NCBI RefSeq assembly: GCF_021021415.1
Contig: NZ_JAINWJ010000023.1
Span: 1-48,370, forward strand
Reading direction: 5' to 3'
Length of the DNA stretch: 48,370 nt
Origin: Martelella mediterranea
GTDB lineage: Bacteria > Pseudomonadota > Alphaproteobacteria > Rhizobiales > Rhizobiaceae
Part shown: piece by piece, positions 1 to 48,370 of the stretch
How positions within the stretch are numbered: position 1 is the first letter of the stretch
Layout: each line of letters begins with the position of its first letter
Notes under the pieces: generated by a model
Seen by the model: the letters and a program-made list of their open reading frames with translations, nothing else
Told to the model about the DNA's origin: nothing
Databases searched by the model: none
Position numbers and translations under genes: made by a program

Positions 1-32
1 CCGCTTTAACAATAGGCCGTTTTCAACAAACA

Positions 33-79
33 ATCCTCGGCCTTGTGCCGAGGATCTAACTACCGCTCCACGCGAGCGG
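33..79. repeat. Two adjacent small palindromes
   Basis: The first is ATCCTCGGC, five bases, then GCCGAGGAT (33-41 and 47-55). The second is CCGCTC, five bases, then GAGCGG (63-68 and 74-79). Neither is followed by a tight T-run. They may be a dispersed intergenic repeat or the end of a transcript entering from outside the window; the sequence alone does not decide. Confidence 0.5.
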
Positions 80-157
80 AGTTGGCGTTTCTGAGGAGAT
101 TGTATTTAAATAGTTTTTTTGGTCCGAGACGCTTGTCGTGGTCATATGTGCTTAGAC

Positions 158-181
158 CCTCGGGTCAAGCCCGAAGATGAC
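158..181. repeat. Copy of dispersed CTCGGGTCAAGCCCGAG repeat
   Basis: CTCGGGTCAAGCCCGA followed by AGATGAC matches the better copy at 11364-11391, with one arm imperfect. It is the first of three copies in this window. All lie between genes, and it resembles a short palindromic repeat common in rhizobial intergenic DNA. Confidence 0.5.
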
Positions 182-221
182 TCAGAAATGAAAAGCAGAG
201 TGAAGTGCCCTCTATCAACCG

Positions 222-253
222 ACCCGCCGCATCGCCGGCGGGTTTTGTTTTTG
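222..253 (+). terminator. Rho-independent terminator
   Basis: A perfect 8-bp stem ACCCGCCG (222-229) pairs with CGGCGGGT (236-243) around a six-base loop and runs straight into TTTTGTTTTT. It would end a plus-strand transcript that starts before base 1 or in the first 200 bases. It also argues that the ATP-grasp gene starts downstream, at about 433. Confidence 0.8.
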
Positions 254-432
254 CGCGGAAAGCGCCGGCGGCGGGCGGGCGTTGCACACTAAATCGGCGA
301 AGTATTGCGGAACTGCCTGTTTTTCGGCGCGTTTCTGTGAAGGAGCACTTTAAAAATGGTTGTCGCGCGGCAAGGCATGGTCCTTGCATTGCTGACGATG
401 TTGTATTGATATGTAAGAATAACAATCGGGGG

Positions 433-1854
433 ATGAACGCTTTGGCATTCGATGAAATGATGACCGCGGACAACCAGCCGCGCGCGCCCTACCAGGATTA
501 TTACGACTGGTACAGCCAGCAAAATCCTGCATCATTGATCGCTAAATCCCGAGATGCCGAAAACATATTCCGCAAGACGGGCATCACCTTTGCCGTTTAC
601 GGCCATGCCGACAGTTCGGAAAAGCTGATCCCCTTCGATATCGTTCCGCGCATCATCGCCGGGCGCGAATGGCGCAAGCTGGCCGCCGGCATCGAGCAGC
701 GCGTGATCGCCCTTAATGCCTTCCTGAAGGACATCTACCACAAGCAGGAAATCATCAAGGCAGGCCGCCTGCCGCGCCGGCTGATCGAGGAGAACGACGC
801 CTTCCTGCCGCAAATGATCGGCTTCGAGCCCCCCGGCGGGGTCTATACCCATATCGTCGGCACCGACATCGTGCGCACCGGCGAGGACCAGTTCTACGTG
901 CTGGAGGACAATGCCCGTACGCCCTCCGGCGTCTCCTACATGCTGGAGAACCGGGAAACCATGATGCAGATGTTTCCCGAACTGTTCTACAAGAACCGCG
1001 TGCGACGGGTGGAGGACTACCCACAGCTTCTGCGCCAAAGTCTTGCAACGCTGGCGCCACCCGGCTTTGCCGGCACCCGCCCGCGCGTGGCGGTGCTGAC
1101 CCCCGGTATCTATAATTCCGCCTATTACGAGCACTCCTTCCTCGCCGACATGATGGGCGTGGAACTGGTCGAGGGATCGGACCTGCGCGTCATCGACGGC
1201 AAGGTGCAGATGCGCACCACGCGCGGCTACCAGGCGATCGACGTGATCTACCGCCGCGTCGATGACGACTTCCTCGATCCGCTGACCTTCCGCCCGGATT
1301 CGGCGCTCGGCATTCCCGGCATCATGGATGTCTACCGCGCCGGCAACATCACCATCGCCAACGCGCCGGGCACCGGCATTGCCGATGACAAGGCGATCTA
1401 TTCCTACATGCCGGAGATCGTCGAATTCTACACCGGCCAGAAACCGCTTCTGGAGAACGTGCCGACATGGCGCTGTTCGGAACCGGAAAGCCTCGCCTAT
1501 GTGCTCGACAACATCGCCGACCTCGTGGTCAAGGAGGTCCATGGTTCGGGCGGCTACGGCATGCTGGTCGGCCCGACGGCAAGCAAGAAGGAGCTTGAGG
1601 ATTTCTCCGCCAAGCTGCGCGCCCGGCCGGGGAACTACATCGCCCAGCCCACGCTGTCGCTGTCGACCGTGCCGATCCTCGTCAAGAAGGGCATCGCGCC
1701 GCGCCATGTCGACCTTCGTCCCTATGTCCTGGTTTCCGATCGCGTCCGCATCATGCCCGGCGGGCTGACGCGCGTGGCGCTGAAGGAAGGCTCGCTGGTG
1801 GTCAATTCCAGCCAGGGCGGCGGAACCAAGGACACCTGGGTGCTGGAGGACTGA
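433..1854 (+). CDS. Circularly permuted ATP-grasp protein (COG2308 family)
   Basis: This is a 473-residue protein of the circularly permuted ATP-grasp group (DUF404/DUF407), predicted to form amide or peptide bonds with ATP; its substrate is unknown. Family features include the stretch from FRKTGITFAVYG through FDIVPRII and REWRKLAAGIEQRVIALNAF, the central VLEDNARTPSGVSY, and a glycine-rich nucleotide loop VKEVHGSGGYGMLVGP near residue 370. ATG at 433 has GGGGG directly against it with no spacing. TTG at 442 would give the usual family N-terminus MAFDEM and sits about nine bases after that purine run, so 442 may be the true start. The alpha-E gene follows after 2 bp and the transglutaminase after that. 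This trio is a conserved operon, proposed in comparative genomics to make or modify a small peptide-like molecule. Confidence 0.9.
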   Translation: MNALAFDEMMTADNQPRAPYQDYYDWYSQQNPASLIAKSRDAENIFRKTGITFAVYGHADSSEKLIPFDIVPRIIAGREWRKLAAGIEQRVIALNAFLKDIYHKQEIIKAGRLPRRLIEENDAFLPQMIGFEPPGGVYTHIVGTDIVRTGEDQFYVLEDNARTPSGVSYMLENRETMMQMFPELFYKNRVRRVEDYPQLLRQSLATLAPPGFAGTRPRVAVLTPGIYNSAYYEHSFLADMMGVELVEGSDLRVIDGKVQMRTTRGYQAIDVIYRRVDDDFLDPLTFRPDSALGIPGIMDVYRAGNITIANAPGTGIADDKAIYSYMPEIVEFYTGQKPLLENVPTWRCSEPESLAYVLDNIADLVVKEVHGSGGYGMLVGPTASKKELEDFSAKLRARPGNYIAQPTLSLSTVPILVKKGIAPRHVDLRPYVLVSDRVRIMPGGLTRVALKEGSLVVNSSQGGGTKDTWVLED

Positions 1855-1856
1855 TC

Positions 1857-2795
1857 ATGCTCGGAAAAACCGCAAACGGCCTCTACTGGATGTTTCGCTA
1901 TATCGAGCGCGCGGAGAACATGGCCCGGCTGATCGATGCCGGCCAGCGGGTGTCGCTGACCCGCTCCAAGGGCGCCGACGACTGGGACGGCATCCTGCAG
2001 AGCGCCGGCGTTCAGGAGGCCTATTTCGAGGTCTACGACAAGCTGACGGCCGATAACGCCATCGACTTTCTGCTGCGCGACCGCCGCAATCCCTCCAGCG
2101 TCGTCTCCTGCATCGATTCCGGCCGCCAGAACGCCCGCATGGTGCGCACCGCGCTGACCCGGGAAACCTGGGAAGCGACCAACGAGTGCTGGATCGACAC
2201 CCGCGCGCTGCTGGGCGCCAAGGTGAAGCCGGCCGACCTGCCCAAGGCGATCGACGTGATCAAGCACCGGACCGCGCTGATCCGCGGGGCCTTCCACGGC
2301 TCGATGCTGAGGAACGAGATCTATAATTTCGCCCATATCGGCACCTTCATCGAGCGCGCCGACAACACCAGCCGCATTCTGGACGTGAAATATTACGTGC
2401 TCCTGCCTTCGGTGCACCATGTCGGCACCTCGCTCGACAATCTGCAGTGGGAATCGATCCTGCGATCGGTCTCCGCCCACCGCGCCTATGGCTGGGTGCA
2501 TAACGGCGAATACCGGCCGAGCGAGATCGCCGAGTTTCTGCTTCTGGACGTGCAGCTTCCGCGCTCGCTCGCCTATTGCTACGAGAAGATCGTGCTGAAC
2601 CTCGACTACCTGGCCGCCGATTATGGCGCCCGGGTGCAGGCGCACGAAACCGCCCATGCGATCCGCAACACGCTGAGAACGCAGAAGATCAAGACGATCA
2701 TGGATAACGGCCTGCATGAATTCCTGGAGGATTTCGTCAGCCGCAACAATATCGTCAGCCAGCAAATCAGCGAGGGGTATCGCTTCTACGTCTGA
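1857..2795 (+). CDS. Alpha-E domain protein (DUF403, COG2307)
   Basis: A 312-residue, all-helical protein without a signal peptide. The opening LGKTANGLYWMFRYIERAENMARLIDAG is the hallmark of the alpha-E family, and the length is normal for it. The biochemical role is not established. The family is nearly always encoded beside a circularly permuted ATP-grasp and a transglutaminase-like protein, sometimes fused to the former, so it is thought to be a partner or scaffold of that enzyme. The start is 2 bp after the preceding stop, implying translational coupling; the next gene begins 29 bp after this stop. Confidence 0.9.
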   Translation: MLGKTANGLYWMFRYIERAENMARLIDAGQRVSLTRSKGADDWDGILQSAGVQEAYFEVYDKLTADNAIDFLLRDRRNPSSVVSCIDSGRQNARMVRTALTRETWEATNECWIDTRALLGAKVKPADLPKAIDVIKHRTALIRGAFHGSMLRNEIYNFAHIGTFIERADNTSRILDVKYYVLLPSVHHVGTSLDNLQWESILRSVSAHRAYGWVHNGEYRPSEIAEFLLLDVQLPRSLAYCYEKIVLNLDYLAADYGARVQAHETAHAIRNTLRTQKIKTIMDNGLHEFLEDFVSRNNIVSQQISEGYRFYV

Positions 2796-2824
2796 CGCAG
2801 AAGCGTGAAAAGGGACAGGAAACT

Positions 2825-3643
2825 ATGCTTTTGAACATCAGCCATGTGACTGAATACAGTTACGACGAGCCGGTTCAGTTCTCCCTGCAGCGGCTGCGGC
2901 TGACGCCGGTGAGCGCCGCGAGCCAGACCGTGAAGGACTGGACGGTATCAATCGAGGGCGCCAAGAGCGAGGTTGCCTATATCGACCAGTATGAAAACCA
3001 TGTCCGCCTCGTCTCGGTGGAAGGCGACCACAAGACCGTGCGGCTGACTGCGGCAGGCGTGGTCGAAACCCGCGATACCGACGGTATTTTCGGTCCGGCC
3101 TCGCCCGATATTCCGCTCTGGCTGTTCCTGCGGCCGACGCCGCTGACGATGGCGGAAGAGCCGATCAAGGCGCTTATCGCCCGCCTTGAAGGCGATTCCG
3201 ATCTCGCCCGGCTGCACGATCTGATGGCCATCCTGCACAAGTCGATGACCTTCAAGCCCGGCTCCACCTCGATTGCGACCACCGCCGCCGAGGCGCTGGA
3301 AAACAAGGAAGGCGTCTGCCAGGACTACGCCCATATTGTGATCGCCGCGGCGCGCGCGATGAAGGTGCCGGCGCGCTATGTCTCGGGCTATCTCTATATG
3401 GAGGAAGGCCCCAACCAGACCGCAAGCCACGCCTGGGCGGAATGCTATCTGGAGGGCCTCGGCTGGGTCGGCTTCGACGCCGCCAACAAGGTCTGCCCGG
3501 ACGAACGCTACGTCCGCGTCGCCACCGGCCTCGACTACCGCGACGCCGCCCCCGTCTCCGGCATGACCATCGGCGGCGGCCGCGAAACGCTCGAGGTAAA
3601 GCTCAGCGTGGCCGGCCAGAGCCAGTCGCAGAGCCAGAGTTGA
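2825..3643 (+). CDS. Transglutaminase-like cysteine protease (COG1305)
   Basis: A 272-residue protein with the bacterial transglutaminase N-terminal beta domain (about 1-80), then a papain-like transglutaminase core. The triad is visible: Cys165 in GVCQDYAH, His202 in SHAWAE and Asp218 in GFDAAN, with the normal family spacing. Proteins of this kind next to ATP-grasp/alpha-E are taken to cleave or transfer peptide bonds of the product. There is no signal peptide, so it is probably cytoplasmic. GGACAGGAAACT before the ATG is a fair ribosome-binding site. The C-terminus ends in a glutamine/serine repeat (QSQSQSQS), which looks like recent triplet-repeat growth. It is the last gene of the operon; the Anbu protease that often accompanies this trio is absent. 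Confidence 0.88.
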   Translation: MLLNISHVTEYSYDEPVQFSLQRLRLTPVSAASQTVKDWTVSIEGAKSEVAYIDQYENHVRLVSVEGDHKTVRLTAAGVVETRDTDGIFGPASPDIPLWLFLRPTPLTMAEEPIKALIARLEGDSDLARLHDLMAILHKSMTFKPGSTSIATTAAEALENKEGVCQDYAHIVIAAARAMKVPARYVSGYLYMEEGPNQTASHAWAECYLEGLGWVGFDAANKVCPDERYVRVATGLDYRDAAPVSGMTIGGGRETLEVKLSVAGQSQSQSQS

Positions 3644-3667
3644 AATCGATGCCGCTTGCCCCAAACA

Positions 3668-3802
3668 ATCTCTCCCCTTGAGGGAGAGATGCCCCGACAG
3701 GGGCGGAGAGGGGTGAACCCTTTCCTCATACTCGGAGTTTGCGGCTTATGCCCATACCCCTCTCTGTCGCTTTCGCGACATCTCCCCCTCAAGGGGGGAG
3801 AT
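3668..3802. repeat. RIME-like palindromic mosaic element, copy 1
   Basis: Two arms face each other. The left arm is a 23-bp palindrome of ATCTCTCCCC type (3668-3690) followed by GCCCC-GACA-GGGGC (3691-3704). The right arm is GTCGC-TTTC-GCGAC (3766-3779) followed by a palindrome ATCTCCCCC/GGGGGGAGAT (3780-3802). This is the layout of the Rhizobium-specific intergenic mosaic elements. It lies between two convergent genes and could fold into strong transcript ends. A second copy in the opposite orientation lies at 48204-48352. Confidence 0.8.
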
Positions 3803-3830
3803 CGTGGGCTGATAGGTCTTGCCTCAGGGT

Positions 3831-5504
<1,674 letters not shown>

Positions 5505-5515
5505 CTATTGAGGTC

Positions 5516-6508
5516 TCAAAGCGCGAACTGGTAGGTTTTCGGCATGAACATATAGCCTTGGTCAGTCTTCTCGACATAGCCGACCGAGGGGAACGGCATG
5601 TGATAGCCGAGGAACGGGATTTTCTCCGCCGCGACCATGTCGAAGACTTGGCGACGAGTCGCCGCCGCCATCTCCTTGTCCATGTCGAACCGCACCTGCC
5701 AGTCCGGCCGCTGCAGCGAAAGCACGTAGTGATTGGCGGTGTCGGCGGTGAGCAGCAATTGCCGACCGCCCGATTCGAGCATGAAGATCATGTGGCCCGG
5801 CGTATGGCCGAAAGCCTCCATGGCGGTGATGCCGGGCGCCACCTCATCGCCGCCCGTGATGAACCGCGCCTGATCGGCGAGCGGGACGATCAGTTTCGTG
5901 ACGCTTTCATGCCCGCCTTCCGCCGGCGTGCCGACGCGGGCCTCATCGCTCCAGAAGGCATATTCCTTGTCGCCGAACACATAGCTGGCATTGGGAAAGG
6001 CCGGTCCACCCTCCTCCATCAGCCCGTTGATGTGGTCGCCATGCATATGGGTGATCACCACGACATCGATATCGCCGGGCTGATAGCCATTGGCCTTCAG
6101 GCCCGCCATAAGCTGCCCCGCGCCCCAGGAGCGACCGGCCGGGCCCATGCCGGTGTCGAACAGGATCGTCTGCTCGCCGGTATCGACCAGCACCGGCGCG
6201 AAGCCGTTCACCATCTTGTCCTCAGGCAGGAAGTTTTCTTCCAGCAGTGCCGCGACGGTTGCCGGATCCTGCCCCGTGCCGAAGGTATCGCCCGGATTTT
6301 CCATCACGCGGGTGCCGTCCTCGACCACGACCAGCTTGAAATCGCCGAGGTTGAAGCTGTCCGCCCGGGGACCCCGCGACGTTTCCATCGTCTCTCCGTC
6401 GGCGGCGATCGCGCTGCCGCCTCTGGCGATAAAGGGCGCGGCAAGTGCGGTAATGCCGGCTGTCGCCATCAGGCGGCGGCGGTGAATGCCATTGTCTTCT
6501 GCCATCAT
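5516..6508 (-). CDS. Secreted MBL-fold metallo-hydrolase
   Basis: A 330-residue metallo-beta-lactamase-fold hydrolase. The metal motif THMHGDH is present at His154, His156, Asp158 and His159, followed by the later ligands in GHTPGH and TADTANH. The N-terminus (HRRRLMATAGITALAAPFIARGG) resembles a twin-arginine or Sec signal, so export to the periplasm is likely. AAGGAGGACG precedes two tandem ATGs; the second, at 6505, has better spacing. The substrate cannot be read from sequence: relatives include lactonases, methyl parathion hydrolase-like enzymes and thiol hydrolases. It is divergent from the MFS exporter. Confidence 0.85.
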   Translation of the reverse strand: MMAEDNGIHRRRLMATAGITALAAPFIARGGSAIAADGETMETSRGPRADSFNLGDFKLVVVEDGTRVMENPGDTFGTGQDPATVAALLEENFLPEDKMVNGFAPVLVDTGEQTILFDTGMGPAGRSWGAGQLMAGLKANGYQPGDIDVVVITHMHGDHINGLMEEGGPAFPNASYVFGDKEYAFWSDEARVGTPAEGGHESVTKLIVPLADQARFITGGDEVAPGITAMEAFGHTPGHMIFMLESGGRQLLLTADTANHYVLSLQRPDWQVRFDMDKEMAAATRRQVFDMVAAEKIPFLGYHMPFPSVGYVEKTDQGYMFMPKTYQFAL

Positions 6509-6604
6509 CGTCCTCCTTGAAATAAAAACACTGACTTTGGGGAGAAAACCACGGTTTCAAGACAATGAGTCCATTTCGGCCGCGCTCGGGTCTCACTTTT
6601 GCGT

Positions 6605-6654
6605 GAAACGCCGCGTGATTATCGTTTGGCGTTTCGGACGGTGGGGTCTAATAA
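6605..6654 (+). promoter_or_regulatory. Candidate promoter and operator of the MFS gene
   Basis: TTGGCG (6626-6631), a 17-base spacer and TAATAA (6649-6654) form a plausible promoter ending 39 bases before the MFS start. An inverted repeat with perfect 8-bp arms, GAAACGCC (6605-6612) and GGCGTTTC (6628-6635), overlaps the -35 box. That is the geometry of a repressor operator. No regulator gene is adjacent. This was found by eye and not tested. Confidence 0.45.
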
Positions 6655-6693
6655 GTATGCCTTTCGCATGTTTTTGACAGAGAAGTCCCGTCT

Positions 6694-8103
6694 ATGAATC
6701 CCGTCGTTCCGCTCATCATGGCTGTTGCCCTGTTCATGGAAAACATGGATTCAACGGTGATATCCACGGCGCTGCCGGCGATCGCCGCCGATCTCAATGT
6801 CGGGCCGATCACGCTGAAACTGGCGCTGACGACCTATATGGTGGCGCTGGCGATCTTCATTCCGGTCTCCGGCTGGATGGCCGACCGTTTCGGCGCCGCG
6901 CGGGTGTTTCGCTCCGCGATCCTCGTGTTCCTGCTGGGCTCGGTGGCCTGCGCCGTCTCCGGCAATCTGCTGGAATTCGTCGGCGCCCGCTTTCTGCAGG
7001 GCATGGGCGGGGCGATGATGACGCCGGTGGGCCGTCTCGTGATCCTGCGCACCACCGACCGCTCCGAACTGGTGCGCGCCATGGCGCTGTTGACGATCCC
7101 GGCGCTGGTCGGGCCGATGGCGGGCCCGCCGGTGGGCGGCTTCATCACTACCTATTTCTCCTGGCACTGGATCTTCCTGATCAATGTGCCGATCGGCATT
7201 GTCGGTCTCATCATGTCGGCCATATTCCTGCCGACGATCAAGGATGAGCCGACGTCGAACCTCGACTGGATGGGCTTCTTCCTGGTGGCGACCGCCGCTT
7301 CCGGCATCGTCTTCGGCATGTCGGTGATCTCGCTACCGGCCCTGCCGCCGTCAACCGGGATCATCACCACCTTGATCGGCATCGCGGCAGCACTTGCCTA
7401 TCTCTGGCACGCACGGCGCAAGGCCAATCCGCTCCTGAACCTGAAGCTGTTCCAGACGCCGACCTATCGCGCGGCGGTGGGCGCCTCGGCCTTCTTCCGG
7501 ATGGCGACCGGCGCGTTTCCGTTTCTGATGCCGCTGATGCTGCAGCTCGGCTTCGGGCTCAACCCGTTCCAGTCCGGCATGATCACCTTTGTCGGCGCGG
7601 TCGGCGCGCTGGTGATGAAGTTCGTAGCGCCGCGCGTCTTTGCCGCCTACGGTTTCCGCACCGTGCTGATGGTTGCAGCACTCGGCGCCTCGCTGCTGAC
7701 GATGAGCTTCGCCTTCTTCGAGGCGACGACGCCCTACATCATCATTGTCACGCTGCTGTTTGCCACCGGGCTCTGCCGCTCGTTCTTCTTCACCGGCGTC
7801 AACGCGCTCGGCTATGCCGATATCGAGCCGGCGCAGGCAAGTCAGGCAACGGCTTCGACCTCGATGTTCCAGCAGGTCAGTCTCGCGCTTGGCGTCGCCT
7901 TCGCCGCAACCATCCTCGAGGTCACGGGCTGGATTACCGGCGAAGGCCTGACGGTCCAGCACTTCCACATCGCCTTTTTCGTTGTTTCCTTCATTTCGCT
8001 GGCCGCGATCATTCCGCTGTTGCGGCTTGACGCCGACAGCGGCTCCGCCGTTTCCGGTCACAGACGGCTGAAGCCGGAGGCCAGCGGCGAAGCGGCCGAA
8101 TGA
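6694..8103 (+). CDS. MFS drug exporter, DHA2 family, MdtD/HsrA-like
   Basis: A 469-residue inner-membrane protein with about 14 hydrophobic helices, a proton-driven exporter by family. The first helix carries MDSTVISTALPAI, the DHA2 acidic signature, and loop 2-3 carries motif A, GWMADRFGAARVFRS (about 60-74). The stretch GGAMMTPVGRLVILRT, followed by SWHWIFLINVPIGI, is very close to the E. coli MdtD/HsrA type. The compound exported cannot be told from sequence. The ribosome-binding site is weak. It is transcribed divergently from the MBL-fold hydrolase across 185 bases. Confidence 0.9.
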   Translation: MNPVVPLIMAVALFMENMDSTVISTALPAIAADLNVGPITLKLALTTYMVALAIFIPVSGWMADRFGAARVFRSAILVFLLGSVACAVSGNLLEFVGARFLQGMGGAMMTPVGRLVILRTTDRSELVRAMALLTIPALVGPMAGPPVGGFITTYFSWHWIFLINVPIGIVGLIMSAIFLPTIKDEPTSNLDWMGFFLVATAASGIVFGMSVISLPALPPSTGIITTLIGIAAALAYLWHARRKANPLLNLKLFQTPTYRAAVGASAFFRMATGAFPFLMPLMLQLGFGLNPFQSGMITFVGAVGALVMKFVAPRVFAAYGFRTVLMVAALGASLLTMSFAFFEATTPYIIIVTLLFATGLCRSFFFTGVNALGYADIEPAQASQATASTSMFQQVSLALGVAFAATILEVTGWITGEGLTVQHFHIAFFVVSFISLAAIIPLLRLDADSGSAVSGHRRLKPEASGEAAE

Positions 8104-8108
8104 GTTCG

Positions 8109-8172
8109 CAAAACGCCAAAACGAATATTTTCGAACATTTTCTTTGACAAAACGAATGTATCCGCGCATGCT
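8109..8172 (+). promoter_or_regulatory. glpD promoter with CAAAACGAAT repeats (possible GlpR sites)
   Basis: Three direct repeats lie upstream of glpD: CAAAACG (8109-8115), CAAAACGAAT (8117-8126) and CAAAACGAAT (8148-8157). The last overlaps TTGACA (8144-8149), which with CATGCT at 8167-8172 forms a candidate promoter with a 17-base spacer. Read on the other strand the repeat is ATTCGTTTTG, similar to sites of DeoR-family repressors such as GlpR. A TTCGAACATT half-site like the enteric GlpR operator sits at 8130-8139. No glpR lies in this window. Confidence 0.5.
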
Positions 8173-8198
8173 TCCCCCGTTCACCAGCGGGAGCGCGC

Positions 8199-9701
8199 AT
8201 GTCGGAACCTGTCGACATTTTTGTTATCGGCGGCGGCGTCAATGGCGTCGGCGTGGCGCGTGATGCCAGCGGGCGCGGACTGACAGTGGCGCTCGCGGAG
8301 ATGCACGACCTTGCCTCGGCCACCTCCTCGGCTTCGACCAAGCTCTATCATGGCGGGCTGCGCTATCTCGAATATTACGAATTCCGGCTGGTGCGCGAGG
8401 CGCTGATCGAACGCGAGGTGCTGCTGAAGGCGATGCCGCACATCGCATGGCCGATGCGTTTCGTGCTGCCGCACCACAAGGGCCTGCGCCCCTGGTGGCT
8501 GGTGAGACTCGGCCTGTTCCTCTACGACCATCTCGGCGGGCGCAAGATCCTGCCCGCCACCAAGGCGCTCGATCTTTCCCGCGACGAGGCCGGCAAACCG
8601 CTCAAAAACGAATATCGGCGCGCATTCGAATATTCCGACTGCTGGGTGCAGGATGCCCGCCTTGTTTCGCTGATGGCGCGCGATGCCGCCGCGCGCGGTG
8701 CGCGGATCATGACCCGCACGCGGGTGACCGGGGCCGAACAGGTGGCGGGTGAGGATGGTACGACGCTGTGGAAGATCTCTCTTGAAAATGCCGCCGGCCC
8801 GCAGCCGCCGGTCCATGCCCGCGCGCTGGTGAATGCCGGCGGGCCCTGGGTCGCCGATCTGCTGAAAGACACGCTCGGCATCGAGACGAAGGAAAAAGTG
8901 CGCCTCGTGCGCGGCAGCCATATCGTCACCCGCAAGCTTTACGACCATGACCGCTGCTACTTCTTTCAGGGCTCCGACGGCCGGATCATCTTCGCGATCC
9001 CCTACGAGCAGGATTTCACCCTGATCGGCACCACCGATCAGGACCACCACGGCCCGGCGAGCGAAGCGAAATGCACGCCCGAGGAGGCGGACTATCTCTG
9101 CCGCTTCGCCTCGGAATATTTCGAAAAGCCGGTCACGACCGACGATATCGTGTGGACCTATTCCGGCGTCCGTCCGCTTTATGATGATGGCGCTTCCTCC
9201 GCCACCGAGGCGACGCGGGATTATGTGCTTTCGCTGCGCAAGGAAGGCGCGCCGCTACTCAGCGTCTTCGGCGGCAAGATCACCACCCATCGCAAGCTTG
9301 CCGAGGCGGTTATCCACAAGCTGTCCCACTATTTTCCACAGGCGGGCGACGACTGGACGGCAACATCGACATTGCCCGGCGGCGACTTTCCGGTTGCCGA
9401 CACGGCGGCCATGCCCGACAGGCTCGTCCGCGATTACCCCTTCCTCGACCGTGCCGCTGCCTTGCGACTGATCCGCAGCTATGGCAGCGAATGCTGGGAC
9501 GTGCTTGGCGATGCAAAAACGCCCGCCGATCTCGGTCGCGATTTCGGCGCCGGGCTTTACGAGGCCGAGGTGCGCTGGCTGATGGAAAAGGAATTTGCCG
9601 TCACGGCGGAGGATATCGCCTTTCGCCGCACCAAGTGCGGCCTTAGGATGAGCAGCGAGGAAATCGCGGCGCTTGACGATTGGCTGAAGGCGGTCGATTG
9701 A
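8199..9701 (+). CDS. glpD: Aerobic glycerol-3-phosphate dehydrogenase
   Basis: A 500-residue FAD-dependent, membrane-associated enzyme that oxidises sn-glycerol 3-phosphate to dihydroxyacetone phosphate and passes electrons to quinone. The FAD-binding motif is at residues 9-18 (VIGGGVNGVG). The next conserved segment is SSASTKLYHGGLRYLEYYEFRLV, and later WTYSGVRPLYDD is seen. Length equals E. coli GlpD (501). glpK follows after 38 bases, forming a glycerol-use operon. No glycerol facilitator or glpR lies next to it. Confidence 0.96.
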   Translation: MSEPVDIFVIGGGVNGVGVARDASGRGLTVALAEMHDLASATSSASTKLYHGGLRYLEYYEFRLVREALIEREVLLKAMPHIAWPMRFVLPHHKGLRPWWLVRLGLFLYDHLGGRKILPATKALDLSRDEAGKPLKNEYRRAFEYSDCWVQDARLVSLMARDAAARGARIMTRTRVTGAEQVAGEDGTTLWKISLENAAGPQPPVHARALVNAGGPWVADLLKDTLGIETKEKVRLVRGSHIVTRKLYDHDRCYFFQGSDGRIIFAIPYEQDFTLIGTTDQDHHGPASEAKCTPEEADYLCRFASEYFEKPVTTDDIVWTYSGVRPLYDDGASSATEATRDYVLSLRKEGAPLLSVFGGKITTHRKLAEAVIHKLSHYFPQAGDDWTATSTLPGGDFPVADTAAMPDRLVRDYPFLDRAAALRLIRSYGSECWDVLGDAKTPADLGRDFGAGLYEAEVRWLMEKEFAVTAEDIAFRRTKCGLRMSSEEIAALDDWLKAVD

Positions 9702-9739
9702 AGGCAAGCGCCGTGCAGTAAAACGGGGAGGAGAAACCC

Positions 9740-11230
9740 ATGGGCCATATTCTGGCAATTGACCAGGGCACGACATCAAGCCGGGCCATTATCTTCGATG
9801 ACGCAATGAAGATCGTGGCATCCGCCCAGGAGGAGTTTCCCCAGCATTATCCCGCTTCCGGCCATGTCGAGCACAATCCCGCCGACATCTGGTCGACGGT
9901 CGCCGCCACCTGCCGCGAGGCGATCGAGCGCGCCGAGGTCGCGACCTCCGATATCGCCGCGATCGGCATCGCCAACCAGCGCGAGACTGTGATCGTCTGG
10001 GACCGTGACACCGGGCGACCGATCCACAATGCCATCGTCTGGCAGGACCGGCGCACCGCCGAGAGCTGCGCGAAACTGCGCGAGGACGGCCATGAAGGTT
10101 TCATCACGTCGGCCACCGGCCTGCTGCTCGACCCTTATTTCTCGGCCACCAAGCTCGCCTGGCTGCTCGACAATATCGAGGGCGCGCGCCGGCAGGCGGA
10201 AGACGGCAAGCTCGCCTTCGGCACGGTCGACACCTATCTGATCTGGCGGCTGACCGGCGGGCGCTCCCATGTGACGGACGCCACCAATGCGGCGCGCACC
10301 ATGCTCTACAATATCGACAAGGGCGAATGGGACGCCGATATCTGCAAGCTCCTTGATATCCCGCAGGCGATCCTGCCGGAGGTGAAGGACTGCGCCGCCG
10401 ATTTCGGCATGACGCGCGCCGATCTGTTCGGCCGCGAAATCCCGATCTACGGCGTTGCCGGCGACCAGCAGGCGGCAACCATCGGCCAGGCCTGTTTTAC
10501 GCCCGGCATGCTGAAATCCACCTATGGCACCGGCTGTTTCGCGCTGCTCAACACCGGCGACAGGATGGTTCAGAGCAAGAACCGCATGCTGACCACCATC
10601 GCCTACCAGTTTGACGGCCAGCCCACCTATGCGCTTGAAGGCTCGATCTTTATCGCCGGGGCGGTGGTGCAATGGCTGCGCGACGGGCTGAAGGTGATCC
10701 GCCATGCCGGCGAGACCGATGCGCTGGCAAAATCCGCAGATGCCGGGCAGACGCTCTACATGGTGCCGGCCTTCACCGGCCTCGGCGCGCCCTATTGGGA
10801 TGCCGAAAGCCGCGGCGCGATCTTCGGGCTGACGCGCAATTCCGGCCCCGCCGAATTCGCCCGCGCCGCGCTTCAAAGCGTCGGCTACCAGACCCGCGAC
10901 CTCCTGGAAGCGATGCAGGATGACTGGGGCAGCGCCGACAGCGCCAATATCCTGCGGGTCGATGGCGGCATGAGCGCCAATGACTGGACCATGCAGTTTC
11001 TCTCCGACATTCTGGGCGTTCCCGTCGACCGACCCAAAGTGGTCGAAACCACCACGCTGGGTGCCGCCTGGCTCGCCGGCAGCCGGGCTGGAATCTACCC
11101 CGATCGCGAGGAATTCTCGAAAATCTGGGCGCTCGACCGCCAGTTCACCCCGTCAATGGACGAGGCCACCCGCGAGCGGCTCTACAAGGGCTGGAAAAAC
11201 GCCGTCAACCGCACACTCGGGGCGATTTGA
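9740..11230 (+). CDS. glpK: Glycerol kinase
   Basis: A 496-residue FGGY-family kinase that phosphorylates glycerol with ATP to give glycerol 3-phosphate, the substrate of GlpD encoded just upstream. The phosphate-1 motif [17 protein letters not shown] is at the N-terminus. The glycerol-contact region [21 protein letters not shown] and the C-terminal [17 protein letters not shown] are all intact. Length matches the family (about 500). GGGGAGGAGAAACCC precedes the ATG. Co-transcription with glpD is likely. Confidence 0.97.
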
Positions 11231-11278
11231 ACGCCTTTCCCAACGCACGCACTTTTCAATGGACCACCTGCCTCTCCC

Positions 11279-11391
11279 GCGTCGTCCTCGGGTTTGACCG
11301 GAGGATCCAGGCCGTCTCGCATCGACTAAAAAATACCCTTCTGATCAACGGCTTGCGCAGTATGGATGCTCGGGTCAAGCCCGAGCATGAC
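11279..11391. repeat. Two oppositely oriented copies of the CTCGGG(T/C)TTGACC repeat
   Basis: GTCGTCCTCGGGTTTGACC at about 11281 and GGATGCTCGGGTCAAGCCCG from 11364 are inverted relative to each other, and each contains its own palindrome. The second copy is the most perfect: GCTCGGG, TCAAG, then CCCGAGC. They fill much of the 218-base gap between glpK and the convergent GNAT gene, in which I see no gene. They may act as transcript ends. Confidence 0.55.
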
Positions 11392-11448
11392 CCCTGTGGG
11401 GGCTGCGTGAGACAAAACGCTGTGGCCGCGGCCTAGTCAGCAGTCTCA

Positions 11449-11943
11449 CTACTCCGCAAACAGATACTGCATGGTGACGAGGTCGAGCCAGCGGCCGAAC
11501 TTGGTGCCGACCTCAGGGTAGCGGCCGGTGTGGAAGAAGCCGAGCTTTTCATGCAGCGCGATGGAGCCGGCATTACCGGCCTCGATGGCGGCGATCATCG
11601 CATGAACGCCCGCCTTTTTCGCATAGGCGAGCAAAGCCTCCATCAGCGCCCGGCCGATGCCGCCGCCGCGCGCATCGCTGCGCACATAGACGGAATGCTC
11701 CACCGTGTGGCGATAGCCGTCAAAGGCGCGCCAGTCGCCATAGCTCGCATAGCCGAGGACCGTGCCGTCGCGCTCGGCCACAAGCACCGGAAAGCCCTTG
11801 GCGCGGCGCGCGGCCAGCCAGGTCTGGCGGTTGTCGAGATCGACCACGATCTCGTTCCAGATCGCGGTCGAATTCATGACAGCGTCGTTGTAAATCTCGA
11901 GAATGGCCGGAAGATCGGCCTCCACGGCATCGCGTATCAGCAT
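11449..11943 (-). CDS. GNAT N-acetyltransferase, PAT/MnaT-like
   Basis: A 164-residue acetyl-CoA-dependent N-acetyltransferase of the phosphinothricin/L-amino-acid acetyltransferase group. The substrate-side motifs EIYNDAVMNSTAIW and VEHSVYVRSDARGGGIGRALM (acetyl-CoA loop R-x-x-G-x-G/A) are typical, as is the C-terminal ALHEKLGFFHTG. Likely substrates are methionine sulfone, methionine sulfoximine or phosphinothricin-like amino acids, judged only from the family. AGGTGAG lies before the ATG. A paralog with the same motifs lies at 38022-38555. Confidence 0.88.
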   Translation of the reverse strand: MLIRDAVEADLPAILEIYNDAVMNSTAIWNEIVVDLDNRQTWLAARRAKGFPVLVAERDGTVLGYASYGDWRAFDGYRHTVEHSVYVRSDARGGGIGRALMEALLAYAKKAGVHAMIAAIEAGNAGSIALHEKLGFFHTGRYPEVGTKFGRWLDLVTMQYLFAE

Positions 11944-12005
11944 GGGCTCACCTGAATTGGGTCTGACCCGGCTCTACAACGCCGCGAGAGGCTCGTCCAC
12001 GCGCT

Positions 12006-12518
12006 TCAATTCTCCTGCCAGGAATTTTCGAGATAGATATACTGGCCGGCCGTCATCTCGAGCAGGCAACCCGACGCGAGCGTCGAAGCGATCGTGCCGC
12101 CCATGCCGAGCGCATACTGAAAGGTGCAGGACGCGTCGCGGAAGGTGATCCAGGCGCGCTGCATGTCGCGCAGGCTGTCGGCGATCTTGTACATGATGCG
12201 CGGATCGTCCGCGTTCATCTTGTCGAACTTTTCGGCGCGCGCCATCAGTTCCTTGTAGGTCGCGTTCAGCTTCGCGTCCCAGAAGTCGGTTTCCTTGCCC
12301 GTACATTCCGCCATGCCGACGGTGGTCGAGCCATAATCCGAGGCATCGACGCATTTTGCCGTCGCAAGCCCGATACAGGCGCGCATCGCATCCGCCGTAT
12401 CGGCCGCCGCAAGGCAATCCGCCGTCGGCGCGTCGGAATACTTGACCTCTTCATCCTGAGCGAAAGCCGATCCGGCCAGCATCAATGCCGCCGCCAAACT
12501 CAAACCAAACGCCTTCAT
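12006..12518 (-). CDS. Secreted LprI-like protein (DUF1311)
   Basis: A 170-residue exported protein. The first 20 residues (MKAFGLSLAAALMLAGSAFAQ) form a signal peptide with an AFA-type cleavage site. The mature part has the spaced cysteines and the segment LNATYKELMARAEKF, followed by LRDMQRAWITFRDASC, which mark the LprI/DUF1311 family. Some members inhibit lysozyme; many are uncharacterised. Four or more cysteines suggest disulfides in the periplasm. GAGGAGCGG precedes the ATG. It appears to be transcribed alone. Confidence 0.82.
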   Translation of the reverse strand: MKAFGLSLAAALMLAGSAFAQDEEVKYSDAPTADCLAAADTADAMRACIGLATAKCVDASDYGSTTVGMAECTGKETDFWDAKLNATYKELMARAEKFDKMNADDPRIMYKIADSLRDMQRAWITFRDASCTFQYALGMGGTIASTLASGCLLEMTAGQYIYLENSWQEN

Positions 12519-12741
12519 GATCGCCGCTCCTCATGTTCGCAATGCGCATCATATTGAGCGAGAGGCGGGTCCGTGTCAAAACGATCATTCAGCCGGCGAC
12601 CGCGCTTTCCGCAGTTATGTGCCCCCAATTCGGTTGCCCGGTCTTGAAGTCCTGTTGACGGAGCGTGTAGAGCGCCACATTCCTACCGCACTCGGCACTG
12701 AAAGCCGACATCAACCTTACCGTTCTTATGGAGTCGCAACG

Positions 12742-13638
12742 ATGCGAGCGCTCAGCCTCTTCGCTTTAGCTGTTCCGCTGTTTTCCCAGCCGAGTCTGGC
12801 CGAGCTTGCGGACAAGACCGCGCCTCTCGCCGATTGTGCTGCGCTTCTCGCCTCCATTCCGGACGTTAAGACCACACAAGATACCCTTATCGAAGATGTC
12901 GATGGCGGCTGCCGCGCCACTGACCTGTCCTGGGTCGAGAGTTCATACATCCATTATAGAATTGATGAAGTCGTTCTGCTCAGTCCCGACCTCCCGCAAA
13001 CCTTGCCGACCGCGAAGCTTTCCGCCGCTGCCGATCTGACGCTAAAGGGTCTGCGTATCGTGCCGCAAACGGGCTCACCGCTCCAGGATTACATCATCAG
13101 CCTCTCCAGTACCGGCATAGACCTTCACCTTGCCTACACGACCGATCCGACTGATCGCACCGGCGAGGTCGATTTCGAGCTCAGCGCCGGAAAGCTCGGC
13201 CGTCTCTCGCTATCAGCCGGTCTCTCGGACTTCGACAACAGCGATGTGCCGCTATCAAATCTGACCGAGGTCACTGGCACGCTCGATCATTTTGAGGCTT
13301 CTCTTGAAGACAACGGCCTCTTCGCCGGGCTCTTCGCGCCGCCCATCCTGAGCACCCTGCCTGCCGACCAGGACCCACGCCCCGCAATCGCGGCAGCTCA
13401 GGAGGCTGCGATTGCGATGCTTGCAAGCTGGCCTGAGACAACGATGCCCCCCGAATCATTGGCCGCACTCAGCGCGTTGATCCGGGCCTTCCCCAAACCG
13501 GAAGGCAGTTGGACGCTGAGCATCGACAGCGAACCCGGTCTCTCCCTGGAAAGTCTTTCCAGCGGAGACCTTTCCGCTCTCTCAGCCGCCATCGCAGGAA
13601 CCAAGGTCACGGCCACCGGAACGCCTGCAGCGCCCTAA
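12742..13638 (+). CDS. Secreted protein of unknown function
   Basis: A 298-residue protein I do not recognise. The start at 12742 is chosen because GGAG lies eight bases upstream and the first 20 residues form a good signal peptide (MRALSLFALAVPLFSQPSLA then E). The frame is open further upstream but without sense. The mature protein alternates polar and hydrophobic residues in beta-like stretches, with two cysteines near its start (ADCAALL and DGGCRATDL), and is rich in serine, leucine and aspartate towards the end. It is probably periplasmic. It converges on the VOC gene with 13 bases between stops. No neighbour suggests a function. Confidence 0.7.
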   Translation: MRALSLFALAVPLFSQPSLAELADKTAPLADCAALLASIPDVKTTQDTLIEDVDGGCRATDLSWVESSYIHYRIDEVVLLSPDLPQTLPTAKLSAAADLTLKGLRIVPQTGSPLQDYIISLSSTGIDLHLAYTTDPTDRTGEVDFELSAGKLGRLSLSAGLSDFDNSDVPLSNLTEVTGTLDHFEASLEDNGLFAGLFAPPILSTLPADQDPRPAIAAAQEAAIAMLASWPETTMPPESLAALSALIRAFPKPEGSWTLSIDSEPGLSLESLSSGDLSALSAAIAGTKVTATGTPAAP

Positions 13639-13651
13639 CAACGTGGCTGCT

Positions 13652-14080
13652 CTAGAAATCAATTGTAACGGAGGGCGCGCTGCGTTTTGCCTCTCCCTGG
13701 TACACGGCCTCGATATTGTTGCCCTCGGGGTCGAGGACGAAGGCGGCGTAATAGGACGGATGATAGGCCCGCAGGCCGGGCGCGCCATTGTCACGCCCTC
13801 CATGCGCCAGCGCAGCGCTGTAGAAAGCGTCAACGGTCGCACGATCTTTCGCCTGGAAGGCGAGATGATGACGCCCGGTCAGTTGACCCGAAGCGGTTGC
13901 GCTGCCAACGGACGATACGACCAGTTCGTCTGCCATGAGGTAATCATCGCCCATGACGAAAACCGGTATGTCGAGTACCGACATGACCGCCTTGTAGAAG
14001 GTTTCGCTGGCCTTGAAATCGGGAACCACGAGCTGAACGTGGTCAATCAGACGACCGCGATGAAGCTGGTTTGTTGCCAT
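13652..14080 (-). CDS. VOC-family (glyoxalase/dioxygenase-fold) protein
   Basis: A 142-residue vicinal oxygen chelate protein with the paired beta-alpha-beta-beta-beta layout. Likely metal ligands are His14 (IDHVQLVVPD), His71 or His72 (GRHHLAFQAKD) and Glu124 (DPEGNNIEAVY). These fit a metal-dependent lyase, dioxygenase or resistance protein; the substrate is not predictable. The length is that of a single-domain VOC protein that dimerises. AAGGAAGG precedes the ATG. Confidence 0.87.
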   Translation of the reverse strand: MATNQLHRGRLIDHVQLVVPDFKASETFYKAVMSVLDIPVFVMGDDYLMADELVVSSVGSATASGQLTGRHHLAFQAKDRATVDAFYSAALAHGGRDNGAPGLRAYHPSYYAAFVLDPEGNNIEAVYQGEAKRSAPSVTIDF

Positions 14081-14152
14081 GACCGGCCTTCCTTTTGAAG
14101 CGGGTCGAAGGCTTTGACCTTCAGGCCAATCAGCCTCCGCCCATCCGCCAGA

Positions 14153-14473
14153 TCAAAGAGAAGCGGCGCATTTCTTGCAGAATGGCGTCTGCGGCACGAC
14201 TTCCAGACGTTCCTCGGAGATCGGCTTGCCGCACTTCACGCATTTGCCGTAGGTGCCGGCCTCGATGCGCTGCAGGGCGGCTTCAAGCGCCTTCAACTCG
14301 TCCGAGCCGACATGGCCGAACTCTTCCAGCACCTCGTCGTTTTCGGCTTCCGTCGCCCGTTCCGCGCTGTCGGGATCGCGGGTGCGGCCGAGATCATCGT
14401 CGATCCGGTGCAGCCGTTTCAGGATTTCGGCCTGGCGCGTTTCCAGCACGGCCTTGTAATGTGCAACGTCCAT
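14153..14473 (-). CDS. TraR/DksA C4 zinc-finger protein
   Basis: A 106-residue DksA-like protein. Residues 1-70 are a charged coiled-coil hairpin. Residues 78-102 form a C4 zinc finger, KCVKCGKP and PFCKKCA (Cys78, 81, 99, 102). Full-length DksA is about 150 residues, so this is the short class. Members can bind the RNA polymerase secondary channel and modify stringent-type regulation. The start at 14473 has AGGAGAACAATC before it. It lies 53 bases after the universal stress protein on the same strand, so the two are probably one operon under the FNR-like box at 15001. Confidence 0.88.
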   Translation of the reverse strand: MDVAHYKAVLETRQAEILKRLHRIDDDLGRTRDPDSAERATEAENDEVLEEFGHVGSDELKALEAALQRIEAGTYGKCVKCGKPISEERLEVVPQTPFCKKCAASL

Positions 14474-14526
14474 GATTGTTCTCCTCGGCTGTCCGACCTG
14501 CCGGCCGGAAGCCCTCAATGATATGA

Positions 14527-14937
14527 TTATCTGCGCACCAGCACCGAACAGACGGCGTGACGCACGACCCTGTCGGCGGTCGATCCCAACAGATAGTTCG
14601 AGAAATCCGGCCGATGCGAGGCGATGATGATCAGGTCCGCGCCCTGCTCCTTGGCGCAGGCGAGAATTTCGCGCGCCGGCGGGCCGCTGCGCAATTCGAT
14701 CTCGGCATCGATGCCGGTGTCGTCGCGCAACTTCACGAGTTTGTCCTGCGCCTCGTCCGTGGCATTGGCGATGAGATCGGCCGGCATGTCGATCGCGAGG
14801 TAAGAAGGCACTTCCTCCACCACGTGGAGGAGTATGATCTTCCCGCCCTCGTCCAGAAGGCTGGCGGCTTTCCTGAAGATATCGGCGCCCTTGTCGAGGG
14901 TCGAAATATCGACAGGAACGATGATCTTCGTAAACAT
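14527..14937 (-). CDS. Universal stress protein (UspF/UspG-like)
   Basis: A 136-residue cytoplasmic protein of the UspA superfamily. It has the N-terminal MFTKIIVPVDIS strand, the HVVEEVPSY segment and the C-terminal IIIASHRPDFSNYLLGSTA motif followed by DRVVRHAVCSVLV. The glycine pattern of the ATP-binding type is only partly present in this loop, so nucleotide binding is uncertain. AGAGGAGCAAG precedes the ATG. An FNR/FixK-like box centred 70 bases upstream suggests induction at low oxygen. The DksA-like gene follows. Confidence 0.92.
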   Translation of the reverse strand: MFTKIIVPVDISTLDKGADIFRKAASLLDEGGKIILLHVVEEVPSYLAIDMPADLIANATDEAQDKLVKLRDDTGIDAEIELRSGPPAREILACAKEQGADLIIIASHRPDFSNYLLGSTADRVVRHAVCSVLVRR

Positions 14938-15000
14938 GACGTCTTGCTCCTCTGTGCAGAACTTATGGCTTCAATCTGCCCGTCCTGCCGGAGTGCGGCA

Positions 15001-15014
15001 TTGACTAAGATCAA
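15001..15014 (-). promoter_or_regulatory. FNR/FixK-like box upstream of usp
   Basis: The minus strand reads TTGATCTTAGTCAA, one mismatch from the FNR/FixK/Anr consensus TTGAT-N4-ATCAA. Its centre is 70 bases before the usp start and it overlaps the stop codon of the LysR gene. If it acts at -41.5, transcription would start near 14966. The minus strand carries CAGATT at 14978-14973, at the right place for a -10 box. Confidence 0.6.
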
Positions 15015-16024
15015 TTCTGCGGACGCCGCGCGCCGCTTTCGGGAAACTGGTCGGGGTGAAGCGCGATCTCGCGTTCGATCAATGCCAGCACGCGCTTGAC
15101 CGGCGGCGGCTGCAGCGCCGACACGCGCTGGATGATCGAATAGGCGCTGACATCGATGGCCTCGCGCACGGGCAGTTGGCAGATCGCCGCGCCGAGCTTG
15201 CCGCCGGCATGAAAGAAATCCGCCACCGGCCGGGCGACCGGCGTCACCGCGTCGGTCTCCGCGATCATGGCGAGCGAGAGCAGCGGCGATGTGGTGACCA
15301 GAACATGGCGGGGAAGCTGGAAGCCATTCGCCATCAGATGCGCCTCGACCGAGCGACGCAACGGCGTGCCGACCGGCTGCATCACCCAGTCATAGTCCAG
15401 GCACTCGCCGATCGAGATCGACTCCCGGCCGGCGAGCGGATGGTGCACGCCCGCGATCATGGTCACCGGTTCGACGCCCAGCGGCCGCATGGTCACGGAT
15501 TTCGCGTCCATATCCTCCGGCAGGCGGCCGATGTAGAAATCGACAGCGTGGGAAAACAGCGCCTCGGCGAGCTTGTCCGAGGTATCGACCTGCACCGAAA
15601 CCTCGATCTCGGGAAAATCTCTCCTGAGCTGCCGGATGACCGGCATGATCAGTTGCAGCGAGGGGCCGGTCACCGCGCCCATGCGCACCAGCCCGCGCGC
15701 GCCCTCGACGATCTGCGCGATCTCGCGATGGGCGTAATCGAGCTGGTTGAGGATCACCAGCGCCTGCTCGGCCATCGCCTGGCCGGCCTCTGTCAGTTCG
15801 ACGCCGCGGCCGTGGCGTTCATAGAGCTTGGCGCCGACCGTATGCTCCAGTTCCGACAACAGCCGCGAGGCCGCCGACTGGGTCATGCCGAGCTGGGCGG
15901 CGGCCGATGATATCTGGCCCTTGCGGTCGAGCAACGCGATCAGACGCATCTGCGAAAACCGCAGTCCGCGCCGGATGAATTCGTCCTGTCCGCTGTAGCG
16001 CTCGCCGTCTGACGTCATATCCAT
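15011..16024 (-). CDS. gbpR: LysR-family regulator, GbpR-like
   Basis: A 337-residue LysR transcription regulator. The winged helix-turn-helix is near residues 22-82 (ISSAAAQLGMTQSAASRLLSELE), and the effector-binding domain follows. It resembles GbpR of Agrobacterium and Azospirillum, which controls sugar-binding-protein operons in response to arabinose, galactose or fucose. It is divergent from the ytfQRT-yjfF-araBAD operon, the usual arrangement of a LysR gene and its target. The start at 16024 (MDM) competes with 16018; neither has a strong ribosome-binding site. An 18-bp palindrome lies just upstream. Confidence 0.85.
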   Translation of the reverse strand: MDMTSDGERYSGQDEFIRRGLRFSQMRLIALLDRKGQISSAAAQLGMTQSAASRLLSELEHTVGAKLYERHGRGVELTEAGQAMAEQALVILNQLDYAHREIAQIVEGARGLVRMGAVTGPSLQLIMPVIRQLRRDFPEIEVSVQVDTSDKLAEALFSHAVDFYIGRLPEDMDAKSVTMRPLGVEPVTMIAGVHHPLAGRESISIGECLDYDWVMQPVGTPLRRSVEAHLMANGFQLPRHVLVTTSPLLSLAMIAETDAVTPVARPVADFFHAGGKLGAAICQLPVREAIDVSAYSIIQRVSALQPPPVKRVLALIEREIALHPDQFPESGARRPQN

Positions 16025-16028
16025 ACCA

Positions 16029-16046
16029 TTTCTGCTATATCAGAAA
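16029..16046. promoter_or_regulatory. Palindromic operator candidate for GbpR
   Basis: TTTCTG, six bases (CTATAT), then CAGAAA is a perfect dyad in the divergent promoter region. It contains a T-N11-A core as LysR-family sites do. It begins only four bases from the LysR start codon, so binding could repress the regulator's own gene and, from upstream, activate the transport operon. Confidence 0.5.
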
Positions 16047-16284
16047 CACGATTATTCATTTGTCCCTATAGCGGTAAATTGCAACACTCCCCTCATCGCA
16101 AGGACATTTTTTGCGGGAAGCTTGGCCGGGAAACCTGCCGGTTGCCGCAAAACGCAACGGTCGTGGCGGGAGGACATGCCCCCGACCGTGCGGAATGTCT
16201 CGGCGTAGTGCCGGGTGGCTCGAAAGCGCCGCCGGCGTCTGCGGCAAAGCCTTGCCGCGTTCTGTTAACGGGAGGACATAACAG
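16047..16284 (+). promoter_or_regulatory. Leader region of the arabinose operon
   Basis: About 240 bases without a gene precede ytfQ. A hairpin GCGGCAA-AGCC-TTGCCGC (16241-16258) lies 26 bases before the ATG. CGGGAGGACATAACAG provides the ribosome-binding site. No clear -35/-10 pair stands out, and no known riboswitch is recognised. Confidence 0.4.
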
Positions 16285-17235
16285 ATGAAGTCTCTATTGC
16301 TTACAACCGTCGCCGCCATCACCATGACGGCAGCCGCCGCCTCGGCCCAGACCGTCGGCTTTTCGCAGATCGGCTCCGAATCGGGCTGGCGCGCAGCGGA
16401 AACCACGCTCACCAAGCAGCAGGCCGAAGAGCGCGGCATCGACCTGAAATTCTCCGACGCCCAGCAGAAGCAGGAAAACCAGATCGCCGCCATCCGCGCC
16501 TTCGTGGCCCAGGGCGTTGACGCCATCCTGCTCGCCCCGGTCGTCGCCACCGGCTGGGACAGCGCGCTGGAAGAAGCCAAGGATGCCGACATTCCGGTCG
16601 TCCTGCTCGACCGCCAGGTCGACAGCTCCGACGATCTCTATCTGACGGCGGTCGGCTCCAACCTCGTGCATGAGGGCGAAGTGGCCGGCGGCTGGCTGGT
16701 CGAAGAGGTCGGCGACAAGGATTGCCGCGTTGTGGAACTCCAGGGCACGACCGGCTCCTCGCCGGCGATCGACCGCGCCACCGGTTTCCGCAATGCGATC
16801 GAAGGTCATGACAATATCGAGATCGTCCGCAGCCAGACCGGCGACTTCACCCGTTCGCAGGGCAAGGAAGTTATGGAAAGCTTCCTGCAGGCGGAAAACG
16901 GCGGGGCCGACATCTGCGCGCTCTATGCGCATAATGACGACATGGCCGTCGGCGCCATCCAGGCGATCAAGGAAGCCGGCCTGAAGCCCGGTTCCGATAT
17001 CCTGATCGTCGCGATCGACGCGGTTCCGGACTATTTCCAGGCCATGGCCGCCGGCGAGGCGAATGCCACGGTGGAACTGACGCCGAACATGGCCGGTCCC
17101 GCCTTCGATGCTCTGGAAGCCTACTGGGCCGACGGCACCATGCCGCCGAAATTCATCCAGACGGAATCGAAGCTCTACACCCAGGCAGACGATCCTGCGG
17201 GTGAGGCAGAGCGCCGCAAGAGCCTCGGCTACTAA
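16285..17235 (+). CDS. ytfQ: Sugar ABC transporter substrate-binding protein, YtfQ-like
   Basis: A 316-residue periplasmic binding protein of the ribose/galactofuranose class. The signal peptide is residues 1-21 (cleavage after AAAASA, before QT). The mature start TVGFSQIGSESGWRAAE, then QQKQENQIAAIRAF and later LYAHNDDMAVGAIQAIKEAG, are hallmarks of YtfQ. E. coli YtfQ binds furanose sugars. Here the downstream araBAD genes make L-arabinose the likely ligand, which is an inference from context. It is the first gene of the operon and is separated from the ATPase gene by a large stem-loop, typical of highly expressed binding-protein genes. Confidence 0.93.
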   Translation: MKSLLLTTVAAITMTAAAASAQTVGFSQIGSESGWRAAETTLTKQQAEERGIDLKFSDAQQKQENQIAAIRAFVAQGVDAILLAPVVATGWDSALEEAKDADIPVVLLDRQVDSSDDLYLTAVGSNLVHEGEVAGGWLVEEVGDKDCRVVELQGTTGSSPAIDRATGFRNAIEGHDNIEIVRSQTGDFTRSQGKEVMESFLQAENGGADICALYAHNDDMAVGAIQAIKEAGLKPGSDILIVAIDAVPDYFQAMAAGEANATVELTPNMAGPAFDALEAYWADGTMPPKFIQTESKLYTQADDPAGEAERRKSLGY

Positions 17236-17292
17236 GCCATCCTCCCGGGTGCGGTCGGGGTCATCGGGGTCCCGGCCGCCTCGGCACGCCTG

Positions 17293-17333
17293 AAGCATAT
17301 TTCGGTCGGGCGCCTCGCCCGCCGAAAATGCTT
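17293..17333 (+). other. Large intercistronic stem-loop between ytfQ and ytfR
   Basis: Bases 17293-17312 (AAGCATATTTCGGTCGGGCG) pair with 17316-17333 over 18 base pairs with two single-base bulges and a three-base loop. No T-run follows. Such structures after binding-protein genes usually protect the 3' end of the first cistron's mRNA or cause partial termination. That would raise the amount of binding protein relative to the membrane parts. Confidence 0.7.
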
Positions 17334-17376
17334 GCAAGACAAAAGGCGCCGCGCGATCGATCCAGGGTGCTCGAAA

Positions 17377-18888
17377 ATGCTTCTGACAATTCAAAACCTT
17401 ACCAAGAGCTTCGTCGGCATGAAGGCGCTCGACGATGTCGATTTCGAGCTTGCCGCCGGTGAAGTGCACGCCCTGCTCGGCGAAAACGGCGCCGGCAAAT
17501 CCACGCTGATCAAATGCCTGACCGGCGCCTACAGCCGCGACGAGGGCACGATCACGCTGGACGGCCAGACCATTTCCCCGCGTTCCACGCTGGAGGCCCA
17601 GGATCTCGGCATCGGCACGGTCTATCAGGAGGTGAACCTGCTAGCGAACCTCACGGTCGCGCAGAACCTCACCTTCGGCCGCGAACCGCGCCGTTTCGGC
17701 ATCATCGACGGCGGAGCCATGCGCCGCGAGGCCGAAGCGATGATCGCCGGCTACGGTCTCGACATCGACGTCAATCGCGATCTCGGCAGCTATTCGGTCG
17801 CCGTCCAGCAGATCGTCGCCATCGCCCGCGCGGTGGCGCTTTCCGGCAAGGTGCTGATCCTCGACGAGCCGACCGCGAGCCTGGATGCCCGCGAGGTCGA
17901 GATGCTGTTCGACGTCGTGCGCAAGCTGCGCGACGAGGGCCTCGGCATCATCTTCGTTTCCCACTTCCTCGATCAGGTCTTCGCGCTCACCGACCGCGTG
18001 ACCGTGCTGCGCAATGGCTGCAAGATCACCACCGAGAAGACCGCCGAGCTCGACCGGGTGCGGCTGATTTCCCACATGCTCGGCCGCGAGCTGGACGAGA
18101 GCGAAACAGACGCCCAGCGCCGCGGCACCGAGGGCCGGGTCGGCAGCGAACCGCTGATCAAGGTGCGCGATTTCGGCAAGCGCAATTTCATCGAACCCTT
18201 CGATCTCGATATCCATCGCGGCGAGGTGGTCGGCCTTGCCGGGCTGCTCGGCTCGGGCCGCACCGAAACCGCGGAACTGATCTTCGGCGTGCGCAGCGCC
18301 CAGTCCGGCTCGATCTCCGATGAAAACGGCAAGATCGCGATCGCCAATCCGCGCGACGCGATCGCGGCCGGCTTCGGCTTTGCGCCCGAGGACCGCAAGA
18401 CCGACGGCATCATCGCCGATCTGTCTGTCCGCGAGAATATCACACTGGCGCTTCAGGCGCGGCGCGGCTGGGCCCGCCCGATCAGCCGCGCCGAGCAGGA
18501 CCGGCTGGCCGCCGAATATATCGAGAAGCTCGATATCCGCACCTCCAGCGCGGAAAAGCCGATCGGCGAACTCTCCGGCGGCAACCAGCAGAAGGTCGTG
18601 CTCGCCCGCTGGCTTGCCATGAACCCGCGCTTCCTGATCCTCGACGAGCCGACGCGCGGCATCGATGTCGGGGCGCATGCCGAAATATTGCACCTGATCC
18701 AGGACATTACCGAGGAGGGCATGGCAATCCTGATCATCTCATCCGAGCTTGACGAACTGATCGCGGTTTCCGACCGCGTCATCGTCGTGCGCGACCGCCG
18801 CCATGTCGCCGAACTGACCGGCGCGGAGATCGCCACCGACAATATCGTCAAGACCATCGCCTCCTCGAAAAAGACGGAGGCCGTGTGA
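17377..18888 (+). CDS. ytfR: Sugar ABC transporter ATP-binding protein, YtfR-like
   Basis: A 503-residue double ATPase with two fused nucleotide-binding domains, as in RbsA/MglA/YtfR. The first Walker A is GENGAGKST (35-43) with Walker B LILDEPTASLD. The second domain has a degenerate Walker A, LLGSGRTE, but an intact signature LSGGNQQKVV and Walker B LILDEPTRGID, which is normal for the family. The start at 17377 (MLLTIQN) is chosen because the longer frame from TTG at 17332 begins inside the stem-loop. The stop overlaps the next start by one base. Confidence 0.93.
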   Translation: MLLTIQNLTKSFVGMKALDDVDFELAAGEVHALLGENGAGKSTLIKCLTGAYSRDEGTITLDGQTISPRSTLEAQDLGIGTVYQEVNLLANLTVAQNLTFGREPRRFGIIDGGAMRREAEAMIAGYGLDIDVNRDLGSYSVAVQQIVAIARAVALSGKVLILDEPTASLDAREVEMLFDVVRKLRDEGLGIIFVSHFLDQVFALTDRVTVLRNGCKITTEKTAELDRVRLISHMLGRELDESETDAQRRGTEGRVGSEPLIKVRDFGKRNFIEPFDLDIHRGEVVGLAGLLGSGRTETAELIFGVRSAQSGSISDENGKIAIANPRDAIAAGFGFAPEDRKTDGIIADLSVRENITLALQARRGWARPISRAEQDRLAAEYIEKLDIRTSSAEKPIGELSGGNQQKVVLARWLAMNPRFLILDEPTRGIDVGAHAEILHLIQDITEEGMAILIISSELDELIAVSDRVIVVRDRRHVAELTGAEIATDNIVKTIASSKKTEAV

Positions 18889-19901
18889 TGCCCGCCGGAC
18901 TGAAACGCGTTATCCCGCAACTGATCACGCTCGCGGTGCTGGTGGCCCTCGTCAGCCTGTTTTTCCCGAGCTTCCTGCAGATCGAATATTCGTCCGGCCG
19001 CTTCGTCGGGCCGGTGATCGATGTTCTGAAACGCGGCGCCCCGGTGGCGCTCTTGGCGATCGGCATGACGCTGGTGGTCGCCACCCGCGGCATCGACCTT
19101 TCCGTCGGCACCGTGATCGCGATTACCGGCGCGATGGCGGCCGCCACCATCGGCGCGGGCTACGGCCTTGCGGCGGCGATTGCCATGGCGGTTATCGCCG
19201 GGCTCGCGGCCGGCCTTTTCAACGGCGTGCTGGTGGCCTTCATCGGCATCCAGCCGATCGTCGCCACGCTGATCCTGATGATCTCCGGGCGCGGCATCGC
19301 GCAGTTGATCACCGAGGGGCGGATTCTCACCTTCAACCTGCCGAGCTTCGCCTTTCTCGGCTCCGGCTCCGTGCTGGGCATGCCGGTGCCCGTCTGGATC
19401 TGGGTGCTGACGGCGGCGCTTGCGATCCTGCTGGTGCGGCGCACCGCGCTCGGGCTCCTGATCGAGGCGATCGGTGTCAACCGGCGGGCAAGCGCGCTCG
19501 CCGGCATCAATGCCCGCGTCCTGCTGATCGCGGTCTACATGGCCTCCGGCTTCTGCGCGGCGCTTGCCGGCATCATCATCACCGCCGATATCCGCGGCGC
19601 GGACGCCAACAATGCCGGGCTCTGGCTCGAACTCGACGCGGTGCTCGCCACCGTCGTCGGCGGCAACTCCCTGATGGGCGGGCGGTTCTCGATCTCGGCG
19701 GCGGTGATCGGCGCGATGATCATCCAGACCATCGACACCGGCATTCTGCTCGCCGGCTTCCCCTCGGAATACAATCTGGTGATCAAGGCGGTGCTGGTGA
19801 TCTTCATCCTGGTTCTGCAATCGCCCAACATCACCGGCGACCTGAAATATCTGAGGCAGAAACTGCTGGGCCGCAAGACCGCACAGGAGGCGGGAGAATG
19901 A
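18888..19901 (+). CDS. ytfT: Sugar ABC transporter permease, YtfT-like
   Basis: A 337-residue inner-membrane permease of the BPD_transp_2 (ribose/galactose) family with eight to ten hydrophobic helices. Conserved segments are IGMTLVVATRGIDLSVGTVIAITGA and GGNSLMGGRFSI. The ATG shares one base with the stop of ytfR (TGATG), so translation is coupled. It pairs with the next permease to form the channel. Confidence 0.93.
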   Translation: MPAGLKRVIPQLITLAVLVALVSLFFPSFLQIEYSSGRFVGPVIDVLKRGAPVALLAIGMTLVVATRGIDLSVGTVIAITGAMAAATIGAGYGLAAAIAMAVIAGLAAGLFNGVLVAFIGIQPIVATLILMISGRGIAQLITEGRILTFNLPSFAFLGSGSVLGMPVPVWIWVLTAALAILLVRRTALGLLIEAIGVNRRASALAGINARVLLIAVYMASGFCAALAGIIITADIRGADANNAGLWLELDAVLATVVGGNSLMGGRFSISAAVIGAMIIQTIDTGILLAGFPSEYNLVIKAVLVIFILVLQSPNITGDLKYLRQKLLGRKTAQEAGE

Positions 19902-20869
19902 GAAATCCGCGCCTCTATCCGCTCTACGCCACGATCGCGATCTTCATCGTCGCCTATGCGATCTGCTACATCCAGTTCCCGTTCATGCTGTCAACGCGGG
20001 TGGTGGGCAATTTGCTCACCGACAATGCCTATCTCGGCATCGTCGCCGTCGGCATGACGGTAGTGATCCTGTCGGGCGGCATCGATCTTTCGGTCGGTTC
20101 GGTGATCGCATTTTCCGGTGTGTTCATCTCGGTCCTGCTGCGCGACACCGGGCTGCATCCGCTCGTAGTGTTCGCGCTGCTGCTCGCCATCACCACGGCC
20201 TTCGGCGCGGCCATGGGCTGGCTGATCTACACGCTCGGCATGCCGGCCTTCATCGTCACGCTTGCCGGCATGTTCCTGGCGCGCGGCGTCGCCTATATGC
20301 TGACCATCGATTCCGTGCCGATCGACAATGAATTCTTCAACATGCTGCAGAAGACCTACTGGGTGATGCCCGGCAAGGGCCGGCTGACGCTGATCGGCAT
20401 CGTCATGCTGCTTTCCTTCGTGGTCGGCCATCTGGTCGCGCACAAGACAAGGTTCGGCGCCAATGTGTTCGCGCTTGGCGGCGGCGAGCAGACGGCGCGG
20501 CTGATGGGCTCGCGGATCGGGCGCACCACGGTCTCGATCTACGCCTTTTCCGGCTTCATGGCCGGGCTTTCCGGCATCGTGTTCGCGATCTACACCGGTT
20601 CCGGTTATCCGCTCGCGACCGTCGGCACGGAGCTGACGGCGATTGCCACCGTCGTTATCGGCGGCACGCTTCTGACGGGCGGCGCGGGCTATGTGTTCGG
20701 CACGCTCTTTGGCGTTCTCACCATGGGCCTGATCCAGACCTACATCGTCTTCGACGGAACGCTTTCGAGCTGGTGGACCAAGATCGCCATCGGTATTCTT
20801 CTGCTCCTGTTCATCCTGCTGCAGAAGGGCTTGCTGCGCTTGACCACGGAGCGGGCAACAGCACAATGA
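19898..20869 (+). CDS. yjfF: Sugar ABC transporter permease, YjfF-like
   Basis: A 323-residue second permease of the same family, starting in an ATGA overlap with ytfT. The segments VGMTVVILSGGIDLSVGSVIAFSG, GMPAFIVTLAGMFLARG and TVVIGGTLLTGGAGYVFGT are typical of YjfF. Two different permease genes, rather than one as in rbs or mgl, is the mark of the YtfQRT-YjfF type. araB follows after 67 bases on the same strand. Confidence 0.93.
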   Translation: MRNPRLYPLYATIAIFIVAYAICYIQFPFMLSTRVVGNLLTDNAYLGIVAVGMTVVILSGGIDLSVGSVIAFSGVFISVLLRDTGLHPLVVFALLLAITTAFGAAMGWLIYTLGMPAFIVTLAGMFLARGVAYMLTIDSVPIDNEFFNMLQKTYWVMPGKGRLTLIGIVMLLSFVVGHLVAHKTRFGANVFALGGGEQTARLMGSRIGRTTVSIYAFSGFMAGLSGIVFAIYTGSGYPLATVGTELTAIATVVIGGTLLTGGAGYVFGTLFGVLTMGLIQTYIVFDGTLSSWWTKIAIGILLLLFILLQKGLLRLTTERATAQ

Positions 20870-20936
20870 AAACAACAGCACAGTCTCCGGCTTGCCGGGG
20901 ACCCGCTAATAAGTGAATGGTTTAGGCGAGGCATCC

Positions 20937-22598
20937 ATGTTCTCCATAGGTATCGATTACGGCACAAACTCGGTGCGTGCTCTGGTCGTCGGCTGCGATG
21001 ACGGGTTTGAATACGGAACCCATGTCTTCGATTATCCAAGCGGCGATCAGGGCGTGTTGCTCGACGCCGATGATCCGCTGCTCGCGCGCCAGAGCCCCGC
21101 CGATTATCTGCAGGGCCTGGAAGCATGCGTTCGCGGCGCGCTGGAACAGGCGTCCCGGCACGAGAAGTTCGATGCCGCGAAGGTGATCGGCATCGGCGTG
21201 GACACCACCGGCTCCAGCCCGCTGCCGGTGAACGCCGAGAACGGCGCGCTGGCGATGGACCCGGAATTTGCCGACAATCTCAACGCCCATTGCTGGCTGT
21301 GGAAGGACCACACGAGCTGGCGCGAGGCCGAGAAGATCACCGCGCTCGGCAAGGCCGAACGGCCGCATTATCTCGCCATGGTCGGCGACACCTATTCATC
21401 GGAATGGTGGTGGTCGAAGATCTGGCACTGCCTGAATGTCGACCGCGCCGTGTTTGATGCGGCGGCCTCCTGGGTCGAGCTCGCCGACTGGATCCCCTCG
21501 GTGCTGGCCGGGGTAAAAGCCCCCGCCGATATCAAGCGCGGCGTCTGCGCGGCCGGCCACAAGGGGCTCTACAATCCCAAATGGGGCGGCCTGCCGGACA
21601 AGGAGTTCCTGGGCATGCTCGATCCCGCGATCGCCGACCTGCGCGACCGGCTTTACGATACCGCGCAGGACATCTCGGTGCCCGCCGGCACGCTATGCGC
21701 CGAATGGGCCGAGAAGCTCGGCCTGCCGGAAGGCATCGCGATCGCAACCGGCGCCTTCGACAACCATCTCGGCTCGATCGGCTGCGGCATCGAGGAAGGC
21801 ATGCTGGTCAAGGTCATCGGCACGTCGACCTGCGACTGCGCGATCGTCGACATGTCGAAATCGGACACCATCCCCGGCCTTTGCGGCATTGTCGAAGGCT
21901 CGATCCTGCCGGGCTTCTACGGCATCGAGGCAGGGCAATCGGCGGTCGGCGATATCTTCAAATGGTGGGTCGAGCGTGTCTGCCAGGGCGGCCCGGAATT
22001 GCATGACGAGCTTTCCCGCGAGGCCGCGGGGATGAAGGCCGGGCAAAGCGGGCTTCTGGCGCTCGACTGGAACAATGGCAACCGCACCATTCTGGTCGAC
22101 CAGCGCCTGACGGGTCTCATCCTCGGACAGACGCTCTATTCGACCCGCGCCGAGATCTATCGCGCGCTGGTGGAGGCCACCGCCTTTGGCGCGCGCGCCA
22201 TCGTCGAGCGCATGACCGACTACGGCGTGCCGATCGACAAGGTCGTCTGCGCCGGCGGCATCGCCGAGAAGAACCCGATGCTGATGCAGACCTATGCCGA
22301 CGTCATGAACCGGACGATGCTTGTGACCCGCTCGGCCCAGACCTGCGCGCTGGGCGCTGCCGTGGCCGCCGCCTCCGTCGCCGGCGCCCATGGGGACATC
22401 AAGGCGACCACGCGGGCGATGACCGGGCTGAAGGACATCCGCTACGACCCGATCCCCGAAAACGTCGCGATCTACGAGGAACTCTACGGTCTCTATTTGA
22501 CGCTGCATGACGGTTTCGGCGGGATTACCCGCGATTCCGACCTGTCGAAGATCATGAAGGACCTGATCGAGATCCGCGACAGGGTTCGCGCCGCATAA
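20937..22598 (+). CDS. araB: Ribulokinase
   Basis: A 553-residue FGGY kinase that phosphorylates L-ribulose to L-ribulose 5-phosphate. It aligns along its length with E. coli AraB (566 residues): [15 protein letters not shown] at the start, [58 protein letters not shown] and [16 protein letters not shown]. The start at 20937 follows GGCGAGGCATCC; an earlier in-frame GTG at 20913 adds eight unconserved residues. It comes after the transporter genes and before araA, consistent with one long operon. Confidence 0.96.
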
Positions 22599-22689
22599 CA
22601 CGGTGCCAGAAAGCGCCATACATTTGTTTCACGCGCGTCAGGCCGGGAAACGGCAACTTACCGACGCGCTCACATTCCGGAGGATAAAC

Positions 22690-24198
22690 ATGATCGGCCT
22701 CAAACCACTGAAGATCTGGTTCGTCTGCGGTTCGCAGCATCTCTACGGCCCCGAAACGCTCGCCCAGGTCGACGCTCAGTTCACCGAGATCGCCAACGCG
22801 CTGTCGACGGATGGCAACCTGCCGCTCGAAATCGTGCCTCAGCCCGTGGTCAAGAGCCCGGCGGAGGCGACCGAACTGGCGGTGCGCGCCAATTCCGATC
22901 CCGAATGCGGCGGGCTGATCCTGTGGATGCACACCTTCTCGCCGTCGAAAATGTGGATCCGCGGGCTCAACCTGCTCAACAAGCCGTTCCTGCACTTCCA
23001 CACCCAATATGCCCGCGAATTGCCGTGGGATACGATCGACATGGACTACATGAACCTGAACCAGGCCGCCCATGGCGACCGCGAGGCGGGCTTCATCCAC
23101 ACCCGCATGCGGCTCGGCCGCAAGGTCGTCGCCGGCCATTGGACGGACAAGGAGGTTCATGCCCGCATCGACGCCTGGATGCGCGCCGCGCGCGCCTGGG
23201 ACGACTGGCAGGGCGGCCGGTTCTGCCGCTTCGGCGACAATATGCGCGAGGTTGCCGTGACCGAGGGCGACAAGGTCGCCGCCGAAATGAAGCTCGGCTT
23301 TTCGGTCAACGGCTACGGCATCATGGACCTGGTCGATGTCATGAACACGCTCTCCGACGGCGATGTCGCCGATCTCGCGGCCAGCTACGAGAACGAATAC
23401 AATGTTGCTGACGTTCTGAAAAAGGGTGGCGATCGCCATGACAGCCTGCTGAACGCCGCGCGTCAGGAACTCGGCCTCAAGACCTTCCTCGAGGCCGGCG
23501 GATTCAAGGGCTTTACCGACACGTTCGAGGACCTGCATGGCATGGAGACGCTGCCGGGCATGGCGACCCAGCGGGTGATGGCGGCCGGCTACGGCTTTGC
23601 CGGCGAAGGCGACTGGAAGACCGTGGCGCTGGTGCGCGCGCTGAAGGTGATGGGCCACGGCATGAGCGGGGCGACCTCGTTCATGGAGGACTATACCTAC
23701 CACATGGCCCCCGGCCACGAGCAGGTGCTCGGCTCCCACATGCTGGAAATCTGCCCGTCGATCGCCGACGGCAAACCGTCGATCGAAATCCACCCGCTCG
23801 GCATTGGCGGCAAGGCCGATCCGGTGCGCATGGTGTTCAACGCCAGGCTCGGCCCGGCGCTGAACGCCAGCCTGATGGACATGGGCAACCGCTTCCGCCT
23901 GCTGGTCAACGAGGTGACCTCGGTGGAGCATCCCGACCTGCCGAAGCTCCCCGTCGCGCGGGCCGTGTGGGAATGCAAGCCGGACTTCAAGACCGCGCTT
24001 TCCGCCTGGATTCTGGCAGGCGGCGCGCACCACACCGCCTATTCCAACGACGTGACCACCGAAATGCTGGAGGATTTCGCCACCATGGCCGGGATCGAGC
24101 TTGCCGTCATCAATGACGACACGCGCCTCGACCGGTTCAAGCAGGATCTCCGCAACAACGAGATCTACTGGCATCTCGGCCTCGGCATCAAGGCTTGA
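22690..24198 (+). CDS. araA: L-arabinose isomerase
   Basis: A 502-residue cytoplasmic, Mn-dependent enzyme converting L-arabinose to L-ribulose. It matches E. coli AraA (500 residues) throughout: [53 protein letters not shown] and [18 protein letters not shown]. The metal-ligand segments are [26 protein letters not shown] and AGGAHHT. CCGGAGGATAAAC gives a strong ribosome-binding site for ATG 22690; the longer open frame upstream lacks similarity. araD follows after 10 bases. Confidence 0.97.
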
Positions 24199-24208
24199 GG
24201 AGGCAGGC

Positions 24209-24901
24209 ATGTACAAGGAAATCCGGCGCGAGGCCTATGAGGCCAATATCGCGCTTCCGAAACAGGGGCTGATCAACCTGACCTTCGGCAATGCCAGTGC
24301 AGTCGACCGCGACAAGGCCGTATTCGCGATCAAACCGAGCGGGGTCGACTATGCCGACCTCACGCCCGGCAACATGGTGATCGTGGATTTCGAGGGGAAT
24401 ATCGTGGAGGGCAATCTGCGGCCCTCCTCCGATACACCCACCCACCGCCGCCTGTTCCTGGCCTTCGAGGAGATCGGCGGCGTGGTCCACACCCATTCCA
24501 CCCGCGCCACCGCCTTCGCCCAGGCCGGCCGCGCCATCCCCAATTTCGGCACCACCCATGCCGACTACTTCTATGGCGAGATACCGGTCACCCGGAAGAT
24601 GACGCCGGAGGAGATCGCATCCGCCTATGAATGGGAGACCGGGAACGTCATCGTCGAGCGGTTCAAGGACCTCAATCCGCTCGATTTTCCGGCCGTGCTC
24701 GTCAACCGCCATGCACCATTCACCTGGGGCAAGACCGTCGCCAAGGCCGTCGAGGTCGCCGTCGCGGTGGAATGCATCGCCGATATGGCGCTGTCATCGC
24801 TGCAGCTTGAGCCTGGCCTGAAGCCGATCGAACAGGAGCTGCTCGACAAGCATTTCCTGCGCAAGCACGGCGCGACCGCCTATTACGGACAGCCGGAATA
24901 G
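24209..24901 (+). CDS. araD: L-ribulose-5-phosphate 4-epimerase
   Basis: A 230-residue class II aldolase-family enzyme converting L-ribulose 5-phosphate to D-xylulose 5-phosphate, which enters the pentose phosphate pathway. Zinc-site motifs are GVVHTHSTRATAFAQAG and the later histidine in NRHAPFTWGK. GTTHADYFYGEIPVTR is almost the E. coli sequence. Length equals E. coli AraD (231). GAGGAGGCAGGC precedes the ATG. With araA and araB this completes the isomerase pathway. Confidence 0.96.
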   Translation: MYKEIRREAYEANIALPKQGLINLTFGNASAVDRDKAVFAIKPSGVDYADLTPGNMVIVDFEGNIVEGNLRPSSDTPTHRRLFLAFEEIGGVVHTHSTRATAFAQAGRAIPNFGTTHADYFYGEIPVTRKMTPEEIASAYEWETGNVIVERFKDLNPLDFPAVLVNRHAPFTWGKTVAKAVEVAVAVECIADMALSSLQLEPGLKPIEQELLDKHFLRKHGATAYYGQPE

Positions 24902-24915
24902 CACATGCGCCTGTC

Positions 24916-24942
24916 GGCCGGAAGGCTTCTTGCCCGCCGGCC
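24916..24942 (+). terminator. Possible stem-loop after araD
   Basis: GGCCGG (24916-24921) and CCGGCC (24937-24942) can pair, with further partial pairing inside. There is no T-run, so an intrinsic terminator is doubtful. It may be a 3'-end structure of the arabinose operon before the phosphatase gene. Confidence 0.35.
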
Positions 24943-25021
24943 CTGATCTCTGTTAGCGTCGGTGCATGTTTTCCGGTCGCGTCCGCGACCCATGCTGTCT
25001 TGCGCTGGAGGTGTCTGCCCG

Positions 25022-25816
25022 ATGAAATCGCTACGCCGCCTGTTTTCCCGTCCCGGTCCGGCAAGTCCGGACCCACTGCCGCCATCCTTTCGCGGCGGCC
25101 TGCCGACGCCGGACGAGGGCTTTGCGGCGATCGGCGATGTTCACGGCTGCGTCGACGCGCTCGCGGCGCTGTGGGACAAGGTCGCCACCGCCGCGCCCGG
25201 GTTGAGGATCATCCATGTCGGCGACTATATCGACCGCGGCGAGGATTCCGCCGGCGTGTTGAGGATGCTCCACGAACGCCAGACGCATGACGGCGATATC
25301 CTCTGTCTCAAGGGCAATCACGAGGAGATGCTCCTCGACTTTCTGCGGGCGCCGGAGGAAAAGGGCGAGCGCTGGCTGCGCAATGGCGGACTGCAGACGC
25401 TGCAGAGCTTCACGGAAATTTCCCTCGGCAACGCGCTGACGGACCGCAATTTTTCCGTGGTTCGCGATGCCCTGGCCCAGCAGCTCGGCGACATGGCCGG
25501 CTTTCTGGAGGCAATGCCCCGGCTCTGGAAAAGCGGCAATGTCGCCGTGGTGCACGCCGGCGCCGACCCGCGCAAGCCGCTGGAGAACCAGCGCCCGGCC
25601 AACCTGACCTGGGGGCATCCGGCGTTCGGGCAACTGCCGCGCGAGGACGGCACATGGATCGTCCACGGCCATACCGTGGTCGACCGGCCAATCATGGCGA
25701 ACGGGGTGATCTCGATCGATACCGGTGCCTATGCCAAGGGTCGGCTGACCGCCGCCATCATCCGGCCGGGGCGCGAGGTCGAGTTCGTGCAAGCCGCCGC
25801 GCAGCGACAGGGCTGA
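25022..25816 (+). CDS. Metallophosphoesterase, PrpA/ApaH-like
   Basis: A 264-residue calcineurin-like phosphatase. The two-metal motifs are complete: GDVHG (38-42), GDYIDRG (67-73) and GNHEE (98-102), with a later histidine in VVHAGADP and WIVHGHT. These fit a serine/threonine protein phosphatase or a diadenosine tetraphosphatase; sequence alone does not separate them. The N-terminal 30 residues are proline-rich and probably disordered. The start at 25022 follows GGAGGTGTCTGCCC. It lies 120 bases after araD and may be transcribed separately. It converges on the Slam gene with four bases between stops. Confidence 0.87.
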   Translation: MKSLRRLFSRPGPASPDPLPPSFRGGLPTPDEGFAAIGDVHGCVDALAALWDKVATAAPGLRIIHVGDYIDRGEDSAGVLRMLHERQTHDGDILCLKGNHEEMLLDFLRAPEEKGERWLRNGGLQTLQSFTEISLGNALTDRNFSVVRDALAQQLGDMAGFLEAMPRLWKSGNVAVVHAGADPRKPLENQRPANLTWGHPAFGQLPREDGTWIVHGHTVVDRPIMANGVISIDTGAYAKGRLTAAIIRPGREVEFVQAAAQRQG

Positions 25817-25820
25817 GCTC

Positions 25821-27134
25821 CTAAAACTGCTTGGTCACGAACAGCGAGACCGTGCTCTTGTTGTAATCATAGAGCTCGACATTCGAAAAATTCTGCGAAT
25901 AGGCATATTCCAGACGGGGCGCGAAGCCCTTCATCGCCAGCGTGCGGAATGTCGCGCCGACTTCGATATCGATGCGACGGTCGAGCCGCGGCTCGGTCAT
26001 CAGTGGAAAATCGCCGACATAATCCCTGAGCGTACCCGAGACCGCGATATCGGTGAGGATGCCACCTGACCATTCGCGCGCATATTTGGCGTTCAGATTA
26101 TAGCCGTCATAGGAATTGATGTCGTTTTCGGCATGGACGTAATTATACCCGCCGCCGAGGCGGATGCTGCTCGCCGCCGTCAGCGCGTAACGATGATTGA
26201 GGCTGAAACCGACCTGATAGCCGTCAAAGGCATCGACCTCGTCGTAATCCAGCCACTGATACGAGACATTGGCGGAAGTGACGCCGAAAGCCCCGAAGGA
26301 CCGGCGCACGGAAAACACCGGCCCGTAACCGGTGCGATAAGGCTCATTGCCCAGCAGCACCCGCTCGGCCGCGATGCCGCCGCTGAATATCCAGGGGTCC
26401 ATGCGCCAGGAAAGTTGCGAGAAGCCGCCGAACTGGGTCTGGTTATAGGCGGTTTCCTTGTAGGCAAGGCCGGTGACGGAACCGCCGAAGGTCAGCGAGA
26501 GATCGTCGACAAGTTCGAACGTGTAGGTGCCGTTCACGCCGTAGTTCAGACCGACGCCGCTTTCGGCCTTCTCGCCGGGCACAAGCGGAATGCCGCCGAT
26601 ATGGACGAGGTCCTCGTCGGTCGAATTCGAGATGTTGGTGCTGGGGGCGATCGCCACATAACCGCCGAGCGTCCATGGCCGGTCGAGATTCACGCGGTCG
26701 ATGAAATCCTCGTAGAAGGAGCGCAGCGATTCGCTCGGCGCATTGTCGGCGAGGATCGAGAAATGGTAGATCGCGGCCTTCTTCTCGCCCATCAGGGAAA
26801 GCGTATGGGCAAGCTCCTGGCGCACCCGCGACAGGTTCGGCTTTTCCGCGAGGATCGCGCGCATGATCCCCGCCGCCTCTTTCAGCTTCCCCTGGCGCTT
26901 CAGGATCAGCGCATAGGTGAATTTCTGCGACAGGGCGGACATTTCCGGGTCCCGGGTCAGATGCGCCGACAGCGCCATTGCCTGGTCATACTGGCCCGAC
27001 TCGATCAACATCTTGATCTCGGGAAACGGGTTGTCGGCCAACGCCGCGCCGCCGGAAAGGCCGACGACGACGAGTGCCACGGCGGCCGAAGCCGCCATGC
27101 GTTTCAGACCGAGAATGAGACGTGCGAACTGCAT
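25821..27134 (-). CDS. Slam-like outer-membrane surface lipoprotein assembly modulator
   Basis: A 437-residue protein with a signal peptide (about 1-34, ending GGAALA before DN). A helical TPR-like N-terminal part follows (about 35-165, with FTYALILKRQGKLKEAAGIM and VRQELAHTLSLMGEKKAA). The rest is a beta-barrel of alternating strands ending in phenylalanine (STVSLFVTKQF), the outer-membrane insertion signal. This is the Slam/DUF560 layout; Slam proteins move lipoproteins to the cell surface in Neisseria and relatives. The frame is open upstream to 27368, but that part overlaps the lipoprotein gene and is not conserved-looking. The ribosome-binding site is weak, so 27134 is a best guess. The upstream lipoprotein gene is its probable cargo. 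Confidence 0.82.
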   Translation of the reverse strand: MQFARLILGLKRMAASAAVALVVVGLSGGAALADNPFPEIKMLIESGQYDQAMALSAHLTRDPEMSALSQKFTYALILKRQGKLKEAAGIMRAILAEKPNLSRVRQELAHTLSLMGEKKAAIYHFSILADNAPSESLRSFYEDFIDRVNLDRPWTLGGYVAIAPSTNISNSTDEDLVHIGGIPLVPGEKAESGVGLNYGVNGTYTFELVDDLSLTFGGSVTGLAYKETAYNQTQFGGFSQLSWRMDPWIFSGGIAAERVLLGNEPYRTGYGPVFSVRRSFGAFGVTSANVSYQWLDYDEVDAFDGYQVGFSLNHRYALTAASSIRLGGGYNYVHAENDINSYDGYNLNAKYAREWSGGILTDIAVSGTLRDYVGDFPLMTEPRLDRRIDIEVGATFRTLAMKGFAPRLEYAYSQNFSNVELYDYNKSTVSLFVTKQF

Positions 27135-27286
27135 CCGATGACCGCGAACTCTGTACCAATGCGTTTCGCGACCGGATGGCTTCGCCCGAGGTCTGCGAAA
27201 AGGCTTCAAACACATGGAGAGAACGGTTGCGCTTTGGCGAAAGGGCAAAACCGCTCCATCGACCGGAATATCTCCCGAGGAACGAC

Positions 27287-27308
27287 CGCGGGCCGAAAGG
27301 GGCCCGCG
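27287..27308 (-). other. Hairpin between lipoprotein and Slam genes
   Basis: CGCGGGCC (27287-27294) pairs exactly with GGCCCGCG (27301-27308) around a six-base loop. It lies in the 190-base gap between the lipoprotein stop and the Slam start. There is no T-run on the minus strand. It may stabilise the lipoprotein message or reduce read-through into the Slam gene. Confidence 0.5.
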
Positions 27309-27324
27309 ATCGCTCCGGCGAGGG

Positions 27325-28119
27325 TCAGTTCCGGTCGGCGACGAAGGCGCCGACGGCGCCTGCGCCATCCAGCGACCCCTGACCGTTCAGCAGATAGGTC
27401 CCCGCCATGCCGGACGCGCCAGAGCCGTAGAACCCGCCCTCGACGCCGGAAGCCCCCTGGTTGATGACGCCGTAATCATTGCCGATCGCGATCGAATTGG
27501 CGTTCGAGTTGAACTCGGCCCCGGAAATGGTGGCATCGAAGGTGATGTCGCCCAGATCGCTTTGCATCGCGCCCGCAAGCTGACCGGCGCCGAAATCGAC
27601 ATTGGCCTGGAAACCGCCCTCGATATAATCGAGATACTGGCCCGGGATCGTCGCTCCGCCCAGATGGCTGCCGGTATAGGTCGCAAAGCCCGTGACCGGC
27701 ATGTCGGATTCAGCGGTCATGTCGTTGCTCGAGCGAAGCGCCATCAGGGTGAGCTCTTCGTCATTGTCATTGACGTCGATCAGGGCCACCACCGGGCCAT
27801 CCTTGACGTTCGGATTGTCGAAATAACCGAGCTGCAGATAGGCCTCGGCGTCGTCGGTCGTATAGCCGCCCGCGCCGTCGTAATAGAAGGTTCTGGTTTC
27901 CCCGGCATAGGGACCCTCGTTGATCTGAACGGTCACGCTGTCATCGTCGTTGACCTGAATACCGGCCTCCGCCGTCCCCGACCCGTCGATCCGGCCCGTG
28001 TCCCAGTTCACGTCCCCGTAATAGCCAAGCGCGTTGGTCGCGATGCCATCATTGCCATTGTTGCCACAGCCAGCCGCAAGCGCGGCCGCGCCCAGCACGA
28101 CACATGTCAGATATTTCAT
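27325..28119 (-). CDS. TbpB/fHbp-like surface lipoprotein, probable Slam substrate
   Basis: A 264-residue lipoprotein. The lipobox LAAGC puts the acylated cysteine at residue 18, followed by an Asn/Asp/Gly-rich linker. The C-terminal half has the pattern of the transferrin-binding-protein-like eight-strand barrel: TGFATYTGSHLGG, GGFQANVDFGAGQLAGAM, FDATISGAEFNSN, GGFYGSGASGMAGTYLLNG and the end GAVGAFVADRN. Such barrels are the known cargo of Slam. It is much smaller than TbpB (about 600 residues), nearer to the single-lobe haemophilin or factor-H-binding types. The ligand is unknown. No TonB-dependent receptor is adjacent. Confidence 0.78.
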   Translation of the reverse strand: MKYLTCVVLGAAALAAGCGNNGNDGIATNALGYYGDVNWDTGRIDGSGTAEAGIQVNDDDSVTVQINEGPYAGETRTFYYDGAGGYTTDDAEAYLQLGYFDNPNVKDGPVVALIDVNDNDEELTLMALRSSNDMTAESDMPVTGFATYTGSHLGGATIPGQYLDYIEGGFQANVDFGAGQLAGAMQSDLGDITFDATISGAEFNSNANSIAIGNDYGVINQGASGVEGGFYGSGASGMAGTYLLNGQGSLDGAGAVGAFVADRN

Positions 28120-28324
28120 TGTCCCTCTCCAGTCACTCGTCAGATTAACAAGTAGTTAACTTTCTCAATCTCCGCTAGCCATGTCAACCAGAGGTGAAAT
28201 AAATTATAGACTGCAACTCAGACAAGACGAATCGAGAAGAGGATCAGCGATTGTTCCGCTCCGGCAACCCATGTAAGAGAGCGGTACGTCATACCGGACA
28301 GGGCCGAGAGGAGACCATAATTCA
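28120..28324. promoter_or_regulatory. Divergent promoter region with TTAAC palindrome
   Basis: This AT-richer 205-base gap drives the lipoprotein gene leftward and the SapC-family gene rightward. A 15-bp dyad TTAAC-AAGTA-GTTAA lies at 28145-28159, 26 bases before the lipoprotein start, where a repressor could act. No Fur-like box is evident. Confidence 0.4.
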
Positions 28325-29077
28325 ATGACCACCCAAACCCAGTTGCCGCTTTTCTACAGGAAGCCGCAGGTACTGCGCTTCGAGGACCACAAGGCGATGG
28401 GGCTTGTCGGCAGCCAGGATTTTTCGTTCACGGCCGAGGCCACGGCAATCCCGCTGTCCGTCAGCGAATTCATGCCCTCGATCCGGCATTATCCGATCGT
28501 GTTCGTCGGCGGGAAAGAGCCCTCGCCGGTCGCGATCGTCGGGCTGAAGCAGGGCCGCAACCTGATGCTCGAGGAAGACGGCGCCTGGGCGGCGCACACC
28601 TACATTCCGGCCTATATCCGCCGCTATCCCTTCATTCTGGTGCAGTCGCCGGACCAGGATACCCGCTATCTCGCCTATGACAGCGAGAGCGGCCGCGTGA
28701 AACCGCTTTCGGATGCGCCGGACGCGGCGCCGATCTTCAACGAGGACGGCACCGCCAGCAAGGCGGTCGAACCGATGCTGCATCTGTGCGAGGCCTATCA
28801 TCAGCACCGCGCGCAGGACACCGCCTTCCTGAAGGCGATTTCCGAGGCGGATATCCTCGTCGCCCGCCATGTCGACATGGATTTCCCGGACAAGTCGCGC
28901 TATCGCCTCGACGGCTTCAGCGTGATCGATATCGAGCGCTACCGCGCGCTGCCGGCAAGAACCCTGAAGCAATGGACGGAAAAGGGCTGGACGGACGCGA
29001 TCGCGCTCCACCTCGCCTCCGCCCAGAACTGGGGCCTCCTGATGGAACGCAATCAGCGCTTCGTCAAAAGCGCCTGA
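28325..29077 (+). CDS. SapC family protein
   Basis: A 250-residue protein of the SapC family (PF07277), named after a gene of the Campylobacter S-layer locus. Typical parts are LPLFYRKPQVLRFEDHK, HYPIVFVGG, AAHTYIPAYIRRYPF, and NEDG in the middle with FLKAISEADILV and DGFSVIDIERY near the end. There is no signal peptide, so it is cytoplasmic. The biochemical function of the family is unsettled. It is divergent from the lipoprotein gene, so a link to surface-protein export is possible but unproven. GGAGACC lies somewhat far (about 12 bases) from the ATG. Confidence 0.87.
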   Translation: MTTQTQLPLFYRKPQVLRFEDHKAMGLVGSQDFSFTAEATAIPLSVSEFMPSIRHYPIVFVGGKEPSPVAIVGLKQGRNLMLEEDGAWAAHTYIPAYIRRYPFILVQSPDQDTRYLAYDSESGRVKPLSDAPDAAPIFNEDGTASKAVEPMLHLCEAYHQHRAQDTAFLKAISEADILVARHVDMDFPDKSRYRLDGFSVIDIERYRALPARTLKQWTEKGWTDAIALHLASAQNWGLLMERNQRFVKSA

Positions 29078-29100
29078 TCTGCCCCGACTGAAAATGGAGC

Positions 29101-29120
29101 GTGCCCGGAAAACCGGGCGC
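29101..29120. terminator. Short hairpin between convergent SapC and SDR genes
   Basis: GCCCGG-AAAA-CCGGGC (29103-29118), extended by one wobble pair and one GC pair, lies 24 bases after the SapC stop. There is no T-run. It is a possible bidirectional transcript end. Confidence 0.4.
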
Positions 29121-29134
29121 GCGGAATCCGCCGG

Positions 29135-29899
29135 TCAGGGCATATATTGCCCGCCATTGATGTCGATGATCTGTCCGGTGATAAAGCCGGACATGGTCGG
29201 CGAGGCCAGGAACACGAAGCTCCAGGCGCAATCCTCCGCCGTGCCGAGGCGTCCGAGCGGGATCGCGTTCAGCGCCGCGTTCATGGCCGCGTGCGGCGTC
29301 TCGTCGTGAAACGGCGTCTCGATGACGCCGGGCGCAAGCGCATTGACGCGGATGCCGTCGCCGGCCAGCTCCTTGGCAAGGCTGCGCGTCAGCGAATGGA
29401 CGGCCGCCTTGGCCGCGGCATAGACGCCCGATCCCTTGTTGCCGCCGTGACGCGCGGCAATGGAGCCGAGATTGATGATCGAGGCCCGGTCGCTTTCCCT
29501 GAGCAGGGGTGCTGCGTGGCGCACCATTCTGAGGATCGAGCGGGTATTGAGGTCGAAGACTTGCTCATAGACCGCCTCGTCGAAATCGGAGACCGCGACC
29601 CGGCCAATCGCGCCGGCATTGTTGACCAGGCAATCGAGCCCGCCCATCAGTTCGGCCGCTTCCCTGACGATCCGCTCGGTATCCGGCGCCCGCGAAACAT
29701 CACCGCCGACCACATGCGCCGTGCCGCCCGCCGCCCTCAGCTCCGCCGCCAGCGCCTCGGCCGCTTCCTTGCCGCTGTAATAATGCAGGCACACCTCGGC
29801 CCCGGAACGAGAAAACGCGGACGCGGCCGCAGCGCCGATGCCGGAGCTTGCGCCGGTCACCAGAACCTTCATTCCAACGAGATCGTCGACAGGTATCAT
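29135..29899 (-). CDS. SDR family oxidoreductase
   Basis: A 254-residue classical short-chain dehydrogenase/reductase. The cofactor motif is TGASSGIG (15-22), NNAG is at 93-96, and the catalytic Ser146, Tyr160 and Lys164 are in SIAAR and YAAAK. The C-terminus GQIIDINGGQYMP is typical. The histidine after the first strand (CLHYYSGKEA) suggests NADP preference, as an inference. The substrate is unknown; the sequence is near the 3-oxoacyl-ACP reductase/glucose dehydrogenase-like cluster. AAAGGGCGATCTC precedes the ATG. Confidence 0.9.
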   Translation of the reverse strand: MIPVDDLVGMKVLVTGASSGIGAAAASAFSRSGAEVCLHYYSGKEAAEALAAELRAAGGTAHVVGGDVSRAPDTERIVREAAELMGGLDCLVNNAGAIGRVAVSDFDEAVYEQVFDLNTRSILRMVRHAAPLLRESDRASIINLGSIAARHGGNKGSGVYAAAKAAVHSLTRSLAKELAGDGIRVNALAPGVIETPFHDETPHAAMNAALNAIPLGRLGTAEDCAWSFVFLASPTMSGFITGQIIDINGGQYMP

Positions 29900-29993
29900 G
29901 AGATCGCCCTTTCAATCGAGAGTGCGGGTTTTATAGACCGGAAGCCGCCGGCGATGCCACTGATGATTTCTGTAAATGCTGCCGCTGAAATGC

Positions 29994-30020
29994 AAAAACC
30001 CGGCCGGAGCCGGGTCTTTT
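29994..30020 (-). terminator. Rho-independent terminator of the IalB-like gene
   Basis: GCCGGG and CCCGGC arms (30009-30014 and 29999-30004) enclose four bases. On the minus strand the stem is followed by TTTTT (29998-29994), 20 bases after the gene's stop. The plus strand also carries TCTTTT, so it may work both ways. Confidence 0.85.
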
Positions 30021-30039
30021 GGGGTCGGTCAACGCGTGA

Positions 30040-30543
30040 TCAGTTGCAGGTGCTGATCTTGTTCAGCGCCGCGGTGATGCCGATCAGGGAGTAGGTGTGG
30101 GACGTCTTGGTGCCGCGAGCGGAGGTGGCGTCCACCTCCATGGTGCGGCCGGCCTTCATGGCGGCCACCAGCGTCGGCTCCTGCGCGGCGTTTTCAAGCC
30201 AGCCGCCCTTGCCCTTGTGATACATCGGGAAGCTCTTGCCATCGACCACGACGTCGATGGTCGAACCCTCCTTGAGGGTGAAGCCCATCATCGCCTGCGG
30301 CTCAAGCGAAACGTTCTGGCCCGGATATTTGGTCACCACGAAGAAGTTGTCACCGTGATCGACATTGGACGGTTCCTTTTTGGCCGGCACCGAGAGGGCG
30401 TAGCACACCTTGCCGGCATCCGACTGGTAGGAATAGGCGACCCATGCGTCGAATTTCTGGATGGGCGTCGGCGTCTGCGCGGAAGCGATCGAGGCGCCGG
30501 TGAATAGAAGTACCAGTACGAGGACGATTCTTTTTGCAAACAT
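30040..30543 (-). CDS. Invasion-associated locus B (IalB) family protein
   Basis: A 167-residue exported protein. The signal peptide MFAKRIVLVLVLLFTGASIASA precedes Q. The mature part shows the IalB pattern: FDAWVAYSYQSDAGKVCYALS, FFVVTKYPGQNVSLEPQAMMGFTLKEGS, and the end SLIGITAALNKISTC. The two cysteines (KVCYA and STCN) probably form a disulfide. The family is named from Bartonella, where it aids red-cell invasion, but it is common in free-living rhizobia, where its role is unclear. The start at 30543 is chosen by signal peptide and AGGATC. A good terminator follows. Confidence 0.88.
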   Translation of the reverse strand: MFAKRIVLVLVLLFTGASIASAQTPTPIQKFDAWVAYSYQSDAGKVCYALSVPAKKEPSNVDHGDNFFVVTKYPGQNVSLEPQAMMGFTLKEGSTIDVVVDGKSFPMYHKGKGGWLENAAQEPTLVAAMKAGRTMEVDATSARGTKTSHTYSLIGITAALNKISTCN

Positions 30544-30766
30544 GTGATCCTGCCGATTTTCTCTGCTTTGGGCCGGTCGCGGCACCATAAAGATGCGCGC
30601 CCCGCGACTTTGAGACTTGTCCAAATACATACGCAAGCGAGGTTACCAAAATCTCAACACCGGAGCGTTTCCGGCCTTGCCCCGCTTATGTGCGTCCTGA
30701 CGATTATGCCACGACAAATGCCGCCAATCACGGCAAGATTGCGGCAGAGGGGGAATCGCATTCCAA

Positions 30767-31144
30767 TCAGTGCTTGCGCAGCACCGTCAGAGCCGAATCC
30801 GCGCGTTCGTAATGCGCGTCCTCGATGTTCCTGCGGATCATGGTCAGCGCCGTGGTCAGCACCGCCAGATCGTCGGTAAAGCCGACGAACAGGAAGATAT
30901 CCGGAATGAGATCGGCGGGCATGATGAAATAGGCAAGTGCCGCGTAAAGCACCACCCGCACGCCGAGCGGGGTGTTGCGATCGGTGGCGCAATAATAGGC
31001 GGCAACGGCATCGCGGGCGAAGGGAATGCGGGCCGCCGTGCGGGTCAGCTTGCGCCAGAAGCCCTCGCGCACGATCCGCTCGTTTTCGGCCTGCGTTTCC
31101 TCGTCGCCCGGCTCAAGAATGTCGCCATATTTGATATCGCTCAT
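30767..31144 (-). CDS. YkvA family protein (DUF1232)
   Basis: A 125-residue small membrane-associated protein. The DUF1232 core is clear: DRNTPLGVRVVLYAALAYFIMPADLIPDIF, then FTDDLAVLTTAL. One or two hydrophobic segments lie near residues 62-100. The function is unknown. The acidic N-terminus (LEPGDEETQAENE) precedes it. CGGAGTTTGTC lies before the ATG. Confidence 0.88.
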   Translation of the reverse strand: MSDIKYGDILEPGDEETQAENERIVREGFWRKLTRTAARIPFARDAVAAYYCATDRNTPLGVRVVLYAALAYFIMPADLIPDIFLFVGFTDDLAVLTTALTMIRRNIEDAHYERADSALTVLRKH

Positions 31145-31183
31145 GACAAACTCCGTTTTACCGGCGATATAGGGCGTGTACGG

Positions 31184-31489
31184 TCAAATACCATAGCGCC
31201 GGGCCGCCGCATCCATGATCTTCGACATTTCAATGTCGCGGGCGGAAACGCCGCCGGAGGAATGGGTGGTCAGCGACACGCCGACCCTGTTATAGACATT
31301 GTTCCAGGAGGGATGATGATCGAGCCGCTCGGCGGCAAGGGCGCATTCGCTCATGAAGGCGAAGGCCTCGCGAAAGTCAGCGAACTTGAAATCGCGGGTG
31401 ATCGCGGTTTCGTCTTCGGCAAGCGCCCAGCCCTCGCGGGCGCTGAGGGCATGATTCAGCTCTTCCGGTTCCAGTCGGGTGTCATCCAT
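31184..31489 (-). CDS. phhB: Pterin-4a-carbinolamine dehydratase
   Basis: A 101-residue enzyme that dehydrates 4a-hydroxytetrahydrobiopterin so that the pterin cofactor can be recycled. The active-site motif ERLDHHPSWNNVYNRVGV, with the following TTHSSGGV, is intact. The start at 31489 (MDDTRLEPEEL) follows TGGAGGATGCC and matches the family length of about 100. No phenylalanine hydroxylase gene lies nearby; in such organisms the protein may act in other pterin or molybdopterin roles. It is divergent from the tyrosine phosphatase with 46 bases between starts. Confidence 0.93.
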   Translation of the reverse strand: MDDTRLEPEELNHALSAREGWALAEDETAITRDFKFADFREAFAFMSECALAAERLDHHPSWNNVYNRVGVSLTTHSSGGVSARDIEMSKIMDAAARRYGI

Positions 31490-31535
31490 GGCATCCTCCA
31501 TCACCATAATACCTACATGAAATTGCGCAAACATC

Positions 31536-32006
31536 ATGGCACAACCGCATAAACACGCCGTCCTGTTCGTCTGCAGCGGCAATATCTGCCGCTCTCCGCT
31601 GGCCGAGGGCCTGTTTGCCCACCTCGCCGAGAATGCCGGACGGGACGACGAGTTCCGGCTGGATTCCGCCGGTATCGGCAACTGGCACCAGGGCGAACTG
31701 CCCGATCCGCGCTCACGGGCAACCGCGATCCGCCATGGCTTCGATATCGCAAATCAGCGCGCCCGCCAGATCACGCGACAGGATTTCAACCGGTTCTCGC
31801 TGATCCTCGGCATGGATTTCAACAATGTCACGGCGCTCAAACGCCTCGCCGATCCCGATCCGGAAGCGACCGTGGCGCTCTTCAGCGAATACACGCTCGG
31901 TCGCCGCGAGGAGATCCCCGACCCTTATTATGACGCGGAAGACGGTTTCGAGACCGTCTACCACATGCTGTTGGCGGGTTGCCAGTCGCTGCTGTCGAAG
32001 CTGTAG
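31536..32006 (+). CDS. Low-molecular-weight protein tyrosine phosphatase
   Basis: A 156-residue cytoplasmic phosphatase. The P-loop VCSGNICRSP has the nucleophile Cys13 and Arg19, and the general acid Asp129 is in IPDPYY. All catalytic residues are present. Such enzymes act on tyrosine kinases of polysaccharide export or on arginine phosphates, but no such kinase lies here. The last 49 bases overlap, on the opposite strand, the end of thpR. Confidence 0.92.
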   Translation: MAQPHKHAVLFVCSGNICRSPLAEGLFAHLAENAGRDDEFRLDSAGIGNWHQGELPDPRSRATAIRHGFDIANQRARQITRQDFNRFSLILGMDFNNVTALKRLADPDPEATVALFSEYTLGRREEIPDPYYDAEDGFETVYHMLLAGCQSLLSKL

Positions 32007-32551
32007 GCGTCCTGCGGATCGTAAAGATCGAACGCCTCCTCGACCTTGTAGGGCCCGCCGCCGACGGAATCGCGCGACGACATCAGCACGAAGCGCCCGA
32101 CCGTGAACGGCAGCGTCTGGAAATTGCCGCGCGCGGCCAGGTAATCGACGACATCGGACACCTTGGCGCCGCGCAGCCGCGCCAGCGTGACATGCGGCAT
32201 GAACTTGCGCGGATCGGCCTTCAGCCCGAGCCTCTGACAGATGCGGTCGATATCGGCCTGCAGCGCGACAAGCTCTGGCGAGGGCGACACCCCGGCCCAG
32301 ATCGAATGCGGTTTCTTGGAGCCGAAATGGCCGGTTCCGGCGAGACTGAGCCGAAAGGAGGGCCGTTCGATCCGGTCAAGCCAGTGAACGACCTCGTCGG
32401 CGGTGCGGAAGTCGACATCGCCGATGAACCGCAAGGTGATGTGGTAGTTCTCCACATCGATCCAGCGGGCCCCGGGCAGGCCGCCGCGCAACAGCGAAAG
32501 ACTTAACGCCTGTTCGCGCGGGATTTCGAGGGCGGTGAAAATTCTCGGCAT
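31958..32551 (-). CDS. thpR: RNA 2',3'-cyclic phosphodiesterase
   Basis: A 197-residue 2H phosphoesterase (ThpR/LigT). The two HxTx motifs are YHITLRF (His37, Thr39) and PHVTLAR (His120, Thr122). It hydrolyses 2',3'-cyclic phosphate ends of RNA to 2'-phosphomonoesters. GGGGAGCTCGCC precedes the ATG. Its 3' end overlaps the convergent phosphatase gene by 49 bases. It is about 20 residues longer than E. coli ThpR, all at the C-terminus, which is the overlapping part. Confidence 0.93.
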   Translation of the reverse strand: MPRIFTALEIPREQALSLSLLRGGLPGARWIDVENYHITLRFIGDVDFRTADEVVHWLDRIERPSFRLSLAGTGHFGSKKPHSIWAGVSPSPELVALQADIDRICQRLGLKADPRKFMPHVTLARLRGAKVSDVVDYLAARGNFQTLPFTVGRFVLMSSRDSVGGGPYKVEEAFDLYDPQDAYSFDSSDWQPANSMW

Positions 32552-32616
32552 GGCGAGCTCCCCGAATCTGCTAGTCGTAACCTCAGCGAATCATTTAACC
32601 CGCCATGAGGCAAGCG

Positions 32617-33270
32617 TTAATTTGATTGTCCCCCGCTCTGTGGCCTGATCGACCGGATGAAGGCTTCGACGCTCGGCAGCGTGTTTTCGACCATCACCTC
32701 GACGCCCTCGGCATTCGGATGCATGCCGTCGGCAAGCTGATATTCGGCATGGGTGGCGACGCCATCGAGGAAGAACGGATAGAGGTCGAGCCCGTATTCA
32801 CTGGCGAGTTCGGGATAGATCGCATTGAAGTCGGCGGCATAATCGGCGCCCATGTTCGGCGGCGCCATCATGCCCATCAGCATCACCGGAATTTCGCGGT
32901 CCCGCAGCCGCTCGATGATCGTCGAAAGGTTTTCCGCCGCCTGATCCGGCGAAAGGCCGCGCAGCGCGTCATTGGCGCCAAGCTCCAGGATCACGGCATT
33001 GGCGCTGTCGGGCACCGACCAGTCGAGCCGGGCCAGCCCGCCGCTGGTGGTATCGCCAGAAACGCCGGCGTTGGAGATCGCGACATCGTAGCCGGCTTCG
33101 CGGAGCGCGGCTTCGAGCTTTGAGGGGTAATCCTCGCCGGGCGCGAGTTCGTAGCCGGCCACCAGACTGTCGCCGAGCACGACGATTTCGAGCGGCGTTT
33201 CGGCGCTTGCCGAGGCGCCGGAGAGCGCAAGAGCGGCAAAAACAATCGGCGCTGTCGCTTTTAATCGCAT
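32617..33270 (-). CDS. tesA: Arylesterase / TesA-like SGNH hydrolase
   Basis: A 217-residue secreted esterase. The signal peptide ends at ASASAE (about residue 23). SGNH blocks are complete: GDSL (33-36, nucleophile Ser35), SNAGVSGDT, LGAND (Asn100) and DGMHPN (Asp181, His184). It acts on short acyl esters or thioesters in the periplasm. It is divergent from the YbbA-like ATPase gene, the same arrangement as tesA-ybbA-ybbP in E. coli. AGGAGTTCGACC precedes the ATG. Confidence 0.92.
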   Translation of the reverse strand: MRLKATAPIVFAALALSGASASAETPLEIVVLGDSLVAGYELAPGEDYPSKLEAALREAGYDVAISNAGVSGDTTSGGLARLDWSVPDSANAVILELGANDALRGLSPDQAAENLSTIIERLRDREIPVMLMGMMAPPNMGADYAADFNAIYPELASEYGLDLYPFFLDGVATHAEYQLADGMHPNAEGVEVMVENTLPSVEAFIRSIRPQSGGQSN

Positions 33271-33374
33271 GGTCGAACTCCTAAATCCAGTTTTCTACCC
33301 GGTCCATCGGGACCGATGCTGCGTATTCCTTTATGTGTTGAGCCAAGCGTCGAATTTCAAAGCGGGAAGCGAAT

Positions 33375-34097
33375 TTGTCCGAAAATCTGATTGCACTTGA
33401 AGACGCCCACCTGACCCTAGGCAGGGGCACCGCCGCCGTTCATGTGCTGAAGGGCATGTCGCTTGCAATCGGCAGCGGCGAGTCCGTCGGCATTCTCGGG
33501 CCCTCCGGCTCCGGCAAGTCGACGCTGCTGATGGTGATCGCCGGCCTCGAGCGGCTCGACAGCGGCGAGATCACCATTCTCGGCACGCCGCTTACCGGCC
33601 TCTCGGAAGATGCGCTCGCCGCCTTCAGGGGCGAGAATATCGGCATCGTGTTCCAGTCCTTCCACCTGATCGCCAACATGACCGCGCTCGAAAACGCCGC
33701 GATCCCGCTGGAGCTTGCCGGCAAGCGCGACGCCTTCGAGCGCGCCCGCGCCGCCCTTGAGAGCGTCGGCCTCGGCCATCGTCTCAGCCATTATCCGGGC
33801 CAGCTTTCCGGCGGCGAGCAGCAGCGGGTGGCGATTGCCCGCGCGCTTGCCCCCGAACCGGCGGTGCTGATCGCCGACGAGCCGACCGGCAATCTCGACG
33901 GCGACACCGGCGCGCAGATCGCCGACCTTCTGTTTGCCCGCCAGCGCGAGATGGGAACCACGCTGGTGCTTGTCACCCATGACGCCACGCTTGCCGCGCG
34001 CTGCGACCGGCAGGTTCATGTCCGCTCCGGCGAGATCGTCGCGCCCGCCGAAACCGTAGCGCCCGGAACTGCCGCGCCCGGAACTGCAGCGCAATGA
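33375..34097 (+). CDS. ybbA: ABC transporter ATP-binding protein, YbbA/LolD-like
   Basis: A 240-residue ATPase. Walker A is GPSGSGKST, the signature LSGGEQQRVAIARAL, and Walker B VLIADEPTGNLD. This is the MacB/LolD class, which works with FtsX-type permeases in mechanotransmission rather than transport across the inner membrane. The start is a TTG at 33375 with GGGAAG upstream; no ATG lies near. The C-terminal tail contains a 15-bp direct repeat (34059-34073 and 34074-34088) giving APGTAAPGTA. The stop overlaps the permease start (ATGA). Confidence 0.92.
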   Translation: MSENLIALEDAHLTLGRGTAAVHVLKGMSLAIGSGESVGILGPSGSGKSTLLMVIAGLERLDSGEITILGTPLTGLSEDALAAFRGENIGIVFQSFHLIANMTALENAAIPLELAGKRDAFERARAALESVGLGHRLSHYPGQLSGGEQQRVAIARALAPEPAVLIADEPTGNLDGDTGAQIADLLFARQREMGTTLVLVTHDATLAARCDRQVHVRSGEIVAPAETVAPGTAAPGTAAQ

Positions 34098-36643
34098 GGC
34101 AGAACCGGCTCAACCTTCTCCTCGCATTGAAATTTGCGCTGCGCGAAATGCGCGGCGGGCTTTCGGGTTTCTATATCTTCCTCGCCTGCATCGCGCTTGG
34201 CGTCGCCGCGATCGCCGCCGTCAACTCGGTGTCTCAGGCCGTCAACGCCGGCATCGCCGAACGCGGACGAGAGATCCTGGCCGCCGATATCCGCTTCGAA
34301 CGCGACAACGAGCCGCTTTCCGGCGCCGCACTTGGCTATATCGAGACACTCGGCCCGGTATCGCAATCGGTGACGATGCGCTCGATGACGCGGCTTCCCG
34401 ATGGCACAGACCAGTCGCTGGCAGAAATCAAGGCCGTCGACGGCGCCTACCCGCTTTACGGCGAAGTCATAGCCGATCCCGCCATGCCTGTCGGCGAAGC
34501 GCTGGCCGAGACCGATGGCAGATACGGCGTATTGGTCGCGCCGCTGCTGGCGGAGCGGCTGGAGCTTGCCCCCGGCGACAGTCTACTGCTCGGCAATGCG
34601 GAACTCGTCGTATCCGGCACGCTGGTGCAGGAGCCGGACGCGTTGTCGGAAGGCTTCGCCTTCGCCCCGCGTATCCTGATTGGCCGGGACGCGCTCGACG
34701 CCTCTGGCCTCGTCCAGATCGGCAGCCTTGCCGAATACGGGTATCGCGTGCGGCTTGCCGATGCCGCGATGACGCCGGAGGCGGTCAAGACCGAGGCAGA
34801 GGAGAAATTCCCCGATACCGGCTGGCAGATCCGCACCAGCGACCGCGCCGCCCCCTCGCTCAGCGAGAATGTCGACCGGCTGTCGGAATTCCTGACGCTG
34901 GTGGGGCTTGCCACGCTGATCACCGGCGGCGTCGGGATCGCCAATGCCGTCAGCGCCTATCTCGAAAGCCGCCGCCGCGCGATCGCCGCCTTCAAATGCA
35001 TGGGCGCACCGGCCGATATGGTGGTCGCGATCTACTTCCTGCAGATCATGCTGGTGGCGCTGATCGGGATCGCGATCGGCCTCGTCTTCGGCGCCATCAT
35101 CCCGCTGATCGCGCTGCCGCTGCTCTCCTCGCTGCTCGAAATCGCGATCCCCGCCGGCATCTTCCCTCTCGCTCTGGCGCTGGCGGCGCTGTTCGGCATC
35201 CTGACCGCGCTCGCCTTTGCGATCCTGCCGCTGGCCGCCGCCCGCAACGTGCCGGCGACCGCGCTGCTGCGCGAACACAGCTTTGACGAGGGCGGCCGCC
35301 CGGCATGGCCGTTCCTGGCGGCCACCGGCGTGACGCTGGCGCTGCTCGCAGCACTTGCGATCTTCACCGCCGAGGAGCGCTTCGTCGCTGCCGTGTTCCT
35401 CGCCTCCGTCGCCGGCGCCTTCGTGGTGCTGCGGCTGGTGGCGCTCGCCATCAAATGGCTGGCGGCGCGGGCCCCGCGCCCGCATGCGCCGTCGCTCAGG
35501 CTCGCGGTCGGCAATATCCACCGCCCCGGCGCGCTGACGGGCTCCGTCGTGCTCTCGCTCGGCCTCGGGCTGACGCTGCTGGTCGGCCTGGCGCTGATCG
35601 ACGGCAATCTCAATCGCGAGCTTTCGCGCTCGCTGCCGGAACGCGCGCCGGATTTCTTCTTCGTCGATATCCAGAGCAGCGAGGTCGATGGCTTCAAGGC
35701 GCTGATCGACAAGGAAACGCCCGATGGCGAGCTGGCGCTGGTGCCGATGCTGCGCGGCCGCATTCTGAGCCTCAACGACACGCGGGCTAGCGAATGGGAC
35801 GCCCCTTCGGAAGACGCCAAATGGGTGCTGCGGGGCGATCGCGGCATCACCTATGACGCCGACCTTCCGGAAAACTCGACGCTTTCCGAAGGCGAATGGT
35901 GGCCGGAGAACTATAGCGGCGATCCGCTGGTTTCGTTTTCCGCCGAGGAAGGCCAGGAGCTCGGCCTGAAGCTCGGTGATACCGTGACCATCAGCGTGCT
36001 CGGCCGCGATATCACCGCGACGATCGCGAACTTCCGCACTGTCGAATGGGACTCGCTGTCGATCAATTTCGTGATGGTGTTCTCGCCCAACACCTTCGCC
36101 GGCGCGCCGCATGCCTGGCTCGCCACCCTCACCGATCCGGGCTCCGACACCGCCACAAACGCCGAAATACTGGGGGCAGTGACACGCGCCTTCCCGACCG
36201 TCACCACGATCGAAGTGAAAGCAGCGCTCGAGATTGCCGGCGATCTCGTCAGCCAGCTTGCGACCGCGATCCGCGCGGCGGCGGCCATCGCGCTGATCGC
36301 ATCCGTGCTGGTGCTTTCCGGCGCGCTGGCTGCCGGCAACCGCCGGCGCGGCCATGATGCTGTGGTGATGAAGACGCTGGGCGCGACTCGTCCGGCGCTG
36401 ATCCGGGCCTTCGTCTACGAATATCTGCTGCTGGGAATAGCCACCGGCGTCTTCGCGCTCGCCGCCGGTTCGGTCGCGGCGTGGTATGCGCTGACGAAGA
36501 TCATGATGCTGCCCTTCGCCCTGCTGCCGGCGGTGGCGCTTGCGACCGTGCTCGGCGCGGTGATCGTCACCGTCGCCATCGGCCTTGCCGGCACCTGGCA
36601 TCTGCTTGGCCAGAAGCCCGCGCTCTACCTGCGCGAGCTTTGA
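34094..36643 (+). CDS. ybbP: ABC transporter permease, YbbP-like (FtsX family)
   Basis: An 849-residue inner-membrane protein with an N-terminal helix, a large periplasmic domain (about 45-250) and two FtsX domains. These show segments such as LATLITGGVGIANAVSAYLESRRRAIA and, near the C-terminus, NRRRGHDAVVMKTLGATRPALIRAF. About ten hydrophobic helices are visible. It pairs with the preceding ATPase in an ATGA overlap. By analogy with LolCDE and MacB it may move lipids, lipoproteins or hydrophobic compounds in the periplasm together with the TesA-like esterase; this is not shown by the sequence. Confidence 0.92.
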   Translation: MRQNRLNLLLALKFALREMRGGLSGFYIFLACIALGVAAIAAVNSVSQAVNAGIAERGREILAADIRFERDNEPLSGAALGYIETLGPVSQSVTMRSMTRLPDGTDQSLAEIKAVDGAYPLYGEVIADPAMPVGEALAETDGRYGVLVAPLLAERLELAPGDSLLLGNAELVVSGTLVQEPDALSEGFAFAPRILIGRDALDASGLVQIGSLAEYGYRVRLADAAMTPEAVKTEAEEKFPDTGWQIRTSDRAAPSLSENVDRLSEFLTLVGLATLITGGVGIANAVSAYLESRRRAIAAFKCMGAPADMVVAIYFLQIMLVALIGIAIGLVFGAIIPLIALPLLSSLLEIAIPAGIFPLALALAALFGILTALAFAILPLAAARNVPATALLREHSFDEGGRPAWPFLAATGVTLALLAALAIFTAEERFVAAVFLASVAGAFVVLRLVALAIKWLAARAPRPHAPSLRLAVGNIHRPGALTGSVVLSLGLGLTLLVGLALIDGNLNRELSRSLPERAPDFFFVDIQSSEVDGFKALIDKETPDGELALVPMLRGRILSLNDTRASEWDAPSEDAKWVLRGDRGITYDADLPENSTLSEGEWWPENYSGDPLVSFSAEEGQELGLKLGDTVTISVLGRDITATIANFRTVEWDSLSINFVMVFSPNTFAGAPHAWLATLTDPGSDTATNAEILGAVTRAFPTVTTIEVKAALEIAGDLVSQLATAIRAAAAIALIASVLVLSGALAAGNRRRGHDAVVMKTLGATRPALIRAFVYEYLLLGIATGVFALAAGSVAAWYALTKIMMLPFALLPAVALATVLGAVIVTVAIGLAGTWHLLGQKPALYLREL

Positions 36644-36661
36644 GGGCCCAGAGGAACGGGA

Positions 36662-36865
36662 CTATTTGTCGCGGCGCAGCGCGTCCATCAGTTCGGCGTT
36701 GCGGCGGTCGGCCCAGTAGTTCTGGACGGCGAACAGGGCCCAGAGCGCGGCGACCGGCCAGCCGATCAGGGTGATCTGCAATATCAGGCAGATAATGCCC
36801 GAAAACGGTTTGCCGATGGTGAAAAACGAAAGCCACGGCAGAATGACGGCGATGAAATAGCGCAT
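36662..36865 (-). CDS. YqaE/Pmp3-like small membrane protein
   Basis: A 67-residue protein with two hydrophobic helices (MRYFIAVILPWLSFFTIGKPF and the following GIICLILQITLIGWPVAALWAL) and a charged tail (DRRNAELMDALRRDK). It resembles the Pmp3/YqaE proteolipid family, which affects membrane potential and salt stress. GAGGATATT precedes ATG 36865. The upstream open frame is not conserved-looking and adds basic sequence. It converges on the ybbP-like gene with 18 bases between. Confidence 0.75.
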   Translation of the reverse strand: MRYFIAVILPWLSFFTIGKPFSGIICLILQITLIGWPVAALWALFAVQNYWADRRNAELMDALRRDK

Positions 36866-37014
36866 GAATATCCTCTTTATATTGCGTTCGGCATTATTGC
36901 CGGATGGAGGGGCTTTGCAGGAGAAATGGTGCTTCCGATTGCTGTTTTGCAGGCCGCCGGCGCGTTTCTTACGAAAAATTGAGGATTTGCCGACGGATTC
37001 CAAACGGATATGCC

Positions 37015-37131
37015 TTGTATCGCGTTGCCATTCCCCTCATATTATCGCCAGGCTTGCTGGAGCCCCCCAGCGGCGCCTGGGCTGTCGCCTTGCGGCGATG
37101 CCCGACACCGTGAACAACGAGGGGCTTTTTT
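37015..37131 (+). promoter_or_regulatory. Promoter and structured leader of the BI-1 gene
   Basis: A good -10 box TATTAT (37040-37045) has TTGTAT 19 bases before it. The leader then contains a two-step stem: CCAGGC/GCCTGG (37048-37053, 37075-37080) enclosing GCTGG/CCAGC (37056-37060, 37067-37071). A second hairpin TCGCC-TTGC-GGCGA (37085-37098) and a TTTTTT run at 37126-37131 follow, the run just before the ribosome-binding site GAGGAA. The role of the structure is unknown. Confidence 0.4.
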
Positions 37132-37142
37132 AGAGGAACTCA

Positions 37143-37898
37143 ATGGCTGATCTTCGCAACTATCAGAACCACGCTCAGGCGGGAGCCCAGGCGAGTGCTG
37201 AAATCGATCAGGGACTGCGCGCCTACATGCTGCGCGTCTACAATCTCATGGCTCTCGGCCTCGTGATCACCGGCATCGCGGCTTACGGAATCTTCACGGC
37301 CTCGGTATCGGGCGATGCCAGCGGCCAGGTTCAGCTTACCCAGTTCGGTCAGGTCATGTACGCCTCGCCGCTGAAGTGGCTCGTCATGTTCGCTCCGCTG
37401 ATCGCCTTCTTCTTTCTGGCGTTCCGCATCAACAAGATGAGCGTCGCCGCCGCCCAGACCGCGTTCTGGGTCTATGCCGGGCTGACCGGCATTTCGCTGT
37501 CGACGATCTTCCTGGTTTATACCGGCCAGAGCATCGTCCAGACCTTCTTCATCACCGCGGCCTCGTTTGGCGCGCTGTCGCTTTACGGCTACACCACCAA
37601 GCGTGATCTGTCGGCGATGGGTTCCTTCATGGTGATCGGCCTGTTCGGCGTGATTATCGCCATGATCGTCAACATCTTCCTGCAGTCGAGCGCGCTCGGC
37701 TTCGCGATCTCGGTTCTCGGCGTGCTGATCTTCGCCGGCCTGACCGCGTGGGACACGCAGAAGATCAAGGAAATGTATTATGAAGGCGACGGCCATGAAG
37801 TGGCTGGCCGCAAGGCGGTGATGGGCGCGCTGACGCTCTACCTCGACTTCATCAACATGTTCCTGTTCCTGCTGCGCCTGCTCGGCAACCGGAACTGA
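37143..37898 (+). CDS. Bax inhibitor-1/YccA family membrane protein
   Basis: A 251-residue inner-membrane protein with seven hydrophobic helices after a polar, glutamine- and alanine-rich N-terminus. Family segments are AYMLRVYNLMALGLVITGIAAYG, the helix-6 region SALGFAISVLGVLIFAGLTAWDTQKIKEMY, and the acidic residues in TAWDTQ and LYLDFINMF that form the calcium/proton-sensing pair. The E. coli relatives are YccA (modulates FtsH) and YbhL. It is transcribed alone, with a terminator after it. Confidence 0.93.
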   Translation: MADLRNYQNHAQAGAQASAEIDQGLRAYMLRVYNLMALGLVITGIAAYGIFTASVSGDASGQVQLTQFGQVMYASPLKWLVMFAPLIAFFFLAFRINKMSVAAAQTAFWVYAGLTGISLSTIFLVYTGQSIVQTFFITAASFGALSLYGYTTKRDLSAMGSFMVIGLFGVIIAMIVNIFLQSSALGFAISVLGVLIFAGLTAWDTQKIKEMYYEGDGHEVAGRKAVMGALTLYLDFINMFLFLLRLLGNRN

Positions 37899-37924
37899 TC
37901 CCGATCGAGGATATCAATCTGATC

Positions 37925-37949
37925 AAGGCGGCTTTCGGGCCGCCTTTTT
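37925..37949 (+). terminator. Rho-independent terminator after the BI-1 gene
   Basis: AAGGCGGC (37925-37932) pairs with GCCGCCTT (37939-37946) around TTTCGG, and the stem runs into a five-T tract (37945-37949). It lies 27 bases after the stop. Confidence 0.92.
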
Positions 37950-38021
37950 CATGCCCGCTTCCCTGCGAGCCGAAAGCGGATTATCGTTTCCGTTACCTTT
38001 CCACCTGCCCCGACCCGGACC

Positions 38022-38555
38022 ATGACCGCCACCCTCCGCCCCGCCTCCCCCGCCGATCTTTCCGCGATCACCGAAATCTATGCCGAATGCGTGCTGAACG
38101 GGGTGGCGAGCTATGAGCTGGAGCCGCCGAGCCGGGAGGAAATGGAAGCGCGGATGACCGCGATCACCGCCGCCGGCTACCCCTATCTCGCCGCGACCGA
38201 GGGCGATCGCGTGATCGGCTATGCCTATGCCAGCGCCTTTCGCACCCGTCCGGCCTATCGCTGGCTGGTCGAAAATTCGGTCTATCTTTCGCCAGAGGCG
38301 CGCGGCAAGGGCGTCGGCAAAAGCCTGCTGTCGCAATTGGTAACGGAGTGCGAGACGCGCGGCTTCCGCCAGATGGTGGCCGTCATCGGCGGGGCCAGCC
38401 CGGCCTCGATCGCGCTTCATACAGCGCTCGGCTTCACCGAGGCCGGCCGGCTGACGGGCACCGGCTTCAAGCACGGCAAATGGCTGGACACGGTATTCAT
38501 GCAGCGCCCGCTTGGCGAGGGGAACCGGAGCGACCCGCTGCCATTATCGCTTTGA
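38022..38555 (+). CDS. GNAT N-acetyltransferase, PAT-like (second copy)
   Basis: A 177-residue acetyltransferase of the phosphinothricin/L-amino-acid group and a clear paralog of the one at 11449-11943. It shares EIYAECVLNGVASYE, VENSVYLSPEARGKGVGKSLL, SIALHTALGFTEAGRL and KWLDTVFMQ. The acetyl-CoA loop ARGKGVGKS is intact. It is followed after 131 bases by the phosphonate-type genes. A role in acetylating an aminophosphonate (as PhnO does) is therefore possible, but general amino-acid acetylation is equally likely. Confidence 0.88.
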   Translation: MTATLRPASPADLSAITEIYAECVLNGVASYELEPPSREEMEARMTAITAAGYPYLAATEGDRVIGYAYASAFRTRPAYRWLVENSVYLSPEARGKGVGKSLLSQLVTECETRGFRQMVAVIGGASPASIALHTALGFTEAGRLTGTGFKHGKWLDTVFMQRPLGEGNRSDPLPLSL

Positions 38556-38686
38556 CCGCGTGTGACATCGCCGCCGGCGGAACCTTCCGCTCGGGCCGCG
38601 CATTGAAGAAGACGGGACGCCTTGCAAAGACGGACGAATCCCTGCACTTTCCTCATCCTCCCTTCATTTCGGGCAAGGAAAACGAT

Positions 38687-39457
38687 TTGCGCTACGCCAT
38701 CTATTTCACTCCCGCCATCGACCATCCCCTGACGATTGCCGCCAGCCGCTGGCTCGGCTACGACGCCTTTGCCGGCGAGGAACGGCCGTTTCCAGACAGT
38801 ATCGCGCTCGCCGCCGGCCGGATGAGCGCCGTAACCGCGGCCGCCGCCCGCTATGGCTTCCACGCCACGCTGAAGGCACCGTTCCGGCTTGCCGACAATG
38901 CCACGCCGGCAGCGCTGGAGGCCGCCTTTGACGTGTTCTGCCGCAAGCACAGTCCATTCGACATACCCGAATTGAAGCTCGGCAAGCTCGGCAAGTTCCA
39001 CGCCCTCGTTCCGGCTGGAGAAAGTCAGATGCTGCAGGATTTCGCCGCCGATGTGGTGCGCTATTTCGAGCCGATGCGCGCGCCGCTCGCCAATGAGGAG
39101 ATCGCCCGGCGCAAGCCGGAGGAACTGAGCGAGACGGAGCGCGACAATCTGGAGCGCTGGGGTTACCCTTATGTCTTCGATGACTTCCGCTTCCACATGA
39201 CGCTGACCGGGCCGGTGACGGGCACCGACATGCATGTGATCGAGACCGCGATCGAGGATTATTTCGCCCCCTTTGTCGGCAAGCCGCTTGAAATTTCCGG
39301 GCTCGGGCTGTTCATGGAGGAGCGGCGCGGCGCGCCCTTTGTGATCCGCCGCTGGCAGCCGCTGACGGGCGGCCAAACCACGCTTTTCGGGGCCGACGAG
39401 ACAGTGATGGGGGAAACTGGGACGAGCGAGACTGGGGCCGGAGAAACCGAGGAATGA
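38687..39457 (+). CDS. DUF1045 2H-phosphoesterase-like protein of phosphonate operons
   Basis: A 256-residue protein of the family annotated as phosphonate metabolism protein (DUF1045). Two HxT motifs of the 2H phosphoesterase fold are present: YGFHATLKAPF (His59, Thr61) and FRFHMTLTGPV (His170, Thr172). It may open or hydrolyse a cyclic phosphate, possibly of ribose in C-P lyase products; the reaction is not proven. The start is TTG at 38687 (RYAIYFTPAIDHPL), with AAGGAAAACGA before it; the frame upstream overlaps the GNAT gene and is spurious. The C-terminus is an acidic repeat (GETGTSETGAGETEE). It overlaps phnM by ATGA. Confidence 0.87.
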   Translation: MRYAIYFTPAIDHPLTIAASRWLGYDAFAGEERPFPDSIALAAGRMSAVTAAAARYGFHATLKAPFRLADNATPAALEAAFDVFCRKHSPFDIPELKLGKLGKFHALVPAGESQMLQDFAADVVRYFEPMRAPLANEEIARRKPEELSETERDNLERWGYPYVFDDFRFHMTLTGPVTGTDMHVIETAIEDYFAPFVGKPLEISGLGLFMEERRGAPFVIRRWQPLTGGQTTLFGADETVMGETGTSETGAGETEE

Positions 39458-40593
39458 GCGCCGAAACCGTTTTCACCAATGCGCGGATCGTGCTTGAGGA
39501 CGAGATCGTGCACGGCGCGCTCCTGGCGCGCGACGGCGAAATCGTTGACATTTCGGGACACCCGACCCGCCATGGCGACGACATGGAGGGCGACTACCTG
39601 ATCCCCGGCCTGATCGAGCTTCATACCGATCATCTCGAAGGCCATTATTCGCCGCGTCCCGGCGTGCGCTGGGACAAGATCGCGGCCGTTCAGGCCCATG
39701 ACGGCCAGATCATCGCGTCGGGCATCACCACAGTTTTCGACTGCCTGCGCATGGGTTCCGACGGCGACGACGGCTTCGATCTCGGCGAGATGCGCGACAT
39801 GGCCGACGCGATCCAGCAGGCCGAGCGCGAGAACCGGCTGAAGGCCCAGCATTTCCTGCATCTGCGCTGCGAGGTTTCCGCCGCCAATGTCATGGAGCAT
39901 TTCGCCGGCTTCGAGAACGATCCGCATGTCAGACTGACATCGCTGATGGACCACGCGCCCGGCCAGCGGCAGTTCACCGATCTTTCCCAATACGAGCTTT
40001 TCTACAAGCCGAAGCGCGGGCTTTCCGATGAGGCCTTCGCCGCCTTCGTTGCAGAGCGTCAGGGCCAGTCGGAAAAATATGCCGGCCCGCACCGGCAGAT
40101 GATCTCCGATCACTGCGCCGCCCGCGGCATCGCCATTGCCAGCCACGACGACGCCACGCTTGCCCATGTGGAAGAGGCGATCGGCCATGGCGTTGCGGTT
40201 GCCGAGTTTCCGACGAGTCTCGAGGCCGCGAACGCCTCGCACAAGGCGGGAATGTCGGTGCTGATGGGCGCGCCCAATGTGGTGCGCGGCAAGTCGCATT
40301 CGGGCAATATCGCCGCGCGCGATCTGGCCGAACGCGGCGTGCTGGACGTGCTGTCGTCGGATTACGTGCCCTTCAGCCTGCTCTACGCGCCATTCATCCT
40401 CGCCGATACGGTCGAGACGATCAGCCTGCCGCGCGCGCTGAAGATGGTGACGGCGACGCCGGCGAGAGCCGTGAAGCTCGACGATCGCGGACGGATCGCG
40501 CCGGGTCTGAGGGCAGATATTGTGCGCGTCCATCGCCCCTCCGGCGCGCCGGTGACCCGCGCGGTCTGGCGGGCGGGCAAGCGGGTGGCCTGA
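39454..40593 (+). CDS. phnM: Alpha-D-ribose 1-methylphosphonate 5-triphosphate diphosphatase
   Basis: A 379-residue amidohydrolase-fold enzyme that removes diphosphate from ribose 1-methylphosphonate 5-triphosphate in the C-P lyase pathway. Family signatures are YLIPGLIELHTDHLEGHYSPRPGVRWD, GITTVFDCLRMG and ASHDDATLAHVEEA. PTSLEAANASHKAGMSVLMGAPN and LSSDYVPFSLL follow. The metal-binding histidines are in place. Length equals E. coli PhnM (378). phnN follows after 4 bases. The C-P lyase core (phnGHIJKL) is not in this window, so it must be elsewhere or absent. Confidence 0.95.
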   Translation: MSAETVFTNARIVLEDEIVHGALLARDGEIVDISGHPTRHGDDMEGDYLIPGLIELHTDHLEGHYSPRPGVRWDKIAAVQAHDGQIIASGITTVFDCLRMGSDGDDGFDLGEMRDMADAIQQAERENRLKAQHFLHLRCEVSAANVMEHFAGFENDPHVRLTSLMDHAPGQRQFTDLSQYELFYKPKRGLSDEAFAAFVAERQGQSEKYAGPHRQMISDHCAARGIAIASHDDATLAHVEEAIGHGVAVAEFPTSLEAANASHKAGMSVLMGAPNVVRGKSHSGNIAARDLAERGVLDVLSSDYVPFSLLYAPFILADTVETISLPRALKMVTATPARAVKLDDRGRIAPGLRADIVRVHRPSGAPVTRAVWRAGKRVA

Positions 40594-40597
40594 CCGA

Positions 40598-41167
40598 ATG
40601 GCAGAGCCGGGCAGGATTATTGTCGTGGTCGGTCCGAGCGGAGCCGGCAAGGACAGCGTGATCAACTACGCGGCCGCCGCCCTTCGAAGCCATCCGCGCT
40701 TTGCCGTGGTGCGCCGGGTGATCACCCGGCCGAGCGACCACGACAGCGAAATCCACGACACGATGGCGCCGGACGCCTTCGCGGCAAAAAAGGCCGCGGG
40801 CGGCTTTGCGGCTTCATGGTCGGCGCATGGCCTGGATTACGGTATACCGGCCGAACACCGCGCCTTCGTCGCCAATGGCGGGGTGGCGCTCTGCAACGGT
40901 TCGCGCAAGGCACTCGATGATTTTCGCGCGGCCTTTGCCCGGCTCACCGTCGTCAACGTCACCGCGCGGCCCGAAATCCTTGCCGCGAGACTTGCCGCGC
41001 GCGGTCGCGAAAGCGCCGACCAGATCGCAGCCCGGCTGGCCCGCTCGACCATGGCGGTCCACGGCGATTTCGATGTGGTGACGATCGACAATTCCGGGAC
41101 ACTTGAAGCTGCCGGCGAACGGCTGGTCGCGCTTATCAGGGAAAGCCTTGCAGCCAACGAGCCCTGA
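40598..41167 (+). CDS. phnN: Ribose 1,5-bisphosphate phosphokinase
   Basis: A 189-residue kinase converting ribose 1,5-bisphosphate to PRPP with ATP. The P-loop GPSGAGKDS (12-20) is typical of PhnN, as are RRVITRPSD and the guanylate-kinase-like fold. Length matches E. coli PhnN (185). Besides phosphonate use it offers a PRPP salvage route. It is the last gene of the DUF1045-phnM-phnN set and converges on gbcB with three bases between stops. Confidence 0.93.
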   Translation: MAEPGRIIVVVGPSGAGKDSVINYAAAALRSHPRFAVVRRVITRPSDHDSEIHDTMAPDAFAAKKAAGGFAASWSAHGLDYGIPAEHRAFVANGGVALCNGSRKALDDFRAAFARLTVVNVTARPEILAARLAARGRESADQIAARLARSTMAVHGDFDVVTIDNSGTLEAAGERLVALIRESLAANEP

Positions 41168-41170
41168 ACG

Positions 41171-42256
41171 TCAGGCCTCGACCTCGACATCGGTCAGCGG
41201 GCGCGAGCAGCAGGCGAGGATATAGCCCTCCTCGATCTCGTCATCGAGAATGCCGCCATTGTGCTGCATGTCGACCTTGCCGGATTTGCACATGGTGCGG
41301 CAGGTGCCGCAGATGCCGCTCTCGCAGGCGGCGGGAATGCGGACCCCGGCATTGCGGGCGGTCTGGAGAATGGTGAAGCCGGGCGGCACCTCGGCGCGTA
41401 CGCCCGAATCGGCGAATTCGATCACCAGCCGCCTGTCCTCGTCCGCGCTTTCGCCCACGAACACGGCAGGCGTCGGCGCTTCCGGCTTGAAGGTCTCCTG
41501 GAAATAGTTGTTTTCCATGTCGAAGCTGGAGCTTTCGAGCGAATCCCGGACCGTCGCCATGAACGGGTCCGGCCCGCAGCAGAACACCCGACGCTCCAGA
41601 AAATCCGGCACCAGCAGCGCGATCTTGGCGCGGTCGATGAAACCCTTCAGCCCGGACCAGAGCTGGGTGCGCTCCAGCTCGGTGACGATGAAGCCGAGAT
41701 TGAAGAACGGCATGTAGCGCGCCTTGTACTCCAGCTCCCAGCGGAAGATGATGTCGTTCGGCGAACGGGCGCAATGGATGAAGGCGATATCGGTGTCGGG
41801 ATCGCGGTCGCCGAGATCGCGCGTCATCGACATCATCGGCGTGATCCCCGAGCCCGCCGAGATGAACAGGTATTTCTCCGCCGGCTTGGTGACATAGGAG
41901 AAATCGCCAAGCGGGCCGATCGCCTTCAGCTTCATGCCGGGATGCAGGTTCTCGAACATCCAGCGCGTGCCGATGCTGTCCTTCTGCGCCTTCACCGTCA
42001 CCGCGATGGTGAAGGGACGGGTCGGGCTGGAGGAGATCGTGTAGGTCCTCAGAACTGGCTCGGGGCCGACCGGCAGCTCCAGCGTGATGTACTGGCCCGG
42101 CATATAGCGGAACCAGATATTTTCCTGCTCCGCCTTGAAGGTGAAGGTCATCACGTCCGGCGCTTCCGGCGTCCAGGCCACGCATTCGAGCATATGCTCG
42201 CGGCCATTCCACGGCACCATCTCGTCGATATGCTTGAAGGGCTGCGGCTTCATCAT
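41171..42256 (-). CDS. gbcB: Glycine betaine demethylase reductase subunit
   Basis: A 361-residue reductase with an FAD/ferredoxin-reductase module and a C-terminal [2Fe-2S] ferredoxin. FAD contact is RTYTISSSPT, NAD contact GSGITPMMSM and CCGPDPFM. The cluster ligands are Cys311, Cys316, Cys319 (ACESGICGTC) and a cysteine at 349 or 350 (LACCSRP). It passes electrons from NAD(P)H to GbcA. The start MMKPQPFKH at 42256 lies one base after the gbcA stop, so translation is coupled. Related reductases serve carnitine and stachydrine demethylases, but the partner GbcA decides the assignment. Confidence 0.92.
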   Translation of the reverse strand: MMKPQPFKHIDEMVPWNGREHMLECVAWTPEAPDVMTFTFKAEQENIWFRYMPGQYITLELPVGPEPVLRTYTISSSPTRPFTIAVTVKAQKDSIGTRWMFENLHPGMKLKAIGPLGDFSYVTKPAEKYLFISAGSGITPMMSMTRDLGDRDPDTDIAFIHCARSPNDIIFRWELEYKARYMPFFNLGFIVTELERTQLWSGLKGFIDRAKIALLVPDFLERRVFCCGPDPFMATVRDSLESSSFDMENNYFQETFKPEAPTPAVFVGESADEDRRLVIEFADSGVRAEVPPGFTILQTARNAGVRIPAACESGICGTCRTMCKSGKVDMQHNGGILDDEIEEGYILACCSRPLTDVEVEA

Positions 42257-42257
42257 G

Positions 42258-43502
42258 TCAGGCAACGATCGACAGCGGCGCGGCGGTGTCGGAAAGCCGC
42301 GAAATCGAGGTGTTCGCGTACCATTCGACAAATTGCATCACGCCGCCCTCATCCTCTTCACAATAGGGACCGGGCTCATAGGCGGGCGAGCGGATGCCGC
42401 GCGCGTTTTCCTCCACGATCTGGCGATCCTGGTCATTGGTAAAGGTCCACACATGGGTCAGTTCCTCCAGATCGTAGTCGATCCCCTCGACCGCATCCTT
42501 CGGCACCATCCACGTGGTGGTGACCTCGGTTTCCTCCGGCCCGAGCGGCAGCACCCGGAAGGAAATCGCGTGATCGCCCAGGAAGTGGTTCCAGGTGGTG
42601 GGGTAATGAAACAGAAGCAGCGTCCCGATGCTGGCTGCAGCCGTTTTTGGCCCCATCGGCTTCCTGACCGCACGCTGACCCGACATGGTGTAGCTTTCCG
42701 CGCCCGCAATCAGCGGCATGCGGGCAATGCGAAACTGGCCATCGGGATTGAGGAAGAACCTTGCCTCCAGGCCCGCCGCCTCGCAATGCGCCCAGTGCGC
42801 CTGGATTTCCGGATCATCCATCATCCCCTGCACGCCGGAGACGGAGGCGGCCTCGGGATAGGTGCGGCAAAGCTCCGGGTGATTGGCGGCGCAGTGATAG
42901 CACTCGCGATTGTTTTCCCAGACGAGCTTCCAATTGCCCTTCTCGATGATCGAGCTCTTGAAGGCGACCTTGGTCTCGCGGATGTTATGCGGCGCGATAT
43001 AGGGCGTGATCTTCTCCCTCAGCGGCGCGATATCGGGCGCGTCATCGGCGAGGCAGATGAAGATGTAGCCCTCAATGCTCTCGCAATGGACCGGCTTGAG
43101 ACCGTATTGCGCCTTGTCGAAATCCTCGCCCATATGGCGGACATATTGCAGCGAGCCGTCGAGGTCATAGGTCCACTGGTGATAGGGACAGACGAGCTTG
43201 GCGGTGGTGCCCTTTTCCGCGGAGCAGACGCGCGAGCCGCGATGGCGGCAGGAATTGTGCAGCGCCCGGATTTGCTTGTCGCGCCCGCGCGTGAGGATTA
43301 CGGAATAATCGCCGATCTGGATCGTCAGGTAATTGCCCGGACGCGGCAATTCGCAGTCATGGGCGACGAACAGCCAGTCGCGATAATAGAAATTCTCCAT
43401 GTCGACGCGGAAATAGTCCGGGTCGGTATAAAACGGCCGGGCGAGCGTGAAACCGTCGCGGCGGTTCTTCAGCTCTTCCAGCATCTTCTGGCGTATCGTC
43501 AT
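42258..43502 (-). CDS. gbcA: Glycine betaine demethylase oxygenase subunit (Rieske)
   Basis: A 414-residue Rieske oxygenase. The cluster motif CRHRG...CPYHQW has Cys85, His87, Cys105 and His108. The mononuclear iron site is NNRECYHCAANHPEL (Glu200, His203, His208), with a later aspartate in NDQDRQIVEEN. Similarity to Pseudomonas GbcA is high across the sequence, so the likely reaction is glycine betaine to dimethylglycine plus formaldehyde. Proline-betaine (stachydrine) demethylase is the closest alternative. The start at 43502 follows CCGGAGGCCGCC. Dimethylglycine and sarcosine enzymes are not in this window. Confidence 0.92.
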   Translation of the reverse strand: MTIRQKMLEELKNRRDGFTLARPFYTDPDYFRVDMENFYYRDWLFVAHDCELPRPGNYLTIQIGDYSVILTRGRDKQIRALHNSCRHRGSRVCSAEKGTTAKLVCPYHQWTYDLDGSLQYVRHMGEDFDKAQYGLKPVHCESIEGYIFICLADDAPDIAPLREKITPYIAPHNIRETKVAFKSSIIEKGNWKLVWENNRECYHCAANHPELCRTYPEAASVSGVQGMMDDPEIQAHWAHCEAAGLEARFFLNPDGQFRIARMPLIAGAESYTMSGQRAVRKPMGPKTAAASIGTLLLFHYPTTWNHFLGDHAISFRVLPLGPEETEVTTTWMVPKDAVEGIDYDLEELTHVWTFTNDQDRQIVEENARGIRSPAYEPGPYCEEDEGGVMQFVEWYANTSISRLSDTAAPLSIVA

Positions 43503-43616
43503 GGCGGCCTCCGGGGCGAAGACGGGCAATAACTATCATTTAATCACCCGCGCCCTTCGGCATGCATTCCATTCACGACATGACTTTCGGAAAAGACGAC
43601 ACGCGTCTTTTGCCCG

Positions 43617-43985
43617 TCACCCGCGCGCCAGCGCCGTCACCTCGATCTCGATCCGGTATTTCGGGTCGATCAGGCCGCATTCTATCATGGTCGCCGCCGG
43701 CGGGTTGTCGCCGAAGGTGGCGGCGAGCAGCGGCCAGCAGGCCTCGAAATCCGGCGCATGCGGCAGGTAATAGGTGACCCGCACGACATCGGCAAAGCTC
43801 GAGCCGGCCTCTCCGAGCGCCTTTTCGATCGCCGCCAATGCCGAGCGGCACTGGCCTTCGACATCGCCCGGATTGTCCGCGCCCTGTGCAGTGGTGCCGG
43901 CCACATGCACGAAGCCGCCGGCCACCACGGCGCGGCAATAGCCGATCTTCTTCTCGTAAATTCCGCCCGAGAAAATCCGTCGCAT
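43617..43985 (-). CDS. RidA (YjgF/YER057c) family protein
   Basis: A 122-residue RidA-fold protein. FSGGIYEKKIGYCRAVVAGGFVHVAG, RSALAAIEKALGEAGSSFADVVRVTYYL and the end RIEIEVTALA identify the family. The catalytic arginine of the imine deaminase type (PxRxxVE in RidA) is replaced: this protein reads PPAATMIECGL. It probably lacks classical enamine/imine deaminase activity. It lies 114 bases upstream of gbcA on the same strand, so co-transcription is possible. AAGGATTTTCTG precedes the ATG. Confidence 0.9.
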   Translation of the reverse strand: MRRIFSGGIYEKKIGYCRAVVAGGFVHVAGTTAQGADNPGDVEGQCRSALAAIEKALGEAGSSFADVVRVTYYLPHAPDFEACWPLLAATFGDNPPAATMIECGLIDPKYRIEIEVTALARG

Positions 43986-44052
43986 CAGAAAATCCTTTGT
44001 TCAGCGTTTGGGTTGTTTTAAACGATGATGGAACAGGAAGGGCGGGAATACC

Positions 44053-45036
44053 ATGGCGCGGATCATCGATATCAGCCGGGAAGAAGAGCTTGCGCTGGCG
44101 GAGGGTCGGCGGTTGCTGATCGCCGGCGAACTGGTCGCGATCCCGACCGAAACCGTCTACGGCCTTGCCGCCGACGCCACAGATGCGGAGGCGATCGCCA
44201 GGATCTACGCCGCCAAGAACCGGCCATCCTTCAATCCGCTAATCTGCCACATGGCCGACCTTGCAATGGCGGAACGCTATGCCGACTTCTCGCCGCTCGC
44301 GCGCGCGCTTGCCGATGCCTTCTGGCCCGGTCCGCTGACGCTGGTGCTGCCGCTGAAACCGGATGCGGGGATCGCATCCGCGGCCACCGCCGGGCTTGCC
44401 ACCGTGGCCGTCCGGGTGCCGCGCGGCTTTGCCGGTCGGCTGATCGCCGAAACCGGCCGCCCGCTCGCCGCCCCCAGCGCCAACCGCTCCGGCCGGCTGA
44501 GCCCGACCACGGCCGGCCATGTGGAGGCCGATCTCGGCGACAGGCTGCAGTTGATCATCGACGCGGGCCCCGCGATCGTCGGGGTCGAATCGACGATCCT
44601 AAAAGTCGAGGGCGAGACCATCACCCTGCTTCGACCCGGCGGCATCCCCGCCGAGGCGGTCGAACGGCTGACGGGGCTTTCGGTGACCCGGCCTGCCGCC
44701 CCCGGCGCGATCGAGGCGCCCGGCATGATGGCCTCGCATTACGCGCCGAACGCCACCGTCCGCCTCAATGCCACCCATGTCGAGCCAGGCGAGGCGCTGA
44801 TCATGTTCGGCGCGCCCGAGATCGACAATGCCGCGGCCGCCCATGTCACGCTGCAGCTCTCCAAGACCGCCGACACGGCGGAGGCGGCAAGCCGGCTCTA
44901 CGACGTGATGAAACAGGCCGACCAGAGCGGCGCCAGCGCGATCGCCGTGACGCCCATACCGCATGATGGCATTGGCGAGGCGATCAACGACCGGCTTGCC
45001 CGCGCCGCGGCCCCCCGCCCCAAGGACTACGACTGA
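44053..45036 (+). CDS. tsaC: L-threonylcarbamoyladenylate synthase (Sua5 type)
   Basis: A 327-residue enzyme making threonylcarbamoyl-AMP from threonine, bicarbonate and ATP for the t6A37 modification of ANN-decoding tRNAs. The YrdC core is clear: LVAIPTETVYGLAADATD, KNRPSFNPLI, FWPGPLTLVL, RVPRG and APSANRSGRLSPTTA. A C-terminal Sua5 domain (about 230-327) makes it the long form. Expected to be essential. The next gene starts right after this stop, so the two are coupled. Confidence 0.95.
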   Translation: MARIIDISREEELALAEGRRLLIAGELVAIPTETVYGLAADATDAEAIARIYAAKNRPSFNPLICHMADLAMAERYADFSPLARALADAFWPGPLTLVLPLKPDAGIASAATAGLATVAVRVPRGFAGRLIAETGRPLAAPSANRSGRLSPTTAGHVEADLGDRLQLIIDAGPAIVGVESTILKVEGETITLLRPGGIPAEAVERLTGLSVTRPAAPGAIEAPGMMASHYAPNATVRLNATHVEPGEALIMFGAPEIDNAAAAHVTLQLSKTADTAEAASRLYDVMKQADQSGASAIAVTPIPHDGIGEAINDRLARAAAPRPKDYD

Positions 45037-46461
45037 ATGACCGGCCCTGAGAAAGACCTGATCGCCCGCTTTGCCGAAATCGTCGGCCCCGGCCACGCCC
45101 TCACCGAACCCCAGGACATCGCGCCCTACCTCACCGAAACTCGCGGGCTCTACCATGGCGCGACGGCGCTTGTGCTGAAGCCCGGCTCGACCGCCGAGGT
45201 CGCCGCGATCATGAAGCTTGCAAGTGAGACCAAGACGCCTGTCGTGCCCGCTTCCGGACGCACCGGCCATGTCGGCGGCGCGGTTCCGCGTGAGGAGGGC
45301 TGCGACATCGTACTCTCGCTGGAACGGATGACGCGTATCCGAAAGATCGATACCGCCGGCAATTTCATGGTAGTCGATGGCGGCGTGATCCTCGCCGAGG
45401 CGCAGAAAGCGGCGGCCGACAATGACCGGCTGTTCCCGCTGTCGCTCGGCGCTGAAGGCTCGGCGCGCATCGGCGGCAATCTTGCGACCAATGCCGGCGG
45501 CACGGCGGTGCTCGCCTATGGCAATATGCGCAATCTCTGCCTCGGCCTTGAAGTGGTGCTGCCGACCGGTGAGATCTGGAACGGGCTGCGATCGCTGAAG
45601 AAGGACAATACCGGCTACGACCTGCGCGACCTGTTCATCGGCGCGGAAGGCACGCTCGGCGTCATCACCGGCGCGGTGCTGAAGCTGTTTCCGCGCCCTA
45701 AGGGCCATCAGGTGGCGTTTGCCGGGGTCACTTCGCCCGAAAAGGCGCTGGACCTGTTCAACCTTGCCGCAAACCGCTGCGCCTCCGCGCTGACCGGTTT
45801 CGAGCTCATGGCCCATATGGCCTTCGCCTTCACGGTGAAGCATACCGAGGGCGCGCGCGATCCGCTGTCGAGCCCTTATCCATGGTACACGCTGATCGAT
45901 GTTTCGACCTCAGACAGCCAGCAATCGGCCGACGCCATGATCACGGCTTTGCTGGAAGAGGCCTTTGAGCAGGGTCTTGTCGAAGATGCCGTGATCGCCA
46001 AGTCCGAGGCCGAGATCACCGAACTCTGGCATATGCGCGAAACCATGTCGGAGGCGCAGAAGCCGGAGGGCGGCTCGATCAAGCACGATGTCTCGGTCCC
46101 GGTCTCCTCCGTGCCGGCCTTCCTGCACGAGGCGGATGCCGCGGTGATGGCGGCCGTGCCGGGCGCGCGCATCTGCGCCTTCGGCCATCTCGGCGACGGC
46201 AATATCCACTACAACATCTCGCAGCCGGAAGGCGCTGACAAGGCGGCCTTCCTGGCGCGCTGGGGCGAGGTCAACGCAATCGTCCACGCCATCGTGCTTG
46301 CCCATGGCGGCTCGATCTCCGCCGAGCACGGCATCGGCCGGCTGAAGCGCGACGAACTGGCGCGCATTCGCGAGCCGATCGAGATCGAGCTGATGCAGCG
46401 GATCAAGAAGGCCTTCGATCCCGCCGGCATCATGAACCCGGACAAGGTATTGAAGGCCTGA
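45037..46461 (+). CDS. FAD-linked D-2-hydroxyacid dehydrogenase
   Basis: A 474-residue flavoprotein of the D-lactate/D-2-hydroxyglutarate dehydrogenase group. The FAD-binding part (about 1-220) contains VPASGRTGHVGGAVP, GAEGSARIGGNLATNAGG and FIGAEGTLGVITG. The C-terminal FAD-oxidase domain has the metal-site motif FGHLGDGNIHYN and SAEHGIGRLKRDEL. The exact substrate (D-lactate, D-2-hydroxyglutarate or another) is not decided by motifs. The ATG follows the tsaC stop directly. Confidence 0.9.
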   Translation: MTGPEKDLIARFAEIVGPGHALTEPQDIAPYLTETRGLYHGATALVLKPGSTAEVAAIMKLASETKTPVVPASGRTGHVGGAVPREEGCDIVLSLERMTRIRKIDTAGNFMVVDGGVILAEAQKAAADNDRLFPLSLGAEGSARIGGNLATNAGGTAVLAYGNMRNLCLGLEVVLPTGEIWNGLRSLKKDNTGYDLRDLFIGAEGTLGVITGAVLKLFPRPKGHQVAFAGVTSPEKALDLFNLAANRCASALTGFELMAHMAFAFTVKHTEGARDPLSSPYPWYTLIDVSTSDSQQSADAMITALLEEAFEQGLVEDAVIAKSEAEITELWHMRETMSEAQKPEGGSIKHDVSVPVSSVPAFLHEADAAVMAAVPGARICAFGHLGDGNIHYNISQPEGADKAAFLARWGEVNAIVHAIVLAHGGSISAEHGIGRLKRDELARIREPIEIELMQRIKKAFDPAGIMNPDKVLKA

Positions 46462-46486
46462 CACGCGCCCGCGGCTTTGGGGCGGT

Positions 46487-47896
46487 TCAGACCGCCTCCG
46501 CCGCGATCGCGGTTTCCCGGTGTCCGTAAAACACGCCAAGTCGCGCCCTGCGCCGGTTCAGCCACAGGACCGTGATCGCGATCGCCAGCATGCCGAGATC
46601 GCTGATGGACGCGGCCATCCACAATCCCGTTTCGCCGAAGATGAACGGCAGGATGAAGATCAGCGGCAGGGTGAACACATAGGTCCGCCCGAGCGTGATC
46701 GCCGCCGCCCGGCTGGCCATGCCCAGCGCCTGGAAATAGCCGGCAAGCACCATCAGCGGCGCGACGAGGACATAGGCGGCGGTCACGATCCGCACGATAT
46801 GGACCGCCTCGGCGATCACCGCCGGATCGGTCACGAACAGCGCGGCGATCGGCCTTGCACCGACGATAAACGCGAGCTCGACCGCCACCCCGTAGCAAAG
46901 TCCCGTGGCGAGGCCGACGAGCAGCGTCCGGTCTGATCGGCCGAACAGATGCGCCCCAAAATTATTGCCGACGATCGACTGGCAGGCGAAGTTCAGCCCC
47001 AGGAGCGGCAGAAAGGCGAAAGTCAGAAGCCGCGAGGCGATGCCATAGGCGGCGATCGCGACATCGTGGTTGTCGCCGCTCCATATGCCGATGCCGATAA
47101 TGTAGCAGCCCGCCGAAAGGCTGGTGCCGGCAAGCCCGAGAGACGGCGGCAGGCCGAGCGCCAGAATGCGCGGCCACGCCTCCGTCAGCCGGTGACCGGT
47201 GCGGCGCGCGAGCGCAAGCGGGGTCCGCCCGGAAAGCCGGAGCCAGATGACGACGCCCATGGCCACCGCCTGCGCCGCAAGCGTGCCGATCGCCGATCCG
47301 ACAACGCCCCAGCCAAGGCCGGCGATCAAGACATAGTTGAAGCCGATATTGGCGAGCGTGACCAGGACGCCGATCCCGGCCATCACCCCCGGCTTGCCCT
47401 CCGAGCGCAGGGCATCGCCCTGGATCGAGATCACGAATTGCAGCGGACTGCCGAAAATCACAAACGCCAGATAGGTCTTCGCCATGGCCGCCAGCGCGGC
47501 GTCGCCTTCGGAAAACCAGTCGACAAGCCTGATCCCGAGCGTGAGATAGAATGCCATCAGCAGCACGGCAACGAGCAGCGACAGCATCATCGCCGATTGC
47601 AGCACCGCCTGCGCGCCGTCATCATCGCCGGCGCCGAGCCGGCGGGCCAGAATGGAGGCCATGCCGGAGGAAACCAGCGTCGACAGCGCGGCCACCGCCA
47701 TGAAGATCGGGAAGACAAGCGTGACGGCGGCCAGCGCGCGGGGCCCCACCAGCAGGCCGAGAAAGATCGCGTCGACAATGGTGTAGAGCCCGCTGACAAG
47801 CATCAGCAGAACAATGGGAGCGGCGGTCTTGAGAAACAGCGGCCAGACCGGGCCGGAAAGATAGGGGTTCGCCCGCGGCGAAACGACGTCAGACAT
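46487..47896 (-). CDS. MATE family multidrug exporter
   Basis: A 469-residue inner-membrane protein with 12 hydrophobic helices. MATE features are the repeated halves with WPLFLKTAAPIVLLMLVSGLYTIVDAIFLG, ALRSEGKPGVMAGIGV and PLLGLNFACQSIVGNNFGA. It should be a cation/drug antiporter driven by sodium or protons; substrates are not predictable. GAAGGGCAAC precedes the ATG. It converges on the dehydrogenase gene with 25 bases between stops. Confidence 0.93.
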   Translation of the reverse strand: MSDVVSPRANPYLSGPVWPLFLKTAAPIVLLMLVSGLYTIVDAIFLGLLVGPRALAAVTLVFPIFMAVAALSTLVSSGMASILARRLGAGDDDGAQAVLQSAMMLSLLVAVLLMAFYLTLGIRLVDWFSEGDAALAAMAKTYLAFVIFGSPLQFVISIQGDALRSEGKPGVMAGIGVLVTLANIGFNYVLIAGLGWGVVGSAIGTLAAQAVAMGVVIWLRLSGRTPLALARRTGHRLTEAWPRILALGLPPSLGLAGTSLSAGCYIIGIGIWSGDNHDVAIAAYGIASRLLTFAFLPLLGLNFACQSIVGNNFGAHLFGRSDRTLLVGLATGLCYGVAVELAFIVGARPIAALFVTDPAVIAEAVHIVRIVTAAYVLVAPLMVLAGYFQALGMASRAAAITLGRTYVFTLPLIFILPFIFGETGLWMAASISDLGMLAIAITVLWLNRRRARLGVFYGHRETAIAAEAV

Positions 47897-48370
47897 TTTC
47901 GTTGCCCTTCAAGGACACTCACGCCGCCGGAGCGACCATGCTCGGTACCCGCATTGCCGGAAGCTTCGAGTGTCGTCGAGAACACGAAAAACCGAAGTCG
48001 GAACTGACTTCACCATCGCCATTTGAGGCGCGCGGGCGGCAGGCGTCAGCAACCGCGCGCAATTAGCCTGCGTGATGGTCGCAAGTCAAGCGTGTTGGCA
48101 AGCAGACCGGGTTGCCTATGCTCTTCCTTTCGAGAACCTCTCAGCCCCAGTCTCCCCCTTGAGGCAGGACTGTCGCATATGACTTTGTCGCATAGCCCCC
48201 CAATCTTCTCGCCCCGGAGGGGAGAGATGTCGCGAAAGCGACAGTGAGGGGAGAGTCCATCCCCGCGAACGCCCTCACGATTTGATACGCTTCACCACCC
48301 TCACTGCCCCTTTCGGGGCATCTCTCCCGCCAGCGGAGAGAGTATTGGGAGCAAGCTGCTACGCCATATG
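47897..48370. other. Intergenic tail with repeats
   Basis: No gene is supported in these 474 bases. The promoter of the MATE gene should be at its left end. A decayed repeat arm (TCTCCCCCTTGAGG and GTCGCAT pieces) lies at about 48147-48197, and the second RIME-like element follows at 48204-48352. The open frames here are short and lack ribosome-binding sites. Confidence 0.6.
48204..48352. repeat. RIME-like palindromic mosaic element, copy 2 (inverted)
   Basis: The order of parts is the reverse complement of copy 1: a TCTCGCCCC-type palindrome, GTCGC-GAAA-GCGAC (48229-48242), AGTGAGGGGAGAG, a spacer, then CCCTCACT, GCCCC-TTTC-GGGGC (48306-48319) and a TCTCTCCCGCC palindrome. GAGATGTCGCGAAAGCGACA (48223-48242 region) is the reverse complement of sequence at 3766-3785. 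The outer arms have diverged. Confidence 0.78.

Follow-up and report, generated by a model that had tools for sequence, protein, structure and literature searches.

The locus studied here raises the question of whether a lipoprotein gene, the gene of a putative outer-membrane protein beside it, and a divergent SapC-family gene form one surface-protein system in Martelella mediterranea. It lies in a window of 48,370 nucleotides, which is the whole stretch of DNA analyzed (assembly GCF_021021415.1, contig NZ_JAINWJ010000023.1). The features discussed are the following:

25821..27134 (−): Slam/T11SS outer-membrane protein, 437 aa; PF04575, terminal Phe
27279..27316 (−): GC-rich intercistronic hairpin just 3′ of the cargo stop codon; no U-tract
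27325..28119 (−): predicted cargo surface lipoprotein, 264 aa; Cys18 predicted lipidation site; PF01298, NF041636
27325..27702 (−): C-terminal TbpB-like barrel domain of the cargo, residues 140–264; PF01298 at 140–262
27703..28038 (−): N-terminal "handle" of the cargo, about residues 28–139; less conserved than the barrel
28182..28187 (−): TTGACA, candidate −35 element of the cargo–Slam operon; kept in all eight intergenic regions (8/8) of the triad
28248..28280 (+): candidate SapC promoter element, from an alignment read by eye; similar element in genome G008
28325..29077 (+): SapC-family protein, divergent from the cargo; PF07277 185.7 bits, cut-off 28.9

Our results point to a two-gene type 11 secretion (Slam) module, composed of an exporter and a surface lipoprotein cargo, with a probability of about 0.9. 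The direct support consists of the family membership of both proteins, the conservation of the pair, purifying selection, and the hairpin.

Family membership of the exporter and the lipoprotein

The original prediction described a lipobox lipoprotein upstream of a gene of Slam layout on the same strand, with SapC beside them, and the three genes were found where it had placed them. The Slam start at 27134 was picked by eye for its signal peptide-like N-terminus (the full ORF is 25821..27368, minus strand). In Pfam, the protein matched SlipAM (PF04575) with 94.2 bits (cut-off 22) over positions 1–288 of the 288 in the profile. Its signal peptide-like N-terminus is followed by a TPR region (about residues 37–151) and the SlipAM domain (154–437), and the last residue, Phe, was invariant in an alignment of 16 Slams (this one and 15 others from alphaproteobacteria). 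The Pfam family TPR_19 passed its cut-off in the N-terminal region (25.6 bits, cut-off 25); TPR_Slam fell under its own (28.0 bits, cut-off 35.2). Among the 60 PDB profile matches listed of 208, the TPR region alone was matched. Known Slam proteins have an outer-membrane β-barrel of 14 strands. In the AlphaFold2 model (mean pLDDT 38.4) the barrel part had no resolved fold, and residues 37–151 were helical, with blocks 41–110 at pLDDT 81–89.

The lipobox of the cargo (...ALAAGC, Cys18) was read by eye from the sequence. G17 and C18 were invariant among 10 aligned cargos. G005 contributed neither its first cargo, a near-identical sequence, nor its second to this alignment, and the second cargos of G003, G009, and G010 were likewise omitted. 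The cargo carries a single PF01298 (TbpB_B_D) stretch with 44.7 bits in Pfam (cut-off 26). The best NCBIfam match, NF041636 ("Slam-dependent surface lipoprotein"), was confined to residues 102–253 and reached 77.8 bits, narrowly under its cut-off of 80. In comparisons with solved barrels, the cargo profile matched TbpB (1.2e-12), LbpB (1.6e-9), Gna2132 (1.4e-6), and hemophilin (5.3e-6), which are known Slam cargo or their kin; judged by these profile matches, the cargo barrel is related to them. The domain had been called "TbpB/fHbp-like"; the TbpB half of this description held, and the fHbp half was weaker. An fHbp-like cargo was rejected, as FHBP_C gave E = 0.49 and 11.7 bits in Pfam and did not reach its cut-off of 28.1.

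The AlphaFold2 model of the cargo (mean pLDDT 37.0) contained strands in residues 51–130, with block pLDDT of 66–72 for residues 51–90, and no resolved barrel. Both models were built from alignments of five sequences each. Since neither barrel was resolved, the Slam and cargo folds are without independent confirmation; this and the two missed profiles, NF041636 and TPR_Slam, count against the Slam-module reading. Handle identity was below barrel identity in 9/9 comparisons. For six congeners, each compared with the window genome, dN/dS was 0.03–0.21 for Slam and 0.10–0.42 for the cargo; both genes are under purifying selection.

Conservation of the pair and identity of the cargo

In all nine Martelella genomes carrying this Slam the cargo adjoins it, so the pair is conserved in relatives. 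Neighborhood genes were called with a custom ORF picker whose output includes shadow ORFs; the cargo and SapC of G005 and the second cargo of G010 were located via BLAST. Among 101 relatives, 23 had a Slam match, and the 13 with PF01298 all belonged to these 23. In a class sample of 385 Alphaproteobacteria genomes, Slam was present in 23 of 29 with PF01298 and in 20 of 356 without it (Fisher p = 6e-20, ignoring kinship). The table behind these counts held all 50 Slam rows, about half of the PF01298 rows, and at least one SapC row per genome; by eye, the rows left out change no genome's family content and add no same-contig pair. PF04575 and PF01298 were both absent from 14 control genomes. The description of the locus as a compact cargo-plus-exporter pair is thus supported by the family matches, the Martelella pairing, and the class co-occurrence. 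A cargo match within 3.5 kb was found in at least 14 of the 43 Slam genomes of the class sample (the window's own counted), a lower bound because the scored matches listed for the richest genomes were limited to ten per genome; this proportion speaks against the Slam-module reading.

A Slam with several clients, of which the adjacent lipoprotein would be one and a second PF01298 lipoprotein near an S-adenosylhomocysteinase gene another, is compatible with this best explanation and is the least unlikely of the alternatives, though we consider it improbable. Six of the 13 Martelella genomes do hold a second PF01298 gene with no Slam adjacent, but this orphan is kept less consistently than the adjacent cargo (6/13 vs. 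9/9).

It is unlikely that the cargo serves iron or haem piracy as a TbpB- or hemophilin-like receptor feeding a TonB-dependent transporter encoded at another genomic site. The kinship of its barrel with TbpB, LbpB, and hemophilin agrees with such a role, as do the three TonB receptor (PF00593) matches of the genome. However, all three lie on other contigs, which bears out the earlier remark that no TonB receptor is adjacent; the cargo has its single PF01298 stretch; and no iron-regulatory site was recognized by eye in the cargo–SapC intergenic region. The mature cargo has a pI of 4.05 and a single His, and its sole Cys is the lipidated residue; the His count and the high acidity speak weakly against a haem pocket. 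A TbpB transferrin receptor, with two lobes and an adjacent TonB-dependent TbpA, was rejected on the one PF01298 stretch and a contig without a TonB receptor. Our guess is that the handle binds a non-haem ligand or has an adhesive role.

The SapC gene and the shared intergenic region

The SapC gene is divergent, as the original prediction had it, and starts 205 bp from the cargo start. From the shared promoter region it had suggested a wider surface-protein system, and a single functional system of SapC, Slam, and cargo is very unlikely in our view. In its favor, SapC lies divergently beside the pair in eight of the nine Martelella genomes with this Slam, and all nine hold a SapC ortholog; in the class sample Slam was present in 14 of 82 SapC genomes and 29 of 303 others (nominal p = 0.047, ignoring kinship). 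Against it, G002 has the Slam–cargo pair with SapC not adjacent, and the SapC ortholog occurs in the absence of this Slam in G008 (80% identity) and G012 (72%). Beyond the genus, SapC stood beside Slam in none of the 16 sampled non-Martelella genomes with both families (13 from the class sample and three among the relatives, by coordinates), where fragmented contigs could hide adjacency.

At the G008 locus, where Slam and cargo are absent, a promoter-like element is kept upstream of SapC (it is not recognizable in G012). G008 also aligns a near copy of TTGACA at the same columns, and a consensus promoter scan reported no promoter at that site, 28182..28187; both speak against this candidate −35 element. 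No signal peptide was visible by eye in the SapC protein. At 8 of 13 further SapC loci inspected in this order, the adjacent gene belongs instead to the IalB family. In a Pfam survey of SapC neighbors, in which 2 of 40 class loci yielded no SapC ORF, no common partner was found among the families listed (25 of 88), and at most 4 of 76 neighbors shared one (38 of 40 loci). SapC as a functional partner was therefore rejected on adjacency, co-occurrence (101 relatives, 385 class genomes), absences, upstream regions, and neighbors. The local link stands, and SapC is probably a mere neighbor outside the export module.

Proposed export route and comparison with known systems

For the two-gene Slam module, the course of transport and the parts played by the individual domains are modeled on Neisseria and other systems (Slam transport and the gene-adjacency rule are treated in the excerpts of PMC9090332 and PMC5449769). 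The two genes, cargo and then Slam, are probably cotranscribed. The cargo would carry a lipoprotein signal peptide, receive its lipid at Cys18, and cross the periplasm unfolded to be captured by the Slam TPR region. The Slam barrel would then pass it across the outer membrane, with the C-terminal barrel domain of the cargo serving as the address tag. Most likely the cargo is a lipoprotein that Slam places on the cell surface, where it would end lipid-anchored with the N-terminal handle as its working part.

The hairpin was found at the same place in 8 of 9 cargo–Slam gaps of Martelella, the genus covered by these counts. Its alignment comprises these eight and excludes G002, which lacks a hairpin at that position. 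Covariation was seen in this alignment, with one control against it; the covariation counts accordingly cover hairpin-bearing genomes only. A scan found no terminator-like site or canonical terminator between cargo and Slam. In the puf operon of Rhodobacter capsulatus, a hairpin likewise lies between genes of the same operon needed in unequal amounts (segmental mRNA stability; PMC8625941, in part). By analogy, the hairpin probably raises the amount of cargo above that of the exporter.

In E. coli and Neisseria, Skp is required for Slam transport of TbpB, according to the excerpted text of PMC9090332. A profile search for the periplasmic holdase Skp (OmpH) found none above cut-off in the window genome or in any of the 101 relatives, which counts against the Slam-module reading. 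A lipoprotein that stays periplasmic, beside a Slam no longer active in export, would fit this result, but is highly improbable given the purifying selection on both genes and the conserved pairing. Tentatively, and at somewhat less than even odds, we propose that Slam export in this Hyphomicrobiales branch is Skp-free: another chaperone or the Slam TPR region may keep the small, very acidic, one-barrel cargo export-competent, and the conserved hairpin may set the cargo:exporter ratio. With Skp apparently absent from 101 relatives, 23 of them with a Slam match, a requirement published for the Slam pathway can be put to a direct test.

Neisseria Slam1 and Slam2, with the cargo TbpB, HpuA, and fHbp, likewise combine a TPR plus SlipAM/DUF560 protein with TbpB-like barrel cargo. 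The Martelella system differs in its acidic, 264-aa cargo with one barrel domain, in having no TonB receptor adjacent, and in the lack of a Skp match above cut-off among the 101 relatives. The Slam gene adjoins a lipoprotein gene in about 52% of 353 Slam homologues (PMC5449769, in excerpt). Slam with a predicted lipoprotein cargo is already described in marine Alphaproteobacteria: in T11SS cluster 3 of Rhodobacteraceae/Roseobacteraceae, PMC12282271 places Slam next to a lipoprotein of 282–375 aa, its predicted cargo, with a C-terminal 8-stranded barrel. The Martelella locus resembles these loci in being an alphaproteobacterial Slam adjoining a predicted cargo lipoprotein. In contrast to them, DUF1194, lactoylglutathione lyase, and thymidylate synthase were absent among the 43 window proteins scanned with Pfam, and the neighbors are arabinose-use genes and SapC. 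Martelella thus joins the alphaproteobacterial Slam/T11SS modules, a branch little studied, and its small cargo with no TonB receptor adjacent makes it a simple system for asking how Slam cargo functions away from animal hosts.

The cargo-Slam pair and its conservation

The three genes of the original prediction are real and lie where it had placed them. The genus, Martelella, is placed in the Hyphomicrobiales by NCBI.

Genes of the locus (coordinates in the window)
25821-27134 (-): Slam; whole-length match to SlipAM (Slam/DUF560 domain), 94.2 bits
27325-28119 (-): cargo lipoprotein of 264 aa; N-terminal lipoprotein signal (by eye) and C-terminal TbpB_B_D barrel domain
28325-29077 (+): SapC; clear PF07277 protein

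The profile search proposed for Slam (DUF560) and TbpB_B_D thus gave a match to each, and the Slam ends in Phe, as in all 16 aligned Slams. When a profile of 10 Martelella cargos was compared with solved structures, the matches were TbpB (1.2e-12), LbpB (1.6e-9), Gna2132 (NHBA; 1.4e-6), and hemophilin (5.3e-6). The barrel had been described as TbpB/fHbp-like; the TbpB part stands, but factor H binding protein reached only 0.053. Structure prediction with five sequences each modelled neither the Slam barrel nor the cargo barrel; the Slam TPR region was modelled with some confidence (blocks 41-110, pLDDT 81-89), as was part of the N-terminal cargo handle (residues 51-90, pLDDT 66-72).

A Slam was present in 10 of the 13 genus genomes (own included) and the window type in nine, and all nine carry the cargo beside it, which bears out the proposed compact cargo-plus-exporter pair. 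Among 101 relatives, 23 had a Slam match (22 over the cut-off), and the 13 genomes with PF01298 all fall among these 23. In the 385 alphaproteobacterial genomes of the class set, Slam occurred in 43 (39 over the cut-off) and PF01298 in 29 (23 over the cut-off); they occurred together in 23 (Fisher p 6e-20, with no correction for relatedness). In at least 14 of the 43 Slam genomes a PF01298 match lay no more than 3.5 kb from Slam. Six genomes had PF01298 but no SlipAM match; all six matched the Slam alignment, across TPR and barrel in G347, G278, and G457, partially in G167 and G127, and in the TPR region only in G446. Neither family was found in 14 control genomes.

Against six congeners, dN/dS was 0.10-0.42 for the cargo, 0.03-0.21 for the Slam, and 0.04-0.17 for SapC, values that are rough because dS was about 0.8-1 in several comparisons. 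The handle was less conserved than the barrel in all nine cargo comparisons, and its dN/dS was the higher in five of six congeners (the exception was G009). With a pI of 4.05 the mature cargo is strongly acidic, and it contains a single His.

Other Slams and cargos

Further loci
L063 8575-11302 (contig C29, window genome): second Slam with the 3' remnant of a cargo gene
L063 10910-11302: transposase gene (PF01527), downstream of the second Slam
L067 1809-2642: orphan PF01298 lipoprotein; relatives in L068-L071
L184 4848-7105 (record "Marinicella sp. W31"): Slam and cargo, both frames broken
L185 2-9466 (-) (class genome G446): giant lipoprotein frame, 3156 aa

The second Slam of the window genome is 46% identical to the first. 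In four congeners it is preceded by a second-type lipoprotein of about 295 aa, and the one tested (L065) had no Pfam match; upstream of its own second Slam, the window genome retains no more than the 3' part of this gene. It also has a second PF01298 cargo, without Slam, on contig C32. The orphan PF01298 lipoprotein of L067 passes FHBP_C as well (28.8 bits, cut-off 28.1). Such an orphan is flanked by S-adenosylhomocysteinase and FGGY-type kinase genes in all five Martelella loci examined; these flanking genes were named by eye, with Pfam confirming the former only in L121. In M. mediterranea G002 (L054, L121), the Slam-cargo pair lies beside the sugar-operon genes that flank the orphan cargo in other genomes, and SapC adjoins ahcY. 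The arrangement suggests an inversion whose breakpoints were at two cargo genes, of which one remains.

The L184 Slam is 39% identical to that of the window, and by eye the locus resembles the second-type Martelella pair. Marinicella is a gammaproteobacterial genus, and the name on the record may be wrong. By motif, the L185 frame has nine TbpB-like barrel ends in tandem; five of its PF01298 stretches pass, for a total of 160.6 bits. The observation of giant lipoproteins also covers L186, L187, and L105. In G446, 10 of 117 candidate barrel stretches were scored. A 391-aa TPR protein there adjoins a 305-aa cargo and may be a divergent Slam.

Intergenic hairpin and the SapC neighbour

Between the cargo stop and the Slam, the window has a strong hairpin (61 nt, -39.7 kcal/mol, z -5.8). 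Folding covered seven cargo-Slam gaps and, as an eighth stretch, the sequence that follows the L067 orphan cargo. The other gaps gave z of -1.9 (G006), -3.3 (G003), -2.4 (G001), -4.6 (G010), -4.1 (G009), and -0.1 (G002, which has a weaker hairpin further on, -13.4 kcal/mol); G005 and G011 have the same kind of hairpin. No Slam follows the orphan cargo, whose stretch gave -5.6; a hairpin 3' of the cargo gene is therefore not specific to the pair. Across eight aligned gaps, stem pairing was kept in 88.6% of cells versus 28-41% for slid partners, and 11 cells had two-sided changes against a shuffled mean of 5.3, a count reached in none of 500 shuffles. Covariation of the stem is only suggestive, since 100 of 500 shuffles equal the 4 of 11 pairs with two-sided change and five of the eight sequences leave the outermost pair unpaired. 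By analogy with a role argued for in the puf operon, the hairpin may raise the amount of cargo relative to Slam.

A TTGACA oriented toward the cargo is present in all eight genomes having cargo, Slam, and SapC together, but it argues weakly for a cargo promoter because the cargo-less G008 has a near copy in the same alignment columns. Another element lies upstream of SapC; G008 has a similar one, and none is recognisable in G012 or G002. A consensus promoter scan reported neither.

SapC adjoins the pair in eight of nine Martelella genomes and lies about 40 kb off in G002; G008 and G012 have the ortholog without a window-type Slam. Outside Martelella, none of the genomes holding both genes (13 of the class set and three relatives) has the two less than 10 kb apart on the same contig. 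The neighbourhood survey therefore upheld the cargo beside its Slam, but confined SapC adjacency to the genus, and the wider surface-protein system suggested for the three genes is not borne out: SapC is probably just a neighbour of the pair.

Thirteen SapC loci of the relatives set and 40 of the class set were examined in addition (SapC ORF called in 51 of these 53). An IalB gene, confirmed by PF06776 in every case, adjoins SapC in nine (8/13 and 1/40, respectively): L120, where an autotransporter gene is also near, L122-L125, L127, L129, L131, and L142. The window too has an IalB gene, at 30040-30636, one gene past SapC.

Comparison with known Slam systems

Among the matches listed (15 of 50 papers), none mentioned Martelella. 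Slam with lipoprotein cargo is known in Neisseria and many others (PMC5449769; PMC9090332; PMC8406197) and predicted for marine Alphaproteobacteria (PMC12282271). No OmpH/Skp match was over the cut-off in the 101 relatives, although a divergent Skp could be missed; the four matches seen were weak and lay in reading frames of 637-1055 aa, and the E. coli and Caulobacter controls were detected. If Skp is truly absent, the Slam here must depend on another holdase, unlike that of Neisseria (PMC9090332).
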